This document shows, piece after piece, positions 1 through 64,000 of a DNA stretch of 64,000 nucleotides. Numbering within the stretch: the stretch's first letter is position 1; every line of letters begins with the position of its first letter. The stretch is taken from assembly GCA_029061255.1 (NCBI GenBank), contig JAIDSL010000101.1, forward strand, positions 1-64,000. Direction: 5' to 3'. Under the pieces are notes generated by a model, which saw only the letters and a list, made by a program, of their open reading frames with translations, was not told where the DNA came from and ran no database searches. The position numbers were made by a program, and so were the translations under genes. Source of the stretch: Muribaculaceae bacterium (GTDB taxonomy: Bacteria > Bacteroidota > Bacteroidia > Bacteroidales > Muribaculaceae).

Positions 1-15
1 CCTGCACACAGTACA

Positions 16-1329
16 TTGCTGGCCCTGAGCCAGCTGGCGCAAAGCGCAATTTCTTTCCATGCCCCATCTGATTGGACATCATGGAGCATCATCGTGCTGA
101 TAGCCCTTATCTGCCTAATGCTCTCGGCTTTCGTTTCCGGCAGCGAGATATCTTATTTTGGTCTTTCGCAAGGAGATATAGAAGAACTTGAAGAAGACGA
201 AAGCCCGAATGCACAAAAGGCACTAAAGCTAATTAAGAATCCCGAGAAACTTTTAGCTACAATTTTGATAGCCAACAATCTTGTGAACATCACAATGGTT
301 GTGCTTCTTACATTTGCTATCAATCAAGTCGTGGTGTTCCACTCGGCAGTTGTAGGATTTCTCTTGCAAACCGTCTTGCTGACATTCCTTTTGCTTCTTT
401 TTGGAGAAATATTCCCAAAACTTGTGGCCCGCGGCCGAAGCATTAAATGGGCTCTCATGGCTGCCTCAGGCATTGGGTTCTTCTCGACTATATTCACTCC
501 CCTTTCTTCAATACTTGTCAAATCATCGGGCATCATCAATAAGGTAGTAGCTAAAAAGCAAGAAAACCTTACCACCGATGAGCTTGAAAAAGCTCTTGAG
601 ATCTCAGATCTCAAAGAAGGTAAAGACAAAGAAATGCTTGAAGGCATTCTCTCTTTTGGGGAAAAGGGAGCGAGTGAAATTATGATTTCACGCGTTGATG
701 TGACTGATATTGAGTATCATGCAGATTTCAAGGAGGTGGTCGATGTAATTGTGAAGTCAGGCTATAGCCGAATCCCCGTCTATGACCGCACACAAGACAC
801 TATCAAGGGTATCCTCTACTCAAAAGACCTCCTGCCCTATATTGGCACAGAAGATGAAAAATTCAGATGGCAGGCTTTGATCCGCGATGCATATTTCGTG
901 CCGGAGTCCCGTTCGCTCGATGATCTTCTCGAGGATTTCCGTACGAAGAAGATACATATGGCAATTGTAATCGATGAATATGGTGACACCCAGGGTATTG
1001 TGACACTGGAAGATGTGATAGAGGAGATCGTAGGTGAAATCGATGATGAATATGACGAAACCCAGAATCTTTACCGGAAAATTTCGCCCGACACGTATGT
1101 ATTTGACGCCAAGATACCTATCAGCGACTTCTGCCGCGTTACAGACACTGATGAAGAGGAATTAGGCGACATTGGGGATGCAGAGACACTTGCAGGATTG
1201 ATGCTTGAAATAAAAGGGGATTTCCCGGAAAACAAGGAATCATTGCAGCGTGGACCGTTCCGCTTCCTGATATTGCAGATGGAAAAGCATCGCATCACGA
1301 AGATCAGGGCATCCAAAATTAATGCATAA
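16..1329 (+). CDS. gldE: GldE-like / CNNM-CBS-CorC domain membrane protein (5' end may lie outside the window)
   Basis: N-terminal DUF21-like TM region, CBS pair (SRIPVYDRTQDTIKGILYSKDLL; MAIVIDEYGDTQGIVTLEDVIEEIVGEIDDEYD) and CorC_HlyC C-terminus. The frame is open to the window start and the ORF-track start is TTG. Confidence 0.8.
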   Translation: MLALSQLAQSAISFHAPSDWTSWSIIVLIALICLMLSAFVSGSEISYFGLSQGDIEELEEDESPNAQKALKLIKNPEKLLATILIANNLVNITMVVLLTFAINQVVVFHSAVVGFLLQTVLLTFLLLLFGEIFPKLVARGRSIKWALMAASGIGFFSTIFTPLSSILVKSSGIINKVVAKKQENLTTDELEKALEISDLKEGKDKEMLEGILSFGEKGASEIMISRVDVTDIEYHADFKEVVDVIVKSGYSRIPVYDRTQDTIKGILYSKDLLPYIGTEDEKFRWQALIRDAYFVPESRSLDDLLEDFRTKKIHMAIVIDEYGDTQGIVTLEDVIEEIVGEIDDEYDETQNLYRKISPDTYVFDAKIPISDFCRVTDTDEEELGDIGDAETLAGLMLEIKGDFPENKESLQRGPFRFLILQMEKHRITKIRASKINA

Positions 1330-1500
1330 TTCATAATGCATAATGCTTAATTAGCTATGCTTAAGCTAAAGCAAGTCATAATGCATAATGGAGGCAAGAT
1401 AAAAAAAAGGCCTATGAATTTTGCGTTGATCTATTTGCTTGTAGGTAATGAATGATGGAGAATTGAACATGAATTATGCATTATGAATTATGCATTAAAT
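1321..1500. repeat. TGCATAAT/ATTATGCA repeat array (forward and inverted blocks)
   Basis: aatgcataattcataatgcataatgc ... gaattatgcattatgaattatgcatt. Confidence 0.85.
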
Positions 1501-1507
1501 TAAGAAT

Positions 1508-2206
1508 ATGAGTGATTTTATGTATGAGAGGGAGATAGCACCGTGTGGAGTGGCTATCGAAGAGATATATGGGGCAGATGAGAAGTCGGCAAAGGTGTGG
1601 AAACTCTTTGCCATGCAAATCTTCTCTGAGGCTGAGGGTGATTATCGGGAGATTGACCATCTTGACAATGGCGCGCCAATACTTGACGGCATTCCACAGC
1701 GAATCTCTGTATCTCATACATCACACTGCCTCGTAGTAGCATCCCTGCCTAAAACTCCTGACATTGATCTTTCTTCAGTCAACCCGAGAACTGCCCTTGG
1801 AATTGATCTTGAAAAGTCAGACAGGGCACAAGTATTGAAGATAAGGGATAAATTCCTTTCTGCATCGGAGAAGGCTTTGCTTCCTGATATAGCAGACATA
1901 GAGAAAGCCACAGAAAAGGATATAAAAGAGAATATCCTTGCATGGACATGCAAGGAAGCTCTCTTCAAGGCAGACATGGGCATGGCTTCTGACTGGAAGG
2001 AGGATTACAGGATTATAGTTTTGCCAAAAATTGCATCGGATATGCGCTCGGCTACGCCGGAAAAGTATGGGAAAGGTGCTATCAAGGCAGCTGAAGGTGA
2101 GATGGAGATGATTCTCAGCTCATGGGAGTTTGAGGGGCACGTAGTGACGCTGGCATTTTCGGGGAAGATAGCAAAATATCAGCCAAAGCAGAGCCAAAGG
2201 CTCTGA
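1508..2206 (+). CDS. 4'-phosphopantetheinyl transferase superfamily protein
   Basis: ALGIDLEK and WTCKEALFKA motifs typical of Sfp/AcpS-type PPTases. Confidence 0.85.
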   Translation: MSDFMYEREIAPCGVAIEEIYGADEKSAKVWKLFAMQIFSEAEGDYREIDHLDNGAPILDGIPQRISVSHTSHCLVVASLPKTPDIDLSSVNPRTALGIDLEKSDRAQVLKIRDKFLSASEKALLPDIADIEKATEKDIKENILAWTCKEALFKADMGMASDWKEDYRIIVLPKIASDMRSATPEKYGKGAIKAAEGEMEMILSSWEFEGHVVTLAFSGKIAKYQPKQSQRL

Positions 2207-2231
2207 CACCGGAACAAACCTTGACACTAAA

Positions 2232-3005
2232 TTACAATTTCTTTCCATTGACTCCTATGCCGAAGAGGGCGTAGTCGTAGTAGGCGGGGTCGTCAGGGCG
2301 GTATTGGCGGAGTACTTGCGTCAGCTCTTCCACGGCCTTGCGGTCGTCTTGCTTGCGGGTGAGGAGTCCGAGATCGCGTGCAGTATTGCCGACGTGCACG
2401 TCGAGAGGAATATAGAGCTTTGATTTCGGTATTGACTTCCATACTCCCATGTCCACGATTCCGTCATCGCGAACAAGCCAGCGAAGAGCCATATTTACGC
2501 GTTTTAGCGCAGTCTGCTTGAGATTATTGGGAAGACCTCTCTTTGAAGGAACGCCTCCATTGGCATCGGTGATAATCTTTTGCATTTCCTCTACCAATTT
2601 CCATGCCGGAGCCGCATCATCAGCAGCTTTTATTGCGGCGCTGAAGGCATCCAGACTATCGTAACGCTTATAAATCTCGCGAAGACCCGTCAGTAAATGT
2701 TGCAAATCGCGTGCAAAGAATGTGCGATGGATATTTTGCGACGGGTCAAGATCGAGATAACCTTCATCCATCACATAATTATACGGATCCTGCCCCATAA
2801 GTCCTAACAGTCGCTCTGCATCACGGCAAATCATGGTGCGTTTGCCCCATGCTATATGAGATGCGAGGAGAGAGACTATCTCTATGTCTTGCAATTTCTC
2901 AAATCTTCTTGGGAATTGGACCGGATCGTGTGCAATGAATTCCGGGCGGTTGATGAGATAAGCTTGCTCGTCTAAGAATTCTTTCATATTTTTTGGAGAA
3001 CTCAT
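2232..3005 (-). CDS. TIGR02757 family protein (DUF2400)
   Basis: Overall sequence pattern (SLLASHIAWGKRTMICRDAERLL... LDVHVGNTARDLGLL). Confidence 0.75.
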   Translation of the reverse strand: MSSPKNMKEFLDEQAYLINRPEFIAHDPVQFPRRFEKLQDIEIVSLLASHIAWGKRTMICRDAERLLGLMGQDPYNYVMDEGYLDLDPSQNIHRTFFARDLQHLLTGLREIYKRYDSLDAFSAAIKAADDAAPAWKLVEEMQKIITDANGGVPSKRGLPNNLKQTALKRVNMALRWLVRDDGIVDMGVWKSIPKSKLYIPLDVHVGNTARDLGLLTRKQDDRKAVEELTQVLRQYRPDDPAYYDYALFGIGVNGKKL

Positions 3006-3010
3006 TTTTT

Positions 3011-3035
3011 CGGACGCACGAGCCGTGCGTCCCTA
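3011..3035. repeat. GGACGCACG(AGC)CGTGCGTCC palindromic repeat
   Basis: cggacgcacgagccgtgcgtcccta. Confidence 0.85.
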
Positions 3036-3075
3036 CAAGATTATTTGATTTTCAGATGTATGTGCTATGCTTGAC

Positions 3076-4581
3076 CTACAAGATTATTTGAATGGGTTCG
3101 GATTCGCGGTTGTTGCGGTCGAGGGCCGTAACAGCGAAGCGCATTCCTTTCACTTCAGATTCATCATCGTCTTCTGATACGAGATATTCCTTATTAGGTG
3201 TCATCAGCATGATTGCCTCCACGTTATCCAAGTCAAGTTCCTCATCCTCAAGGAATGAATATATCACAAAGCGTGTCTGGTCGGTGGCTTTCTGCATCTG
3301 TTTGTCAGCATCCCACTCAAGATATATTTTGCCATCTTTCTTTGCCATACGAAGGTTTTTGACCGGAGCCGGAGATTCTTTTGCACTTCCATAGGCCGGA
3401 GGAATCGCAACAGTGTTCTGGTGAACGAAGGCAAGTGAGTCAGCGACACCTTTCATGTTGCCGGTGACCCAATAACCATGCCACCACACATTTCCCTTGA
3501 TATTTGGTAACTCACGCGATAGCTTCACCTTTGTAGCAAGTTCATTAGAATCGCCTGCTCCAGGATCAGCATTATTCATCGTGCGCTGCACGTCTTGACC
3601 AATAAACACATCGACTCCATAGCAATTGTCGTTCCACCAATGGGCAAGATGCCGGCTCGGAGCAGCCTTGAAGTCGAGGGTCCAATATAGCTGAGGCGCA
3701 AGATAGTCAACCCATCCATTCTTAGCCCAAAGCAATACGTCGGCATAGAGACCGTCATAATTCTGCAAGCCATTCGAATCTGAGCCGCGTGGGTCAGTCT
3801 TTTTATTTCGCCATATGCCAAACGGGCTAACGCCAAACCGAACCCAAGGCTTTGTCTGCTTTATTGTCTGGTTCATTTGCTCAATCAGGAGGTCAACATT
3901 ATGGCGGCGCCAGTCCTCACGTTTCATTCCTCCACCAAATTTTGCATATGAAGCATCGTCAGGAATCTTCACTCCTGCCACCGGATATGGATAGAAATAA
4001 TCGTCGATATGGATAGCGTCCACGTCATAGCGCTTGGTGATGTCTTTGACCACTTCACATATATAGTCGCGGTTTTCCTGATATGCGGGATCGAAGAAAA
4101 TCTTCCCGTCATACTTGAAGAAACGCTCCGGATGCTTCTTTGAGATGTGATCAGCCGGGAGCACCTCTTTCGGGGAAGAAGTGACACGATATGGATTCAA
4201 CCAGGCATGAAGTTCCATGCCTCGCTTGTGGGCCTCTTCTATGGCAAATTCGAGGGGATCCCAAAGAGGAGCCGGGGCTACGCCTCGCTTGCCTGTGATC
4301 CAGCTCGACCATGGCTCTATCTCGCTTATATATGCGGCATCAGCCGTAGGACGCACCTGGAAAATCACTGCATTGCAACCTGTGCGGTGCAAGCGGTCAA
4401 TCTGGTCGGCGATATATGCCTTCAGCTGGGCACTACCCTTTTGCTGGGTGTTCATATATTGCGTCTGCCCTATGATATGGAGCCATGCACCGCGGAATTC
4501 ACGCTTGGGATTTGAAGCGGATGCATAAAATGGGATAAGGGAAAATAGCAGTACTATTTGGATTAAAAATTTAATCTTCAT
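3076..4581 (-). CDS. Glycoside hydrolase-like GHL10 family (COG1649/YngK-like) secreted protein
   Basis: Signal peptide; REFRGAWLHII, AVIFQVRPTADA, HAWLNPYRV, DAIHIDDYFYPYP motifs. Confidence 0.85.
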   Translation of the reverse strand: MKIKFLIQIVLLFSLIPFYASASNPKREFRGAWLHIIGQTQYMNTQQKGSAQLKAYIADQIDRLHRTGCNAVIFQVRPTADAAYISEIEPWSSWITGKRGVAPAPLWDPLEFAIEEAHKRGMELHAWLNPYRVTSSPKEVLPADHISKKHPERFFKYDGKIFFDPAYQENRDYICEVVKDITKRYDVDAIHIDDYFYPYPVAGVKIPDDASYAKFGGGMKREDWRRHNVDLLIEQMNQTIKQTKPWVRFGVSPFGIWRNKKTDPRGSDSNGLQNYDGLYADVLLWAKNGWVDYLAPQLYWTLDFKAAPSRHLAHWWNDNCYGVDVFIGQDVQRTMNNADPGAGDSNELATKVKLSRELPNIKGNVWWHGYWVTGNMKGVADSLAFVHQNTVAIPPAYGSAKESPAPVKNLRMAKKDGKIYLEWDADKQMQKATDQTRFVIYSFLEDEELDLDNVEAIMLMTPNKEYLVSEDDDESEVKGMRFAVTALDRNNRESEPIQIIL

Positions 4582-4617
4582 TTAAGGTATCTATTCTGTA
4601 TTGACTTAATTTATTAA

Positions 4618-4641
4618 GGACGCACGAGCCGTGCGTCCCTA
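4618..4641. repeat. GGACGCACGAGCCGTGCGTCC palindromic repeat
   Basis: ggacgcacgagccgtgcgtcccta. Confidence 0.85.
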
Positions 4642-4671
4642 CATTGTTATTCGGAAATTCAGAATTCACGA

Positions 4672-7215
4672 TCAGTCGCCATAGAGGGAGTCCCACCAGG
4701 AGGGATCGTCCTGGAGATGCTTGGCAAACCATGCCATTATGGTGGCGTGCCAAGGTTTACGCTTGTCGTGGTTGGTGATTATGTGGTTCTCACCGTCTAC
4801 CTGCACAAATTCTACATCGCGACCCAGAATGCGGAGGGCATTGAAGAGCTGTATGCTCTCCCCTATCGGCACATTGGTGTCGACACTGCCATGGAGAAGA
4901 AGGAGGGGAGTATGAATTTTATCTGCATTGAAAAGGGCTCCGTGCTTGGTGAAAAGATCCGGATTGGTCCAGGGATACGATTCGGGGGCAGCCACGGTAT
5001 TGTAGGAATATCCCCAGTTTCCTTCACCCCAATAGGATGTCACGTTGGAAATACCGGCATGCGAAGCCGCTGCTGCAAATATATCTGTCTTGGTCTGGAG
5101 ATATTCAGTCATGAATCCGCCATAGCTTGCACCAAGGCAGCCAATCTTCTTGTCGTTGACAAAGTCATGTGTACGGCAATATTCCTTGACTCCTTCAATA
5201 ATGTCATCAGCAGTGTAGTCGCCCCATGCATTAGCGTGCCGCGCAGAAAACTCCTGTCCATATCCATATGCACCCGAAGGATTGATCACAAGAGTGACAT
5301 ATCCGCGAGAAGCGAATATCTGCGGATCATATACGCTGAGATATCTCTGGCAAGGGGAACATCCACCATAGTAGTAGACGATCAAGGGATATTTCTTATT
5401 CGAGTCAAAGTCGGGAGGGAGCACCTGCATACAGTCAATCGTGGTTCCGTCAGGAGCCTTATAGCTCCATGAAGAAGACTCTCCTGTCTGCATATCGGGA
5501 TAATCGCGCGAATATGGATCATCTACCACACGGAGCTTCCCTGACTTAAGATCCATCAGCTCGCATCTGCCAGCATAGTGATAATCCGATCCTACAGCCG
5601 ACATCCATTTGTTTTCATCTGATCCAATTGAGAATCTGGATATGTAAGGCATTCCGAAGTCGAGCTTCGTGATATTTCCCGATTTGGGATCCATCTTATA
5701 GACATTGAGTGTGAAACCGGCGGAGGCACGGAAATACACCTGACCGTCAACGCTATTCCAGATTGGATATCCCTCGAGAGAAGGATTGAAATCGCGCGTC
5801 ATCGGACGCACTGATTTGTCGACTATGGTCATGATATAACCTTGAACATCATAATCGTTGCTATATTTGTGACCACCATTATTCTTTCCGATTCCTGCAA
5901 AAGCCTCCGGTCCACCTGTAAAGAACAGCTGCTTACCATCGGGGGAATAAATGCACGACTGCACATAGGGATCACCCTTCACGAGGGTATCAGTAGCAAG
6001 AGTATTCAGGTCAAGCTCTATGACATCGTTGAAGTAAAATGGGAATGCATCCATCTTCTCAGTCTGAGAGCCATAGACAAGCTTTCTTGAATCAGGGGAG
6101 ATATCATATACAGTGGTGGTGTTACCTCCATACGTAATTGGTTGTCTTATGCCTGTCTTAAGATCATATTTCTCAAGATAATATCTATTGCGGTGCCCGG
6201 CAAGGCGATCATCCGGCTCCCTGAGTAGCTTTACCGGACCAGCATCTTTAGGACCTTCAACATATTTATAGATAATCAGGAAACTGCAGTCCGGACTAAT
6301 GGTGAAGCTATCTTCCGGAAGTTCAGAAGCCATCAGGGTCTGCTTCTGCGTGGCTGCATCGAGAGAATATAAAGAATATGTCTTGTCAGTCTTCACGGTA
6401 TAAGCAAGCGTACTTCCCTTGGGCAACCAAAAGGCACCCCTCGGGAGGGAGGCATTCAGGGTTTTACCAGTGGAGCATTCTAAAAGTTCCGACCAAGCAC
6501 GGTGGTTATTCTCACCATACATGGTGGAATAGGAAAGTATCATATATTTTCCATCAGGAGAAATCGAAGCTCCGCTCACCCGTGTGCCCAATGCAGATTC
6601 ATCTACGCGGAAACGGGTTGTTGTCGCCGGTCCGGTAGCAATAGCCACACTCTCAAAGCCCTCATCAGGCTCAAACTCAAGCTCAATGCATGGAGCATCA
6701 GGATCGTCAGGGAAAGATATGAACGAAATAAAGAGATCAGCTGTCTCCCCCGGCTCAATTGTCATATTGGTCTTATCCCATGATGGAACGGAATCAGCCT
6801 GACTGATAGTCAGCAAACTTCCGTATGCATCAGACAACTCTGCCATCACATTTGATTTCAATCTAAGAGTTCCCTTCAGAAACCTATCGGGACGCATACG
6901 AGTGGCAAGAGTACGCAACACCGGGCCATTCTCCGATTTGGGGAAATGTACCGAAAATGCAGTGTCTGTCTTCACCTCAGTCCAATCGGCAGATGGCTTG
7001 TCGAGCTTTCTATTTACGCTCTTAAGCAGTTTATCATTGGAAAATGCATTCTTAGCAGCAAGCACGGAGTCTCCGGGCACAGCAGGAAGAAGAAGGCTCG
7101 TTTCTGGTGACACTTTAAAAATGTCAAACTTTACAGACGCGCTATCGCCCCTCACTCCGAGGAATGAGAAGGCGACAGCCGACGCGGCTAAAGCCGCTGT
7201 CAATTTATTGATCAT
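4672..7215 (-). CDS. S9 family prolyl oligopeptidase-like serine peptidase (DPP-IV-like)
   Basis: Beta-propeller N-terminus; GASYGGFMTEYL nucleophile elbow; C-terminal LLLHGSVDTNVP and GENHIITNHDKR. Confidence 0.88.
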   Translation of the reverse strand: MINKLTAALAASAVAFSFLGVRGDSASVKFDIFKVSPETSLLLPAVPGDSVLAAKNAFSNDKLLKSVNRKLDKPSADWTEVKTDTAFSVHFPKSENGPVLRTLATRMRPDRFLKGTLRLKSNVMAELSDAYGSLLTISQADSVPSWDKTNMTIEPGETADLFISFISFPDDPDAPCIELEFEPDEGFESVAIATGPATTTRFRVDESALGTRVSGASISPDGKYMILSYSTMYGENNHRAWSELLECSTGKTLNASLPRGAFWLPKGSTLAYTVKTDKTYSLYSLDAATQKQTLMASELPEDSFTISPDCSFLIIYKYVEGPKDAGPVKLLREPDDRLAGHRNRYYLEKYDLKTGIRQPITYGGNTTTVYDISPDSRKLVYGSQTEKMDAFPFYFNDVIELDLNTLATDTLVKGDPYVQSCIYSPDGKQLFFTGGPEAFAGIGKNNGGHKYSNDYDVQGYIMTIVDKSVRPMTRDFNPSLEGYPIWNSVDGQVYFRASAGFTLNVYKMDPKSGNITKLDFGMPYISRFSIGSDENKWMSAVGSDYHYAGRCELMDLKSGKLRVVDDPYSRDYPDMQTGESSSWSYKAPDGTTIDCMQVLPPDFDSNKKYPLIVYYYGGCSPCQRYLSVYDPQIFASRGYVTLVINPSGAYGYGQEFSARHANAWGDYTADDIIEGVKEYCRTHDFVNDKKIGCLGASYGGFMTEYLQTKTDIFAAAASHAGISNVTSYWGEGNWGYSYNTVAAPESYPWTNPDLFTKHGALFNADKIHTPLLLLHGSVDTNVPIGESIQLFNALRILGRDVEFVQVDGENHIITNHDKRKPWHATIMAWFAKHLQDDPSWWDSLYGD

Positions 7216-7218
7216 AGG

Positions 7219-7779
7219 TTATTTTGTATTTCCGGATACTTCATAGGCTTTTATAGCCTTGAGTTTAATATTGAATATAAGTGTCGAGTAGGGCATAATG
7301 CTTGAGCTCGTGGCAGCATAGCCCGCGTTTTGCGGAATGACACAGGTGACAGAGTCGCCCACGTGCATATTGGTGAGCATAGTCCAGAAGCCCACAATAA
7401 GTGAAGTCGGAGTGAAAGACCTGACACTATCCACTTCATAGAAGCTTGAGTCAAATACCACTCCATTATAATAAGAACCTTGATACACTATATCGCAAGT
7501 TGAATTGTCCATCGGCACAAGGTTGGAGGCTGTCAGGCTCCGGTCGTTGTGCCACTGGGCAAGTATACTGACACCCGGCGCCCAGACAGGAGTTATCTTC
7601 TCGAATACCTTCTTTCCGTCTGCGCCAACGGTATCCTGCATGCGGATGAAGTATGTATCATTCTCATTCTTCCATGCCGTGTAGTCGTATTTATCGTCGT
7701 CGTTTCCAAGGCATGAAGTGAGCCAAGGAGCGAGCAGAAGCGCCATCAGAGCCGGAAGGATATATTTTTTAATATTCAT
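7219..7779 (-). CDS. FKBP-type peptidyl-prolyl isomerase-like/DUF4827-like lipoprotein
   Basis: Lipobox LTSC; C-terminal FKBP-like pattern (VGFWTMLTNMHVGDSVTCVIPQNAGYA). Confidence 0.6.
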   Translation of the reverse strand: MNIKKYILPALMALLLAPWLTSCLGNDDDKYDYTAWKNENDTYFIRMQDTVGADGKKVFEKITPVWAPGVSILAQWHNDRSLTASNLVPMDNSTCDIVYQGSYYNGVVFDSSFYEVDSVRSFTPTSLIVGFWTMLTNMHVGDSVTCVIPQNAGYAATSSSIMPYSTLIFNIKLKAIKAYEVSGNTK

Positions 7780-7862
7780 TATATTTTAAGGACTTAAAGA
7801 TCCTTAAGGCCCTTAAGGTCCTTAAGGTCAAAATTTTATCTTTAATCTTAGATAACTTCAGA

Positions 7863-8462
7863 TTAGAATTCCACTTTCGGAGCCTTGTTTGCGCCGGCCT
7901 CTGCCTTGAATTGCTCCTTCTCCTTGAAGCCAAACCAGCCTGCATAGATGGTGGTCGGGAACTTCTTGATGGAAGTATTGTATTCTTTGACAGCCTGGGT
8001 GTAGCGTTCGCGCTCGGTGGCAATGCGGTTTTCCGTGCCCTCAAGCTGAGTCTGCAGGTCAATGAAGTTCTGGTTGGCCTTCAGGTCGGGGTAAGCTTCC
8101 TTCACGGCATTAACATAGATGTCGAGAGCACCTTTAAGCTTGCTTTGGGCTTCCTGATACTGCTGGATGTTCTGCTGCGGATTTTCTATAGCCTCAGCAG
8201 CATTGTAAGCCTCGGTCAAACCGCTGCGAGCCTGAGTCACCTTAATGAGTGTCTCGCTCTCATGCTCAGAATATCCTTTGACGGTATTCACGAGATTGGG
8301 GATGAGATCGGCACGGCGTTGGTATTGGTTCTCCACCTGAGCCCAAGCCTGGTCAACGGTCTGCTCCTTTTCGACGAGGGAGTTGTAGTTGCAGCTTGAG
8401 AGGGAAGACATCGCCATTATCGCCACGAAGGCTATGGCTATCTTGCTGATTATTTTTTTCAT
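7863..8462 (-). CDS. lemA: LemA family protein
   Basis: NSLVEKEQTVDQAWAQVENQYQRRADLIPNLVNTVKGY is the LemA signature. Confidence 0.93.
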   Translation of the reverse strand: MKKIISKIAIAFVAIMAMSSLSSCNYNSLVEKEQTVDQAWAQVENQYQRRADLIPNLVNTVKGYSEHESETLIKVTQARSGLTEAYNAAEAIENPQQNIQQYQEAQSKLKGALDIYVNAVKEAYPDLKANQNFIDLQTQLEGTENRIATERERYTQAVKEYNTSIKKFPTTIYAGWFGFKEKEQFKAEAGANKAPKVEF

Positions 8463-8468
8463 ATCAAA

Positions 8469-10013
8469 TTACAGGAGTTTTTTGAGCAGGGAATTGAGGG
8501 AGACTTTCTCAGCGAGGATCTTCTCGAGGTCGTCGATATTGACACGCTCCTGCTCCATGGTGTCACGGTGGCGGAGTGTCACGGTGTTGTCCTCAAGAGT
8601 CTGGTGATCTACGGTGATGCAATAAGGAGTGCCGATTGCATCCTGACGGCGGTAACGCTTTCCGATAGAATCTTTCTCATCCACCTGGCAAGTGAAGTCG
8701 AAACGAAGCTTGTGTTGGATTTCACGAGCCTTTTCTGGAAGACCATCTTTCTTCACGAGAGGAAGCACTGCACACTTCACGGGAGCAAGGGGTGCCGGGA
8801 AGTGGAGCACCACGCGACGGTCGCCGTTTCCGAGGTCCTGGTCTTCATAGCAGCTGCAGAATACGCTGAGGAACATACGGTCCACTCCGATTGAAGTCTC
8901 AATTACATAAGGCACATAGCTCTGGTTAAGCTCCGGATCGAAATACTGTATCTTCTTGCCTGAGAACTTCTCATGCTGGCTGAGGTCGAAGTTTGTACGG
9001 GAGTGTATACCTTCCACTTCCTTGAATCCGAATGGCATCTCAAATTCGATGTCGGTTGCAGCGTTTGCATAGTGAGCCAGTTTCTCATGGTCATGGTAGC
9101 GATACTTAGCGTCGCCAAGGCCAAGAGCCTTGTGCCATTTCAGGCGGGTTGCACGCCAATAGTCGAACCACTTCATTTCCTCGCCGGGGCGAACGAAGAA
9201 TTGCATCTCCATCTGCTCGAATTCACGCATACGGAAGATGAACTGACGCGCCACGATCTCATTGCGGAATGCCTTGCCAATCTGGGCGATACCGAAAGGA
9301 ATACGCATGCGGCCCGTCTTCTGCACGTTGAGATAGTTGACGAAGATACCCTGAGCAGTTTCGGGACGAAGATAAACGTCCATCGCACCGTCGGCTGTAG
9401 AACCCATTTCGGTCTTGAACATAAGGTTGAACTGGCGCACATCGGTCCAGTTCTTTGTGCCGCTGATGGGATCCACGATCTCATAGTCAAGGATAATCTG
9501 CTTGAGATCTGCGAGGTCGTTGGCGTTCATTGCGTCAGAAAAACGCTGATGCAGTTCGTCGCGCTTCTTCTGGTGTTCGAGCACACGGGCGTTGGTGGCA
9601 CGGAATTGAGCCTCGTCGAAAGCGTCACCGAAACGCTTTGCAGCCTTAGCCACTTCCTTATTTATCTTCTCGTCGATCTTGGCGATTTCATCTTCGATGA
9701 GCACATCAGCACGGTAGCGTTTCTTTGAGTCGCGGTTGTCGATGAGGGGATCATTGAAAGCGTCAACGTGGCCGGATGCCTTCCAGATTGTAGGGTGCAT
9801 GAATATGGCTGAGTCGATGCCTACGATGTTGTCGTGGAGCATAGTCATTGCTTCCCACCAGTAGCGTTTGATATTGTTTTTCAGTTCCACGCCGTTCTGG
9901 CCGTAGTCATACACTGCGCTTAGACCGTCATAGATTTCTGATGACTGGAATACGAATCCATATTCTTTGGCGTGAGCCACAATCGTCTTGAAGACATCTT
10001 CCTGTTTTGCCAT
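8469..10013 (-). CDS. glyS: Glycine--tRNA ligase
   Basis: Class II aaRS of GlyRS alpha2 type; YLRPETAQGIFVNYLNV, RMREFEQMEMQFFVRPGEE. Confidence 0.95.
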   Translation of the reverse strand: MAKQEDVFKTIVAHAKEYGFVFQSSEIYDGLSAVYDYGQNGVELKNNIKRYWWEAMTMLHDNIVGIDSAIFMHPTIWKASGHVDAFNDPLIDNRDSKKRYRADVLIEDEIAKIDEKINKEVAKAAKRFGDAFDEAQFRATNARVLEHQKKRDELHQRFSDAMNANDLADLKQIILDYEIVDPISGTKNWTDVRQFNLMFKTEMGSTADGAMDVYLRPETAQGIFVNYLNVQKTGRMRIPFGIAQIGKAFRNEIVARQFIFRMREFEQMEMQFFVRPGEEMKWFDYWRATRLKWHKALGLGDAKYRYHDHEKLAHYANAATDIEFEMPFGFKEVEGIHSRTNFDLSQHEKFSGKKIQYFDPELNQSYVPYVIETSIGVDRMFLSVFCSCYEDQDLGNGDRRVVLHFPAPLAPVKCAVLPLVKKDGLPEKAREIQHKLRFDFTCQVDEKDSIGKRYRRQDAIGTPYCITVDHQTLEDNTVTLRHRDTMEQERVNIDDLEKILAEKVSLNSLLKKLL

Positions 10014-10231
10014 ATTGTTTTATGCGTTTTACGTTATGCGTTTTACGTTGTACGAAGTCTTTACCACTTTGTACGAATTCTGATAGAGCGATGACATCAA
10101 CCAGTGAGTACGAAAGTTGATTCATTCAATTTGCAAAGTTAATCATTTTTTTTCAAATAGAACCCCTAAATATTCATTTTTTACATTTTTAATACTTTTC
10201 GCTGACACCTCAGTGTAATCAGAGAAAAAAA

Positions 10232-10262
10232 GGGACGCATAAGCCGAAGCCATGCGTCCCTA
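10232..10262. repeat. Diverged copy of the GGACGCA...TGCGTCC palindromic repeat
   Basis: gggacgcataagccgaagccatgcgtccct. Confidence 0.7.
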
Positions 10263-10282
10263 AAATATGCATCAAGTAATTA

Positions 10283-11959
10283 TTACTTTACGATAACTTT
10301 GGTTGCAGTCTTACCTTGCACTTTGATGTAAGCACCGTTGGAAGGATTGGCAACGCGTACACCCTGCATATTATAATATACCACAGGAGCATTCTCATCA
10401 ACAGCCACTTCTACAGCATCCGGATTAGAGCCAAGATAAGAGAGTGAGAAGCTCTTGAAGGCGAATCTGTTCTGCTCAGCAGGATTGATAGTCTTCTCCA
10501 TCTTTATTGAGAGCTTGCCATCAGCAGCCACTGTGAAATTAGCAGTTTCTGTGTGTTCTGCAAGAGCATCCCATGCACTGTCATACCAAAGGTCGGAGTT
10601 CTCAAATTCATAAGGAGCACCTTCTGCATCGTTGAATTTCACAACGAGAGCAGTGTTGTTCTGGTTGACAACACGATATTCAACCTTATAGTTACCGGCA
10701 GGCATTCCTTCCACATCCTGAGAAACAACATCAACTCCTGCTACAGGCTCCTGATTGTTAGCATTTTCGCCAGCCTCGTTGATACACCAAGCATATGTAG
10801 TCTTGTTGTTCCAGTCGCCATGACCAAACCAACCACCGTCGGGAGTTACAATCTGAGCGGGTTCACCGTTCTTGATGTAAGTCCAAGAAGAAATGTTGTT
10901 GTTGGCGTTCACTTCAATCTGACCTGCATTAAGGAAGAATGAAGCATCCACAGGATTCTCCGGTGTTGCAGCCTTAAGGGCAGCAATCATCTCATCACGA
11001 GAAATAATCTGCCATGCAGAAAGGTTGCCCGAGGGAGCGTCTGCAGCATCAACCACATGAATCTTCACAAAATTGAGATAGTCTACGACCTCAGCATTAG
11101 CAGTAAGATATTTGCCATCTACCTTGATATTGTAAGCTTCGCCAATAGATTCCAGATAAACGGGAACCGGAGCGCCACCGTCCATATAAGGTTCACCCTC
11201 GATCTTTATGTATCCGTAAGCTGACTTTACAGTGTAGTTTTCTGCATTATCTGCATCAGTGGTGCCAAAGACCTCAGGATTTATCAAGAGATGAGAGCCT
11301 TCGCAAGTGAGGAATGTACCCAACACATCGCTTGAGATGCCATCTACTGATACTTTCTGGAAGTATTCAGCTCCTTCTACAGTTTTGATTTTTGCATCAA
11401 CCACGACGTTTGTTCCCTTGCGAGTGATGTCAACAGTCACGAATGCTCCTGCCATATCGGTCTTAAATGTGTCCCAATTGAAGTTATGGTCCATATGGCC
11501 GTTTTCGCTTGCTGCATATTCATCTCCCCAGCCGTAAGCATCAGCACGAAGATACATGTATTCATGATACCCCTCTGCACCTCTGTTCAAACCGTTGGTA
11601 AGCACGATAGCCCAGTTATCCCAGTTATTATTGCCGGCAGTGTAGTTATAGAATTCATAGTGGAGTGATCCATCACCGGTAAGGTTGACATATTCTGACC
11701 AAGTGCTCCAGAAAGGAGTGGTATTGTCTTCAAAACCTAACACTTTCCACTCTCCCTCTTCCTGAGGCTTGTTTGGAGTGATATTGAAAGCACAAGGATA
11801 AGCTTTTGTCACTGCGTGTGTGCCCCAAGAGTAACCTTCGTTAAGGAATTCACCGGTCTCTACATTCTTGATGTAGTACTCTCCGGGAGCGAGCTGAGCC
11901 ATAGCTCCGGCTGCCATGAATGCGGCAGCAGACAGAAGTAAAAATTTTTTCATAAACAA
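10283..11959 (-). CDS. Secreted protein with C-terminal sorting-domain-like sequence (function unknown)
   Basis: Signal peptide (KKFLLLSAAAFMAAGAMA); C-terminus VVYYNMQGVRVANPSNGAYIKVQGKTATKVIVK resembles T9SS type A-like CTDs. Confidence 0.65.
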   Translation of the reverse strand: MFMKKFLLLSAAAFMAAGAMAQLAPGEYYIKNVETGEFLNEGYSWGTHAVTKAYPCAFNITPNKPQEEGEWKVLGFEDNTTPFWSTWSEYVNLTGDGSLHYEFYNYTAGNNNWDNWAIVLTNGLNRGAEGYHEYMYLRADAYGWGDEYAASENGHMDHNFNWDTFKTDMAGAFVTVDITRKGTNVVVDAKIKTVEGAEYFQKVSVDGISSDVLGTFLTCEGSHLLINPEVFGTTDADNAENYTVKSAYGYIKIEGEPYMDGGAPVPVYLESIGEAYNIKVDGKYLTANAEVVDYLNFVKIHVVDAADAPSGNLSAWQIISRDEMIAALKAATPENPVDASFFLNAGQIEVNANNNISSWTYIKNGEPAQIVTPDGGWFGHGDWNNKTTYAWCINEAGENANNQEPVAGVDVVSQDVEGMPAGNYKVEYRVVNQNNTALVVKFNDAEGAPYEFENSDLWYDSAWDALAEHTETANFTVAADGKLSIKMEKTINPAEQNRFAFKSFSLSYLGSNPDAVEVAVDENAPVVYYNMQGVRVANPSNGAYIKVQGKTATKVIVK

Positions 11960-12094
11960 AACTTTAAGGTTAATTTAAGGTATGAGGAATTCAATTCCCT
12001 ATTCGGATGCAAAATTAATCAATTTTTTCAAATTGGCACTCGTTTAAGCAATTTTTTTACAAATTTTTAATATCTATGGTTACCATTGACTGAG

Positions 12095-12204
12095 TAGGGA
12101 CGCACGGCTCGTGCGTCCTCATGCCAAAATCGGTTGGTGGATGCACGAGCCGTGCGTCCGCATGCTAAAATCGGTTGGTGGACGCACGAGCCGTGCGTCC
12201 CTAC
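12095..12204. repeat. Three tandem copies of the GGACGCACG...CGTGCGTCC repeat separated by atgcYaaaatcggttggtgg
   Basis: Direct reading; 20-nt spacer duplicated. Confidence 0.9.
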
Positions 12205-12206
12205 TG

Positions 12207-13406
12207 TTATTCCGGAAGCTTTTTGTTGGTGATGGCGCAGACGCAGGAGTCTGACCAGACGTTTTCGGATGTCTCCACCATATCGATTATAGTATAGATG
12301 GGGAGGATGATACCCATCATGCTGATGTTGGCTCCTATGCCCGACATAAGCGACAAAGTGAGGAAATAGCAACCCATCGGCACTCCGGCATTTCCCACGG
12401 CAGAAATCACAGATATAAAGAGCCACAGGATCATAGTGCCCCAACTGAGTTCCATACCATTATTTTGCATCACAAAGAGAGAAGTGCAGAGGATGAAGGC
12501 TGCGCAACCGTTCATATTGATAGTGGTGCAAAGAGGGAGCACAAAGCGGGAGATTTTCTTTCTCACACCGAGGCGTTGCTCGGCATTCTCCATAGTGACC
12601 GGAAGCGTGGCGGCACTGCTCTTGGTGAAAAAAGCCATCAATACAGCCGGCATCATGCCACTGAAGGTCTTTATCGGATTAATACCGGAAAGAAGCAAGA
12701 AAATCGGAAGCACCACAAACATCTGCAGAAGATTGCCTGAAATGATCACAGCCACATATTTTCCCAGCGAATCAGCCATCACCCCGGCTCCTGCCTCCGC
12801 TATCAACTGAGCGGCAAAGGCAACAATGCCAATCGGAAGAATCGCGATAAGCCAGCGGATAAGGGTGAAAAGGATTTCCTGGATTCCGGCAAGGCCGTTT
12901 ACAATTATCTCCTTCGGCCTTGACTCCGGCATACGGGATATAGCAATTCCGACTGCAAAACATATTATAAGCAATGCAAGCACATTTCCTTCAAGAAGCG
13001 GACGGACGATGTTGTCGGGCACCACCGACATCACATGGTCGGAATAAGAGGCCTCAGCCATAGGCACATCGGCAGCCTGCTCAGCAGAAACCGCACCGGC
13101 AGGAATATTACCGGGGCGGATAAGAAGATAGAGCCCGAGGCCTAATGCAGCTGCCGAGAAGGTTGTGAGCAGTGTATAGGTGATCGACGTGCGAAAAATC
13201 TTTCCAAGTTCCTTGCCCCCTCCTAACGAAGCAAGAGTTGTAATCACTGCAAGAACTATCGTAGGCACAGCGAGCAGCCTGAAAAGACGGGTATAGATAG
13301 TGGCTATATAATTCATCACTGTGTCAATGGCATGGATATGGAGCAGCCCTAATACTACACCGACCACCAAGGCTCCAAGCCAAATGAAAATCTGCTTCTT
13401 GTTCAT
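12207..13406 (-). CDS. Dicarboxylate/amino acid:cation symporter (DAACS family)
   Basis: TM protein; FTKSSAATLPVTMENAEQRLGV, TINMNGCAAF motifs of the glutamate/serine-Na+ symporter family. Confidence 0.88.
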   Translation of the reverse strand: MNKKQIFIWLGALVVGVVLGLLHIHAIDTVMNYIATIYTRLFRLLAVPTIVLAVITTLASLGGGKELGKIFRTSITYTLLTTFSAAALGLGLYLLIRPGNIPAGAVSAEQAADVPMAEASYSDHVMSVVPDNIVRPLLEGNVLALLIICFAVGIAISRMPESRPKEIIVNGLAGIQEILFTLIRWLIAILPIGIVAFAAQLIAEAGAGVMADSLGKYVAVIISGNLLQMFVVLPIFLLLSGINPIKTFSGMMPAVLMAFFTKSSAATLPVTMENAEQRLGVRKKISRFVLPLCTTINMNGCAAFILCTSLFVMQNNGMELSWGTMILWLFISVISAVGNAGVPMGCYFLTLSLMSGIGANISMMGIILPIYTIIDMVETSENVWSDSCVCAITNKKLPE

Positions 13407-13426
13407 ATTTTATTATTTAAGTGAGA

Positions 13427-13476
13427 ATGCATAATTCATAATGCATAATGCATAATTGTTAGTCTCTGAAATTCAG
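13427..13476. repeat. TGCATAAT repeat array with 'attgttagtctctgaaattcag' tail
   Basis: Direct reading. Confidence 0.85.
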
Positions 13477-13704
13477 AAGATATAAACATTTATGCAAATA
13501 TATATTTGATTTGATTAGTTACTTACTTTTTTATATTAACAAAGTTTAAGATGTTTGTTTTGTGGCCTTGTAATGTTTTTTTAATCGAATGTAGCGGAAT
13601 TGTATTGATTTTGCAGTGAGAAGGTAACAAATAAGCCTTAAATTTGCACATCGAAAGATAATTAGTGAAAGATTTCAGGTTGCGATTTTTTAATACCTCT
13701 TACC

Positions 13705-15648
13705 ATGTACAACACTTCCACAAAGACCCTGACAACATGGGTCGCCATATTTGCTTTCTTTTCTATCTGCACGTGTTCATGCGTCGAAGAGGTAGAAATC
13801 GCATCGCAAAAGCCGACGGCAGAACAACAGCTTTCAGCCGAAGAAGGGATTCTCCACCTCAGGATTCCCTCGCTGAGCGCCAGGACCTCAGCGACCTTAA
13901 CATCCATCGACCTTTTTCAGTTTTCAGATGGAGTATTCGTGAAGAAAATGACAGTAGACCCTTCAAAAGACAACGTTGTAGAATTCCCAAGAAAGCCCCT
14001 GACGAGAATCTACGCCTTGGCAGGATATAAAGTGGAAGACACTCAGAAAATCTCTGAAAGTCTCTTATCAGCGATGACGATACCTGTTCCGAAGGATTCC
14101 TACTCAGCTCCTGTCTTCTTTTCTTCCGTCACCGACATACAGAATGGAGCCGACAACTTGGACATAGAACTGCATCGGGGAGTTGCGAGGCTTGACATAG
14201 ACAACGAGGATTCCGAACTGAAGATAGAAAGGGTCAACATATCGGGCGCGGCCTCCATCTCGCAGATCTTCACAACAGACGGATGCACAAGCGGCACAGC
14301 ATCGGCCAACTATTCCAGAACATATGAATCCGGGATCAATGGAATGGAGGAAAACGCTTTCGTCCTTTTTGAGACCCAGTCTCCGATCACAGTGACAATC
14401 AGTGGCAGGCGCAACGGAGAGGCAGTGGAAATTATCTCAGAGACTCCCGCCATCACCCGCAATTCAATCTATACAGTCTTGATCGACAAGGAGACAACGT
14501 CCAATGCCATGGGGCGCACATTATCTCACGACAGCGACGAAGGACTCCCCACGGCAAGCATAAAGGTGAGAGCCTGGGTGGAAGGAGACAAGGAAAAGGG
14601 ATCGCTTGATCTTGAGGAGTGTGCAATAGATATCCAAAGATCATCCATTCCTTCGGAAGTGAGGGTCAACACCGAAGACAATACGATCACCGTGCCGGCT
14701 TGCGGAGTGATCGGAATGAAGATTGCCTTCACTACCGCTACCCCACTCAAATTAGGTTCCGTAGTCTCCAATACGAATGGAGTAAGCATCACTCCGGCAG
14801 CTCCCATAGCCACCGACGGGGGATACATTTCAGAATTCATCATTGACGTTGAGAAGCAGCCCAAGGGCGCGAAACAGTATCAGACTACGGTTTTTTTCAA
14901 TGGCTCATCAAGTTTCTTCATCAATATCGAGGTGGAACCCTCCCCATTTCAGATTCCTACAGTGCATATCGGAGGCCACGACTGGATGTGCTTCAACGCT
15001 GTCTCCCGGGATACGGAAGAGCAAATCTATCTTCCCAAAGGAATGACCGCCAAGGAAATGTATCGTGATTGCTTCGAAGATTGCATAGGGAACCTGTTTC
15101 AATACGGCAGACCTAATCCTTTCTCCCACTGGAAAGCCTACGATCCAAACATGCTTGCCGACCAAAAAAGAGACACGCCATGGCAGACAAAGTCGATGAT
15201 GCCTCTTCCGAAGGGCTATCACGTTGCATCGGCAGAAGAATGGGAAGACCTGATACCAGCAGGCACAGTGATCCCGGCATCTTACAGGACCCGCACAGGC
15301 GACTCGATACGTGCTTCAATCGTAACCGCTCCGGATATACTCGACAATACTCCTTCGGCAGCCACAAACGGTCAGAAATATCTAAAACGTGGGGTGCTTT
15401 TCGAATCCATCACCACTGGCGCCAGACTCTTTCTTCCGATGGCGGGCATCAAGACCAATACAAGCAGCGAGATCCCGACTGACCCGAAATTCAGATTCGA
15501 CACGAGAAGCGGATACTGGATGAAGGAGAAGAACCAAGTGATGATCCTTCAATATGAAAAGACAGGAGAAGACACATACGGAATCAAGTTCGAGCGTAAA
15601 AGCTGGAATGAAGACGGATTCGTGATGGTGAGAGGGATTAGGGATTAA
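13705..15648 (+). CDS. FimB/Mfa2-like fimbrial anchor lipoprotein with FISUMP-like C-terminal domain
   Basis: Lipobox CTCSC; Mfa2-like N-terminal half; C-terminal HDWMCFNAVSRDTEEQIYLPKG...NLFQYGR...LPKGYHVASAEEWEDLIP resembles FISUMP-type domains. Confidence 0.65.
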   Translation: MYNTSTKTLTTWVAIFAFFSICTCSCVEEVEIASQKPTAEQQLSAEEGILHLRIPSLSARTSATLTSIDLFQFSDGVFVKKMTVDPSKDNVVEFPRKPLTRIYALAGYKVEDTQKISESLLSAMTIPVPKDSYSAPVFFSSVTDIQNGADNLDIELHRGVARLDIDNEDSELKIERVNISGAASISQIFTTDGCTSGTASANYSRTYESGINGMEENAFVLFETQSPITVTISGRRNGEAVEIISETPAITRNSIYTVLIDKETTSNAMGRTLSHDSDEGLPTASIKVRAWVEGDKEKGSLDLEECAIDIQRSSIPSEVRVNTEDNTITVPACGVIGMKIAFTTATPLKLGSVVSNTNGVSITPAAPIATDGGYISEFIIDVEKQPKGAKQYQTTVFFNGSSSFFINIEVEPSPFQIPTVHIGGHDWMCFNAVSRDTEEQIYLPKGMTAKEMYRDCFEDCIGNLFQYGRPNPFSHWKAYDPNMLADQKRDTPWQTKSMMPLPKGYHVASAEEWEDLIPAGTVIPASYRTRTGDSIRASIVTAPDILDNTPSAATNGQKYLKRGVLFESITTGARLFLPMAGIKTNTSSEIPTDPKFRFDTRSGYWMKEKNQVMILQYEKTGEDTYGIKFERKSWNEDGFVMVRGIRD

Positions 15649-15697
15649 TTCATAATGCATAATTCATAATGCATAATTGTTTGTCGCTGAATATCAG
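15646..15697. repeat. TGCATAAT repeat array with 'attgtttgtcgctgaatatcag' tail; starts at a stop codon
   Basis: Direct reading. Confidence 0.85.
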
Positions 15698-15738
15698 TGG
15701 AAACCATTTTTAGGATATTATATTAATGATATTATAGA

Positions 15739-17613
15739 ATGAAGGTCATGAAAAAAAATATATACACGATATTGTCTGCTATAGCTCTGGTTACGGCATC
15801 TTGTCAGGATGAATTTTTGACTGACGACTTTGCCCCATCAAAAGGGATGGGAATTACTTTCCATATCTCAGTTCCGGCGAATGAGCCGGATGGCACTACA
15901 CGCGGCGAGGCTGCGGATGAGCAAGCCATAAGCCTCCGCTATCTTATTGCCGATGCAACAGGCAAGGTGTTGGATCATTGCCATGGTCAACTCTCAGAGA
16001 GCCTCGATCGTCTGAACATCAGCGGCCTTGAAGCCGGCAACTATTCTTTGGTCTTCTTAGGCAGCTCCTGCGAATCGGAACTCGCTCATATAGAAGAACC
16101 CGCGACTCTTGACGAAACATGGCTTCAAAACACTGTTCTGTCTCTCCCCATAGAAGGATCATATTTCTTCAAGAAGATAGATTTCACGTTGCGAGAAATG
16201 ATTGAGCCGAAAGAGTATGAGGTGATCCTCGAGAGAGCGCTTTCGAGAATAAAGATAGAGTTCCCGGGGCTTCCCTCCGCTGTGGAAACCATGATATCAA
16301 GCGTGACGGTAACGCTCGACGAGGGCTGCCATGTGTATTCCTCCGTCAACGCAGACTGCAGATACACAGGCGAAGCCACGATCAGCAATTGCGAGGTGTG
16401 CGACTCAAGCTTCAACCTTATGCTCAATACCCTACCTTCAGCCACTCCCCTATCGGGGACCGTAAAGGTCAAGAGCGGCTCTCTTTCAGGCGACTCAATC
16501 TGCACATCCTATCGCTTCTCCGACCTCACTGCGGAAGCAGGGAAGGTCAACAGGATCTCGATAGCCCTGCGTCATCCGGATTTCAAGACAGGCTTCATCC
16601 ACATCCGCCCACAAGACTATATCCACTTCGATGCCGACCTTATGCTCATGGAAGACGAGCCACTCGACATACTTCACGATATCGACCTTCGACACTTCAA
16701 TATCACTGAGCCTCTCGCATTGAAGACCTACAAGAATCAGCTCCGTCTTCAACTCTACTCCGCCGCCCCGGCAGCCAACGTGGATATCTACGCCAATTTT
16801 CCCTCTTTAGGAGTCGACAGCGTATGCCTGGCACACCTCGACAAGGTAGAGGCACTCCTTGACATGGCAGTACCTATGACCTTCACAAAAAGGGAGGCAC
16901 AGTATCTCGACATCCACGGAAAGCGCGTCACCCTTCCCAAGATGGACATTCCCTCCGACATCGAGTGGTTTGTAAGGACAGACGACCCTTTTCTGACCAG
17001 AATGTCAGGGCTTAGCCTGAAGAAATGGAATGTAAGCTTCTACGACTGGGAATCATTATGGCCATCAAAGGCTATCGCACCCGACCCCAAATGCATGAGG
17101 CACGCTATGATACAGATGATAAACCTGGCCATTACTCTCGATTCAGACGAGTTTGCACAGGAGCTCGCCGCCCACAATGGACAGTATATCGATTCAGACA
17201 CATACCTTTCAAATGAAGAGATCGTCGATAGAATCCACAACTGCTACGACTGCTGCTACGGCATTGGAGCCACCAATCCATCATGCCACAACAACGGCTG
17301 GGGTGGAGGATGCCATTCCGGCATAGTCTCAATGATCGTCAATCAGGAATATTACGCTGCGATGTATCCTACAGAAGACCCTGACATCGCCTGCAACAGG
17401 GAGCGCGAGTGTTTCTATCACGAATATTCACACTGCCTCGGCTTTTCCCACGACGGCAACATGACTTATGGCGGAGTCTGGACCAACACTGTCGGTGCGG
17501 CCTACCTCAAAGCCCATAAGGCAGGAAAGATCTTCTTCTATTCTCCAGCCTTCATTGACAATCTTCCTTACAGGCGTGCTGAAGCTCCGAAATGGGCGGC
17601 ACAGAAAAGATGA
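15739..17613 (+). CDS. FimB/Mfa2-like lipoprotein with C-terminal metzincin-type zinc metalloprotease motif
   Basis: Lipobox ASCQDE; Mfa2-like N-terminal region; C-terminal HEYSHCLGFSH matches HEXXHXXGXXH. Confidence 0.7.
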   Translation: MKVMKKNIYTILSAIALVTASCQDEFLTDDFAPSKGMGITFHISVPANEPDGTTRGEAADEQAISLRYLIADATGKVLDHCHGQLSESLDRLNISGLEAGNYSLVFLGSSCESELAHIEEPATLDETWLQNTVLSLPIEGSYFFKKIDFTLREMIEPKEYEVILERALSRIKIEFPGLPSAVETMISSVTVTLDEGCHVYSSVNADCRYTGEATISNCEVCDSSFNLMLNTLPSATPLSGTVKVKSGSLSGDSICTSYRFSDLTAEAGKVNRISIALRHPDFKTGFIHIRPQDYIHFDADLMLMEDEPLDILHDIDLRHFNITEPLALKTYKNQLRLQLYSAAPAANVDIYANFPSLGVDSVCLAHLDKVEALLDMAVPMTFTKREAQYLDIHGKRVTLPKMDIPSDIEWFVRTDDPFLTRMSGLSLKKWNVSFYDWESLWPSKAIAPDPKCMRHAMIQMINLAITLDSDEFAQELAAHNGQYIDSDTYLSNEEIVDRIHNCYDCCYGIGATNPSCHNNGWGGGCHSGIVSMIVNQEYYAAMYPTEDPDIACNRERECFYHEYSHCLGFSHDGNMTYGGVWTNTVGAAYLKAHKAGKIFFYSPAFIDNLPYRRAEAPKWAAQKR

Positions 17614-17771
17614 CGAGACATAAGAAAAAAAATGTAAAAATGCATATTTTTAGCATACTGTTGTAAGTTATTGAAATTTAAATTATTCCAAATGTTATAA
17701 GTTTTGTGTATCTACAATTTGACAATCTTAAATGTTAAAAATACATATAATAACATCAAAAAAGATAGATG

Positions 17772-17807
17772 TTTATTGCAAAATCTAACAAAAAATTAGT
17801 ATCTTTG
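17772..17807 (+). promoter_or_regulatory. Putative promoter for the DUF3575/fimbrial operon
   Basis: TTTATTG then TATCTTTG (17800-17807) in an AT-rich 280-nt gap. Confidence 0.5.
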
Positions 17808-17892
17808 CACCCAATTTACTTAGAACCTTTTTTAGAGAGACACCTATTTAATAATTTATAGCCTTGTCCTGATTCAAGGGACATCATGAATT

Positions 17893-19236
17893 TTGAAGAT
17901 ATTACTTACATCCATATTAACGGTAATTATAGCCATTTCAGCCTTCGGGGAGATGCCTGCCGATTCGGTAAAGGTGTATTTCCTTGCGGGTCGTCGGCTT
18001 TTTGACCCTTCCCTCGGCAACAACGGGGAAGTTATGGATCGTTTTATCGAAAAAGTAAAGAAGGCAAAAGCTCAGGACAACATCAACTTCCTCACAGTCC
18101 GTGGCTATGCTTCTCCTGAGGGTGCCAGCGACGCCAATCAAAGGCTCTCCGGCCTTCGCTGCGATGAGATAGCGAAATACATCAGGCTCAACGCAGGCAT
18201 CGACAGCAAGCAGATCGAGACATTTGCCAATGGTGTGGCTTGGGAGGAACTACGCAATCTTGTGGCGAAGCATCCAGAGATGCCATCGCAAGAGAGAGTG
18301 CTCTATATTCTCGACCACACTCCCCTTTGGGTATATAACCGAGAGAAAACAAAAATCATCGACGGCAAGAAAAAGCAACTCATGGAGCTGTCAGGTGGAC
18401 GCGTCTGGAACTGGATGATGGAAAACCTCTTCCCGGAGCTTCGCAATGCAGTGGCAGTGGTGCTCTATCTTAAGCACAATGAATATATCCCTATAGCTTC
18501 TGAGAAAACCACTTCTCCCACCGATAGCTCTTCTGATATAGTTGAAAATACGACTGACATAATAGAAGATGCAGCCATACCGGAGCATCCAGACTCTGTC
18601 GTTTTAAATGTCACAGATGTCATGTCAGCTCTTGAAGGCAAAATCATATGTGTCACGGCAATGCCGAAGCCATTCTACATGGCAGTCAAGACCAATATGC
18701 TTTATGATGCAGCATTAGTGCCAAATATCGGAGCAGAATTCTATCTTGGCAAGAACATCTCGCTCTATGGGGAATGGATGTATGCATGGTGGGACAACAA
18801 CAACCGTCACCGCTACTGGCGCGTCTACGGAGGCGACCTCGGATTGCGCTGGTGGTTTGGGAAAAAGGCACAAGCCAAACCCCTTACAGGTCATCATCTC
18901 GGCATCTACGGAGGGATCCTGACATTTGACTTCGAGACGGGAGATACCGGCTATCTCGGAGGAAAGCCCGGCGGCACGCTATGGGACCGATGGCTCGTCA
19001 ATTCAGGCATTGAATATGGCTACTCGCTTCCCATAGGGAAACACCTTAACATAGATTTTTCCATAGGATTAGGATATATGGGAGGAAACTACATAAAATA
19101 TTATCCATTTGACAACGACTACTATCTCGACAAAGAATATAAAATGCATTACTTCGGCCCTACAAAGGCCGAGATATCTCTCGTATGGCTCATAGGGCGC
19201 GGCAACACCAACAGCAGGAAAGGAGGTGACAAATGA
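17893..19236 (+). CDS. OmpA-like / DUF3575 outer-membrane protein of fimbrial loci
   Basis: N-terminal OmpA-like NFLTVRGYASPEGASDANQRLSGLRCDEIAKYI; C-terminal DUF3575 pattern FYMAVKTNMLYDAALVPNIGAEFYLGKNISLYGEWMYAWW. TTG start. Confidence 0.85.
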   Translation: MKILLTSILTVIIAISAFGEMPADSVKVYFLAGRRLFDPSLGNNGEVMDRFIEKVKKAKAQDNINFLTVRGYASPEGASDANQRLSGLRCDEIAKYIRLNAGIDSKQIETFANGVAWEELRNLVAKHPEMPSQERVLYILDHTPLWVYNREKTKIIDGKKKQLMELSGGRVWNWMMENLFPELRNAVAVVLYLKHNEYIPIASEKTTSPTDSSSDIVENTTDIIEDAAIPEHPDSVVLNVTDVMSALEGKIICVTAMPKPFYMAVKTNMLYDAALVPNIGAEFYLGKNISLYGEWMYAWWDNNNRHRYWRVYGGDLGLRWWFGKKAQAKPLTGHHLGIYGGILTFDFETGDTGYLGGKPGGTLWDRWLVNSGIEYGYSLPIGKHLNIDFSIGLGYMGGNYIKYYPFDNDYYLDKEYKMHYFGPTKAEISLVWLIGRGNTNSRKGGDK

Positions 19237-20216
19237 AGACTCTTTTCCATAAATCATCTTCAATAGCACTTGGGATGCTGTTTCTTATTGCGGAGGGTTG
19301 CACCCACAAGGATCTTAACGAAGATGCCCATACTACCCTTGCCGACAATGTCGAGGTGATATTCGACTGGAGCAAGACTCCTGCTAAAGAGGCAAAGACC
19401 ATGGTGCTCTACCTCTATTCTGATGAGCATGAAATGATGGACTACCGCTTCAACAATCCTGACGGGGGCACGATCCGAACATACGCCGGGCCGCATACTG
19501 CAGTCTGCCACAGCAACGACGACCCCTACGGGCATCACCTGCGTGCCCAGGACTCACACGACGATATCGAGATATATACCGACGAAACGGGCATACTCGT
19601 AGGGCAAGGTATTTCCACGAGAGGAATTCCGAGAGCGAAAGGCACGGAAGACGAGCCACTGAGGGAAACACCTTCGATGATCTACGGCGCTCAGAACAGA
19701 GAAGTGAATCTAAAGGTGTCTGCCCTCCCCCAGAAACTCGCACTCTTCCCGGAAGAACTTATATGCCGCTATTCGGTAGAATTCGTGGATGTCGAAAACC
19801 TCAAGAGTGCCGATCTACGCATAGACGCCACAATCTCCTCGCTTGCCGGAGGATATTATCCCGGAAGGATGAAGCCTAACTCTGAGGCTGTCTCGCACAC
19901 CTTTACACTGACTGCCAACCTTGACAATAATTCACTGAATACGGTGTTCTATACATTCGGGCTTCCTGAAGGCGAAGAGAAGGACCACAAGATATGCCTA
20001 TACATAGCCTTGAAGGACAGAACTGGAGCCTTCTACACATTTGATGTCACTGACCAGGTGAACAAGGCTCCCGATCCGCGCAACGTCAGCATAAAGATCT
20101 ACGGACTCAAGCTACCCGAGATACCTGACGACCCCCCAAAACTCCCGGATGGAGAAAGTGGCTTCAGCATTGAAGTCGACACCTGGGACACTTATCATTA
20201 CGACCTGAAGGTGTGA
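19233..20216 (+). CDS. DUF5119 / FimB-Mfa2 superfamily lipoprotein
   Basis: Lipobox EGCTHKD; position after the DUF3575 gene with 4-nt overlap; overall DUF5119-like pattern. Confidence 0.75.
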   Translation: MKTLFHKSSSIALGMLFLIAEGCTHKDLNEDAHTTLADNVEVIFDWSKTPAKEAKTMVLYLYSDEHEMMDYRFNNPDGGTIRTYAGPHTAVCHSNDDPYGHHLRAQDSHDDIEIYTDETGILVGQGISTRGIPRAKGTEDEPLRETPSMIYGAQNREVNLKVSALPQKLALFPEELICRYSVEFVDVENLKSADLRIDATISSLAGGYYPGRMKPNSEAVSHTFTLTANLDNNSLNTVFYTFGLPEGEEKDHKICLYIALKDRTGAFYTFDVTDQVNKAPDPRNVSIKIYGLKLPEIPDDPPKLPDGESGFSIEVDTWDTYHYDLKV

Positions 20217-20221
20217 CTACT

Positions 20222-20278
20222 TAATTCATAATTCATAATGCATAATGCATAATTTCAGTCAATAGGCTGAAATTCAGA
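20222..20278. repeat. TGCATAAT repeat array (first 33 nt identical to 23401-23433)
   Basis: taattcataattcataatgcataatgcataatt. Confidence 0.9.
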
Positions 20279-20332
20279 ATAATAAAAGAATAAGAAACAA
20301 ATAACAATAATAAATCTTCAAATCTTTCATTT

Positions 20333-21871
20333 ATGAACAGACTTTCTCTAACAGCAGTCGCAGGCGGTCTGGTAATCCTTTCCTCCTGCTCACAAGAAGA
20401 GATGACGAAGGCTCCTCAGCCAACCGGTGACTTTCCGATTTCATTCCGTGCCGGAGTCGGCACCCGCGTAAATCCGGATCTCAACTACATCCAGAATCCG
20501 GCTACTTTCTACGTGTCGGCCTATGCACCCAATCACATGTCGGATACAGGCATTATACCTGACTCCCTATTCTGGGACGAGCCCTTCTACCTGATGGGTG
20601 CGAATCTCTATGCCAGCAGCAGTAACCAGAAATGGCCTACAAAAGAACAGGCGTCCAAAGTGGAGTTCTTTGCCTATGCGCCTTCTCTTGAAGAGATTCA
20701 GAACGCGGCCTTCACACAGCTGGATCAAAACGATCCGAACTACAGCAACAATCTTGCGAGCTATACGAAATCTATACAGTTCTTCAACCTCTGTAACGAC
20801 AATGTTCCCCTGGATCCTATGGGCCAGATGTCTACGACCTTTAAGGACGTTACCCTTTACAAAGGTTTCAAGCTGGGACGCTTCTATGTAGCGACAGATA
20901 TCTCAAAACAGGTGGATTTCATCACCTCCCATATTTCTGCCGACGTGCCGGAAAATGAGGATGCTGCAAAATTGGGTGTTGAGCTGAAATTCAAGCATCA
21001 GCTTTCAAATATCGAACTTAGAGCCTTCTCAGGGCATCCTGACTACAACATAGAGATCGCCGGCGTCAGATTGGGTAGGCCATATACCGGCAACGCTATC
21101 TTCAATTTCTGCGACGGACAAGGCGGCGTAGACTATGCAGCAGGCGGACAATGGGGAATTTCAAAGAATCCACAGCGTCTTCCCGTGGAATACATATTTG
21201 GCGAAGGTGACGAGATCTACCGTATGGGTAAATTCAACAACCTCAATGGTGGCGCTGTAATGTCAACTACACCTCACTCTACTGCTGCCACTGCAGAATC
21301 TATCATGGGCAAAGGAGGAAATGCCATGGTGCTTCCTACCAAGAATGCCGCTTGGGGTGGAGAAGCCAATCCTTGGATTGCTCCGAAATACAGCGCGTTT
21401 ACCGGTCACGGAGAAGATCCGTATCCTGACAGGAATCCTAAAACTTGGGATCCTACCACCGAAGGCGATATGTATTTCAGCATTCTTATTCGTGTGACTC
21501 TGAAACCGGAAGGCGACGAGCTTAACACTCCTCAGATCTATCCCTATGGCAACAACACTACTATGAATGTAGTATATCTTGAAAAAGAGAAAAACTCCAA
21601 TAAGATTATCGGTCGTGTTCCATCAAAGTCATCGTCTGTCGGAGCCAACAGTGAGATCGTTGAGTTCGGTTGGGCTGCAGTGCCTGTAGGTGTAAACTGG
21701 GAAAGAGGCAAGAAATATGTCTATACTCTCGACTTCAGTGACGGTGTAGGCATACAGGATCCGGAAGACCCGAAGCCGGGTACTGCCATTATTGGTGATG
21801 GCATCAAGTTCTCAGTATCTGTTGAGGGCTGGGACGAAAGCACCAACAGCACTCCTGTTCCTCAGGAATAA
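20333..21871 (+). CDS. Fimbrillin family lipoprotein (paralog 1)
   Basis: SSCSQEE lipobox; FKHQLSNIELRAF, IEIAGVRLGRPYTGNA, ESIMGKGGNAMVLPTK, GWAAVPVGVNWERGKKYVYTLDFS shared with downstream paralogs. Confidence 0.85.
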   Translation: MNRLSLTAVAGGLVILSSCSQEEMTKAPQPTGDFPISFRAGVGTRVNPDLNYIQNPATFYVSAYAPNHMSDTGIIPDSLFWDEPFYLMGANLYASSSNQKWPTKEQASKVEFFAYAPSLEEIQNAAFTQLDQNDPNYSNNLASYTKSIQFFNLCNDNVPLDPMGQMSTTFKDVTLYKGFKLGRFYVATDISKQVDFITSHISADVPENEDAAKLGVELKFKHQLSNIELRAFSGHPDYNIEIAGVRLGRPYTGNAIFNFCDGQGGVDYAAGGQWGISKNPQRLPVEYIFGEGDEIYRMGKFNNLNGGAVMSTTPHSTAATAESIMGKGGNAMVLPTKNAAWGGEANPWIAPKYSAFTGHGEDPYPDRNPKTWDPTTEGDMYFSILIRVTLKPEGDELNTPQIYPYGNNTTMNVVYLEKEKNSNKIIGRVPSKSSSVGANSEIVEFGWAAVPVGVNWERGKKYVYTLDFSDGVGIQDPEDPKPGTAIIGDGIKFSVSVEGWDESTNSTPVPQE

Positions 21872-21888
21872 TCCGAAAGAAATTAGAT

Positions 21889-21913
21889 TCAAGGAGAGTA
21901 TTCCTCTCCTTGA
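21889..21913 (+). other. Intercistronic 10-bp stem-loop between fimbrillin paralogs 1 and 2
   Basis: TCAAGGAGAG-tattc-CTCTCCTTGA, no T-run. Confidence 0.7.
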
Positions 21914-21948
21914 CGACTTAAAGATATCTGTCAACTGAATGTAAAGAT

Positions 21949-23403
21949 ATGAATATATCGAGAGTGACATATTTTGCTCTTGCAGCGTTTGTATTTGCCG
22001 CCTCCTGCTCGAAGGAGGCGGCAGAGCCGGACGTCTATGACTGGGCAGACGGGAAAATATACTTCAAGACTTCCCTCTCCGATGTCGCCTACTCAAGGGC
22101 TCAGGATATGACACTTGATCGTCTTGAGTCTTTTCAGGTGACATGCTTCAATACTGCCGACAGATATAAGGACCAGGCAGGATTTCTCTCTCCCTATTTT
22201 GAAAACGCAACCTTTATACGCAAGGATAACTCAGGAGTTGGCACATATGTGTCATCGCCGTCTGAAGAGCCGCGCAATTGGCCTGCCAACGATGGATTCC
22301 TGAGATTTTTTGCCTTCTCGCCATCACTTAAAGTGATGAGAGAAGGGAATACGAAGCTCGAAGATCCCGACAATAACAAATTCTTCAGTCTGACCAACAG
22401 TACGATAGAAACTGCATCATCAGTCTCCGTAGGTTATCGACTTGGCAACGTGCGAATAAATCCTGACATATCGCGTCAATTTGACTTCGTCGCAGCTGAA
22501 GCCTCCGGCACCAGGCAGAATGATTTCATGGGAGGTGTCGACATTGCATTCAGCCATCAGCTATGTCAGGTAGAACTTCAAGCCTGGGGAGCAAACAAAT
22601 ATTATGATTTTGAGATAGCCGGCGTGCGCATCGGCAATCCTGTAGTAGAAGGTACGTTCGTTTTCGCAGATGATGCTGATAAAGCATCTGCAAGGAGATG
22701 GGAGACCGGCGAAAAGCCGGTCATGGACAAGGTGGAATATCTTTACCGGGGCACTGAAGCCTCCGGAGCAGAAGATGAGCCGGGCATCGGCGACAAAATC
22801 TTCAGAATCAACAATCAGCAACACAATTCCCAGGAATCGGCTGCCTCGATTATGGGACTCGGAGGCTGCGCGATGGTGATTCCTACAGTCAACGACAGAT
22901 GGGAAGCCCTGGCAGATCCTAATATTGGAGCGGACACCTATTCTACCGACCGCATGTATTTCAGCATACTGATGAGGGTCACAGATACGGGCAACGGCTC
23001 TTTGGTCTATCCCTATTCAGGGAAGGATGACGGAAGGAAAGTCGTAAGCTATGCGATGGATCCGGAAGGAAAAATCATCAGGCGGCTTTATCCCGGATCA
23101 GAGAAAGGAACATATTTTATTGATCCCGAACTTAAGAATCAATATGTGGCTGCACAGGGGGAGGAAATAAAAGATTTTGGATGGGCAGCGGTTTCGGTCG
23201 ATGCAGACTGGAGCGCAGGGAAAAGATATGTCTACACACTCGACTATTCGGAGGGCATAGGTCTTCATGACCCTGAGGATCCCGAGCCCGGCAAGCCAAT
23301 AGGAGTGAAAAAAGAGATTTCCTGGGGTGTAAGCGTCGGAAAATGGGACTATGCCACGCCCGACGACAACTATACGCCAGACGTGGACGTGCCTTTTGAA
23401 TAA
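21949..23403 (+). CDS. Fimbrillin family lipoprotein (paralog 2)
   Basis: ASCSKE lipobox; FSHQLCQVELQAWG, FEIAGVRIGNP, GWAAVSVDADWSAGKRYVYTLDYS. Confidence 0.85.
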   Translation: MNISRVTYFALAAFVFAASCSKEAAEPDVYDWADGKIYFKTSLSDVAYSRAQDMTLDRLESFQVTCFNTADRYKDQAGFLSPYFENATFIRKDNSGVGTYVSSPSEEPRNWPANDGFLRFFAFSPSLKVMREGNTKLEDPDNNKFFSLTNSTIETASSVSVGYRLGNVRINPDISRQFDFVAAEASGTRQNDFMGGVDIAFSHQLCQVELQAWGANKYYDFEIAGVRIGNPVVEGTFVFADDADKASARRWETGEKPVMDKVEYLYRGTEASGAEDEPGIGDKIFRINNQQHNSQESAASIMGLGGCAMVIPTVNDRWEALADPNIGADTYSTDRMYFSILMRVTDTGNGSLVYPYSGKDDGRKVVSYAMDPEGKIIRRLYPGSEKGTYFIDPELKNQYVAAQGEEIKDFGWAAVSVDADWSAGKRYVYTLDYSEGIGLHDPEDPEPGKPIGVKKEISWGVSVGKWDYATPDDNYTPDVDVPFE

Positions 23404-23434
23404 TTCATAATTCATAATGCATAATGCATAATTA
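23401..23434. repeat. TGCATAAT repeat array (identical 33-mer to 20222-20254)
   Basis: taattcataattcataatgcataatgcataatt. Confidence 0.9.
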
Positions 23435-23542
23435 TCTGACGATGAAAACAATTTGACGGCATCTGGCATTGACGATGCATATAAATTGATGACATATATA
23501 AACATATATAGGAAGCAATACACTTGATTTGAACGGAAACAA

Positions 23543-24916
23543 ATGGAAATGAAGACATATATATATTCGGCTGTCGCGGGGATACTCGTGCTTGCATCAT
23601 GCAGTCAGGAGGGTCCGGGAGCAGGAGCAGCCGGAGAGTATGGCGACAGGATATATTTCCGGTCATATCTTCCGACTGTCACAAAGACACGCGCCGGCAT
23701 CATCTCGAAAGAGAACCTTTCGGAATGCCAAGTGACCGGCTTCAATCCTGACGACGAGAACCGCATCGACTCCGAGACTGGAAAGATAGAGCCATTGTTT
23801 GGCGACATCCGATATGAAAAGGATGCGGCAGGACATTTCATACCTAATGAGACCGACGCATGCACATGGCCTGACTCACAAAGCACTCTGCATTTCTTCG
23901 CCTATTACCCTTCTGCGGAGTCAATGCGGGAAAAGATTGACAGTGAAAAGTTCAAATTTGTCAACAACTCAAAGAAAGCCGAAGACGATACATACGCGCT
24001 CGAATATCGGCTTGAAAACTTTAAGGTGGCTCAAGACATAGCCGACCAGGTAGACTTCATCGCTGCATATTCCAACGGAACAGCACAGAAAAACGGGCGC
24101 TCAGGAATCGACCTCAACTTCAGCCATCAGCTCGCGCGGGTAGAGATTTCAGCGTGGGGCGAGAGCAACAAGTATGATTTCGAGATAGCCGGCGTGAGAA
24201 TAGGCAATGCCTTCACGGAAGGAGACTTCAGTTTCTCATCCCTTATGTCAGAATCGGGAGGTGATGCCGCATGGCAGAACACCGAGGGGAAGCAGTCGCC
24301 CGTTGAGCACATTTTCTCCAAAGGGGAATCCACTGTCATGGTCAGCAAAACGGGAGAAATCGCTTCCTCCTCCGGCAACGCTGCATCCATCATGGGAAAT
24401 TCAGGCCCTGCAATGGTGATTCCGATGGCAGGGAAAATCGAAGCCTGGGAAGGAAAAGGGTATTCAGCCGCAGGGAAACTTTATTTCAGCGTGCTGCTAA
24501 GAGTAATCAATAAGGATGGCGATACAGTCTATCCCTATCCCAACGACAAAGCCGGTATCCCTGTCGTGTATCTCGCCTTCGGCGAAGAGGGCACTATCAA
24601 GGAGAGGCTCTATCTGAAAGACGGAGAGTATTACACCCAAGACTCTGAGAATGAAGAATACAAGTACACTCCGAGCGATACGGAGGAAGTGCGTGGCTTC
24701 TGCTGGGCATCCCTTCCCGTAGCGGCCAAATGGGAGGCCGGAAAGATATATACATATAAACTTAACTATACCAACGGCATCGGATGGCAGGATCCGAAAG
24801 ACCCCAACCCCGGAGAACCCATCATCGAGAGGGGAAGTGTGCCCTTTGAAGTAGATGTGGCTGAATGGCTTCCGGCTGAGGACTATGATTCGGATATAGA
24901 AGTACCAAAAAAATGA
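23543..24916 (+). CDS. Fimbrillin family lipoprotein (paralog 3)
   Basis: ASCSQE lipobox; FSHQLARVEISAWG, FEIAGVRIGNAFTEG, KWEAGKIYTYKLNYTNGIG. Confidence 0.85.
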   Translation: MEMKTYIYSAVAGILVLASCSQEGPGAGAAGEYGDRIYFRSYLPTVTKTRAGIISKENLSECQVTGFNPDDENRIDSETGKIEPLFGDIRYEKDAAGHFIPNETDACTWPDSQSTLHFFAYYPSAESMREKIDSEKFKFVNNSKKAEDDTYALEYRLENFKVAQDIADQVDFIAAYSNGTAQKNGRSGIDLNFSHQLARVEISAWGESNKYDFEIAGVRIGNAFTEGDFSFSSLMSESGGDAAWQNTEGKQSPVEHIFSKGESTVMVSKTGEIASSSGNAASIMGNSGPAMVIPMAGKIEAWEGKGYSAAGKLYFSVLLRVINKDGDTVYPYPNDKAGIPVVYLAFGEEGTIKERLYLKDGEYYTQDSENEEYKYTPSDTEEVRGFCWASLPVAAKWEAGKIYTYKLNYTNGIGWQDPKDPNPGEPIIERGSVPFEVDVAEWLPAEDYDSDIEVPKK

Positions 24917-26289
24917 CGCACAAGAGAGACTTCAATATGGCAAAGCTTATCCACATATCCTACACACTGTTCGGAATCGTCATGATGGCAACCTCATGCA
25001 CGAATGAGAACATAGGGGGCGACGATATCCGCATGACGGGACGAAAGATCGAATTTAGGGCATCATTTCCTGAACTGACCACACGTGCTACGCAGACCAC
25101 CTCCGCCACCCTCGAAAAGATCACGGTGAGCTCCTATATCACGGGAGAGACCTCCGACACTCCCTATTTCACCGACATGACATTCAGCAAGACAGGCAAT
25201 CCCGCGATTTATGTATGCTATGACGATGCCTGCGTATGGCCCGACAATGACACACGTCTGCGCTTCCACGCATACTCCCCCTCTTGCGAAGACATAATCG
25301 CGGCAGGAGGAGAGGCGACTTCAACGGGCGATCGGATTTCAGGCTTCAAAGTGCCGGGCGACATCGCATCGCAATTCGACTTCGTGACAGCTATAAGTCC
25401 GGGGAGTCTGATTGACAATAAAGAAAGCGGAGTCAAACTGAATTTCAAGCATCAGCTGAGCAGGATCGAGCTCAAGGCCTGGGGCAACTCAGACAGCTAC
25501 AATCTCGAGATTGCCGGATCCCGCATAGGAGGAATCGGAACAGGAGGAGATTTCAGTTTCACGTCGCCGGCCGACGCGGAGACCACAGACTTCACTGGGG
25601 CCTGGAAGAACGTAGCGAAAGGAAGCGTCGAGTATATCTTCCGCGAAGGAGACACAATAGTGACACTCGACAATTCTAACGGCGCACCGACATCAAAGGA
25701 TGATGCTGTCTCGATTTTAGGAAACAAAATAGGAGGAAAAAACGGCTACGACAATTCAGCCATGATCGTTCCTTCAGTCAATACCCCCTGGCAATATAAG
25801 GAAAGTCCGTCAAACGGAGAGGATAAGACTGATGGGATGTATATCAGCGTGCTCCTGAGGGTAAAGGACACGACACCCACCTCCACGGGCGACGGCATTG
25901 TCTACCCTTACACAGACCCTTCATATATCGACGAGATAGTCTATCTTGCAGTAGATAAATCCGACTCGAAGACAGTCAAGGCCCGTCTTTACAGGCAGGG
26001 AGAATCCTATTTCATAGACCCTGGACATACGGCACAGTATGATCCGGAAGCCGACAACGCAGACGTAAAGGCCTTCGGCTGGGCGGCTCTCCCGAAAGGA
26101 GAAAGCCTCAAGCCGGGATTGGTCTATACCTATTTGCTCAACTACAGCAACGGCGTAGGACTGCGAGACCCGGAGGATTCACGACCCGGAGAGCCAATCA
26201 TCAGCGACAACGTGGCAGTCAATGTTAGTGTCGAGATAGAAGACTGGAAGGAAGGGACCAATAATGATCTTTCAGTACCGAGGAAATAA
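24913..26289 (+). CDS. Fimbrillin family lipoprotein (paralog 4)
   Basis: TSCTNE lipobox; FKHQLSRIELKAWG, LEIAGSRIGG. ATGA overlap with the previous gene; alternative start at 24937. Confidence 0.85.
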   Translation: MTHKRDFNMAKLIHISYTLFGIVMMATSCTNENIGGDDIRMTGRKIEFRASFPELTTRATQTTSATLEKITVSSYITGETSDTPYFTDMTFSKTGNPAIYVCYDDACVWPDNDTRLRFHAYSPSCEDIIAAGGEATSTGDRISGFKVPGDIASQFDFVTAISPGSLIDNKESGVKLNFKHQLSRIELKAWGNSDSYNLEIAGSRIGGIGTGGDFSFTSPADAETTDFTGAWKNVAKGSVEYIFREGDTIVTLDNSNGAPTSKDDAVSILGNKIGGKNGYDNSAMIVPSVNTPWQYKESPSNGEDKTDGMYISVLLRVKDTTPTSTGDGIVYPYTDPSYIDEIVYLAVDKSDSKTVKARLYRQGESYFIDPGHTAQYDPEADNADVKAFGWAALPKGESLKPGLVYTYLLNYSNGVGLRDPEDSRPGEPIISDNVAVNVSVEIEDWKEGTNNDLSVPRK

Positions 26290-26331
26290 GGGAATTTAAG
26301 AGAAAATAAAGGAAAATAAAGAGAGACCGGC

Positions 26332-27684
26332 ATGGAATCGACAATAAAGACATCATATATAATATTGGGTGGGCTTCTGCTTCTATCCTCCTGCGCACAG
26401 GAGGATAGTCCGGCTGTGCGTACCGATGGAAGCGACAGAAGAATCGTATTCCACACAGCACTGCCGGAACTGACCACCAAGGCTAAGGAAATCGCGACCG
26501 AGCTTCCCTATTTCCTTATGACCGCCTTCGACGAATCAGACGTCAAACTTATAAGCGGCGATACGCTTAAGGGATATTTCTACAATAAGAGAATAGAGAA
26601 AATAGACGGATCAAATACTTATCAAACAGATGAATGCCAGTGGCCGGCTCAGGGGCAGGAAAGCGACATACTCCATTTCTTCGCCTACTATCCGGCATTG
26701 GGCCCGGGAGCGACCCTCGTCAACGCCACTGCTGTAGGCGAGAACAATACCATTGAGGCTATAGGCTATAATATTAAGGATTTCAGCGTGGCTTCGGATG
26801 TCGCCGAACAAGTGGATTTTGTAACGGCATACGCAAAGGGGTCGATGGCAGAGAACCTCTTCTCCGGCATATCCCTGAATTTCCGTCATCAGTTGAGCAG
26901 AATAGAGGTGAAAGCCAAAGGAGCACACAAGAGCTGCGATATCCAGATAGCCGGAGTGCGGATAGCAAACGCCGGAATGAAGGGTGACTTTGTATTCCCG
27001 ACTTCAGCTGATGCCGACGAAGTGTGGAGCGGCACCACCAAAGGAATAGCCGAGTATATTTTCCATGACGGAGATCCTATAGTCAAAGTAGGTCCGGATG
27101 CCGTATCCATAATGGGAAAGAAAATCGGCGAAGACACCGACAACTGCGCGATGCTTATTCCATCGACATATAGCGGATGGGATTATTCAGGCGACTCCGG
27201 GAATGAGAATGAAGGGATGTATATGAGCGTATTGCTGAGAGTGCTTGACAAGACACCCGGAGGCAATAACAAACAGCAATATCCATATCCTGACAATAGC
27301 CAGAGTCTGAATGCACCTAATATTTCGACGGTCTATCTTGCTGTAAACAAGACAAACGATATAGTCACAAGGCGCGTCTATAAAAGCGGAGAATCTTTCT
27401 TCTCAGATGAGGCATGCACACAAAGCTACACTATCCCGGAAGAGGAGGAAGTTCGGGCATTCGGCTGGGCTTCCCTCCCAATTACCGGAGAGTGGGAATC
27501 GGGCTACACATACACCTACACACTCGACTACACATCGGGAGTCGGAGTTCACGGGCCGGAAGTAACGGGAGAGACATCACCGAAAGCCGGAGACCCGATC
27601 ATCGGCGACAGAGTCGGTGTCAGTGTAGCTGTAAGTAACTGGCAGTCCGGTTCAACTACCGATGAAACGGTTCCGGGATCCTAA
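26332..27684 (+). CDS. Fimbrillin family lipoprotein (paralog 5)
   Basis: SSCAQED lipobox; FRHQLSRIEVKAKG, IQIAGVRIANAGMKGDF. Confidence 0.85.
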   Translation: MESTIKTSYIILGGLLLLSSCAQEDSPAVRTDGSDRRIVFHTALPELTTKAKEIATELPYFLMTAFDESDVKLISGDTLKGYFYNKRIEKIDGSNTYQTDECQWPAQGQESDILHFFAYYPALGPGATLVNATAVGENNTIEAIGYNIKDFSVASDVAEQVDFVTAYAKGSMAENLFSGISLNFRHQLSRIEVKAKGAHKSCDIQIAGVRIANAGMKGDFVFPTSADADEVWSGTTKGIAEYIFHDGDPIVKVGPDAVSIMGKKIGEDTDNCAMLIPSTYSGWDYSGDSGNENEGMYMSVLLRVLDKTPGGNNKQQYPYPDNSQSLNAPNISTVYLAVNKTNDIVTRRVYKSGESFFSDEACTQSYTIPEEEEVRAFGWASLPITGEWESGYTYTYTLDYTSGVGVHGPEVTGETSPKAGDPIIGDRVGVSVAVSNWQSGSTTDETVPGS

Positions 27685-27700
27685 TCAAACTCAGACATTC

Positions 27701-29056
27701 ATGAACGATAAGATAATCAAATACGGTCTTACATCGGCACTTGCCGCATCAATGCTATCCTCCTGCTCGCAGGAGGATATGCAGGTGAGTGGGTTGCCGG
27801 GTGCTGACGATGCCATCGTGTTCGTCACAGCCTTCCCCGGAGTAGAGACACGATCTAATGATAATACTGTCATCGGGAGTCTTAACGAAGGCTTCTATGT
27901 CACTGCATTCGCGCCGGAAGATGAGACTACAATCGGGACCGAAAATAAACTCAACGAGTATTTCGCCAACCAGTTGGTCACCAAGACACTGGGTATGGTC
28001 AATGCGTTCGGGTCTGACATGTGCAGATGGCCGGCAAACACCGGGACTAAATCGGGGACACTGAAGTTTTTCGCATTCTATCCCTCAGTTGAAACATTGA
28101 GGCAACGGGCCGGAGAGGACGGCAATTCAAGTTATTTCGAACTCCTGAACAACTCAACTTCGTCATCCTATTCCTATCTGATGACTAAGTTTAAGATTAA
28201 CAAAGACATATCCAAGCACGTGGATTTCGTCACCGCAACATCCGAGGGCAATAAAACCGCCAACCTCTATTCAGGAGTAAATCTGAATTTTGAGCATCAA
28301 CTGAGTAGGATAAATATTCGGGCTTGGGGAGCTCCGACAAACTATGAGGTTGAGATAGCGGGAGTCAGGTTGGGAAATGTCAATACGGAGGGTTCCTGCA
28401 ATTTTTCAGGCACTTGGACATCCACGTCAAAAGGAATCGTGGAATATATCTACAATGAAGGAGATAAAGTCATTTCCATCGGCAAAGGCCAGTACAACAA
28501 AGTGGACAGTGCTACATCTATCATGGGAAATGGAGGAGCCGCGTTGATTATCCCGGATACTTATTCTACAAAATGGAACACTTCCGAAGAGAATGGCTTT
28601 TACTACAGTGTCTTGCTAAGAATTAAAGATAAAAACGGATCTTTGCTCTATCCCTACACAGAGGAAGAGGAAATGACAACCGATGGTACGGATAATAAGG
28701 AAGTGGTCTATCTTTCTTTTGACAAATCCTCAGATCTGGTTAAGAAGAGACTTTATAAAAAGGACGGCAACTATTATACATCAGATAACTTTTCCTCTGA
28801 TTCATTATATGAAAAGAGGGATGATGAGGAAGTCAGGAATTACAGATGGGCCGCCGTACCTTCGACAGCAGCATGGGTGGTCGGTTACGAGTATATTATA
28901 AGACTTGGTTATTCCACCGGTGTAGGCGTTAAGGATCCTGCGGATTCACATCCCGGAGAGCCTATCATAGTTGGCATATCTCCGACGGTAGTAGTGGAAG
29001 GTTTTGAAGTGGTAGATGACGAGGATTTGAGTGATCGATTCGACATTATCAAATAA
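27701..29056 (+). CDS. Fimbrillin family lipoprotein (paralog 6)
   Basis: SSCSQED lipobox; FEHQLSRINIRAWG, VEIAGVRLGNVNTEG. The ORF track starts at 27662, but ATG at 27701 gives a proper signal peptide. Confidence 0.85.
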   Translation: MNDKIIKYGLTSALAASMLSSCSQEDMQVSGLPGADDAIVFVTAFPGVETRSNDNTVIGSLNEGFYVTAFAPEDETTIGTENKLNEYFANQLVTKTLGMVNAFGSDMCRWPANTGTKSGTLKFFAFYPSVETLRQRAGEDGNSSYFELLNNSTSSSYSYLMTKFKINKDISKHVDFVTATSEGNKTANLYSGVNLNFEHQLSRINIRAWGAPTNYEVEIAGVRLGNVNTEGSCNFSGTWTSTSKGIVEYIYNEGDKVISIGKGQYNKVDSATSIMGNGGAALIIPDTYSTKWNTSEENGFYYSVLLRIKDKNGSLLYPYTEEEEMTTDGTDNKEVVYLSFDKSSDLVKKRLYKKDGNYYTSDNFSSDSLYEKRDDEEVRNYRWAAVPSTAAWVVGYEYIIRLGYSTGVGVKDPADSHPGEPIIVGISPTVVVEGFEVVDDEDLSDRFDIIK

Positions 29057-29095
29057 AAACAAACGAATACAGCATAAATCAGAATCAATGGCAAT

Positions 29096-30175
29096 ATGAG
29101 ATACAATACACTTCAAGCTACGGTTTACTTCATATTCTGCATGATGTGTATAGCTTCGTGCAGCTCCGGACCATACGATGATCCGGACATTGACAACGGT
29201 CTCGCAATGACGTTTGACGTGGCAGTCGAAACACGCGCAATCACCACAGATATAGATGAATTCTCAATATATGGAGACAGCAGATTACAGTCAGAACCGG
29301 GTGATTCATCAGTGATTTTCAACAAGACTCCTGTAAGAAAAAACGCCGGAGTATGGCAATATGACGACACACGATATTGGATTCCTAACCGCGAGCATTC
29401 ATTTGTTGCGGTAAGCCCATCATCGGTGCTTGAACGTGAGGATGCCGCTCCACAATATTCCGCATCCGGACTATCTTCCGCATCCGGACTATCTTCCGCA
29501 TCCGGACTATCGTTCACTTACACTATGCCGATCTACTCCGGCAAAGAAATGCAAGGAAAGCAAGATAAGAGTGAACTAATCGACATTGTCGCAGCTACAC
29601 ATCGCCGGAAATACAACGGAGGTGATAATGCAGATGCCATAACATTAAGTTTTAGCCATTTGCTGTCGATGGTCAATTTCAAGCCAATGCTGAATGACAA
29701 CAGCATAAAAGATGACGACTACATACTCTTTCACAAATTCGAACTTATAGGTTTCACGAACAAGGTCAGATACACAGTGACACCGAAAGGCATGTCAACC
29801 GGCACATCTACAGACGAACGCGAGATTGATTTGTCTTATTTAGACACTGACAATCTTACCATCATATTCCCACAGCCCCTAAGAGTCGACAATGGAAAGC
29901 AAATCAGTCTTTTTGAAGAGGGAGATGCCATCATGGTGCTACCCCAGGATTTCGATGCTAACCCATCAGCCAAAGTGAGATTTACATATGCATTCAGTGA
30001 TAATCCGGAGAATCAGATAACAGGAGAAATTCCACTGAACGGGAAGATGTGGGAAGCGGGCAAGAGTTACACCTACACCTTCACGCTTGACAAGATCGGG
30101 TTGCATTTAGGGACTGCCACCATCGAGAATTGGACATCACCGGAGATGCCGGATGTATCTTGGATAGTTGAGTAA
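29096..30175 (+). CDS. Fimbrillin-like (Mfa-like) lipoprotein with internal 6-aa repeat
   Basis: ASCSSG lipobox; LSFSHLLSMVNFKP, GKSYTYTFTLDKIGLHLGTATIENW; SSASGL tandem repeat. Confidence 0.75.
   Translation: MRYNTLQATVYFIFCMMCIASCSSGPYDDPDIDNGLAMTFDVAVETRAITTDIDEFSIYGDSRLQSEPGDSSVIFNKTPVRKNAGVWQYDDTRYWIPNREHSFVAVSPSSVLEREDAAPQYSASGLSSASGLSSASGLSFTYTMPIYSGKEMQGKQDKSELIDIVAATHRRKYNGGDNADAITLSFSHLLSMVNFKPMLNDNSIKDDDYILFHKFELIGFTNKVRYTVTPKGMSTGTSTDEREIDLSYLDTDNLTIIFPQPLRVDNGKQISLFEEGDAIMVLPQDFDANPSAKVRFTYAFSDNPENQITGEIPLNGKMWEAGKSYTYTFTLDKIGLHLGTATIENWTSPEMPDVSWIVE
29459..29512 (+). repeat. 18-bp in-frame tandem repeat x3 (SASGLS)
   Basis: tccgcatccggactatct x3. Confidence 0.95.
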
Positions 30176-30241
30176 TCAGCAACGAGTAATGATAAATAGA
30201 AAACTGCACAAACTGAAGTAGTTTAAACATATACAGGACAA

Positions 30242-32224
30242 ATGGATAAATACAAAATAAATATTCTGCGTGCACTTGCAGCAATATTGCTTGGTGTCGG
30301 TGCAGCCTCATGCTCTCAGGAAGACTTCGAACGGGGCAGGGCGTTGCCGGCAGGTCAATATCCGTTGGATTTTACCGTTTCCGTTGAAGGTTTACATACA
30401 CGCGCTAACGGTAAGACAGCTTGGAATAATGGGGATAAAATAGGAGTGAAAATTGGGTCTGACACCGAAGTAGGATGCTACACTTTAGACTCCAACGGGG
30501 ATGTAAACTATCAGAAATCAGAAAAAATACTTCACTGGAAGACTTCTGCCTCTACCACAGTCAAAGCATGGTATCCTTACGCACCTCAGACCAATGATTC
30601 GATTAAAGATCAGTCGAAACTGTCAGATTTTACTTCAATCGACTATCTCGCTGCCACTGCCGAAAATCAGAGTTACAAGAATACGGTAGGCTTGACTTTC
30701 AAACACCAGATGGCCAAAGTAAGATGTGATCTCAAAAGCGCAGATGTGGGAATCATACCCTTGGATACGTTGGCTAATGCCAAAGTCACCTTCAAGGGCT
30801 GCACCGTAGCCTCATTTGTCGATGGTGAGCTCACCGGGAGTGCTTTCGGGGATATTACCCCGGTCAAAGACTACCGCTCCCATGAGGCCCTGCTTGTGCC
30901 GGCCGACATGACAGGTAAAGAACTGTTTCGGATTGATTTCAAAGTGGGGGGCTATGACAAAAGCTTCAGCTACATCCCGGATGGCGATTTTGCAAACTTG
31001 CAGCCGGGGACATCGTATTTTTTCACCGTAACCTTGAGCCGAGATGAGATGGTTGTCAACGCCATCTCTGCCTCTTGGGAAGGTGAAAAAGAAGATATAA
31101 TATCCGATCAGATACCCCTGAAACTATATTTCTCTAATGATCAGACTCGAGAAATTTTTGAAAATTACGCCGAGAATGTTTATTGGGATTATGGGGACGA
31201 GTGTTATAAATCACAAGACAACACCTTCACCATCAGCCTCACGCTTGATCCTGACGGAGAAAACTTTATGAAGGGGTTTAACGTGACAGATGGCATAGTA
31301 TCGGTCAACCGTGTCAGGGTTGAGGACCGCCATGTGTTCACATTCAAGGCGCTTAGCGAAAGTGTGTGTCTTGAATATGGCGATTACGTGCAGCCGGGAG
31401 ATTTTCTATACTCCAACGGGAAGTGGCGCCCTGACATAGTAGGTGTGGACCTAAATATCGGCGGCAATGACGACGGCGAAAATGACGAAATCGATGGTGA
31501 AGAAGTCAAAGGTGAAAGCGGCAATAAGAACAACTTCAGTGGCTATGGCTACGAAGATTCTGAAACGTGGGAGTGTATCGGCGTCGTTTTCAAGGTTGGC
31601 CCTGGCAATGGTGATTCACCGGATAATTACGATATGCTGGAAACCATCCACGGCTATGCAGTGGCCCTTCACGACGTTTCGGCCCCTGACGAAATCGGCA
31701 ACTGGGGTGGTAGTCTTGAAGGTAATGTTAAAGATGCAGAAGCGGCAATTGGATTATATGATAGTTTTACCGATCTTTACAATGGCTATACGAATACTCA
31801 GAAAATGTTGCCAATCGCTGCCGCAAATACGAAAGCAATAGATAGATTCGAAGAGCCTGCTTATTGGGCATTTTACAAGTTGAATGACTATAATAAGGCT
31901 GTGAAAGTGCCCGAATCCGCAAGCCCATGGTATCTCCCTTCCATCGGACAACTCTACGACCTGTATAAATTCTCCGGACGACGCGAGCGCCTCTTAATGG
32001 CAGGCGGTGAGGAATTCATATTGAGTGACGTGGGAATTTTTCCTCCCGGATCGATGAAATATGACACATTCGGCGCAAAATACTGGTCATCGACTCAGCA
32101 CACAAGGGACATGGCATGGGTTTTCAGATTTCAGGGCGGTAAAGTTGATAAATTGACCAAGCTTGGGGTGTCTTTTAGTAGCCGGAGCAGCCTAAGTCGT
32201 GCCCGTGCGGTTTTGACATTCTAA
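30242..32224 (+). CDS. Fimbrillin lipoprotein with DUF1566-like C-terminal domain (candidate tip adhesin)
   Basis: ASCSQED lipobox; fimbrillin pattern (TFKHQMAKVRCDLKS); C-terminal PWYLPSIGQLYDLYKF...YWSSTQHTRDMAWVFRF...SRARAVLTF. Confidence 0.75.
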   Translation: MDKYKINILRALAAILLGVGAASCSQEDFERGRALPAGQYPLDFTVSVEGLHTRANGKTAWNNGDKIGVKIGSDTEVGCYTLDSNGDVNYQKSEKILHWKTSASTTVKAWYPYAPQTNDSIKDQSKLSDFTSIDYLAATAENQSYKNTVGLTFKHQMAKVRCDLKSADVGIIPLDTLANAKVTFKGCTVASFVDGELTGSAFGDITPVKDYRSHEALLVPADMTGKELFRIDFKVGGYDKSFSYIPDGDFANLQPGTSYFFTVTLSRDEMVVNAISASWEGEKEDIISDQIPLKLYFSNDQTREIFENYAENVYWDYGDECYKSQDNTFTISLTLDPDGENFMKGFNVTDGIVSVNRVRVEDRHVFTFKALSESVCLEYGDYVQPGDFLYSNGKWRPDIVGVDLNIGGNDDGENDEIDGEEVKGESGNKNNFSGYGYEDSETWECIGVVFKVGPGNGDSPDNYDMLETIHGYAVALHDVSAPDEIGNWGGSLEGNVKDAEAAIGLYDSFTDLYNGYTNTQKMLPIAAANTKAIDRFEEPAYWAFYKLNDYNKAVKVPESASPWYLPSIGQLYDLYKFSGRRERLLMAGGEEFILSDVGIFPPGSMKYDTFGAKYWSSTQHTRDMAWVFRFQGGKVDKLTKLGVSFSSRSSLSRARAVLTF

Positions 32225-32236
32225 AAGAATTTAAAT

Positions 32237-34147
32237 ATGAACAGACTGATTTTACCATATATTTTTATCCTTTCCTGCTTTCTATGTGCGTGTCAAGATA
32301 TAGATGACATTCCTACACAGGCAGGTAAAGTTGATGGAGACATAATTTCGCTCAACGTCACTGTTGCCGACAATGTTAAGTCAGGCGATCCGGCCTCGCG
32401 TGCGATAGATGACGGCATTTATACAAATTTTGAGCAGGGCGACTCGGTCGGTCTCATCGTTCTCGACAAAGACGGCAAAATTATAGTGAATAATGCCAAG
32501 TATACTTTATCTGACCAAAACGAATGGAAATACCAGAGAATCGATAACGAGAGGCCGCCAAGTTACGACAGCGAGATGCACACCTACATCGTCTATTTCC
32601 CCTACGACGAGTCGGTGGCTGATGCAGTGGCTGATGCATATTGCAAGAGCGCTAAAGATATCTTGGACTTGGACGCCTTCAAGCAGCGGGACGACCAAAC
32701 GACTGAAGAAGCTTATCGCTACTCCGACGTGATGGCATGGGAGTCGTCCAACGGCCCTATCAAGAACATTAAGGCCGAACTGCAGCATCTGCGCAACGGT
32801 ATTTCGCTCGACATCACCGTCCGGTGGAAACTGCTCACTGTCGATCCCATACATTTGAAAGAAAATCCGTCAATAGATTACAGTAACGAAACATTAATCA
32901 ATTGGGATGATTATTATCCGGATGTCGAAGACGTCAGGGAGGTAGTCACCTTTAAGATTCCCGACGAGGCTGCCATTAAAGATAAGGATGGCAATCTTCT
33001 CATGACCCATAAGGCCAAGGACGGCACCTCCCGCTACATTCTCCCCGATGGATATGAGGGTGATATAACTTATTTCTACAACTATCGTGATTGGATGTAC
33101 AGAGGAGAATTCAAAATTCAACCCTCACAGACCGGCACACTCTATTCTAAATACGAGACCGTTGATAGGGAAGTTTACACCTTTGAGGAAGTGATTGTCG
33201 GTGATTTTTATTGTAAGAACTCCCAAAATCACGGCTTTGTCCTCCCTTACGAGGCTACCGAATACTTGGATAATGACAACCACCGTTGCATAGGACTGGT
33301 GTTGCACACAGGCCAACATGAAAACGATTATGAATATAACTACAGTGAAACAGGTATAAAAGATGATTGTTGCCATGGTTATGTCTTGGCGCTGACCGAT
33401 GTCCAAAATGACCTTGACAATGACCTTGACAATGACCTTGACAATATGTTTGAGTGGGAATTGAATGATTCCTACCTTCCGTTTGAAGACGAAAAAACAC
33501 GAGAACAACTACAGTATGTCGTCAATTTAGGTCCCGAAGATTGGAGCGGATATTACAATACTCATATGATTCTGGGAACCTGCGATGAGAACGAGTGGTA
33601 CAGAAATTATTATCCAGCTGTATACGCTGCATACTATTACGGCAATCTTGTCTCCGGGACAGTTGAAGTCAAAGACCCAAAAACTAATAAGGTATACAAT
33701 AAAAATATTCTATTCAATAATCGTGATGAATCCAATAATCGTGATGAATCCAATAATCTTGATGAATCGGAGGATGATAGGCCGATCAAAGGAGTTCCGG
33801 ATATAAACAATTCCTACGCATGGCAGGAACCTCTGCAGGCTCCTGACAATACATCAGGCTGGTACCTGCCGGGTAATGGCATGCTTGTTGAGCTTGGGCA
33901 ATATGAATCCCTTTTTGAGCAACGCTATAAAGAGATAAAAGAGAAACTGGATAATGACGTTCCCTACAAGGAACACATAGGTTGGATGAGATACCATCCC
34001 TCTTGGCGTGGCTATCCCTATTACTGGTCTTCCACCGGAAGTGAACATCCTGGACGAGCGTTATCACATGAATATTCCGAGCAGAACTATACTTATCCTT
34101 CTCACAAATATTTGCGATTCGCGGTGCGCGCGGTATTGTCTTATTGA
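32237..34147 (+). CDS. Fimbrillin-like lipoprotein with DUF1566-like C-terminal domain (candidate tip adhesin)
   Basis: CACQD lipobox; AELQHLRNGISLDITV; C-terminal GWYLPGNGMLVELGQY...YYWSSTGSEHPGRAL...RFAVRAVLSY. Confidence 0.72.
   Translation: MNRLILPYIFILSCFLCACQDIDDIPTQAGKVDGDIISLNVTVADNVKSGDPASRAIDDGIYTNFEQGDSVGLIVLDKDGKIIVNNAKYTLSDQNEWKYQRIDNERPPSYDSEMHTYIVYFPYDESVADAVADAYCKSAKDILDLDAFKQRDDQTTEEAYRYSDVMAWESSNGPIKNIKAELQHLRNGISLDITVRWKLLTVDPIHLKENPSIDYSNETLINWDDYYPDVEDVREVVTFKIPDEAAIKDKDGNLLMTHKAKDGTSRYILPDGYEGDITYFYNYRDWMYRGEFKIQPSQTGTLYSKYETVDREVYTFEEVIVGDFYCKNSQNHGFVLPYEATEYLDNDNHRCIGLVLHTGQHENDYEYNYSETGIKDDCCHGYVLALTDVQNDLDNDLDNDLDNMFEWELNDSYLPFEDEKTREQLQYVVNLGPEDWSGYYNTHMILGTCDENEWYRNYYPAVYAAYYYGNLVSGTVEVKDPKTNKVYNKNILFNNRDESNNRDESNNLDESEDDRPIKGVPDINNSYAWQEPLQAPDNTSGWYLPGNGMLVELGQYESLFEQRYKEIKEKLDNDVPYKEHIGWMRYHPSWRGYPYYWSSTGSEHPGRALSHEYSEQNYTYPSHKYLRFAVRAVLSY
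33407..33442 (+). repeat. 12-bp in-frame tandem repeat x3 (NDLD)
   Basis: aatgaccttgac x3. Confidence 0.95.
33716..33769 (+). repeat. 18-bp in-frame tandem repeat x3 (NNRDES)
   Basis: aataatcgtgatgaatcc x3, third copy with 2 substitutions. Confidence 0.95.
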
Positions 34148-34192
34148 TTTCTGCTGCTGAATCCCCCATGATGGGGATACAATATAGACGAT

Positions 34193-34222
34193 AATTATGC
34201 ATTATGAATTATGCAGTATGAA
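34193..34222. repeat. ATTATGCA repeat block
   Basis: aattatgcattatgaattatgcagtatgaa. Confidence 0.8.
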
Positions 34223-34232
34223 TTTTTTTTAC

Positions 34233-34261
34233 TAATTTTGCAATTTAATTAAAAATTGCAA
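34233..34261 (+). promoter_or_regulatory. -7-like TAATTTTG overlapping 9-bp inverted repeat TTGCAATTT-N6-AAATTGCAA before pheA
   Basis: TAATTTTG 34233-34240; IR arms 34238-34246 and 34253-34261. Confidence 0.4.
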
Positions 34262-34266
34262 TCAAA

Positions 34267-35091
34267 TTGAGAAAAATAGGAATTCAGGGAATACCGGGAT
34301 GTTTCCACGACATAGCAGCGCATGAGTGGTTTTCGGAAGAGGAGATCGAGACGATTGGTTTCGCTTCTTTCGATGATATGTTTGTAGCTCTTGGAGAGAA
34401 TCCCGAGATGCTGGCAGCAGTAGCTATTGAGAATACAATCGCCGGTGCCCTCCTACAGAATTTCGAATATATACGCAAGAGCGGCCGCAAAGTGATAGGG
34501 GAATGCAAGATACGCGTTTCCCATTCTCTCTGTGCCCTTCCAGGAACAAAGATATCCGATCTTAAGGAAGTAAGGTCACACTATATGGCGCTCCTGCAAT
34601 GCCGCCAGTATCTCTCACACCATCCCCACATAAAGAAGATAGAGGACTTCGACACAGCAGGATGCGCGAGAAAGGTAGCTGAGGAAAAGATGACAGCAAC
34701 AGCAGCCATTGCCCCGGCATACGCCGCAAGACTATATGGGCTTGACATCCTCGCCGAAGGAATCGAAGACGACAACCGCAACTTCACGCGATTCCTGATA
34801 ATCGGACAGCCGGACTCCCCTACCCCGGAAGATGCTGACAAAATCTCAGTCGCATTTACAGTTCCTCATGAAAAAGGAGCCCTATCGAAAGTGCTGACCA
34901 TCCTTACCTTCTACGACGTAAACCTCACGATGCTGCAGTCAATGCCGGTCGTTGGCCACGAATGGGAATATCGCTTCTACGCTGACCTGACATTCGACGA
35001 CCGCGAGCGATGCGAGCAAGCCCTCGCCGCCGTCAAGCCCCTCACCAGCGACTTCCGCATCCTCGGCATCTATAAATCAGCAAAATATTAA
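34267..35091 (+). CDS. pheA: Prephenate dehydratase with ACT domain
   Basis: GIQGIPGCFHDIAA, AVAIENTIAGALLQNF, DDNRNFTRFLIIG plus C-terminal ACT domain. TTG start. Confidence 0.92.
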   Translation: MRKIGIQGIPGCFHDIAAHEWFSEEEIETIGFASFDDMFVALGENPEMLAAVAIENTIAGALLQNFEYIRKSGRKVIGECKIRVSHSLCALPGTKISDLKEVRSHYMALLQCRQYLSHHPHIKKIEDFDTAGCARKVAEEKMTATAAIAPAYAARLYGLDILAEGIEDDNRNFTRFLIIGQPDSPTPEDADKISVAFTVPHEKGALSKVLTILTFYDVNLTMLQSMPVVGHEWEYRFYADLTFDDRERCEQALAAVKPLTSDFRILGIYKSAKY

Positions 35092-35097
35092 ATAAAA

Positions 35098-35143
35098 TCA
35101 TGATATATCATGATAAATCATGATCCATCATGATTTATCATGA
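35098..35143 (+). repeat. Five TCATGA palindromes at exact 10-bp period
   Basis: TCATGA at 35098, 35108, 35118, 35128 and 35138. Confidence 0.9.
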
Positions 35144-36240
35144 AAACTACACAACCCCACATATTCAAAACCCCACAACTAAATATGACAGATATAAAGC
35201 CCCTATTCGACGAGGCCTCCATAATGAAGGAGCCGATAATAATTGCCGGACCCTGCTCGGCTGAAAGTGAGCAGCAAGTGCTCGAAACAGCCAAAGAATT
35301 GGCCGCCGGAGGCGTGAAGATTTTCCGCGCCGGAATCTGGAAGCCACGCACCATGCCCGGCTGCTTTGAGGGCGTCGGCGTTGCCGGCCTCCCTTGGCTT
35401 AGAAAGGTAAAAGATGAGACCGGAATGAAAGTGGGCACTGAGGTGGCAAGCAAAAACCATGTGATCAGCGCCATTGCAGCAGGAGTTGACATAATATGGA
35501 TTGGGGCCCGCACTTCCGCAAGCCCATTCGCCATGCAGGAGATAGCTGACGCTCTTCAAGAACTTGGTGCAGATATCCCGGTGCTTATCAAAAATCCGGT
35601 CAATCCTGATCTTGACCTTTGGATTGGAGCTGTGACAAGAATCTATAATGCCGGTATCCGCAGGATTGGCGTAATCCATCGCGGCTTCAGCAGCTATGGC
35701 AAGCATATCTACCGCAATCAGCCGATGTGGGCACTCCCCTTCGAGTTTGCCCGCAGATTTCCTAATATACCCGTATTCTGCGATCCAAGCCATATCAGCG
35801 GCGCGCACGACCTCGTGGCTCCACTGAGCCGACACGCACTCGACATGGGCTTCGACGGATTGATGATAGAGAGCCACTGCAACCCTGCGTGCGCTCTCAG
35901 CGACGCCAAGCAGCAACTGCTCCCATCAGAGCTCGTAGCTCTCGTCAAGGAGCTAAAGGTAAGGGAAAAACCGACCGGAACCCCTGAACTTGACGCATTG
36001 AGAAGCGAAATCGACCAGATCGACCATGAGCTGCTTGAGCTTCTTGCCAAGAGAATGGGAGTGTCGAAGAAAATAGGGGAATACAAGAAAGCCCACAATA
36101 TGATGGTGGTGCAGCTCGGACGGCATGACACAATCATGAAGCAGCGCACCGAGACGGGAGAAAAGCTTGGACTTCCAAAGGAATTCACCGGCAAGATCAT
36201 GAGCGCAATCCATGAGGAAAGCGTAAGGAGACAGCTCTGA
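35140..36240 (+). CDS. Bifunctional DAHP synthase / chorismate mutase type II (true start may be 35185)
   Basis: IAGPCSAESEQQVLETAKELAAGGVKIFRAGIWKPRT (DAHPS); C-terminal LRSEIDQIDHELLELLAKRMGVSKKIGEYK (chorismate mutase). Confidence 0.93.
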   Translation: MKTTQPHIFKTPQLNMTDIKPLFDEASIMKEPIIIAGPCSAESEQQVLETAKELAAGGVKIFRAGIWKPRTMPGCFEGVGVAGLPWLRKVKDETGMKVGTEVASKNHVISAIAAGVDIIWIGARTSASPFAMQEIADALQELGADIPVLIKNPVNPDLDLWIGAVTRIYNAGIRRIGVIHRGFSSYGKHIYRNQPMWALPFEFARRFPNIPVFCDPSHISGAHDLVAPLSRHALDMGFDGLMIESHCNPACALSDAKQQLLPSELVALVKELKVREKPTGTPELDALRSEIDQIDHELLELLAKRMGVSKKIGEYKKAHNMMVVQLGRHDTIMKQRTETGEKLGLPKEFTGKIMSAIHEESVRRQL

Positions 36241-36245
36241 TTCTT

Positions 36246-36413
36246 AATGCATAATGCATTGTATTAATGCATAATGCATAATTCATAATGCATAATTGGC
36301 TTTGCTTTCACTAAAGCAGCTCATATTGCCAAATAGATTTGATTCTATGAAGATTCCATAATATTTTTTACTCATCTTATAATTATGCATTATGCATTAT
36401 GCATTATGCATTA
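36246..36413. repeat. TGCATAAT array (36246-36298) and inverted array (36380-36413)
   Basis: Direct reading. Confidence 0.85.
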
Positions 36414-38389
36414 CAACTAAGCTTATGAAAGAAACTGAAGAAAACCTAACCACCGGCACCGGTCTGCCCGAGAATGCATTCCGCGAACTGGCAGCCGACG
36501 AGCAGTTTACGCCGGTGATGCACCCTGCCCACGACCAGAAGGAAGCGACTCCCTACTCCGTGGGAATCGGTCTGCTTATGGCTGTGATATTCTCAGCTGC
36601 TGCCGCTTACCTTGGCCTTAAGGTAGGACAGGTGTTTGAAGCCGCAATTCCTATTGCCATAATTGCAGTTGGCTTATCAAACGCACTTGGCAAGAAAAAC
36701 GCTCTCGGACAGAACGTAATCATACAGTCGATCGGTGCTTGCTCAGGTGTGATTGTGGCAGGTGCCATCTTCACTCTCCCCGCTCTCTTTATACTCCAGG
36801 CTAAGTATCCTGAGATCACTGTTCAATTCTATCAGATATTCCTCAGCTCGCTGCTTGGAGGCATACTTGGAATACTCTTCTTCATTCCCTTCCGTAAGTA
36901 TTTCGTGAAGGATATGCACGGCAAGTATCCTTTCCCGGAAGCTACCGCGACAACACAGGTGCTTATATCAAGCCAGCAGGCGAACAGCGAGGAAGGTGGG
37001 CAGGCAAAGACACTTATCATCGCATCACTTATAGGTGGCATCTACGACTATATCGTGGCTACATTCGGATGGTGGGCAGAGACTGTGACCTCGGTAGCTT
37101 CTTCAGCAGGACACACATTGATGGAGAAGACCAAACTCGTGCTCAGCTGCAACACCGGCGCAGCCCTGCTCGGCCTCGGCTACATCGTCGGGCTCAAGTA
37201 TGCCTTCGTGATTTTTGCAGGTTCGATCTTTGTATGGTGGATAATCATACCATTGATGGGTACTTACGGCTCGCCTGAGTTCCAGGCTATGGATCCCCAG
37301 GATATTTTCAGCGGCTATGCCCGAATGATTGGTATCGGCGGTATCGCCATGGCGGGCGTGATCGGTATCATCAAGTCTTGGGGCATCATTACGCAGGCTG
37401 TTGGGCTTGCAAGCCGTGAGCTTAAGGGTAAGTCATCTGCAGTGAAGGAAGTTCGTTGGCAGACGGATATCTCCATGAAGCATATCGTGCTTTTCATCGC
37501 CCTTGCACTCATAGCCGTATTGCTTTTCTTCTGGTTTGGAGTGATCCATACGTTCTGGCAGGCCATCATCGCCTTCGCAGTCGTAGTCATCATCGCTTTC
37601 CTCTTCACCACTGTAGCAGCCAATGCTATCGCGATTGTCGGCAGCAATCCGGTGTCGGGTATGACTCTTATGACACTTATCATAGCATCAGCCATCTTCG
37701 TTGCCATTGGTCTTAACGGCACGAGCGGCATCGTGGCTTCGATGGTGATCGGCGGCGTAGTCTGCACTGCACTCTCTATGGCAGGTGGGTTTGTGACCGA
37801 CCTTAAGATTGGCTACTGGCTTGGCTCTACTCCCAAGAAGCAGGAAAGCTGGAAATTCCTCGGCACCCTCGTATCGGCTGCCACTGTAGGCGGTGTGATC
37901 ATGGTGCTCAATCAAGTGTATGGCTTCACAGGCGAAAATGCTCTTGTGGCTCCGCAGGCAAACGCCATGGCAAAGGTGATCGAGCCTCTTATGATGGGTG
38001 GAGACACCCCATGGATTCTTTATATGGTAGGAGCTATCCTTGCGTGCATCCTCAATTGGCTTGGCGTTCCTGCACTCGCCTTCTGCCTCGGCATGTTTAT
38101 ACCTCTTTCCCTTAATACCCCAATGCTCGTGGGCGGCGCGATCGCATATTATGTAAGCAACTCATCGAAAGACCAGAAGGTGAACGACGCACGTCGCGAC
38201 CGCGGCACTCTCCTATCATCGGGTCTTATCGCCGGCGGAGCACTCTTCGGAGTGTTTGCTGCCATCACCCGCTTCTGCGGCTTCGAATATGAGAATCCCC
38301 TCGGCATGGAGACAACCCAGATCCTCGGCTGCGTAGCCTACGCCGCCCTCATCTGCTACCTCATCTGGGATTCGCGTCGCGCGAAATAA
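36392..38389 (+). CDS. OPT family oligopeptide transporter (likely start at 36425)
   Basis: Polytopic; PYSVGIGLLMAVIFSAAAAYLGLKVGQVFEAAIPIAI, KYPFPEATATTQVL. The first 11 codons read through a repeat. Confidence 0.9.
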   Translation: MHYALCITTKLMKETEENLTTGTGLPENAFRELAADEQFTPVMHPAHDQKEATPYSVGIGLLMAVIFSAAAAYLGLKVGQVFEAAIPIAIIAVGLSNALGKKNALGQNVIIQSIGACSGVIVAGAIFTLPALFILQAKYPEITVQFYQIFLSSLLGGILGILFFIPFRKYFVKDMHGKYPFPEATATTQVLISSQQANSEEGGQAKTLIIASLIGGIYDYIVATFGWWAETVTSVASSAGHTLMEKTKLVLSCNTGAALLGLGYIVGLKYAFVIFAGSIFVWWIIIPLMGTYGSPEFQAMDPQDIFSGYARMIGIGGIAMAGVIGIIKSWGIITQAVGLASRELKGKSSAVKEVRWQTDISMKHIVLFIALALIAVLLFFWFGVIHTFWQAIIAFAVVVIIAFLFTTVAANAIAIVGSNPVSGMTLMTLIIASAIFVAIGLNGTSGIVASMVIGGVVCTALSMAGGFVTDLKIGYWLGSTPKKQESWKFLGTLVSAATVGGVIMVLNQVYGFTGENALVAPQANAMAKVIEPLMMGGDTPWILYMVGAILACILNWLGVPALAFCLGMFIPLSLNTPMLVGGAIAYYVSNSSKDQKVNDARRDRGTLLSSGLIAGGALFGVFAAITRFCGFEYENPLGMETTQILGCVAYAALICYLIWDSRRAK

Positions 38390-38402
38390 AAGAAATCCAT
38401 AT

Positions 38403-38500
38403 ATCCTCTTGTAGGGACGCACGGCTCGTGCGTCCTTTTTTTTTTGCTGATTGTTATCACACGTCACGGACGCACGAGCCGTGCGTCCCTACAAGAGGAT
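38403..38500. repeat. Two head-to-head copies of the palindromic repeat forming a perfect 33-bp inverted repeat
   Basis: atcctcttgtagggacgcacggctcgtgcgtcc (38403-38435) and its exact reverse complement (38468-38500). Confidence 0.9.
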
Positions 38501-38631
38501 GGTGTTGCTTTTTTAATAATATCGTGTTGCTTTTTTAATATTTATGCAACACATCACTGGCTCTATCCGTGTTATAATGACAAAGAAAAACACACAATAC
38601 ACTGAAAAACACACTTAACACCTTACCCACT

Positions 38632-39435
38632 ATGAAAACACGTCTTAACTATCTCATCGCAGCCTCTTGCTTAGGCCTCTTTGCACTTTCAGCAGATGCT
38701 CTCAGCAGCAAAAGTGATCTTCCCGTAATGGATCAGGAAATAGAAGTGGCCGGATTGACTCAGAATGATTCCATCCTTCCAGAAGTAAAGCCATACTACA
38801 CTTTCTCATCAGCAGCAGGCGCCATTGAATTCATGATGAATTCAGAGAACAGCGAGGAGTACGCCCGCGGAATTCTTCCCCAGATGGCAAATGAAGAACT
38901 CAGCTATGTTGAGAAACTCATCAACAGCGACCATGACGGATTCGTAGTGGTAGACAAGAGCCGAATGAAAGTAATAAAGTTCAACCGCTTCGGAGTAGAA
39001 CAGGAATGTTTCGGGATGGCTTGCGCCAAAAACTACGGAACAAAACACACCACTGGCGATTCCCGCACCCCGGAAGGATTCTTCTCGGTGAAACAAATAC
39101 AAAACAGCACTGACTGGCACTATGTGGATGACAACGGGGTGGTCAGCGAAAAGACAGGGGAATTCGGACCCCGATTCATAAGATTGAATATTCCGGGTAT
39201 CACATGCATAGGGATTCACGGCACAGCTGCTCCCTGGAGCATCGGAGGACGCCGTAGCCACGGATGCATCCGCCTTACCAACGAAAACATAATGAAGATG
39301 GTAGATATGGTAGAACCGGGAATGCCGGTAATCATCACGCCCGGAAAAAAGGACATGGCAGTAAACGAAAGCGAAGGCTACAACATCCCTTCAATCTCCA
39401 CCACCATCAACATCACCCCACTCGCCATGAACTGA
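38632..39435 (+). CDS. L,D-transpeptidase (YkuD) family protein
   Basis: Signal peptide; GIHGTAAPWSIGGRRSHGCIRLTNENIMKM catalytic HGT...SHGCIR motif. Confidence 0.92.
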   Translation: MKTRLNYLIAASCLGLFALSADALSSKSDLPVMDQEIEVAGLTQNDSILPEVKPYYTFSSAAGAIEFMMNSENSEEYARGILPQMANEELSYVEKLINSDHDGFVVVDKSRMKVIKFNRFGVEQECFGMACAKNYGTKHTTGDSRTPEGFFSVKQIQNSTDWHYVDDNGVVSEKTGEFGPRFIRLNIPGITCIGIHGTAAPWSIGGRRSHGCIRLTNENIMKMVDMVEPGMPVIITPGKKDMAVNESEGYNIPSISTTINITPLAMN

Positions 39436-39438
39436 CAT

Positions 39439-39483
39439 GGAAAGCAGGCTTTCCACTATGGAAGGGAGGCTTCCCAGCCTCCC
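39439..39483. repeat. Paired hairpins GGAAAG-cagg-CTTTCC and GGGAGGC-ttccca-GCCTCCC
   Basis: Direct reading of the ldt-mdh intergenic region. Confidence 0.7.
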
Positions 39484-39511
39484 ACCTGAGTCTGAACATA
39501 AGCACCCATAT

Positions 39512-39546
39512 AAGCGTTGATAATGTAAGTTTATCAACGCTTTTAA
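39512..39546 (+). terminator. Stem-loop, likely terminator upstream of mdh
   Basis: AAGCGTTGATAA-tgtaagt-TTATCAACGCTT then TTAAT. Confidence 0.6.
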
Positions 39547-39559
39547 TCTTATATAGAAT

Positions 39560-40558
39560 ATGAATTACCTATCGAATGACAAACTCGTCATCATCGGAGC
39601 TGCCGGCATGATCGGCAGCAACATGGCCCAGACAGCCATTATGAAAAAACTTACTCCAAACATCTGCCTCTACGACCCATACGGTCCCGGACTGGAAGGT
39701 GTGGCAGAAGAACTGAAGCAGTGTGGTTTTGAAGGACTTAACCTTACATACACCACTGATGTTGCTGAAGCTCTTAAGGATGCAAAATATATAGTGAACT
39801 CCGGAGGCGCTGCCCGCAAGGCAGGCATGACCCGCGAAGACCTTCTCAAAGGGAATGCTGAAATCGCTGAAGAATTCGGCAAGAATGTGAAGAAATATTG
39901 CCCCGATGTGAAGCATATCGTAGTGATTTTCAACCCTGCTGACATCACCGGCCTTATCACACTTCTCTACAGCGGGTTGAAGCCAAGTCAGGTTTCCACT
40001 CTCGCTGCCCTCGACAGCACACGCCTCCGCAACGAGCTCTCAAAGCAGCTCAACGTAGAGCCTGACAATATCGTCAACTGCCGCACTTATGGCGGACATG
40101 GCGAGCAGATGGCAGTTTTCGCATCTACAGCAAAGGTCAACGGCAAGCCGCTCGTAGACTTCATTGGTACCGAACCGCTTACACATGAGGCTTGGGAAGA
40201 CCTGAAGCAGAGAGTGATCCAAGGGGGAAAGAGAATTATAGAACTCCGCGGACGCAGCTCATTCCAGAGCCCGGCATATCTGTCGATCGAGATGATTGAG
40301 GCTGCAATGGGTGGCGCAATGTTCCGTTGGCCTGTCGGCACATATGTAAACAATGACCGTTTCAGTCATATCATGATGGCTATGGAGACGACCATCGACA
40401 AGGAAGGCGTGACAGTTCAGCCTATGACCGGCACACCGGAAGAAGAAAAGGAACTCGAGCAGAGCTACAAGCACCTCTGCGCACTCCGCGACGAAGTGAT
40501 CGAGCTGGGCATCATGCCTCCGATCGCTGACTGGAGCAAGATCAACCCGAACCTTTAA
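39560..40558 (+). CDS. mdh: Malate dehydrogenase
   Basis: Rossmann GAAGMIGSNMAQ; NPADITGLITLLYSG; TYGGHGEQMAVF. Confidence 0.9.
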   Translation: MNYLSNDKLVIIGAAGMIGSNMAQTAIMKKLTPNICLYDPYGPGLEGVAEELKQCGFEGLNLTYTTDVAEALKDAKYIVNSGGAARKAGMTREDLLKGNAEIAEEFGKNVKKYCPDVKHIVVIFNPADITGLITLLYSGLKPSQVSTLAALDSTRLRNELSKQLNVEPDNIVNCRTYGGHGEQMAVFASTAKVNGKPLVDFIGTEPLTHEAWEDLKQRVIQGGKRIIELRGRSSFQSPAYLSIEMIEAAMGGAMFRWPVGTYVNNDRFSHIMMAMETTIDKEGVTVQPMTGTPEEEKELEQSYKHLCALRDEVIELGIMPPIADWSKINPNL

Positions 40559-40561
40559 TAC

Positions 40562-40666
40562 AATGCATAATTCATAATGCATAATGCACAATGCATAATG
40601 CATAATGCATAATTGGCTACGCCCAAGCTAAAGCAAGTCATAATGCACAATGCATAATGCATAATT
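40562..40666. repeat. TGCATAAT array with internal 'attggctacgcccaagctaaagcaagtcataatgc'
   Basis: Direct reading. Confidence 0.9.
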
Positions 40667-40680
40667 AAAAGAATGCTTAG

Positions 40681-40702
40681 AAATCGGCTTAAACCGATTT
40701 TT
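40681..40702 (+). terminator. Intrinsic terminator downstream of mdh
   Basis: AAATCGG-cttaaa-CCGATTTTT. Confidence 0.65.
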
Positions 40703-40847
40703 AAGCCTTCTGTTTTCCCATTTAAGGGCTAGGACTTTAAGGACCTTAAGGGCTTTAATCCACTATATGACTAAACCTTTTAAACCTTTTAAACCTTTTA
40801 AACGTTTAACTTACAAAACACACATCCACTAAAAAACTTAAACTACT

Positions 40848-41405
40848 ATGAAAGCACACAGAATCTTCACCCTGATAGCAGCAGCTATCGTCGCAATAAG
40901 CACAATATCCGCACAAAATAGCGCTCCGGCTCCCGGCTCAGGGGGCGCATTCACTCCCAATAACGGCAACAGCGCACCCGCACCCGGTGCAGGAGGAGCA
41001 TTCACTCCAAACGTGCCGCAAGGTCCCGGTCCGGGCGCAGGTTTCGGACCAAACGTCCCGATGTGGGGCACAAGCAACTCCATGATGAATGGTGGCCCAT
41101 GGGGTCCCGGCTCTTTCTCCGGTCCTTATAACAACGGACCCGGTTACAACTACGGTCAATCTAAAGTGATAGCCGTCGGTTATGATGCACAAGGAGTTTG
41201 GGAAACTATCCCGATGGTTGTAAGCTGGGAATGGAATGGCTTCTACTATGACGTGACGGTAGAAAACGCATGGAATCCCTGGACCCAGATGTGGGAAGGG
41301 GGCAACCTCGACATCCCCGCATTCCAGACCGCCTACACCCTCCGCGGCGTCCCCTACTCCTGGTATGCCAACCTCTCCACCGGCACCTACTACTTCAACC
41401 TTTAG
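40848..41405 (+). CDS. Small secreted Gly/Pro/Ala-rich repeat protein
   Basis: Signal peptide; imperfect repeats SAPAPGSGGAFTPNNGN / SAPAPGAGGAFTPNVPQ / GPGPGAGFGPNVPM; good RBS-distance start. Confidence 0.75.
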   Translation: MKAHRIFTLIAAAIVAISTISAQNSAPAPGSGGAFTPNNGNSAPAPGAGGAFTPNVPQGPGPGAGFGPNVPMWGTSNSMMNGGPWGPGSFSGPYNNGPGYNYGQSKVIAVGYDAQGVWETIPMVVSWEWNGFYYDVTVENAWNPWTQMWEGGNLDIPAFQTAYTLRGVPYSWYANLSTGTYYFNL

Positions 41406-41409
41406 CATT

Positions 41410-41580
41410 AATGCATAATTCATAATGCATAATGCATAATTGTTAGTCACTGAAATTCTGATGCTAAAACTTCTATGATAGTATACATTTATTAGACCAT
41501 TTACTCAATATAAGACTCGGGAAAAATTCCGAGTCTTTTTTCTGGCCTAATTATGCATTATGAATTATGAATTATGAATT
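41410..41580. repeat. TGCATAAT array (41410-41459) and inverted array (41549-41580) flanking a terminator
   Basis: Direct reading. Confidence 0.85.
41512..41542 (+). terminator. Intrinsic terminator
   Basis: AAGACTCGG-gaaaaatt-CCGAGTCTT followed by TTTT. Confidence 0.8.
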
Positions 41581-41584
41581 AATG

Positions 41585-41616
41585 TTTGCAAAAGTGCGGA
41601 TTTATCACTAAATTTG
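41585..41616 (+). promoter_or_regulatory. Bacteroidetes-type promoter (TTTG-20 nt-TAAATTTG) for trpS
   Basis: TTTG 41585-41588, TAAATTTG 41609-41616, 26 nt before the trpS ATG. Confidence 0.65.
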
Positions 41617-41641
41617 CATAAAAATCACAAAATCACGAAAT

Positions 41642-42754
41642 ATGGATTCAGAAAAGACTGCCCCCGTGGCTGACCAGAATAGCAATCTCCGTCCCGACGG
41701 AAGCAAAAAAATTGTATTGAGCGGCATACGCTCCACCGGCAACCTCCATCTTGGTAATTACTATGGAGCGCTTCAGAAATTCGTGCGTATGCAGGATGAC
41801 TATGACAGCCGCTACTTCATCGCTGACCTACATGCCCTGACCACTAACCCCGACCCCAAGGCACTCCACGAAAGCGTGAAGCAGATTCTTGCTGAATACC
41901 TTGCTGCCGGTCTTGACCCTGACAAGAATATCCTTTACGTGCAGAGCGACATACCGGAAATATCCGAAATGTATCTGCTAATGAATATGCATGTTGGTAT
42001 CGGCGAACTGATGCGCACCGCTTCATTCAAAGACAAAGCCCGCAAAGTCCTCGGCATCACTTCTGAAGGAGATGAAATTGAAAAAGAAATCATCGGCAAC
42101 CAAAACAACAATGCCCGCGTAAATGCCGGACTCCTCACCTACCCCACCCTTATGGCCGTCGATATCCTCATCCACCATGCCGACTATGTCCCCGTAGGCA
42201 AAGACCAGGAACAGCACCTCGAACTTACTCGCCGCTTCGGCCGCCGTTTCAACTCTTTCTATGGCGTGGACTATTTCAAAGAGCCTGTCAACTTCAATTT
42301 CGGTGGCGAAGCCATCAAGGTGCCGGGGCTTGACGGCAGCGGCAAGATGGGTAAGACAGAGGCAAACTGCATCTACCTCATTGACGATGAGAAGACACTC
42401 CTCAAGAAAGTGATGAGAGATGTGACGGATGCCGGTCCCACAGAGCCGAACTCACCGGTATCACAGCCTGTGGAAAACCTCTTCACACTTATGGACCTCG
42501 TGAGCGGCAAAGACACCACCGACCATTTCCGCAAGGCATATGCCGACTGCAGCATCCGCTATGGCGACCTCAAGAAGCAGCTTGCCGAAGACATGCTCAA
42601 GGTGACACTGCCAATCCGCCAACGTATCCTCGACATCCGCGACAATGACGAATATCTATCAAAGATCGTGAAGCAAGGCGCAGAGCGAACACGAGAATAT
42701 GCTGCCAAGACACTCAAGGATGTACGTGAGATAATGGGAATACGAAAAATATGA
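41642..42754 (+). CDS. trpS: Tryptophan--tRNA ligase
   Basis: STGNLHLGNYYGAL (HIGH-like) and KMGKTEANCI (KMSKS-like). Confidence 0.95.
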   Translation: MDSEKTAPVADQNSNLRPDGSKKIVLSGIRSTGNLHLGNYYGALQKFVRMQDDYDSRYFIADLHALTTNPDPKALHESVKQILAEYLAAGLDPDKNILYVQSDIPEISEMYLLMNMHVGIGELMRTASFKDKARKVLGITSEGDEIEKEIIGNQNNNARVNAGLLTYPTLMAVDILIHHADYVPVGKDQEQHLELTRRFGRRFNSFYGVDYFKEPVNFNFGGEAIKVPGLDGSGKMGKTEANCIYLIDDEKTLLKKVMRDVTDAGPTEPNSPVSQPVENLFTLMDLVSGKDTTDHFRKAYADCSIRYGDLKKQLAEDMLKVTLPIRQRILDIRDNDEYLSKIVKQGAERTREYAAKTLKDVREIMGIRKI

Positions 42755-43614
42755 GACTTCTCTCTATATTCAGCATCCTGCTGGTGATATTAAGCGGTTG
42801 CGGTGGCGGTCTGAAAGATGACCGCCCTGCAATCGCTGTCAGTTTCGAGCCACAGGCATGGATGCTGACGCAAATAGCAGGTGATGACTTCGATATCGTG
42901 ACCCTTCTTCCTGCCGGAAGCGACCCGGAGACATATCAACCGTCGATCAGCACCATGAAGGGACTCGGAAAATCTGAAGCATTTTTCACTCTCGGCACTG
43001 ATGGCTTCGAAAAGTCGCTGACAGAGAATATTGCATCAAATTTCCCTGATTTAAAAGTCGTAGACTGTACAGAAGGGGTAGAGAAAATCATCGGCACGCA
43101 CGGACATCATGACCATGACGGTCATGATCATGACGGAGAGGAATTCGACCCGCATATGCTCGCATCGATCAAAAACAGTATCAAAATCGCCGACAATATG
43201 ACCCGATACCTGATGGCTATTCATCCGGAAAAAGCTGATGTCTACCAAAAGGCTGGAGAAAAACTTAAGACACGCATGCAGGCTATGGATGATTCAATCT
43301 GCAATATGAATATCTCAGGAAAGAGCTTTGCCATGAGGCACCCTTCTCTGTCATATTTCGCCAAAGACTACGGACTATCCCAGATAGCGCTACAGGCATC
43401 AGGCAAGGAAGCTTCGCCGCTGCAACTTAGCCAACAGATGAAGCTGATGAAAGAATCCGGCACAGAAGTCTTTATAATGGAGAAAGAGCATGCTTCTCCC
43501 GGCGATGAAGAGGCTGCCAAGCAGCTTGGGCTGCAGACTATCGAGGTGTCGCTTAACTCTGCCGAGTGGCTTAACGACCTAATGAAAACAGCAAATGAAA
43601 TTAATCGGGATTGA
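42751..43614 (+). CDS. znuA: Zinc ABC transporter substrate-binding protein
   Basis: Lipobox LSGCGG; His-rich loop THGHHDHDGHDHDGEEFDPH; TroA/ZnuA fold pattern. Confidence 0.9.
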   Translation: MRLLSIFSILLVILSGCGGGLKDDRPAIAVSFEPQAWMLTQIAGDDFDIVTLLPAGSDPETYQPSISTMKGLGKSEAFFTLGTDGFEKSLTENIASNFPDLKVVDCTEGVEKIIGTHGHHDHDGHDHDGEEFDPHMLASIKNSIKIADNMTRYLMAIHPEKADVYQKAGEKLKTRMQAMDDSICNMNISGKSFAMRHPSLSYFAKDYGLSQIALQASGKEASPLQLSQQMKLMKESGTEVFIMEKEHASPGDEEAAKQLGLQTIEVSLNSAEWLNDLMKTANEINRD

Positions 43615-44275
43615 CGACATAACTGTCAGGTTTGACCATAAGGTGATCCTCGACCACGTGTCGCTAAGCGTGGATAAAGGAGACTTCATGGCAATCACCG
43701 GACCGAATGGAGGTGGGAAGACCACTCTTCTCCGCATTATGCTTCGTCTGATTAAGCCAACAGCAGGAAAAGTCGCATACTTTCATGACGGGGTTGAGAC
43801 TAAGCGTCTCCGAATCGGCTATCTTCCACAAAAAAGCAATATCGACACACGTTTCCCCATCACAGTAGGGGAAGCCATCAAGTCGGGACAAATCAAAGGT
43901 CTTCTGGCAAAAAGGAGCAAGCAAGACGAGGATGACTTCACAAGAGTCGTAGAGATGTGCGGAGTGAAAGATTACCTTAACCGTAATGTAGGGGTGTTAT
44001 CCGGCGGTCAGCTCCAGCGCACACTTCTTGCGCGAGCTATTGTCTCAAACCCTGAGATCATAATTCTTGATGAACCTCTCAGCTATGTGGATAAGACTTT
44101 CGAGCGACAGATTTACTCGATGATGGAAGACCTTGCCAAGGAGCATACGATAGTGCTCGTGAGCCACGAGATGTCGGTAATATCAGGCATGGCAAACCGC
44201 CATATCATCGTAGACCGAGGCATCCACGAATGCCACTCCCACCACCACTCCTTCACCGAATGCAATGAGTCTTAA
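43595..44275 (+). CDS. znuC: Metal (zinc) ABC transporter ATP-binding protein
   Basis: Walker A GPNGGGKTT, signature LSGGQLQR, Walker B IIILDEP. Confidence 0.92.
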   Translation: MKLIGIDDITVRFDHKVILDHVSLSVDKGDFMAITGPNGGGKTTLLRIMLRLIKPTAGKVAYFHDGVETKRLRIGYLPQKSNIDTRFPITVGEAIKSGQIKGLLAKRSKQDEDDFTRVVEMCGVKDYLNRNVGVLSGGQLQRTLLARAIVSNPEIIILDEPLSYVDKTFERQIYSMMEDLAKEHTIVLVSHEMSVISGMANRHIIVDRGIHECHSHHHSFTECNES

Positions 44276-44308
44276 GTCTTGAGTCTTAAGAAGTTTTGAT
44301 AGAAGTGA

Positions 44309-44395
44309 TTATGAATTATGCATTATGAATTATGAATTATGCATTATGAATTATGCATTATGAATTATGCATTATGAATTATGCATTATGAATTA
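44309..44395. repeat. ATTATGCATTATGAATTATG tandem array
   Basis: About 85 nt of alternating gcattatgaattat units. Confidence 0.9.
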
Positions 44396-44405
44396 AGCTA
44401 AAGGG

Positions 44406-45635
44406 ATGATACTTAATTATATTTGGATAGGATTCCTGATCGTGGCTTTCCTGATGGCTGTCGGCGTGTCGCTGACCACAGGAGAGACAGTCATCTGGAG
44501 CGACATAATGAATGCCTCTTTTACTCAGGCTGCTTTTGCATTTGAGATTTCTCTTGGACTCACCGGAGTGCTATCTCTATGGATGGGAATAATGAAGATA
44601 GGTGAGAAGGGAGGAGTCACTACCGGAATGGCAAAGCTTGTCAGCCCCTTTTTCTCACGTCTCTTCCCGGGCATTCCTAAAGATCATCCTGCCATGGGAG
44701 CAATCTTCATGAATCTCACAGCCAACATGCTGGGCCTCGACAATGCAGCTACTCCGATGGGGCTCCGGGCAATGCAGGAGATGCAGACTCTCAACAAGCA
44801 GAAAGACACAGCCACTGATGCCATGATAATGTTTTTGGTGCTCAATAGCAGTGGTCTCTGCCTGATTCCTGTGAGCATCATGATGTATCGGGCGCAGGGA
44901 GGTGCAGCAAATCCAACAGATATCTTTATCCCAATATTACTTGCCACTGCCATTGCCACACTTGTGGGCCTTATAGCATTGTGCCTTAAGCAGCGGATAA
45001 GGATGGATGCAGTGCTTTGGAGCTGGCTTGGGGGAATAGCTGCAGTAGTTGGAGGAGTAGCTTGGTGGTTTTCTACATTGCCTGCTGAGAAAGTGGAATC
45101 ATACTCCACTTTTGCTGCTAATTTCCTCCTCTTCAGCGTAATTATTCTTTTCATTTTGGCAGGAATCCGTAAGAAAGTAAATGTCTATGATAGCTTTATC
45201 GAAGGAGCGAAGGAGGGATTCAAGACTGCTGTCGGAATCATCCCCTACCTTGTGGCAATTCTTGTAGCCATCGGCATGTTCAGGGCATCAGGAGCCCTTG
45301 ACGCATTGACAGGGGGAGTATCTTATGCCCTGGCATATTGCGGAGTCGACACCCAATGGGTAGGGGCTTTGCCGACGATGCTGATGAAGCCACTGAGCGG
45401 AAGCGGCAGCTGCGCCATGATGCTTGATGTGATGAAAGCGGAGGGTGCTGATGCGTTCGTCAGCCGCCTTGCAGCAGTAGTCAGAGGAAGCACCGACACC
45501 ACATTCTACATCCTCGCAGTATATTTCGGCTCCGTAGGGGTAATGAAGACCCGCTATGCAGCCGGCTACGCTCTCCTCGCCGACATCACCGGTGCCATCG
45601 CCGCCGTCTTCATCGCCTACCTCTTCTGGGGCTGA
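44406..45635 (+). CDS. Nucleoside-recognition/spore maturation SpmA-SpmB-like fusion membrane protein
   Basis: FMNLTANMLGLDNAATPMGLRAMQEMQ (SpmA-like) and C-terminal GSGSCAMMLDVMK...VVRGSTDTTFYILAVYFGSVGV (SpmB-like). Confidence 0.88.
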   Translation: MILNYIWIGFLIVAFLMAVGVSLTTGETVIWSDIMNASFTQAAFAFEISLGLTGVLSLWMGIMKIGEKGGVTTGMAKLVSPFFSRLFPGIPKDHPAMGAIFMNLTANMLGLDNAATPMGLRAMQEMQTLNKQKDTATDAMIMFLVLNSSGLCLIPVSIMMYRAQGGAANPTDIFIPILLATAIATLVGLIALCLKQRIRMDAVLWSWLGGIAAVVGGVAWWFSTLPAEKVESYSTFAANFLLFSVIILFILAGIRKKVNVYDSFIEGAKEGFKTAVGIIPYLVAILVAIGMFRASGALDALTGGVSYALAYCGVDTQWVGALPTMLMKPLSGSGSCAMMLDVMKAEGADAFVSRLAAVVRGSTDTTFYILAVYFGSVGVMKTRYAAGYALLADITGAIAAVFIAYLFWG

Positions 45636-45713
45636 AACCTGCCATTCTTGCGAAGCCGTCTCCGCTGCAAGCTTCTGTTTGCTTTTATAGATTTTCATAT
45701 TTTCAAGAAAAAT

Positions 45714-45745
45714 TTTGTGAGTATCCGAAAAAATTAGTAATTTTG
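45714..45745 (+). promoter_or_regulatory. Bacteroidetes-type promoter (TTTG-20 nt-TAATTTTG)
   Basis: TTTG 45714-45717 and TAATTTTG 45738-45745 with a 20-nt gap. Confidence 0.65.
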
Positions 45746-45810
45746 CAGTCGAAATGAGACCGATTATGCAACATATAAGAAATAAACATATGGCAGAAAT
45801 GCCGTAAGGG

Positions 45811-45846
45811 ATACGCACCCCCGAAAGGGGATGCGTATTTTTTTTA
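45811..45846 (+). terminator. Intrinsic terminator in the pyrC leader
   Basis: atacgcacccc-cgaaa-ggggatgcgtat followed by a T run. Confidence 0.75.
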
Positions 45847-45895
45847 TGTAAGCATTCCGGTCGCCTGATTTATAAACTTCTTAACACATTATATT

Positions 45896-47233
45896 ATGCT
45901 CTATCACGAATTGCCGGCTGAAGATATGCCACGACATTACATTCTTAGCCATTGTATCTGGGTAGATGATGAAGGAGCCTCACCGGGCTCCTCTATCGAG
46001 GTAATCAATGGAAAAATCATAAGAATCGAACGAGGAGGCCATATCTTTCCGGAGAATATGGCAACTTTAGAATACATAATGCGAGACAAACTCGTGACTT
46101 ATGGCCTTTGCGACGTACACGTCCATCTGCGCCAACCGGGATTCGAAGCTAAGGAAACTATTGCTACCGGGACCACTGCTGCCATGATGGGTGGATACAC
46201 TGCCGTATGCGCAATGCCAAACCTTAACCCTACCCCAGACTCCGTAGAGCATATCGAAGAAGAGCTAAACCATATCAAGGAAGATGGCGCAATCAGCGTG
46301 TATCCCTATGCAGCAATCACTATCGACCGCAAAGGGCGCCAACTTGTCGACATGGAAACCCTCCGTGAATATGCAATTGCCTTCTCTGACGATGGAAGCG
46401 GAGTGCAAAGCGAGGAGATGATGCGCAAAGCCATGGAAGAAGCCGCAAGGCTTGACGTCATTATCGCAGCCCACTGCGAAGTGAATGATCTTCTGAAAGG
46501 AGGCTATATTCACGACGGGGAATACTGCAAAGCAAATGGACATAAAGGAATCTGCTCAGAAAGCGAGTGGGGACAAATTGAGCGCGACCTAAAACTTGCA
46601 GAAGAAACAGGTTGCCGCTACCACGTCTGCCACATATCCACCAAAGAGAGTGTGGAGCTAATACGTCAGGCTAAGAAACGGGGCGTAAAAGTGACTTGCG
46701 AGACGGGTCCACATTACCTTGTATTCTGCGACGAAGACCTGATGGATGAGGGTCGATTCAAAATGAATCCCCCTATCAGAAGCCGCGAAGACCGCGATGC
46801 TCTGATTGAGGGAATAAAAGACGGCACCATCGATTGCATCGCTACCGACCATGCTCCACATACTGCCGACGAGAAAAGCCGTGGGCTAAAGGGAAGCGCG
46901 ATGGGAGTAGTAGGTCTTGAGACCGCATTTGGCGTCTGCTACACACATCTGGTCAAGACAGGAATAATTACGCTTGAAAGGCTCGTGGAACTGATGTGCC
47001 TGAATCCACGTCGTATCTTCGGACTTGAAGTGGATGGCGAAGCCAATTTCGCAGTCTTCAATCTTGATAAAAAATGGACTGTAAACCCTGAAAATTTCGC
47101 CTCCAAGGGAAAAGCGACTCCTTTCGAAGGAATGCAACTAACTGGAAAACCTGAAAGATTAATATTCGAAGGAAAACTGATAGATCTAATATTTCAGGGA
47201 TACAGCAAGTCTTCAAAAGCTTTTCAGCAATAA
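45896..47233 (+). CDS. pyrC: Dihydroorotase
   Basis: DVHVHLRQPGFEAKETIATGTTAAMMGGYT; DCIATDHAPHTADEKSRG. Confidence 0.93.
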   Translation: MLYHELPAEDMPRHYILSHCIWVDDEGASPGSSIEVINGKIIRIERGGHIFPENMATLEYIMRDKLVTYGLCDVHVHLRQPGFEAKETIATGTTAAMMGGYTAVCAMPNLNPTPDSVEHIEEELNHIKEDGAISVYPYAAITIDRKGRQLVDMETLREYAIAFSDDGSGVQSEEMMRKAMEEAARLDVIIAAHCEVNDLLKGGYIHDGEYCKANGHKGICSESEWGQIERDLKLAEETGCRYHVCHISTKESVELIRQAKKRGVKVTCETGPHYLVFCDEDLMDEGRFKMNPPIRSREDRDALIEGIKDGTIDCIATDHAPHTADEKSRGLKGSAMGVVGLETAFGVCYTHLVKTGIITLERLVELMCLNPRRIFGLEVDGEANFAVFNLDKKWTVNPENFASKGKATPFEGMQLTGKPERLIFEGKLIDLIFQGYSKSSKAFQQ

Positions 47234-47325
47234 TCAGAAAAAAAGTTTCTACAGACAACATAAACACATTCCAATCATAAGCATAAAATCATAAATGCTT
47301 TCTCGCCGTATTTTTCAGCGACAAT

Positions 47326-47360
47326 TAATTATGAATTATGCATTATGAATTATGCATTAT
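47326..47360. repeat. ATTATGCATTATGAATTATG block before carA
   Basis: Direct reading. Confidence 0.85.
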
Positions 47361-47368
47361 AACAAAGT

Positions 47369-48478
47369 ATGAAAGACGCAGACGTAAAACTTGTATTGGA
47401 AAACGGACAGGAATTTCCCGGGCATAGCTGCGGCGCACGTCGCAGCATCGTCGGAGAGGTGGTCTTCAACACTTCGATGGTAGGATACCAGGAAATTCTT
47501 TCTGACCCCTCCTACACCAACCAGATTGTGGTCATGACTTATCCTCTGATCGGCAACTATGGTATCACCGATGATGACTTTGAGACAAAGTCACCTACAA
47601 TCGGGGGAATGGTGATGCGCGAATGCTGTGAGTCGCCATCCAACTTCCGATACACTAAAACCATGACCGAGACATTGGAGGAAGCAAACATACCTGCCAT
47701 CAGCGGTATCGATACCCGAAGGCTTGCCCGTATCATTCGCGATGAAGGATGCATGCGTGCAGCAATTGTACCCGTGGACACCCCTATTGAGGAAGCCCTG
47801 AAACTGATTGCTGACACTCCCGTTGACAAAAAGGTAGTAGCAAAGGTAAGTTGCAAGAAGCGATGGTTTTCCCGCACCCAGAACCAGAAGTTTAACGTGG
47901 TTGCAATTGACTGCGGAATAAAATTCAATATCATACGCTCGCTCAACAAGAGAGGCTGCAACGTGATTATCGTTCCTTACAATATGGATGCCGAACAAAT
48001 AATGGCATTCAAACCTGATGGTATATTTATTTCAAATGGACCCGGAGACCCGGAAGATGTGCCGGAAGTGAGAAACCTCGTCAAGAAACTGCGCGGAAAA
48101 CTCCCTATTTTCGGAATCTGCCTTGGCCATCAGATAATATCCCTTGCATTCGGAGCAAAGACCTACAAACTGAAATTCGGACACCGCGGTGCCAACCATC
48201 CGGTAAAGAACATGCTGACCGGTAAAATAGAAATCACCTCGCAAAACCATAATTACGCCGTTCGACCCGAAAGCATACGCGACACAGACCTTGAGATAAC
48301 ACATCTCAACCTACTCGACGGCACAGTAGAAGGAGTAAGAAACAAGGAGGAACACATATTTTCAGTACAATATCATCCGGAGAGCGCCCCGGGTCCGCAA
48401 GACAGCGGCTACCTCTTCGACGTTTTCATCCGCGATATGGAAGAACACAAAAAGGAAAGAGAGGTGAAAAATGCCTAA
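47369..48478 (+). CDS. carA: Carbamoyl-phosphate synthase small subunit
   Basis: [40 protein letters not shown] glutaminase triad. Confidence 0.95.
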
Positions 48479-51400
48479 GAGAAAAGATATCAAGAAGGTG
48501 ATGGTGATCGGTTCGGGGCCCATCATCATCGGACAGGCTGCTGAGTTTGACTATGCCGGCACCCAGGCTTGCCTTGCTCTGAAGGAAGAGGGCTATGAAG
48601 TGATACTCGTAAACTCCAACCCTGCCACCATCATGACAGATACGGGGATTGCCGACAAGGTCTATATGGAGCCCCTCAAATTGGAATATGTAGCCAAAAT
48701 CATCCGCTTCGAACGTCCGGATGCCATCGTCCCGGGACTGGGCGGACAGACAGGGTTAAACCTTGCTGTGCAACTCGCAAAAAAAGGAATTCTCGAAGAA
48801 TGCGGGGTGGAAATTCTTGGTACATCTTTCAAAAGCATCGAGCAAGCGGAAGACCGCGAGCTTTTCAAGGAGCTTTGCCTAAGCCTTGGCGAACCGGTTC
48901 TTCCCTCCGAAATTGTCAACAGTATCGAGGAGGGGGTAAAAGTCGCTGAAAAAATCGGTTATCCGGTTGTTCTCCGTCCTGCCTTCACTCTTGGTGGCAC
49001 GGGTGGCGGCTTTGCCGACAATGAGGAAGAATTGCGCGAGCTTATGCGCAATGCCCTCGCCCTCTCCCCGGTGCATCAGGTGCTCGTGGAGAAATCCATC
49101 AAAGGATACAAGGAGATTGAATATGAGGTGATGCGCGACAGCAACGATACGGCTATCACCATCTGCAACATGGAGAATGTTGACCCGGTCGGTGTGCATA
49201 CCGGCGACTCTGTCGTAGTGGCACCGAGCCAGACTCTGACCAATAAGGAGTATCAGCTTCTGCGTGATTCCGCACTGCGCCTTATTCGTGCCCTTGAAAT
49301 AGAAGGTGGCTGCAACGTGCAGTTTGCCCTTGATCCCCTCTCTTTCAATTATTATATCATCGAGGTTAACCCACGCGTATCACGCAGCTCTGCTCTTGCG
49401 TCCAAGGCCACGGGATATCCCATTGCGCGTGTGAGTGCCAAGATTGCAGTAGGCATGACGCTCGATGAAATTCAAATTGCCAATACCCCCGCAAGCTTTG
49501 AGCCGGCACTTGACTACGTGGTGACAAAAATCGCAAGATTCCCCTTCGATAAATTCAGCGAGGCTTCCAACCGCCTTGGCACGCAGATGAAAGCCACCGG
49601 AGAGATCATGAGTGTGGGCCGCACATTCGAGGAGTCTCTCCTCAAAGGAATCCGTTCACTCGAAACCGGTGTAGACCATCTTTATTCGAAGAAATTCGAG
49701 GAAATGCCTACTGAGGAAATCCTCACATACATAAAGGAAGGACGCGATGACCGGCTCTTGGCAATAGCACAACTCCTCAGACGCAAGGTAGCACTCTGGC
49801 ATATCTACGAAAAAACCGGAATTGACCTATTCTTCCTTGAGAAACTGAACAACATAATCAAAATGGAATGGGAGATCCGTGATGCCGAGACCCTCGACGC
49901 TTCTCTGCTCAGAGAGGCTAAAAGGATGGGATTCAGTGACCGCTACATAGCACGTCTGCGCAACCGTACGGAATCTGACATTTGCGAGATGAGGCAATCT
50001 CTTGGCATTGTTCCAGTCTATAAGATGATAGATACCTGTTCCGGTGAGTTTGATTCCTATGTGCCATACTTCTACTCTACATATGAGGATGAAAACGAAT
50101 CAGTGGTGAGCGACAGGAAAAAAATCCTCGTGCTTGGCAGCGGACCTATACGTATCGGCCAAGGAGTGGAGTTCGACTATTCCACCGTACACGCTATCCA
50201 GACTATCCGCGAGCAGGGCTACGAGGCAATCATCATCAACAACAACCCGGAGACGGTATCCACCGACTACAGCATATCCGATAAGCTCTACTTCGAGCCG
50301 CTCACAGTAGAGGATGTGATGAATGTGGTGAATCTTGAGAAGCCGGAAGGTGTCGTAGTGACACTCGGGGGACAGACCGCAATCAATCTCGCTGCTCCAC
50401 TTGCCGAAAGAGGGGTGAATATCATCGGGACGGGGCTTGAAGCAATCGACCGTGCGGAAGACCGTAAGCACTTCGAACGAATAATGCGTGAGACCGGTAT
50501 ACCTCAGCCGGATGCCGAGGCGGTCACCGACATTGAAAGTGGTGTAAAAGCTGCGGAAAGAATAGGCTATCCGGTACTCGTGCGTCCAAGTTTCGTGCTT
50601 GGAGGCAGGGCTATGCAGATTGTTGGCAACGAGCAGGCACTTCGCCACTATCTGCAGAACGCTGTGGATATCTCAGACAATAGTCCGGTGCTTGTCGATA
50701 AATATATTATGGGCAAGGAGCTGGAAGTAGACGCGATATGCGACGGCACTGATGTGCTGATTCCGGGAATCATGGAGCATGTGGAAAAAACCGGTATTCA
50801 CTCAGGCGATTCTATTTCAGTATATCCGACTTTCAGTGTGAGCGAAAAGGTCAGAAAGACTATAGTCGACTATACTGTAAGACTCGGAAAGGCAATAGGC
50901 ATCATCGGACTCTATAACATTCAGTTTATTGTTGACAAAGATGAAAATGTCTATGTGATAGAGGTCAATCCGCGTAGCTCACGCACTGTGCCATTTCTCT
51001 CCAAATCAACCGGAGTGCCTATGGCAAAGATTGCTTCAAAGGTAATGCTTGGAGAAAGTCTTAAGAGCCAAGGCTATGAGATGACGCTTTACCCCAATCG
51101 CAAGAGATGGTTTGTGAAAACTCCCGCTTTTTCTTTCTCCAAGATCAAAGGAGTCGATTCCTATCTCTCTCCTGAAATGAAATCGACAGGTGAAGCTATC
51201 GGCTACGATGATATGCTGACAAGAGCTCTCTATAAGTCGCTTCAGGCATCAGGGATGCAGGTGCTCAACTATGGGACACTCCTTGTGACGGTATCTGACG
51301 CTGACAAAGAAAAAGCTCTTCCACTTATCCGCCGATTCTATGATCTTGGGTTCAACGTTGAGGCTACACGTGGCACCTCCAAATTCCTTAAGGACCACGG

Positions 51401-51689
51401 GATTCGTTGCCGCACGTTGGGCAAGTTTAGCGAAGGGAGCAATGATATCGAGCGCTCATTGCGTCAAGGCCACGTAAGCTACGTCATCAACACCATCGAT
51501 GTAAACCAACATAATACCCGGCTCGACGGCTATGATATCCGACGCATTGCCATTGAAAACAATGTGACAATCTTCACAGCCCTCGAGACAGTCAGGGTGC
51601 TTCTCGATGTGCTTGAGGAAATCACAATGGGAGTATCGACCATCGATGCCGAATACGGCCGCAAAGGCAACGGCATGATAAGCAGATAA
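48471..51689 (+). CDS. carB: Carbamoyl-phosphate synthase large subunit
   Basis: Duplicated ATP-grasp; [48 protein letters not shown]. Confidence 0.97.
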
Positions 51690-51789
51690 TAACATATGAA
51701 GATCGGCTTCCGAAAATGGGAGCCGATCTATCAATGAAGTTGTTTCTAAAAAATACCGACTCCAAAAACAAACACTTGGAGAAAGGAGG

Positions 51790-51821
51790 TTTGGATATGT
51801 CGGGAAATAATGTTATATTTG
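51790..51821 (+). promoter_or_regulatory. Bacteroidetes-type promoter (TTTG-20 nt-TATATTTG) for the AAA-ATPase-like gene
   Basis: TTTG 51790-51793, TATATTTG 51814-51821, gap 20 nt, just upstream of ATG 51840. Confidence 0.65.
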
Positions 51822-51839
51822 CGGACAAGAATAATTCAT

Positions 51840-53396
51840 ATGGAGGAATCACGCGCATATCCCATAGGTCAGCAAAACTTCCGAGAACTGCGGGAGAGTG
51901 GCTGCATATACGTCGATAAGACATCATTTGTTGAGAAAATAGCCAACAATGGCTCTCAATACTGGTTTCTGGCGCGTCCGCGTCGATTTGGCAAAAGCCT
52001 CTTTCTATCTACCCTTGAATATTTCTTCAAAGGGGAACGTGAACTTTTTAAGGGGCTTTTCATCAATGACACCGTATGGAACTGGCAACCTTATCCGGTG
52101 CTTAGGCTCGACCTTAATGTGGATAAGTATAAGAAGAAAGGCTTACTTGATAAGGTACTCAACAATTATTTCTTAAAGTGGGAACAATTGTATGGTGTTG
52201 AAGCCGTGGCTGAAACGTATTCTCTCAGATTAGGCAACATCATAGAAGCTGCTCATAAGAAGACCGGATGCAAGGTCGTGATCCTCGTTGACGAGTATGA
52301 CAAGCCATTGGTGAGCAATATTGAGAATGACGAAAATTTTGAGCATTACCGGGAGCAACTGGCATCGGTATATTCCAACTTCAAGAGCTCGGCCGAACAC
52401 ATAAAACTGGTTTTCCTCACCGGAGTCAGTCGTTTCAGCAAACTGAGCGTATTCTCCGACTTGAACAATCTGCGCGATATCACCTTCTCTGAAGACTTCG
52501 CAGACATCTGTGGCATCACCGAACCGGAACTTCACCAATACTTCAAACGGGGAATAGACTCCCTTGCAGCAAACTATGGAACTTCCTATGACGAGATGAG
52601 CATTATGCTCAAGGAATATTACGATGGTTATCGGTTTGCCAAAAAGGGAAGCGACATCTACAACCCATGGTCACTGCTGGGCGCGCTTGCTGATAGAAGT
52701 ATCTCCAACTATTGGAGCCGTACCGGAGACCCGAGCATTGTCGTCGAGCCGCTAAAGCATCTTGATGTCGACCTTGAAAAAACACTGAACTCTCGATTCC
52801 GTTTCCGCACACTTGAAGGAATGGACCTTAAGAACGCCGACCCCACGGCCCTGCTGTATCAGGCTGGATACCTCACCATCAAGCACTATGATTTCCGAAC
52901 AGATACGGTCTCTCTCGGTGTCCCCAATAAGGAAGTGAAGGAAGCTCTTTTTGAAGGGTTGCTTCCCCTCTACATCAATGTGAAGCGTGGAGAGCCTCTC
53001 AGAGTTGTTTTCGACATTGTGGAGGATTTGCGCGAAGGACTTCCGGAAAAGCTGATGAAGGACCTTGACATATTCTTCTCCGGCATACCGTATGACATGA
53101 AGATGGACAACGAAAACAATCTCCACAACGCTATCTATATCCTTCTTACCTTAATAGGAACTGAGACCGAGACGGAGGTGCGTACATCCAATGGTCGCAT
53201 AGACCTGGTAATTAAGACACTCGATTACATTTACATCATAGAGTTGAAATTTGACAAATCTTCGCAGGAAGCAATGGACCAGATAAAGGTAAAGGAATAT
53301 GACCTCCCATATCGCAACGACGGCCGTAGGCTATTCCTGATAGGCGTCAATTTCTCTTCCAATACCCGTCGCCTCGATCCCCCCATCATCGAATAG
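51840..53396 (+). CDS. AAA-ATPase-like / PD-(D/E)XK nuclease (DUF1703) domain protein
   Basis: YPIGQQNFRELRESGCIYVDKTSFVEKI, RPRRFGKSLFLSTLEYFF (P-loop-like), C-terminal GRIDLVIKTLDYIYIIELKFDKSSQEAMDQI. ORF-track start is 51810; promoter placement favours ATG 51840. Confidence 0.88.
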   Translation: MEESRAYPIGQQNFRELRESGCIYVDKTSFVEKIANNGSQYWFLARPRRFGKSLFLSTLEYFFKGERELFKGLFINDTVWNWQPYPVLRLDLNVDKYKKKGLLDKVLNNYFLKWEQLYGVEAVAETYSLRLGNIIEAAHKKTGCKVVILVDEYDKPLVSNIENDENFEHYREQLASVYSNFKSSAEHIKLVFLTGVSRFSKLSVFSDLNNLRDITFSEDFADICGITEPELHQYFKRGIDSLAANYGTSYDEMSIMLKEYYDGYRFAKKGSDIYNPWSLLGALADRSISNYWSRTGDPSIVVEPLKHLDVDLEKTLNSRFRFRTLEGMDLKNADPTALLYQAGYLTIKHYDFRTDTVSLGVPNKEVKEALFEGLLPLYINVKRGEPLRVVFDIVEDLREGLPEKLMKDLDIFFSGIPYDMKMDNENNLHNAIYILLTLIGTETETEVRTSNGRIDLVIKTLDYIYIIELKFDKSSQEAMDQIKVKEYDLPYRNDGRRLFLIGVNFSSNTRRLDPPIIE

Positions 53397-53490
53397 TGCT
53401 TTTTTAGCTTGCTCAGCAATGTCTACCCTCTTTTATTCAAATGAATACATAAATCTATAGGTTTTACAATATTTCATTTTTCATAAAACA

Positions 53491-53523
53491 TACCCGACTA
53501 CACATCAAAAGTGAAGTCGGGTA
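53491..53523. terminator. Stem-loop between convergent genes (AAA-ATPase-like and BspA-like)
   Basis: TACCCGACT...AGTCGGGTA. Confidence 0.55.
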
Positions 53524-53530
53524 TACAATT

Positions 53531-56035
53531 TTAATGTTTTCTTATTTTAAGAATCTTTGATTTTTGTTTGACAACGTAAATTCCATCAGAAACATCATCA
53601 AGATTTGAAGCACGATATATACCATTTAAATCATAAATCTCCATCGGACTTTTCCAATCCAATTCATCTATAATTTGGTCTACTCCTGTAAAATCATATT
53701 CTTCAATATTATCAAATTGCCCCCATGGCATTGATAGGTAATACACCATCAAACTTCCTCTTGGAACAAAAAGTTTTGCATTCTCATATATCATATCTGA
53801 AAAGATGTCGGAAGATACTACTATCGGATCTTCTGCGGGATAATATATCTCTTCTAATGAATCACATTGTTTGAAAGCATAATTCCCGATTTCTACTAAT
53901 GATTTAGGAAGTTCGATATTCTTGAGACCTTCGCATTCTTGAAAAGCATTTCTTTCAATTGAAACGAAGCCTTCCGGTAGTAATAAACTTTCTATCGCAG
54001 AGCATCTACAAAAAGCCCATGACCCTATATTAGTAAACGAAGAAGGAAACGTTAGATTTGAGAGGTTATTACAATCAACAAATGCGTCCCGTTCGATTGA
54101 TCGAAGATTCTTTCCAAACACCACATTCTTCAACGAAGGACAACCTTTAAAAGTAGAATAATGTATTGTGTCAAGCATTTCAGGAAGAATAATCTCCTTC
54201 AAAGATTCACATCCTTCAAAAGCTGCGCTTCCTAAATAATCAACTGTTTCTGGAATTTTTATTTCAGAGAGTTTAGAACATCCCATAAAAGCACCCATTC
54301 CTATGGATGTCACAGTATTCGGTAAAGTGATTTGATTTAAAGCCACGCAATCTCTAAAAATATAATCTTGTAATGATGAAATTTTAATGGGTACGGTAAT
54401 TGATTGGAGATTATTACAATATCCGAAAGCACCTTCACCTAAATATTCTAAAGACTCAGGGAGTTCGATTCTTTCGAACTTTCCTCCTCTAAATGCATAA
54501 TCTCCTATATGCTTGATTGAACTACCCAATGACACTTCTTCTGAAGAACACCCAGAAAATGCGTATTCCCCAATATATTCTACGCTATCATATAATTCTA
54601 TATTATTAGATATTTTACACCCACGAAAGGCCCAGTCTCCTATGTACTTAAGTGTTTCTCCGAAGCTAACAGATATCAATTTCTCGCATTCTTGAAATGC
54701 CTTGTCTCCTATTTCAGTCAAAGAATTTGGAAAATCTAAAACTGATAACTTTTTACACACAGCAAAAGCGCGTTTTTCTATTTTTTGTAGATTACTACCT
54801 AAGGTTACATTTGAAAGTTTACTACAACAATAAAACGCTTCCTCTCCTATTACTTCCAGTTTATTTCCGATTTCAACCTTTTCCAGTGAAATATTATTAC
54901 AAAAAGCTCTTTGTCCTATTTTTTTAACATTGTCAGTAATATATATTTCTGTCAAGGGACTGTTATAAAATGATTCCTCAGCAATTTCTATAACAGGTGC
55001 AGGAATAACGTAACTATATCCTTCTTTTCCAAAGGGATACTGCAATAAAATATCCTGTTCTTTAGTAAATAATACTCCTTCTTCAGAACAGTAATTTGAA
55101 TTGGTATTAACCACTGATATTTCACGAAGATTTTTACAATTACCGAAAGCTCCAATACCTATTTTTTCAACATTCTTACTAATTAAGACATTAGATAAAA
55201 AGGGACAATCATAAAATGCTTTATTACCAATTTCAATTAGGTTTTCACCTGTATTTAACTGTGTAAAACGTGTTTGTCCAAAAGCATCAGGACCAATATA
55301 TTTTAAAGATACAGGAAACTCAATATTATTCAATTTTATGCACTGACGAAATGCTGCTGTATCTACTTTTTCTACGGACTTACCTAATGTTACATTACGC
55401 AATTCCCAGCATCCATTAAAAGCTGATGTTGGAATGATCTTAAGGGAATTTCCAACTGTTAAATTAACTAACGCACTGCATGCACAGAACGCATTAGAAC
55501 CTAATGATGTCATCGAGTCAGGAATATCAACATTACGAATATTGTCGCAATTATAAAATGCATACTCACCAATTTCTTTAAGATTATCTCCAAATTTTGG
55601 TGATTCTAACTTGTCACATTCCCAGAAAGCATAATTCCCTATTTTTTGTACACTATTTGGCAACACAACAGATTGAAGGTTCTTACACATATTGAACGCT
55701 TCATCATGAATAATAATAATTGATTTAGGCAACTCTATCTCTGTAATATTTGTTAATACAAATGAGCGGAAACCTATCTCTACAACTTCATACACATTCT
55801 CTCCATCAGAGACTCTACGTGGAACTATAACCTTACCTTGAACATTATTTCCTGCTTCATAATAACCTGGATCAAGTTCAAGATCTGTTTTTCCACACTT
55901 TGTCATACAGGTTTTAGCTTCTTCATCCAATACCGTATAGTTGAGAGTCTGACCCTCATACTCATATTGGAAATCTCTACTGTACACTAAAAGACAACAA
56001 AATGACAGTAGCAATGTAAGTAAGATTCTTCTCAT
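53531..56035 (-). CDS. BspA-like leucine-rich repeat (LRR_5) secreted protein with C-terminal sorting-like domain
   Basis: More than 20 copies of xxIGxxAFxxCxxLxxVxLPxSLxx; signal peptide; C-terminus PMEIYDLNGIYRASNLDDVSDGIYVVKQKSKILKIRKH. Confidence 0.93.
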   Translation of the reverse strand: MRRILLTLLLSFCCLLVYSRDFQYEYEGQTLNYTVLDEEAKTCMTKCGKTDLELDPGYYEAGNNVQGKVIVPRRVSDGENVYEVVEIGFRSFVLTNITEIELPKSIIIIHDEAFNMCKNLQSVVLPNSVQKIGNYAFWECDKLESPKFGDNLKEIGEYAFYNCDNIRNVDIPDSMTSLGSNAFCACSALVNLTVGNSLKIIPTSAFNGCWELRNVTLGKSVEKVDTAAFRQCIKLNNIEFPVSLKYIGPDAFGQTRFTQLNTGENLIEIGNKAFYDCPFLSNVLISKNVEKIGIGAFGNCKNLREISVVNTNSNYCSEEGVLFTKEQDILLQYPFGKEGYSYVIPAPVIEIAEESFYNSPLTEIYITDNVKKIGQRAFCNNISLEKVEIGNKLEVIGEEAFYCCSKLSNVTLGSNLQKIEKRAFAVCKKLSVLDFPNSLTEIGDKAFQECEKLISVSFGETLKYIGDWAFRGCKISNNIELYDSVEYIGEYAFSGCSSEEVSLGSSIKHIGDYAFRGGKFERIELPESLEYLGEGAFGYCNNLQSITVPIKISSLQDYIFRDCVALNQITLPNTVTSIGMGAFMGCSKLSEIKIPETVDYLGSAAFEGCESLKEIILPEMLDTIHYSTFKGCPSLKNVVFGKNLRSIERDAFVDCNNLSNLTFPSSFTNIGSWAFCRCSAIESLLLPEGFVSIERNAFQECEGLKNIELPKSLVEIGNYAFKQCDSLEEIYYPAEDPIVVSSDIFSDMIYENAKLFVPRGSLMVYYLSMPWGQFDNIEEYDFTGVDQIIDELDWKSPMEIYDLNGIYRASNLDDVSDGIYVVKQKSKILKIRKH

Positions 56036-56102
56036 TCTTATTGATTAAAACAAACGTCATCGACTCCATAATGGCTTAATATTCAACTCAAGGAAGAAAA
56101 GC

Positions 56103-56181
56103 GGGAGCCTTTACCAGCTCATTCCGCTCCTTGAGGCCCTGAGATTGCCATTGCGACAGAATGAGCAATGGTAAAGGCCCC
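56103..56181. other. Large imperfect hairpin in a long non-coding gap
   Basis: gggagcctttaccagctcattc (56103-56124) pairs with gaatgagcaatggtaaaggcccc (56159-56181). Confidence 0.6.
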
Positions 56182-56968
56182 AAGAAGCATGTATATGTTG
56201 TACAAGCTACACCAATCCATTTAGATTGAGAAAGCAAAGACATATAAATGTACATTGGAGCATCTACTATTGCTTCATTCTTGGTCGCTAATTGAAATTT
56301 CTCAGGTTTCAAGGTGCCAAGAAAAAAACGCAGTAAACGCCTTTCATATATTTAAGAACTGAATAGCACAAGTGTCATTGCTCCTCTGAGCCACTTAGAA
56401 CTGCCAGTTCAACAGCAAAATTAATAATAATTTATGAATTTTCAAAATAATCAGCTCTACTCGGAAGAATTTAACACAGTACTTTCAGATTAAAGGTTTA
56501 TCTTCCCTACAGAGATTCAACCCTGTCTATTACCTTATTAAAATACTGAAGTATTTACCTTTTCCAAGAGGAAACAGAGAAATGATCTAATGATGACCGT
56601 GTTCTATTTCTTTACCTTAAGGAAAACCACAGTTGAAAGATCCACTAAGAACTGATATATCAAGCATTAACTCACATGTTCAATTTATGGAATATTAGAA
56701 AAGAAAACATGTATTATTGAGAATTAGTTAGAAATATTCTATTGCTTCTTCTACGCCGTCAATATGTAGAGTTAGTATATATTTGTTATAGGGTGTATTT
56801 AGTTTTAGTGCCGCATTATGTGATGAGGATTTGCTATGCTAAGTTTATTTCTATGCTAAAGACCTCACTGTTATGAAAAATTCTCAGTGCCTAATTCACA
56901 ATTCTCGATAAATATTTGCTCTTTTCGATTAATTCTATTAATTTTGAAGGTTGAACGCAAAGAAACAT

Positions 56969-58678
56969 ATGAAATTCGAAATAACAGGCATTACAAGGCT
57001 TACGGAGACGGTCTTCGAAATGACGCTCCGAGGCGACTGCTCCGCATTCACCATGCCGGGACAGTTCGTAGAGATTTCTATCCAGGGACTATATTTGCGA
57101 CGTCCCATATCGGTGTGCGACATTGAAGGAAACAGACTCACGCTCGTCTTCAAGACTGTCGGCATGGGAACTGACGCAATGGCTGAAATGACTCCTGGTA
57201 CAGAACTCGACCTTCTCACCGGATTAGGCAAAGGATTTGACACTTCACGCTGCAAAGAAACGGCTCTTCTCGCAGGAGGAGGCGTAGGGGTGCCACCACT
57301 CTATCTTCTCGCCCGCAAGCTTATTGCCGATGGCAAGAAAGTGAAAGTGGCTCTTGGCTTTAATACAGCTGAAGAAATATTCTATGCCGACAATTTCCGG
57401 AAGCTTGGAGCGGATGTCGAAGTTGCTACCGTTGATGGCTCAGCCGGAGTGAAAGGATTTGTGACCGATGCAATTCGTAAACCTGAGATGCAAGGATTCG
57501 ATTTCTGGTATGCTTGTGGACCTCTTCCAATGCTCTCTGCCCTTGGCAGGGAACTTGACTGCGAAATAGGAGAAGTCAGCATGGAAGAACGCATGGGTTG
57601 CGGCTTCGGAGCATGCATGGGTTGCACAATTGATACGCCCTGGGGACCTAAACGCGTTTGCAAGGATGGTCCCGTATTCGATGCCCTCCTGATGAGACAT
57701 TTCAAAGGGAACGGCACCCCTGCTCCAACTCTTCCCCGCGATAGAAAACTTGAAGGGGAACCTAAAGTGGAAACGAGCCTCTGTGGATTTGCACTAAAGA
57801 ATCCGGTAGTGCCGGCAAGTGGCACTTTTGGATTCGGACAGGAGTTCGCCGATATATATGACCTCAACACTCTTGGAGGAATCTCAATAAAAGGCACCAC
57901 CCTCAACCCCCGCTTCGGCAATGTAACACCAAGAATAGCTGAAACACCAGACGGCATGATCAATAGCGTTGGTCTCCAAAATCCCGGGGCTGAGACAGTC
58001 TATAGTCACGAAGTGCCGGAATTGCGTAAGATATATTCAGGATGCGTGATTGCCAACGTCAGTGGCTTCTCAATCGATGAATATGTGGAGGCATGCCGAA
58101 TGGCAGATGCTTGCGAGGGTGTCGACATTATTGAAGTAAATGTAAGTTGCCCCAATGTGCACAACGGAGGCATGGCCTTTGGTACGTCTGCCGATCAAGC
58201 CGCTGAAGTGACTCGTGCTGTGAAAGCAGCAGTCAAAAAACCTGTATTCATCAAACTATCTCCTAATGTCACAAATATCGTGGAGATAGCAAAAGCTTGT
58301 GAAGCAGCCGGAGCCGATGGCTTGACTCTTATAAACACACTGCTCGGAATGCGAATCAATATCAACACCGGCAGCCCGGTCATTGCCAACAAAATGGGAG
58401 GATTCTCCGGTCCGGCTGTTTTCCCTGTAGCTGTCAGAATGGTCTACCAAGTGTCGCAGGCTGTAAGCATTCCCGTGATGGGCTGTGGTGGAGTCTCCAA
58501 TGCCGAAGACGTGGTGGAGATGATGATGGCAGGAGCGAGTGCGGTTCAGGTAGGATCAGCCAACCTCGTTGACCCTATGGCTTGCAAGAAAATCACTGAC
58601 GAACTTCCCAAGGTTTTGAAGAAACTAAAAATAAACAATATAAAAGACATAATTGGAATATCATGGCGAAAGATGTGA
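56969..58678 (+). CDS. pyrD: Fused dihydroorotate dehydrogenase: electron-transfer subunit (PyrK) plus catalytic subunit (PyrD)
   Basis: N-terminal FAD/NAD ferredoxin-reductase-like region with [23 protein letters not shown] [2Fe-2S] cluster; C-terminal [27 protein letters not shown]...[15 protein letters not shown] PyrD. Confidence 0.92.
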
Positions 58679-59370
58679 TCATTGCGTGCGACTTCCCTTC
58701 AATGGAAGCGACGCTCGAATTTCTTGACCGCTTCGGCGACACAAAGCCATATGTAAAAATAGGAATGGAGCTATTCTACGCTGCAGGTCCGGAAATCGTT
58801 AAGGAGATAAAGAAGAGGGGACACAAAATTTTCCTCGACCTGAAGCTTTGCGACATACCCAACACTGTGAAAAGCGCGATGTCGGTGCTCTCACAATTGG
58901 ATGTAGACATGACCAACCTCCATGCTTTCGGCGGACACAAGATGATGGAAGCTGCCATTGAAGGCCTTACCAGGCCGGATGGCACACGCCCTCTTCTCAT
59001 AGCAGTCACTATGCTTACTTCTACAAGCAAGGAACTGATGAACGAAGACCTCCTTATCCCTGGAGAAGTGGATGCAGTCGTAGCCAGCTACGCCAAGAAT
59101 GCCCAGATGTCAGGACTCGATGGTGTTGTTTGCTCTCCGCGTGAGGCTGCTATAGTAAAGATTGCTTGCGGCGACAAATTCGTGACTGTTACCCCCGGTA
59201 TCCGTTTCGCTGACTCAGCTGCCGATGATCAGGTGCGCGTTATGACTCCTGCAAAGGCCCGCGAGATCGGCTCTGACTACATCGTAGTAGGTCGCCCGAT
59301 CACAAAAGCAGAGGATCCAAAGGCTGCCTATGAGAGATGCTGCCGCGAATTCCTTCAAACTAATGCATAA
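58663..59370 (+). CDS. pyrF: Orotidine-5'-phosphate decarboxylase
   Basis: [42 protein letters not shown]. Confidence 0.94.
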
Positions 59371-59479
59371 TGCATAATTCATAATGCATAAATTATTACG
59401 CAATTAAAAAAACTATAATATTGTTCATTATGCATATGCAGACTAATAATTTTGCATTATGCATTATGAATTATGAATT
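59362..59479. repeat. TGCATAAT array (59362-59394) and inverted array (59453-59479) between pyrF and pyrE
   Basis: Direct reading. Confidence 0.85.
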
Positions 59480-59488
59480 TATTAAATC

Positions 59489-60121
59489 ATGGAAAAGAAA
59501 ATAGCCAAAGATCTTCTCAGCGTAGGCGCTGTATTCCTTCGTCCTGAAAATCTATTCACTTGGGCTTCAGGCATCAAGAGCCCTATGTATTGCGACAACC
59601 GTCTTACACTATCCTATCCCGAAGTACGCAAGGACATCGAGGAAGGACTCGCTGAACTCATCACAAAATATTACCCCGAAGCTGAATCGCTGATGGGCAC
59701 ATCTACTGCAGGCATCGCTCATGCAGCCATCACTGCATGGCTCCTCAACAAACCAATGGGCTACGTACGCGGAGGAGCCAAAGACCATGGCAGGGGCAAC
59801 CGCATCGAAGGAAAATGCGAACCCGGAACAAAGGTCGTGGTAGTTGAGGACCTTATTTCTACCGGCGGTAGCTGCATAGAGGTCGTGGAGGCTCTTCGCG
59901 AAGAGGGTGCTGAAGTACTGGGCATCGTATCCATTTTCACATATGGAATGAAGAAAGCCACTGATCGACTTGCAGCTGCAAACGTAACCAACCACTCCCT
60001 CTCTAATCTCGACACACTCGTGGAGGTGGCTGCTGAAGAAGGCTACATCGAACCGGTATGGAAAAACCGTATCCTTAAATTCCGTGACAATCCAAGCGAT
60101 ACATCCTGGATGGAAGCATAA
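59489..60121 (+). CDS. pyrE: Orotate phosphoribosyltransferase
   Basis: FTWASGIKSPMYCDNR; VVVVEDLISTGGSCIEVVEAL PRPP-binding motif. Confidence 0.94.
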   Translation: MEKKIAKDLLSVGAVFLRPENLFTWASGIKSPMYCDNRLTLSYPEVRKDIEEGLAELITKYYPEAESLMGTSTAGIAHAAITAWLLNKPMGYVRGGAKDHGRGNRIEGKCEPGTKVVVVEDLISTGGSCIEVVEALREEGAEVLGIVSIFTYGMKKATDRLAAANVTNHSLSNLDTLVEVAAEEGYIEPVWKNRILKFRDNPSDTSWMEA

Positions 60122-60139
60122 TAAATCCTTAGACAGAAG

Positions 60140-61219
60140 ATGAAACATCTCATTGACCCTACCGACCTGTCGGTAGAAGAAACCAGGGAAATCATTGACC
60201 TTGCTCTAGACATCATTGCCAACAGAGCAAAATATTCAGAGAAATGCAAGGGCAAGAAACTCGCAACTCTCTTCTATGAACCTTCTACGAGAACACGCCT
60301 AAGCTTCACAGCAGCGATGATGGAACTTGGAGGCAACGTGCTCGGCTTCGCTGATGCTGCAAGCAGTTCTGTAAGCAAGGGTGAGACAGTGCGTGATACT
60401 GTCCGTGTAGTAGAGAATTTCGCCGACATCATAGCCATGCGTCATTTCTTGGAGGGTGCTCAGCTTGCTGCCACTGAAGTGAGCCGTGTGCCAATAATAA
60501 ATGCCGGCGACGGAAGCCACGCTCATCCCACACAGACACTGACCGACCTTCTTACTATCACAAGAGAGCTCGGCAGACTCGACAATCTTACAATCGGATT
60601 CTGTGGCGACCTGCGCTTCGGACGCACTGTCCACAGCCTCATCAAGGCTTTGTCGCGCCAAAAAGGGATAAAGATAGTGCTTATCGCCCCTCCACAGCTG
60701 AGGCTTCCTGACTATATAAAGCAGGACGTATGCGATCGTCTTGGCCTTGAATATAAGGAAGTGGACACTCTTGAGGAAGCAATGCCTGAACTTGATGTGC
60801 TATATATGACACGTGTACAGAAAGAACGCTTCCTTGATGAAGACGAATACGAAGCAGTGAAAGATTCTTTTGTGCTCGACTGCGACAAGATGAAGCTTGC
60901 AAAAGAAAAGATGGCTGTGCTCCACCCACTTCCACGCGTCAACGAAATTCTCGAGGAAGTCGATGCCGACCCAAGGGCTGCATATTTCCGTCAGGTAGAG
61001 AATGGCAAGTTTGTGCGTATGGCTCTCATCTCAAGCCTTCTTGACTGGAAAGATGATCCAAAGCACGATATGCCGGCTGTAGAGGAAGTTGATGTTCCTG
61101 ACCATCTGCGTTGTGAAAACAAGAAGTGCATCACACGCAATGAAAAATCACCTCGCCGCGCCTACCGCTCGGCAGATGGATCTCTGCGTTGCCGCTACTG
61201 CGACCACAAATTTAAATGA
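60140..61219 (+). CDS. pyrB: Aspartate carbamoyltransferase catalytic chain with C-terminal PyrI-like zinc domain
   Basis: [40 protein letters not shown]-terminal [16 protein letters not shown]...[11 protein letters not shown]. Confidence 0.93.
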
Positions 61220-61295
61220 CAAATATAGTCCTGAAGCGAGTGAAACCGCTTCAGGGCACCATCTACAGTAAAGAACAGGTAAAAAAATTACAATC

Positions 61296-63194
61296 TTGGA
61301 ACCACTGAAACATGAATGCGGCATTGCTATGATCCGCCTCCGCAAGCCCATAAGCTACTACAAAGAAAAATATGGCAGCTACGCGTATGCCCTCAATAAG
61401 CTATATCTTCTAATGGAGAAACAGCACAATAGAGGGCAGGAAGGCGCCGGTGTCGGAGTTGTCAACCTAAAGGCAAATCCGGGGCATGAATACGTCTGGA
61501 GAGAGCGAGAGTTAGGTCCGCAAGCCATCCAGGAGATATTCAATCGTATCGGTAAGCGTCTTGAAGAAGCCGGTCTTGAAAATATGACTCCCCTCGAAGC
61601 TGAGACTGAGGCTCCAATGATTGGTGAAATTTATCTCGGACATCTAAGATACTCCACTACTGGGAAAAGCGGAATGTCGTATGTTCACCCCTTCTTGCGC
61701 CGAAATAACTGGAGAAGTCGTAATCTATTGATGTGTGGCAACTTCAACATGACAAACGTCGACACTCTTTTCGATTCGGTAGTGAGCCGTGGGCAACATC
61801 CTCGACTTCACAGCGACACCATCATTCTTCTTGAAATGCTCGGGTATGCCCTCGACAAGGAGAACCATCGCTTATACAGAATTCATCGCGACAATGACCC
61901 TGAAAATTTTGTTGACAAGAACCTTGAGGAAATCATAGAAGAGGAACTTGACATTCGAAATGTACTCAAGGCATCAGCTCCTGAATGGGACGGAGGATAC
62001 GTGATTTGTGGTGCCACCGGGTCAGGCAACGTTTTCGTGTTCCGCGATCCTAACGGAATAAGGCCGGCGTACTATTATATTGACGACGAGATTATAATTG
62101 CAACTTCTGAACGTCCGCAGATACAGACAGTCTTCAGAGTGTCGCAAGACAGCATACACGAGCTTGAACCGGGAGAAGCACTGCTTGTGTCAATTGATGG
62201 CATCCCTACGATAGAGCGAATATTGCCTCAGCAGTCCAATTCAAAATGCAGCTTCGAGCGTATCTATTTCTCACGTGGAAGCGACAGTGAAATCTATAAT
62301 GAGCGAAAAGAGCTTGGACGTCTGCTTGTAGACAAAGTGGTAGATGCAGTGGAAGGAAACATTTCCAATACCGTATTCTCATATATTCCCAACACAGCTG
62401 AAGTCGCGTTTTATGGCCTTGTGGAGGGTCTTGAAGAGTATCTCAACGAATATAAAGCCAACCGTATTCTCGCTCTTCAAAGTGACGGCAAATTGAATCG
62501 TGAATCCATAAGGAAAGTCATGGAAACCGAGGTGAGGATAGAAAAAGCCGCCATAAAGGATATCAAGCTCCGCACTTTCATTGCAGAAGGTGATGTTCGC
62601 AATGATCTGGCAGCCCATGTTTACGACATCTCTTATGGTTGCCTTCGCCCCGGAATCGACTCTTTGGTAGTGATCGACGACTCTATAGTTCGCGGCACGA
62701 CTCTCAAACAGTCAATCCTGAATATGCTTGCGCGGCTTAATCCAAAGAAGATTGTCGTGGTGTCGTCATCGCCTCAAGTAAGATATCCCGACTATTACGG
62801 CATAGATATGAGCCGCATGGATGAATTCATCGCGTTCAAGGCTGCCGTAGCACTCCTGAAGGAACGCGGAATGGAATATGTGCTCGCCTCAACATATGCT
62901 GCATGCAAAAAGGAAGTGGAGAAATCGAATGATGAGCCTCTGACTAATCATGTCAAAAACATTTATTCCCATTTCACTGATCAGCAGATCTCACACAAGA
63001 TTGCAAAAATGGTGAAGCCGCAGGATATGGAGGTAGAAATCGTCTACCAGACTGTGGAGGGTCTTCATAAGGCATGCCCGAATCATCCGGGCGACTGGTA
63101 TTTCTCTGGCAACTATCCTACGCAAGGTGGCATCCGACGAGTAAACCAGGCTTACATAGACTGGTATGAAGGTAACTCATCAAAACGAAATTAA
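61296..63194 (+). CDS. purF: Amidophosphoribosyltransferase (class-II glutamine amidotransferase plus PRTase); TTG start
   Basis: HECGIAMIRL N-terminal Cys; KQHNRGQEGAGVGVV; VVIDDSIVRGTTLKQSI. Confidence 0.85.
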   Translation: MEPLKHECGIAMIRLRKPISYYKEKYGSYAYALNKLYLLMEKQHNRGQEGAGVGVVNLKANPGHEYVWRERELGPQAIQEIFNRIGKRLEEAGLENMTPLEAETEAPMIGEIYLGHLRYSTTGKSGMSYVHPFLRRNNWRSRNLLMCGNFNMTNVDTLFDSVVSRGQHPRLHSDTIILLEMLGYALDKENHRLYRIHRDNDPENFVDKNLEEIIEEELDIRNVLKASAPEWDGGYVICGATGSGNVFVFRDPNGIRPAYYYIDDEIIIATSERPQIQTVFRVSQDSIHELEPGEALLVSIDGIPTIERILPQQSNSKCSFERIYFSRGSDSEIYNERKELGRLLVDKVVDAVEGNISNTVFSYIPNTAEVAFYGLVEGLEEYLNEYKANRILALQSDGKLNRESIRKVMETEVRIEKAAIKDIKLRTFIAEGDVRNDLAAHVYDISYGCLRPGIDSLVVIDDSIVRGTTLKQSILNMLARLNPKKIVVVSSSPQVRYPDYYGIDMSRMDEFIAFKAAVALLKERGMEYVLASTYAACKKEVEKSNDEPLTNHVKNIYSHFTDQQISHKIAKMVKPQDMEVEIVYQTVEGLHKACPNHPGDWYFSGNYPTQGGIRRVNQAYIDWYEGNSSKRN

Positions 63195-63200
63195 AGACAG

Positions 63201-63812
63201 ATGACAATCAACCATGGCGCAGACCATCGGGAGATAGAAGAAATGAAAAATCTCCTGAAAGAAGAGGTAGGCTTTCTTCCGGCCGGCCCCGGACTTGATC
63301 ATGCGCTTAGGCAAGCTGAATGGATGCGTGTAGACGCAAAGTATGTTGTCATTGAGATGGGGAAGATTTGCCCCGATGTCTTCATTGTCAAAGACGGCAT
63401 CATCCGAGTGTGGGATTTCGATGGAGAAAAAGAACGCACTTTCGGCTTCGGATTGCCTGGAACCATCTTCGAATCAAAACATTCGTTTGTGATGCATGGG
63501 CCATCCTACTATCAAGTGGAGACATGCTGCCCCTCTACAATCCTTCGCATACCGGAAAAGGAATTCTGGAAAACTGTAGAAAATGACAATAGCTTTGCAA
63601 TCTTTATGTTGCATAATGCTTATGGAGAGCTTTACAGTCATGAATTCAAAGAAAGCACCATCAACAATGGCACTGCCCGCGAACGATTCGAGGCAATGCT
63701 GAAATACCGCCCCGTGATACTCGAGAAAGTACCACAAAAAATCATCGCATCCTATCTCGGTATAACTTCCGAATACTTCAGCGTTCTGAAGCGCCGCCTT
63801 CTAAAAGGCTAA
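63201..63812 (+). CDS. Crp/Fnr family transcriptional regulator
   Basis: cNMP-binding-like domain and C-terminal HTH (VPQKIIASYLGITSEYFSVLKRRL). Confidence 0.8.
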   Translation: MTINHGADHREIEEMKNLLKEEVGFLPAGPGLDHALRQAEWMRVDAKYVVIEMGKICPDVFIVKDGIIRVWDFDGEKERTFGFGLPGTIFESKHSFVMHGPSYYQVETCCPSTILRIPEKEFWKTVENDNSFAIFMLHNAYGELYSHEFKESTINNGTARERFEAMLKYRPVILEKVPQKIIASYLGITSEYFSVLKRRLLKG

Positions 63813-63967
63813 TTCCAAAGCCTCAAAACGCCACAACCCCAAAACGCCCAAATCTTCACAAAAAGTAAATTTCTTAAACCAGATTAAGTAATCTTGTGGA
63901 TTTTTGGTCTATATTTGCATTTGAATAAAAAAAGAAGTAAAATAATCACAAATTCACGAGATCGCTT

Positions 63968-64000
63968 ATGAGGAAATTATTACTTACTCTTGCAGCCGCC
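63968..64000 (+). CDS. Start of a truncated ORF with signal-peptide-like N-terminus (MRKLLLTLAAA...)
   Basis: ATG at 63968, open to the window end, preceded by TATATTTG at 63910-63917. Confidence 0.4.
   Translation, partial: MRKLLLTLAAA

Follow-up and report, generated by a model that had tools for sequence, protein, structure and literature searches.

The gene that occupies positions 15739..17613 on the forward strand of the window, by which we mean the whole analysed stretch of 64,000 nucleotides from a Muribaculaceae bacterium, encodes a 624-aa protein, P0001, in which a supported metzincin-type zinc-protease domain follows an N-terminal module predicted to fold like a pilus anchor, and it forms a two-gene unit of its own with the gene of a FISUMP lipoprotein (13705-15648). 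We consider it fairly probable that P0001 is a surface zinc endopeptidase built on an Mfa2-like scaffold and acting together with the FISUMP lipoprotein. The catalytic family is not new as such, solved members being available; what appears to be undescribed in the literature that we searched is the joining of an Mfa2-like module to a metzincin core, the conserved FISUMP partner, and a clade of relatives in which the Met-turn methionine is replaced by phenylalanine.

The open reading frame (all window coordinates given here refer to the + strand) starts with a signal peptide and a lipobox, LVTASC22, followed by QDE (15739..15804), a tripeptide that resembles surface-export signals of the kind discussed in PMC6414381, in which acidic residues come after the lipobox Cys. 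Because most members of the family carry acidic residues at this place, P0001 would be an outer-membrane lipoprotein that most likely faces outward. The signal is followed by a Mfa2/FimB-like beta module supported by AF2 and Foldseek (residues about 36-283; 15844..16587), by an all-beta domain that, judging from the 9tpb matches and the AF2 model, lies within a conserved core common to the solved structure 9tpb (residues about 284-400; 16588..16938), and by the catalytic domain, delineated by homology to 9tpb, a profile and a domain model (residues about 405-610; 16951..17568). The latter includes an invariant GxGGG strand, GWGGG here and GLGGG elsewhere (residues 520-524; 17296..17310; alignments A2-A4), the zinc motif HEYSHCLGFSH (residues 561-571; 17419..17451) and the candidate Met-turn and tyrosine switch M575-T-Y577 (17461..17469). 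Taken from end to end, the translation combines the lipobox TASC22 with the motif HEYSHCLGFSHDGNMTYGG and with NMTYGG at residues 574-579.

The preliminary description had recognised HEYSHCLGFSH as an instance of the metzincin consensus HEXXHXXGXXH, a reading that is supported. The pattern HExxHxxGxxH occurs once in all six frames of the window, in P0001, and arose twice when this protein was shuffled 20,000 times. Across the 43 sequences of alignment A3, H561, the catalytic E562, H565, G568 and H571 are invariant, which argues that the motif did not come about by chance; W441, R454 and the G-x-GGG strand at 520-524 are invariant likewise. A sequence search of solved structures aligned residues 304-577 of P0001 with PDB entry 9tpb (E=3e-16), which its depositors labelled as 'Metallopeptidase' and 'metzincin', and a short relative from B. 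fragilis could be aligned with the same entry almost from end to end (E=4e-36). The profile of the catalytic domain (A4) retrieved 9tpb (E=1.7e-35) and HomA (9tpy; E=5.9e-12), followed by many metzincins, among them snake venom proteases, serralysins and collagenases, at about 1e-3 to 1e-1. Another HomA entry, 9tp2, has AAFSH in place of the HEFSH of 9tpy, as if the catalytic residues had been mutated on purpose; no paper describing 9tpb, 9tpy or HomA was found in the library searched. In one paralogue (locus L010, contig C73 of genome G014) the Gly of the motif is replaced by Asp (HEFAHCLDYSH), possibly the sign of a decaying copy. The F. psychrophilum elastase FP0506, which we had considered, was dropped, its own authors placing it with the gluzincins.

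General family models and structure comparison give a less clear picture. None of the Pfam or NCBIfam peptidase cut-offs is reached by P0001: in the Pfam scan Reprolysin_5 scored 16.7 bits against a cut-off of 27, and 20.4 bits with the isolated domain. The AlphaFold2 model of the catalytic domain (pLDDT 78) displays a metzincin-like order of helices and strands, but a Foldseek search restricted to this domain, in which the PDB was covered up to April 2026, gave nothing significant, zincins making up most of the 12 rows listed, all with E>4; perhaps this is because the domain had been cut from its beta partner and 9tpb was absent from that copy of the PDB. The Foldseek match being non-significant, the assignment to the metzincin fold is based on the homology to 9tpb.

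A further question concerns the Met-turn. M575 is located four positions past the third His, with three residues between, and Y577 two positions further; to our knowledge, this spacing is shorter than in any other metzincin. Among 67 motif-bearing relatives, counted after removal of one unrelated sequence match, the position of M575 is taken by Met in 23, Phe in 42, Leu in one and Ile in one, whereas the Tyr at the position of Y577 is kept in 66 of the 67. In related metzincins, a Tyr two residues after the Met functions as a 'tyrosine switch' (PMC11674741). The doubt originally voiced about this methionine, that it stands too close to the zinc motif to serve with certainty as the Met-turn, is justified insofar as the spacing is indeed very short and one clade has Phe; still, with its M-x-Y context and the nearly universal Tyr, M575 is the best candidate, and we regard its position as probably that of a Met-turn with an unusually short connection. 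The Phe-bearing sequences, in which the segment reads HSS[SA]FTYG (L040, L044, L058 and about 40 other loci), form one well-supported clade, clade B, whose nearest neighbour, L064, retains Met, and the change apparently stems from a single replacement. The same change, together with the fact that the model of the isolated domain resembles known metzincins poorly, could be taken to mean that these proteins are non-catalytic adhesins in which the metal site is retained for structure only; however, a purely structural site is expected to show losses whereas the catalytic Glu is invariant, and we hold this interpretation to be very improbable.

The suggestion that the lipoprotein has an Mfa2-like layout is confirmed at the level of the predicted fold. 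The full-length AlphaFold2 model (pLDDT 86.5, pTM 0.80) matches the Bacteroides adhesins 3pay (E=6e-8) and 3gf8 (DUF1812) and the P. gingivalis Mfa2 structure 5nfi (E=1.9e-6, prob 1.0, TM 0.48 by target length), over stretches of about 250-290 columns. We assign these matches to the N-terminal half, since everything after it belongs to the 9tpb-like core. The Pfam scan of P0001 matched no fimbrial anchor family. A 'Cys-rich domain', also proposed at the outset, fares worse: the run of C502, C505, C506, C516 and C525 exists, but C505 alone is shared with the closest orthologues (present in four of the five aligned), and none of the five cysteines beyond them. This lack of conservation is also why we reject the Cys stretch as a structural zinc site.

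The gene that shares the unit with P0001 encodes a lipoprotein of 647 aa whose C-terminal domain is FISUMP (Fib_succ_major; 13705..15648; Pfam PF09603); the domain scores under the cut-off in the window protein (E=1e-5) and over it in the homologue from locus L036 (1e-18). A Bacteroides-type -7 box, TAAATTTG at 13639..13646, is the probable promoter of this two-gene unit, its match to the consensus being weak and its -33 spacing poor. A FISUMP homologue adjoins the metzincin gene in nine of nine clade A loci from genome contigs and in the inspected Muribaculaceae whole-genome loci, often on both sides. Clade B comprises loci from Alistipes, Barnesiella, Bacteroides and Phocaeicola; here the gene 3' of the metzincin encodes a lipoprotein of about 750 aa, often followed by proteins of 300 aa and 760 aa, and a profile comparison relates this lipoprotein to the FISUMP partner (E=4.6e-31). 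Judging from gene order and this comparison, the pairing of FISUMP with the metzincin holds across two clades, A and B. Counting against the preferred interpretation, relatives outside these clades mostly consist of the core only or come with a beta-propeller-like protein, C-terminal or separate, and FISUMP is mostly absent from them. The N-terminus of the FISUMP partner has no detectable relation, in profile comparison, to the N-terminus of the metzincin or to the fimbrillins of the window, and for this reason we refrain from classing it as a fimbrillin.

The surroundings of the unit vary further. Several Muribaculaceae encode a protein of 1140-1280 aa 3' of the FISUMP-metzincin unit (L035:10075-13494, L111:12082-15762, L138:3-3851), which in L035 and L111 contains 13-14 CHB_HEX_C_1/Fn3_assoc repeats. 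Elsewhere (L085-L103; L082:2159-4168; L105:10939-13071), a C-terminal extension of about 380 aa or following lipoproteins show weak DUF5074/beta-propeller similarity. Among plasmids, one distant match was found, in Parabacteroides distasonis (NZ_OY725756.1:56177-57007; 27% identity over residues 283-577), and phage records contained no match.

The distribution of the family in gut Bacteroidota is patchy and accessory, as might be expected of a general surface protease that attacks nutrients or mucin and other host glycoproteins, in which case FISUMP would at most assist in binding and pili would not be involved. Glycan-degrading genes in some of the neighbourhoods and a weak similarity of four family members to Peptidase_M66 (best E 0.026) point in the same direction; but the M66 similarity is not significant and there is no SusCD pair adjacent in the window. 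We consider this a genuine possibility, albeit not the preferred one.

The remaining alternatives turn on the genes downstream. The fimbrial cluster starts about 280-340 bp 3' of the metzincin gene, behind a promoter-like site of its own, TTG-N21-TATCTTTG (17776..17807), which is of the Bacteroides type and is conserved in relatives. The sequence TAnnTTTGC suits a Bacteroides-type -7 box, and it is enriched in the window (22 occurrences versus 8.6 expected). The cluster opens with an OmpA/DUF3575 protein (17953..19236, with an alternative TTG start at 17893; Pfam DUF3575 E=1e-39), followed by a DUF5119 lipoprotein (19233..20216; Pfam E=2.4e-29), by seven consecutive fimbrillin-like genes assigned through Pfam (Mfa_like_1, PF13149; 20333..30175), and by two long fimbrillin-like genes, the first with an Lcl_C-like C-terminus of the tip-adhesin type (30242..34147). 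The metzincin gene had initially been described as encoded inside a fimbrial operon, a view that we cannot uphold since the gene lies 5' of the promoter-like site of the cluster. No terminator was found between the two units, and some read-through is therefore possible. A site of the 17776-17807 type is situated between both units in relatives as well, unbroken in locus L136 (genome G480) and located at contig ends in G012, G014 and G005. The closest relatives have their genes in the same succession as the window, from FISUMP and metzincin through the promoter to DUF3575, DUF5119 and the fimbrillins, without a break in L136, and contig C78 of G014 opens with the apparent 3' end of a metzincin gene; adjacency of metzincin and pilus genes is seen in the closest relatives only.

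The intergenic region has several features of its own. Relatives carry 7 to 10 consecutive G, a tract variable in length between genomes and missing in the window, between the metzincin gene and the fimbrial promoter (L119:3215, L121:3247, L002:228, L004:3468; seven G in L136 before the DUF3575 gene). Such a tract may be prone to slippage and tune fimbrial expression, and may also explain why contigs break there. The leader at 17820-17890 (GAGAGACACCTATTTAATA...GTCCTGA...GGGACATCATGAATTT), which lies between the fimbrial promoter and the DUF3575 gene, shows strong conservation in G014, G005 and G480; no Rfam family was matched by it or by any other part of 13300-18100. We also considered, and rejected, a promoter region that could invert between the metzincin and fimbrial genes, all that there is being a weak inverted repeat of 72%.

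Could P0001 then be a dedicated protease of pilus maturation or shedding, that is, an Mfa2-type anchor that trims pre-pilins or cuts the finished pili of the downstream cluster? The Mfa2-like fold of the N-terminal half would fit such a role, as would the gene order kept through the fimbrillins in the closest relatives. In the source genome, C25, the gingipain family, is matched once, by an ORF which we take to be sized like the secretion-system protease PorU, and there is no C11 protease. In P. gingivalis the pilins require proteolytic maturation (PMC11316588). Several observations run counter to this scenario. Apart from the separate promoter-like site, fimbrillins are found in 90 of 101 genomes of the genus compared with about 13 for the protease (14 with one marginal), and a second DUF3575/fimbrillin cluster in the source genome (contig C120) has no metzincin, indicating that the protease is dispensable for such pili in general. 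Furthermore, most relatives adjoin FISUMP lipoproteins and have no fimbrial genes nearby; in a Pfam tally of 50 other neighbours, no fimbrial family recurred among the first 25 of 111 families. Given the genus distribution, pilin processing is disfavoured as a general role of the metzincin, although the protein may still serve the adjacent fimbrial cluster, given that the two have stayed side by side in its closest relatives. As a dedicated function, we find pilus maturation or shedding unlikely; a protease-bearing anchor of gut Bacteroidales, whose Mfa2-like module would sit at the foot of the neighbouring type V pilus and whose metzincin domain would, independently of gingipains, mature, trim or shed pilins or else the FISUMP adhesin, strikes us as decidedly unlikely.

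Returning to the preferred interpretation, a surface endopeptidase that cooperates with a FISUMP lipoprotein could work as follows. The lipid on C22 would hold P0001 in the outer membrane, with the Mfa2/FimB-like module and the second beta domain serving as a stalk or for docking. Zinc would be bound by the C-terminal domain via H561, H565 and H571, E562 would act as the general base in the cleavage of peptide bonds, and M575 would provide the Met-turn, with Y577 as a possible tyrosine switch. The FISUMP lipoprotein might bind a ligand on the host, on the diet or on another cell, and the protease might then cut proteins brought close in this way, or else trim or shed the FISUMP protein itself.

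The implications are threefold. A protease domain appears here on a pilus-anchor-like scaffold, in a family whose link with surface lipoproteins of the FISUMP type extends through many gut Bacteroidota. The clade in which the Met-turn methionine seems to have been lost only once provides a natural test of the role of this residue. Finally, P0001 is one testable, if not favoured, candidate for the maturation of pilins without Rgp and Kgp in gut Bacteroidales.

Among known systems, the matrixins and adamalysins (M10, M12B) share with P0001 a short local similarity that is confined to the region of the zinc motif, with all scores below the curated cut-offs. The igalysins (M64; IgAse) are metzincins of gut bacteria, and 4df9 and 3p1v have a beta-sandwich ahead of the catalytic domain (PMC12237041), but their motif is HExxHxxxGxxD, with one extra residue and Asp as the third ligand, in contrast to the HExxHxxGxxH of P0001. 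Mfa2 (5nfi) and the DUF1812-type adhesins (3gf8, 3pay) are lipoproteins whose fold matches that of the N-terminal half; they possess no protease domain, whereas the gene of P0001 precedes the pilus promoter and its product matches no Pfam anchor family. HomA (9tpy, 9tp2) has a related catalytic domain with HEFSHTKGYTHNGNMTY but differs in its length of 487 aa, in insertions ahead of the zinc motif and in having no GGG run. Finally, although the protein solved in 9tpb/9tpc is 356 aa long and lacks the Mfa2-like N-terminal module, it has in common with P0001 the entire core of beta domain and catalytic domain, aligned over residues 304-577, with the HExxHxxGxxH-DGNMTY signature and the GLGGG strand.
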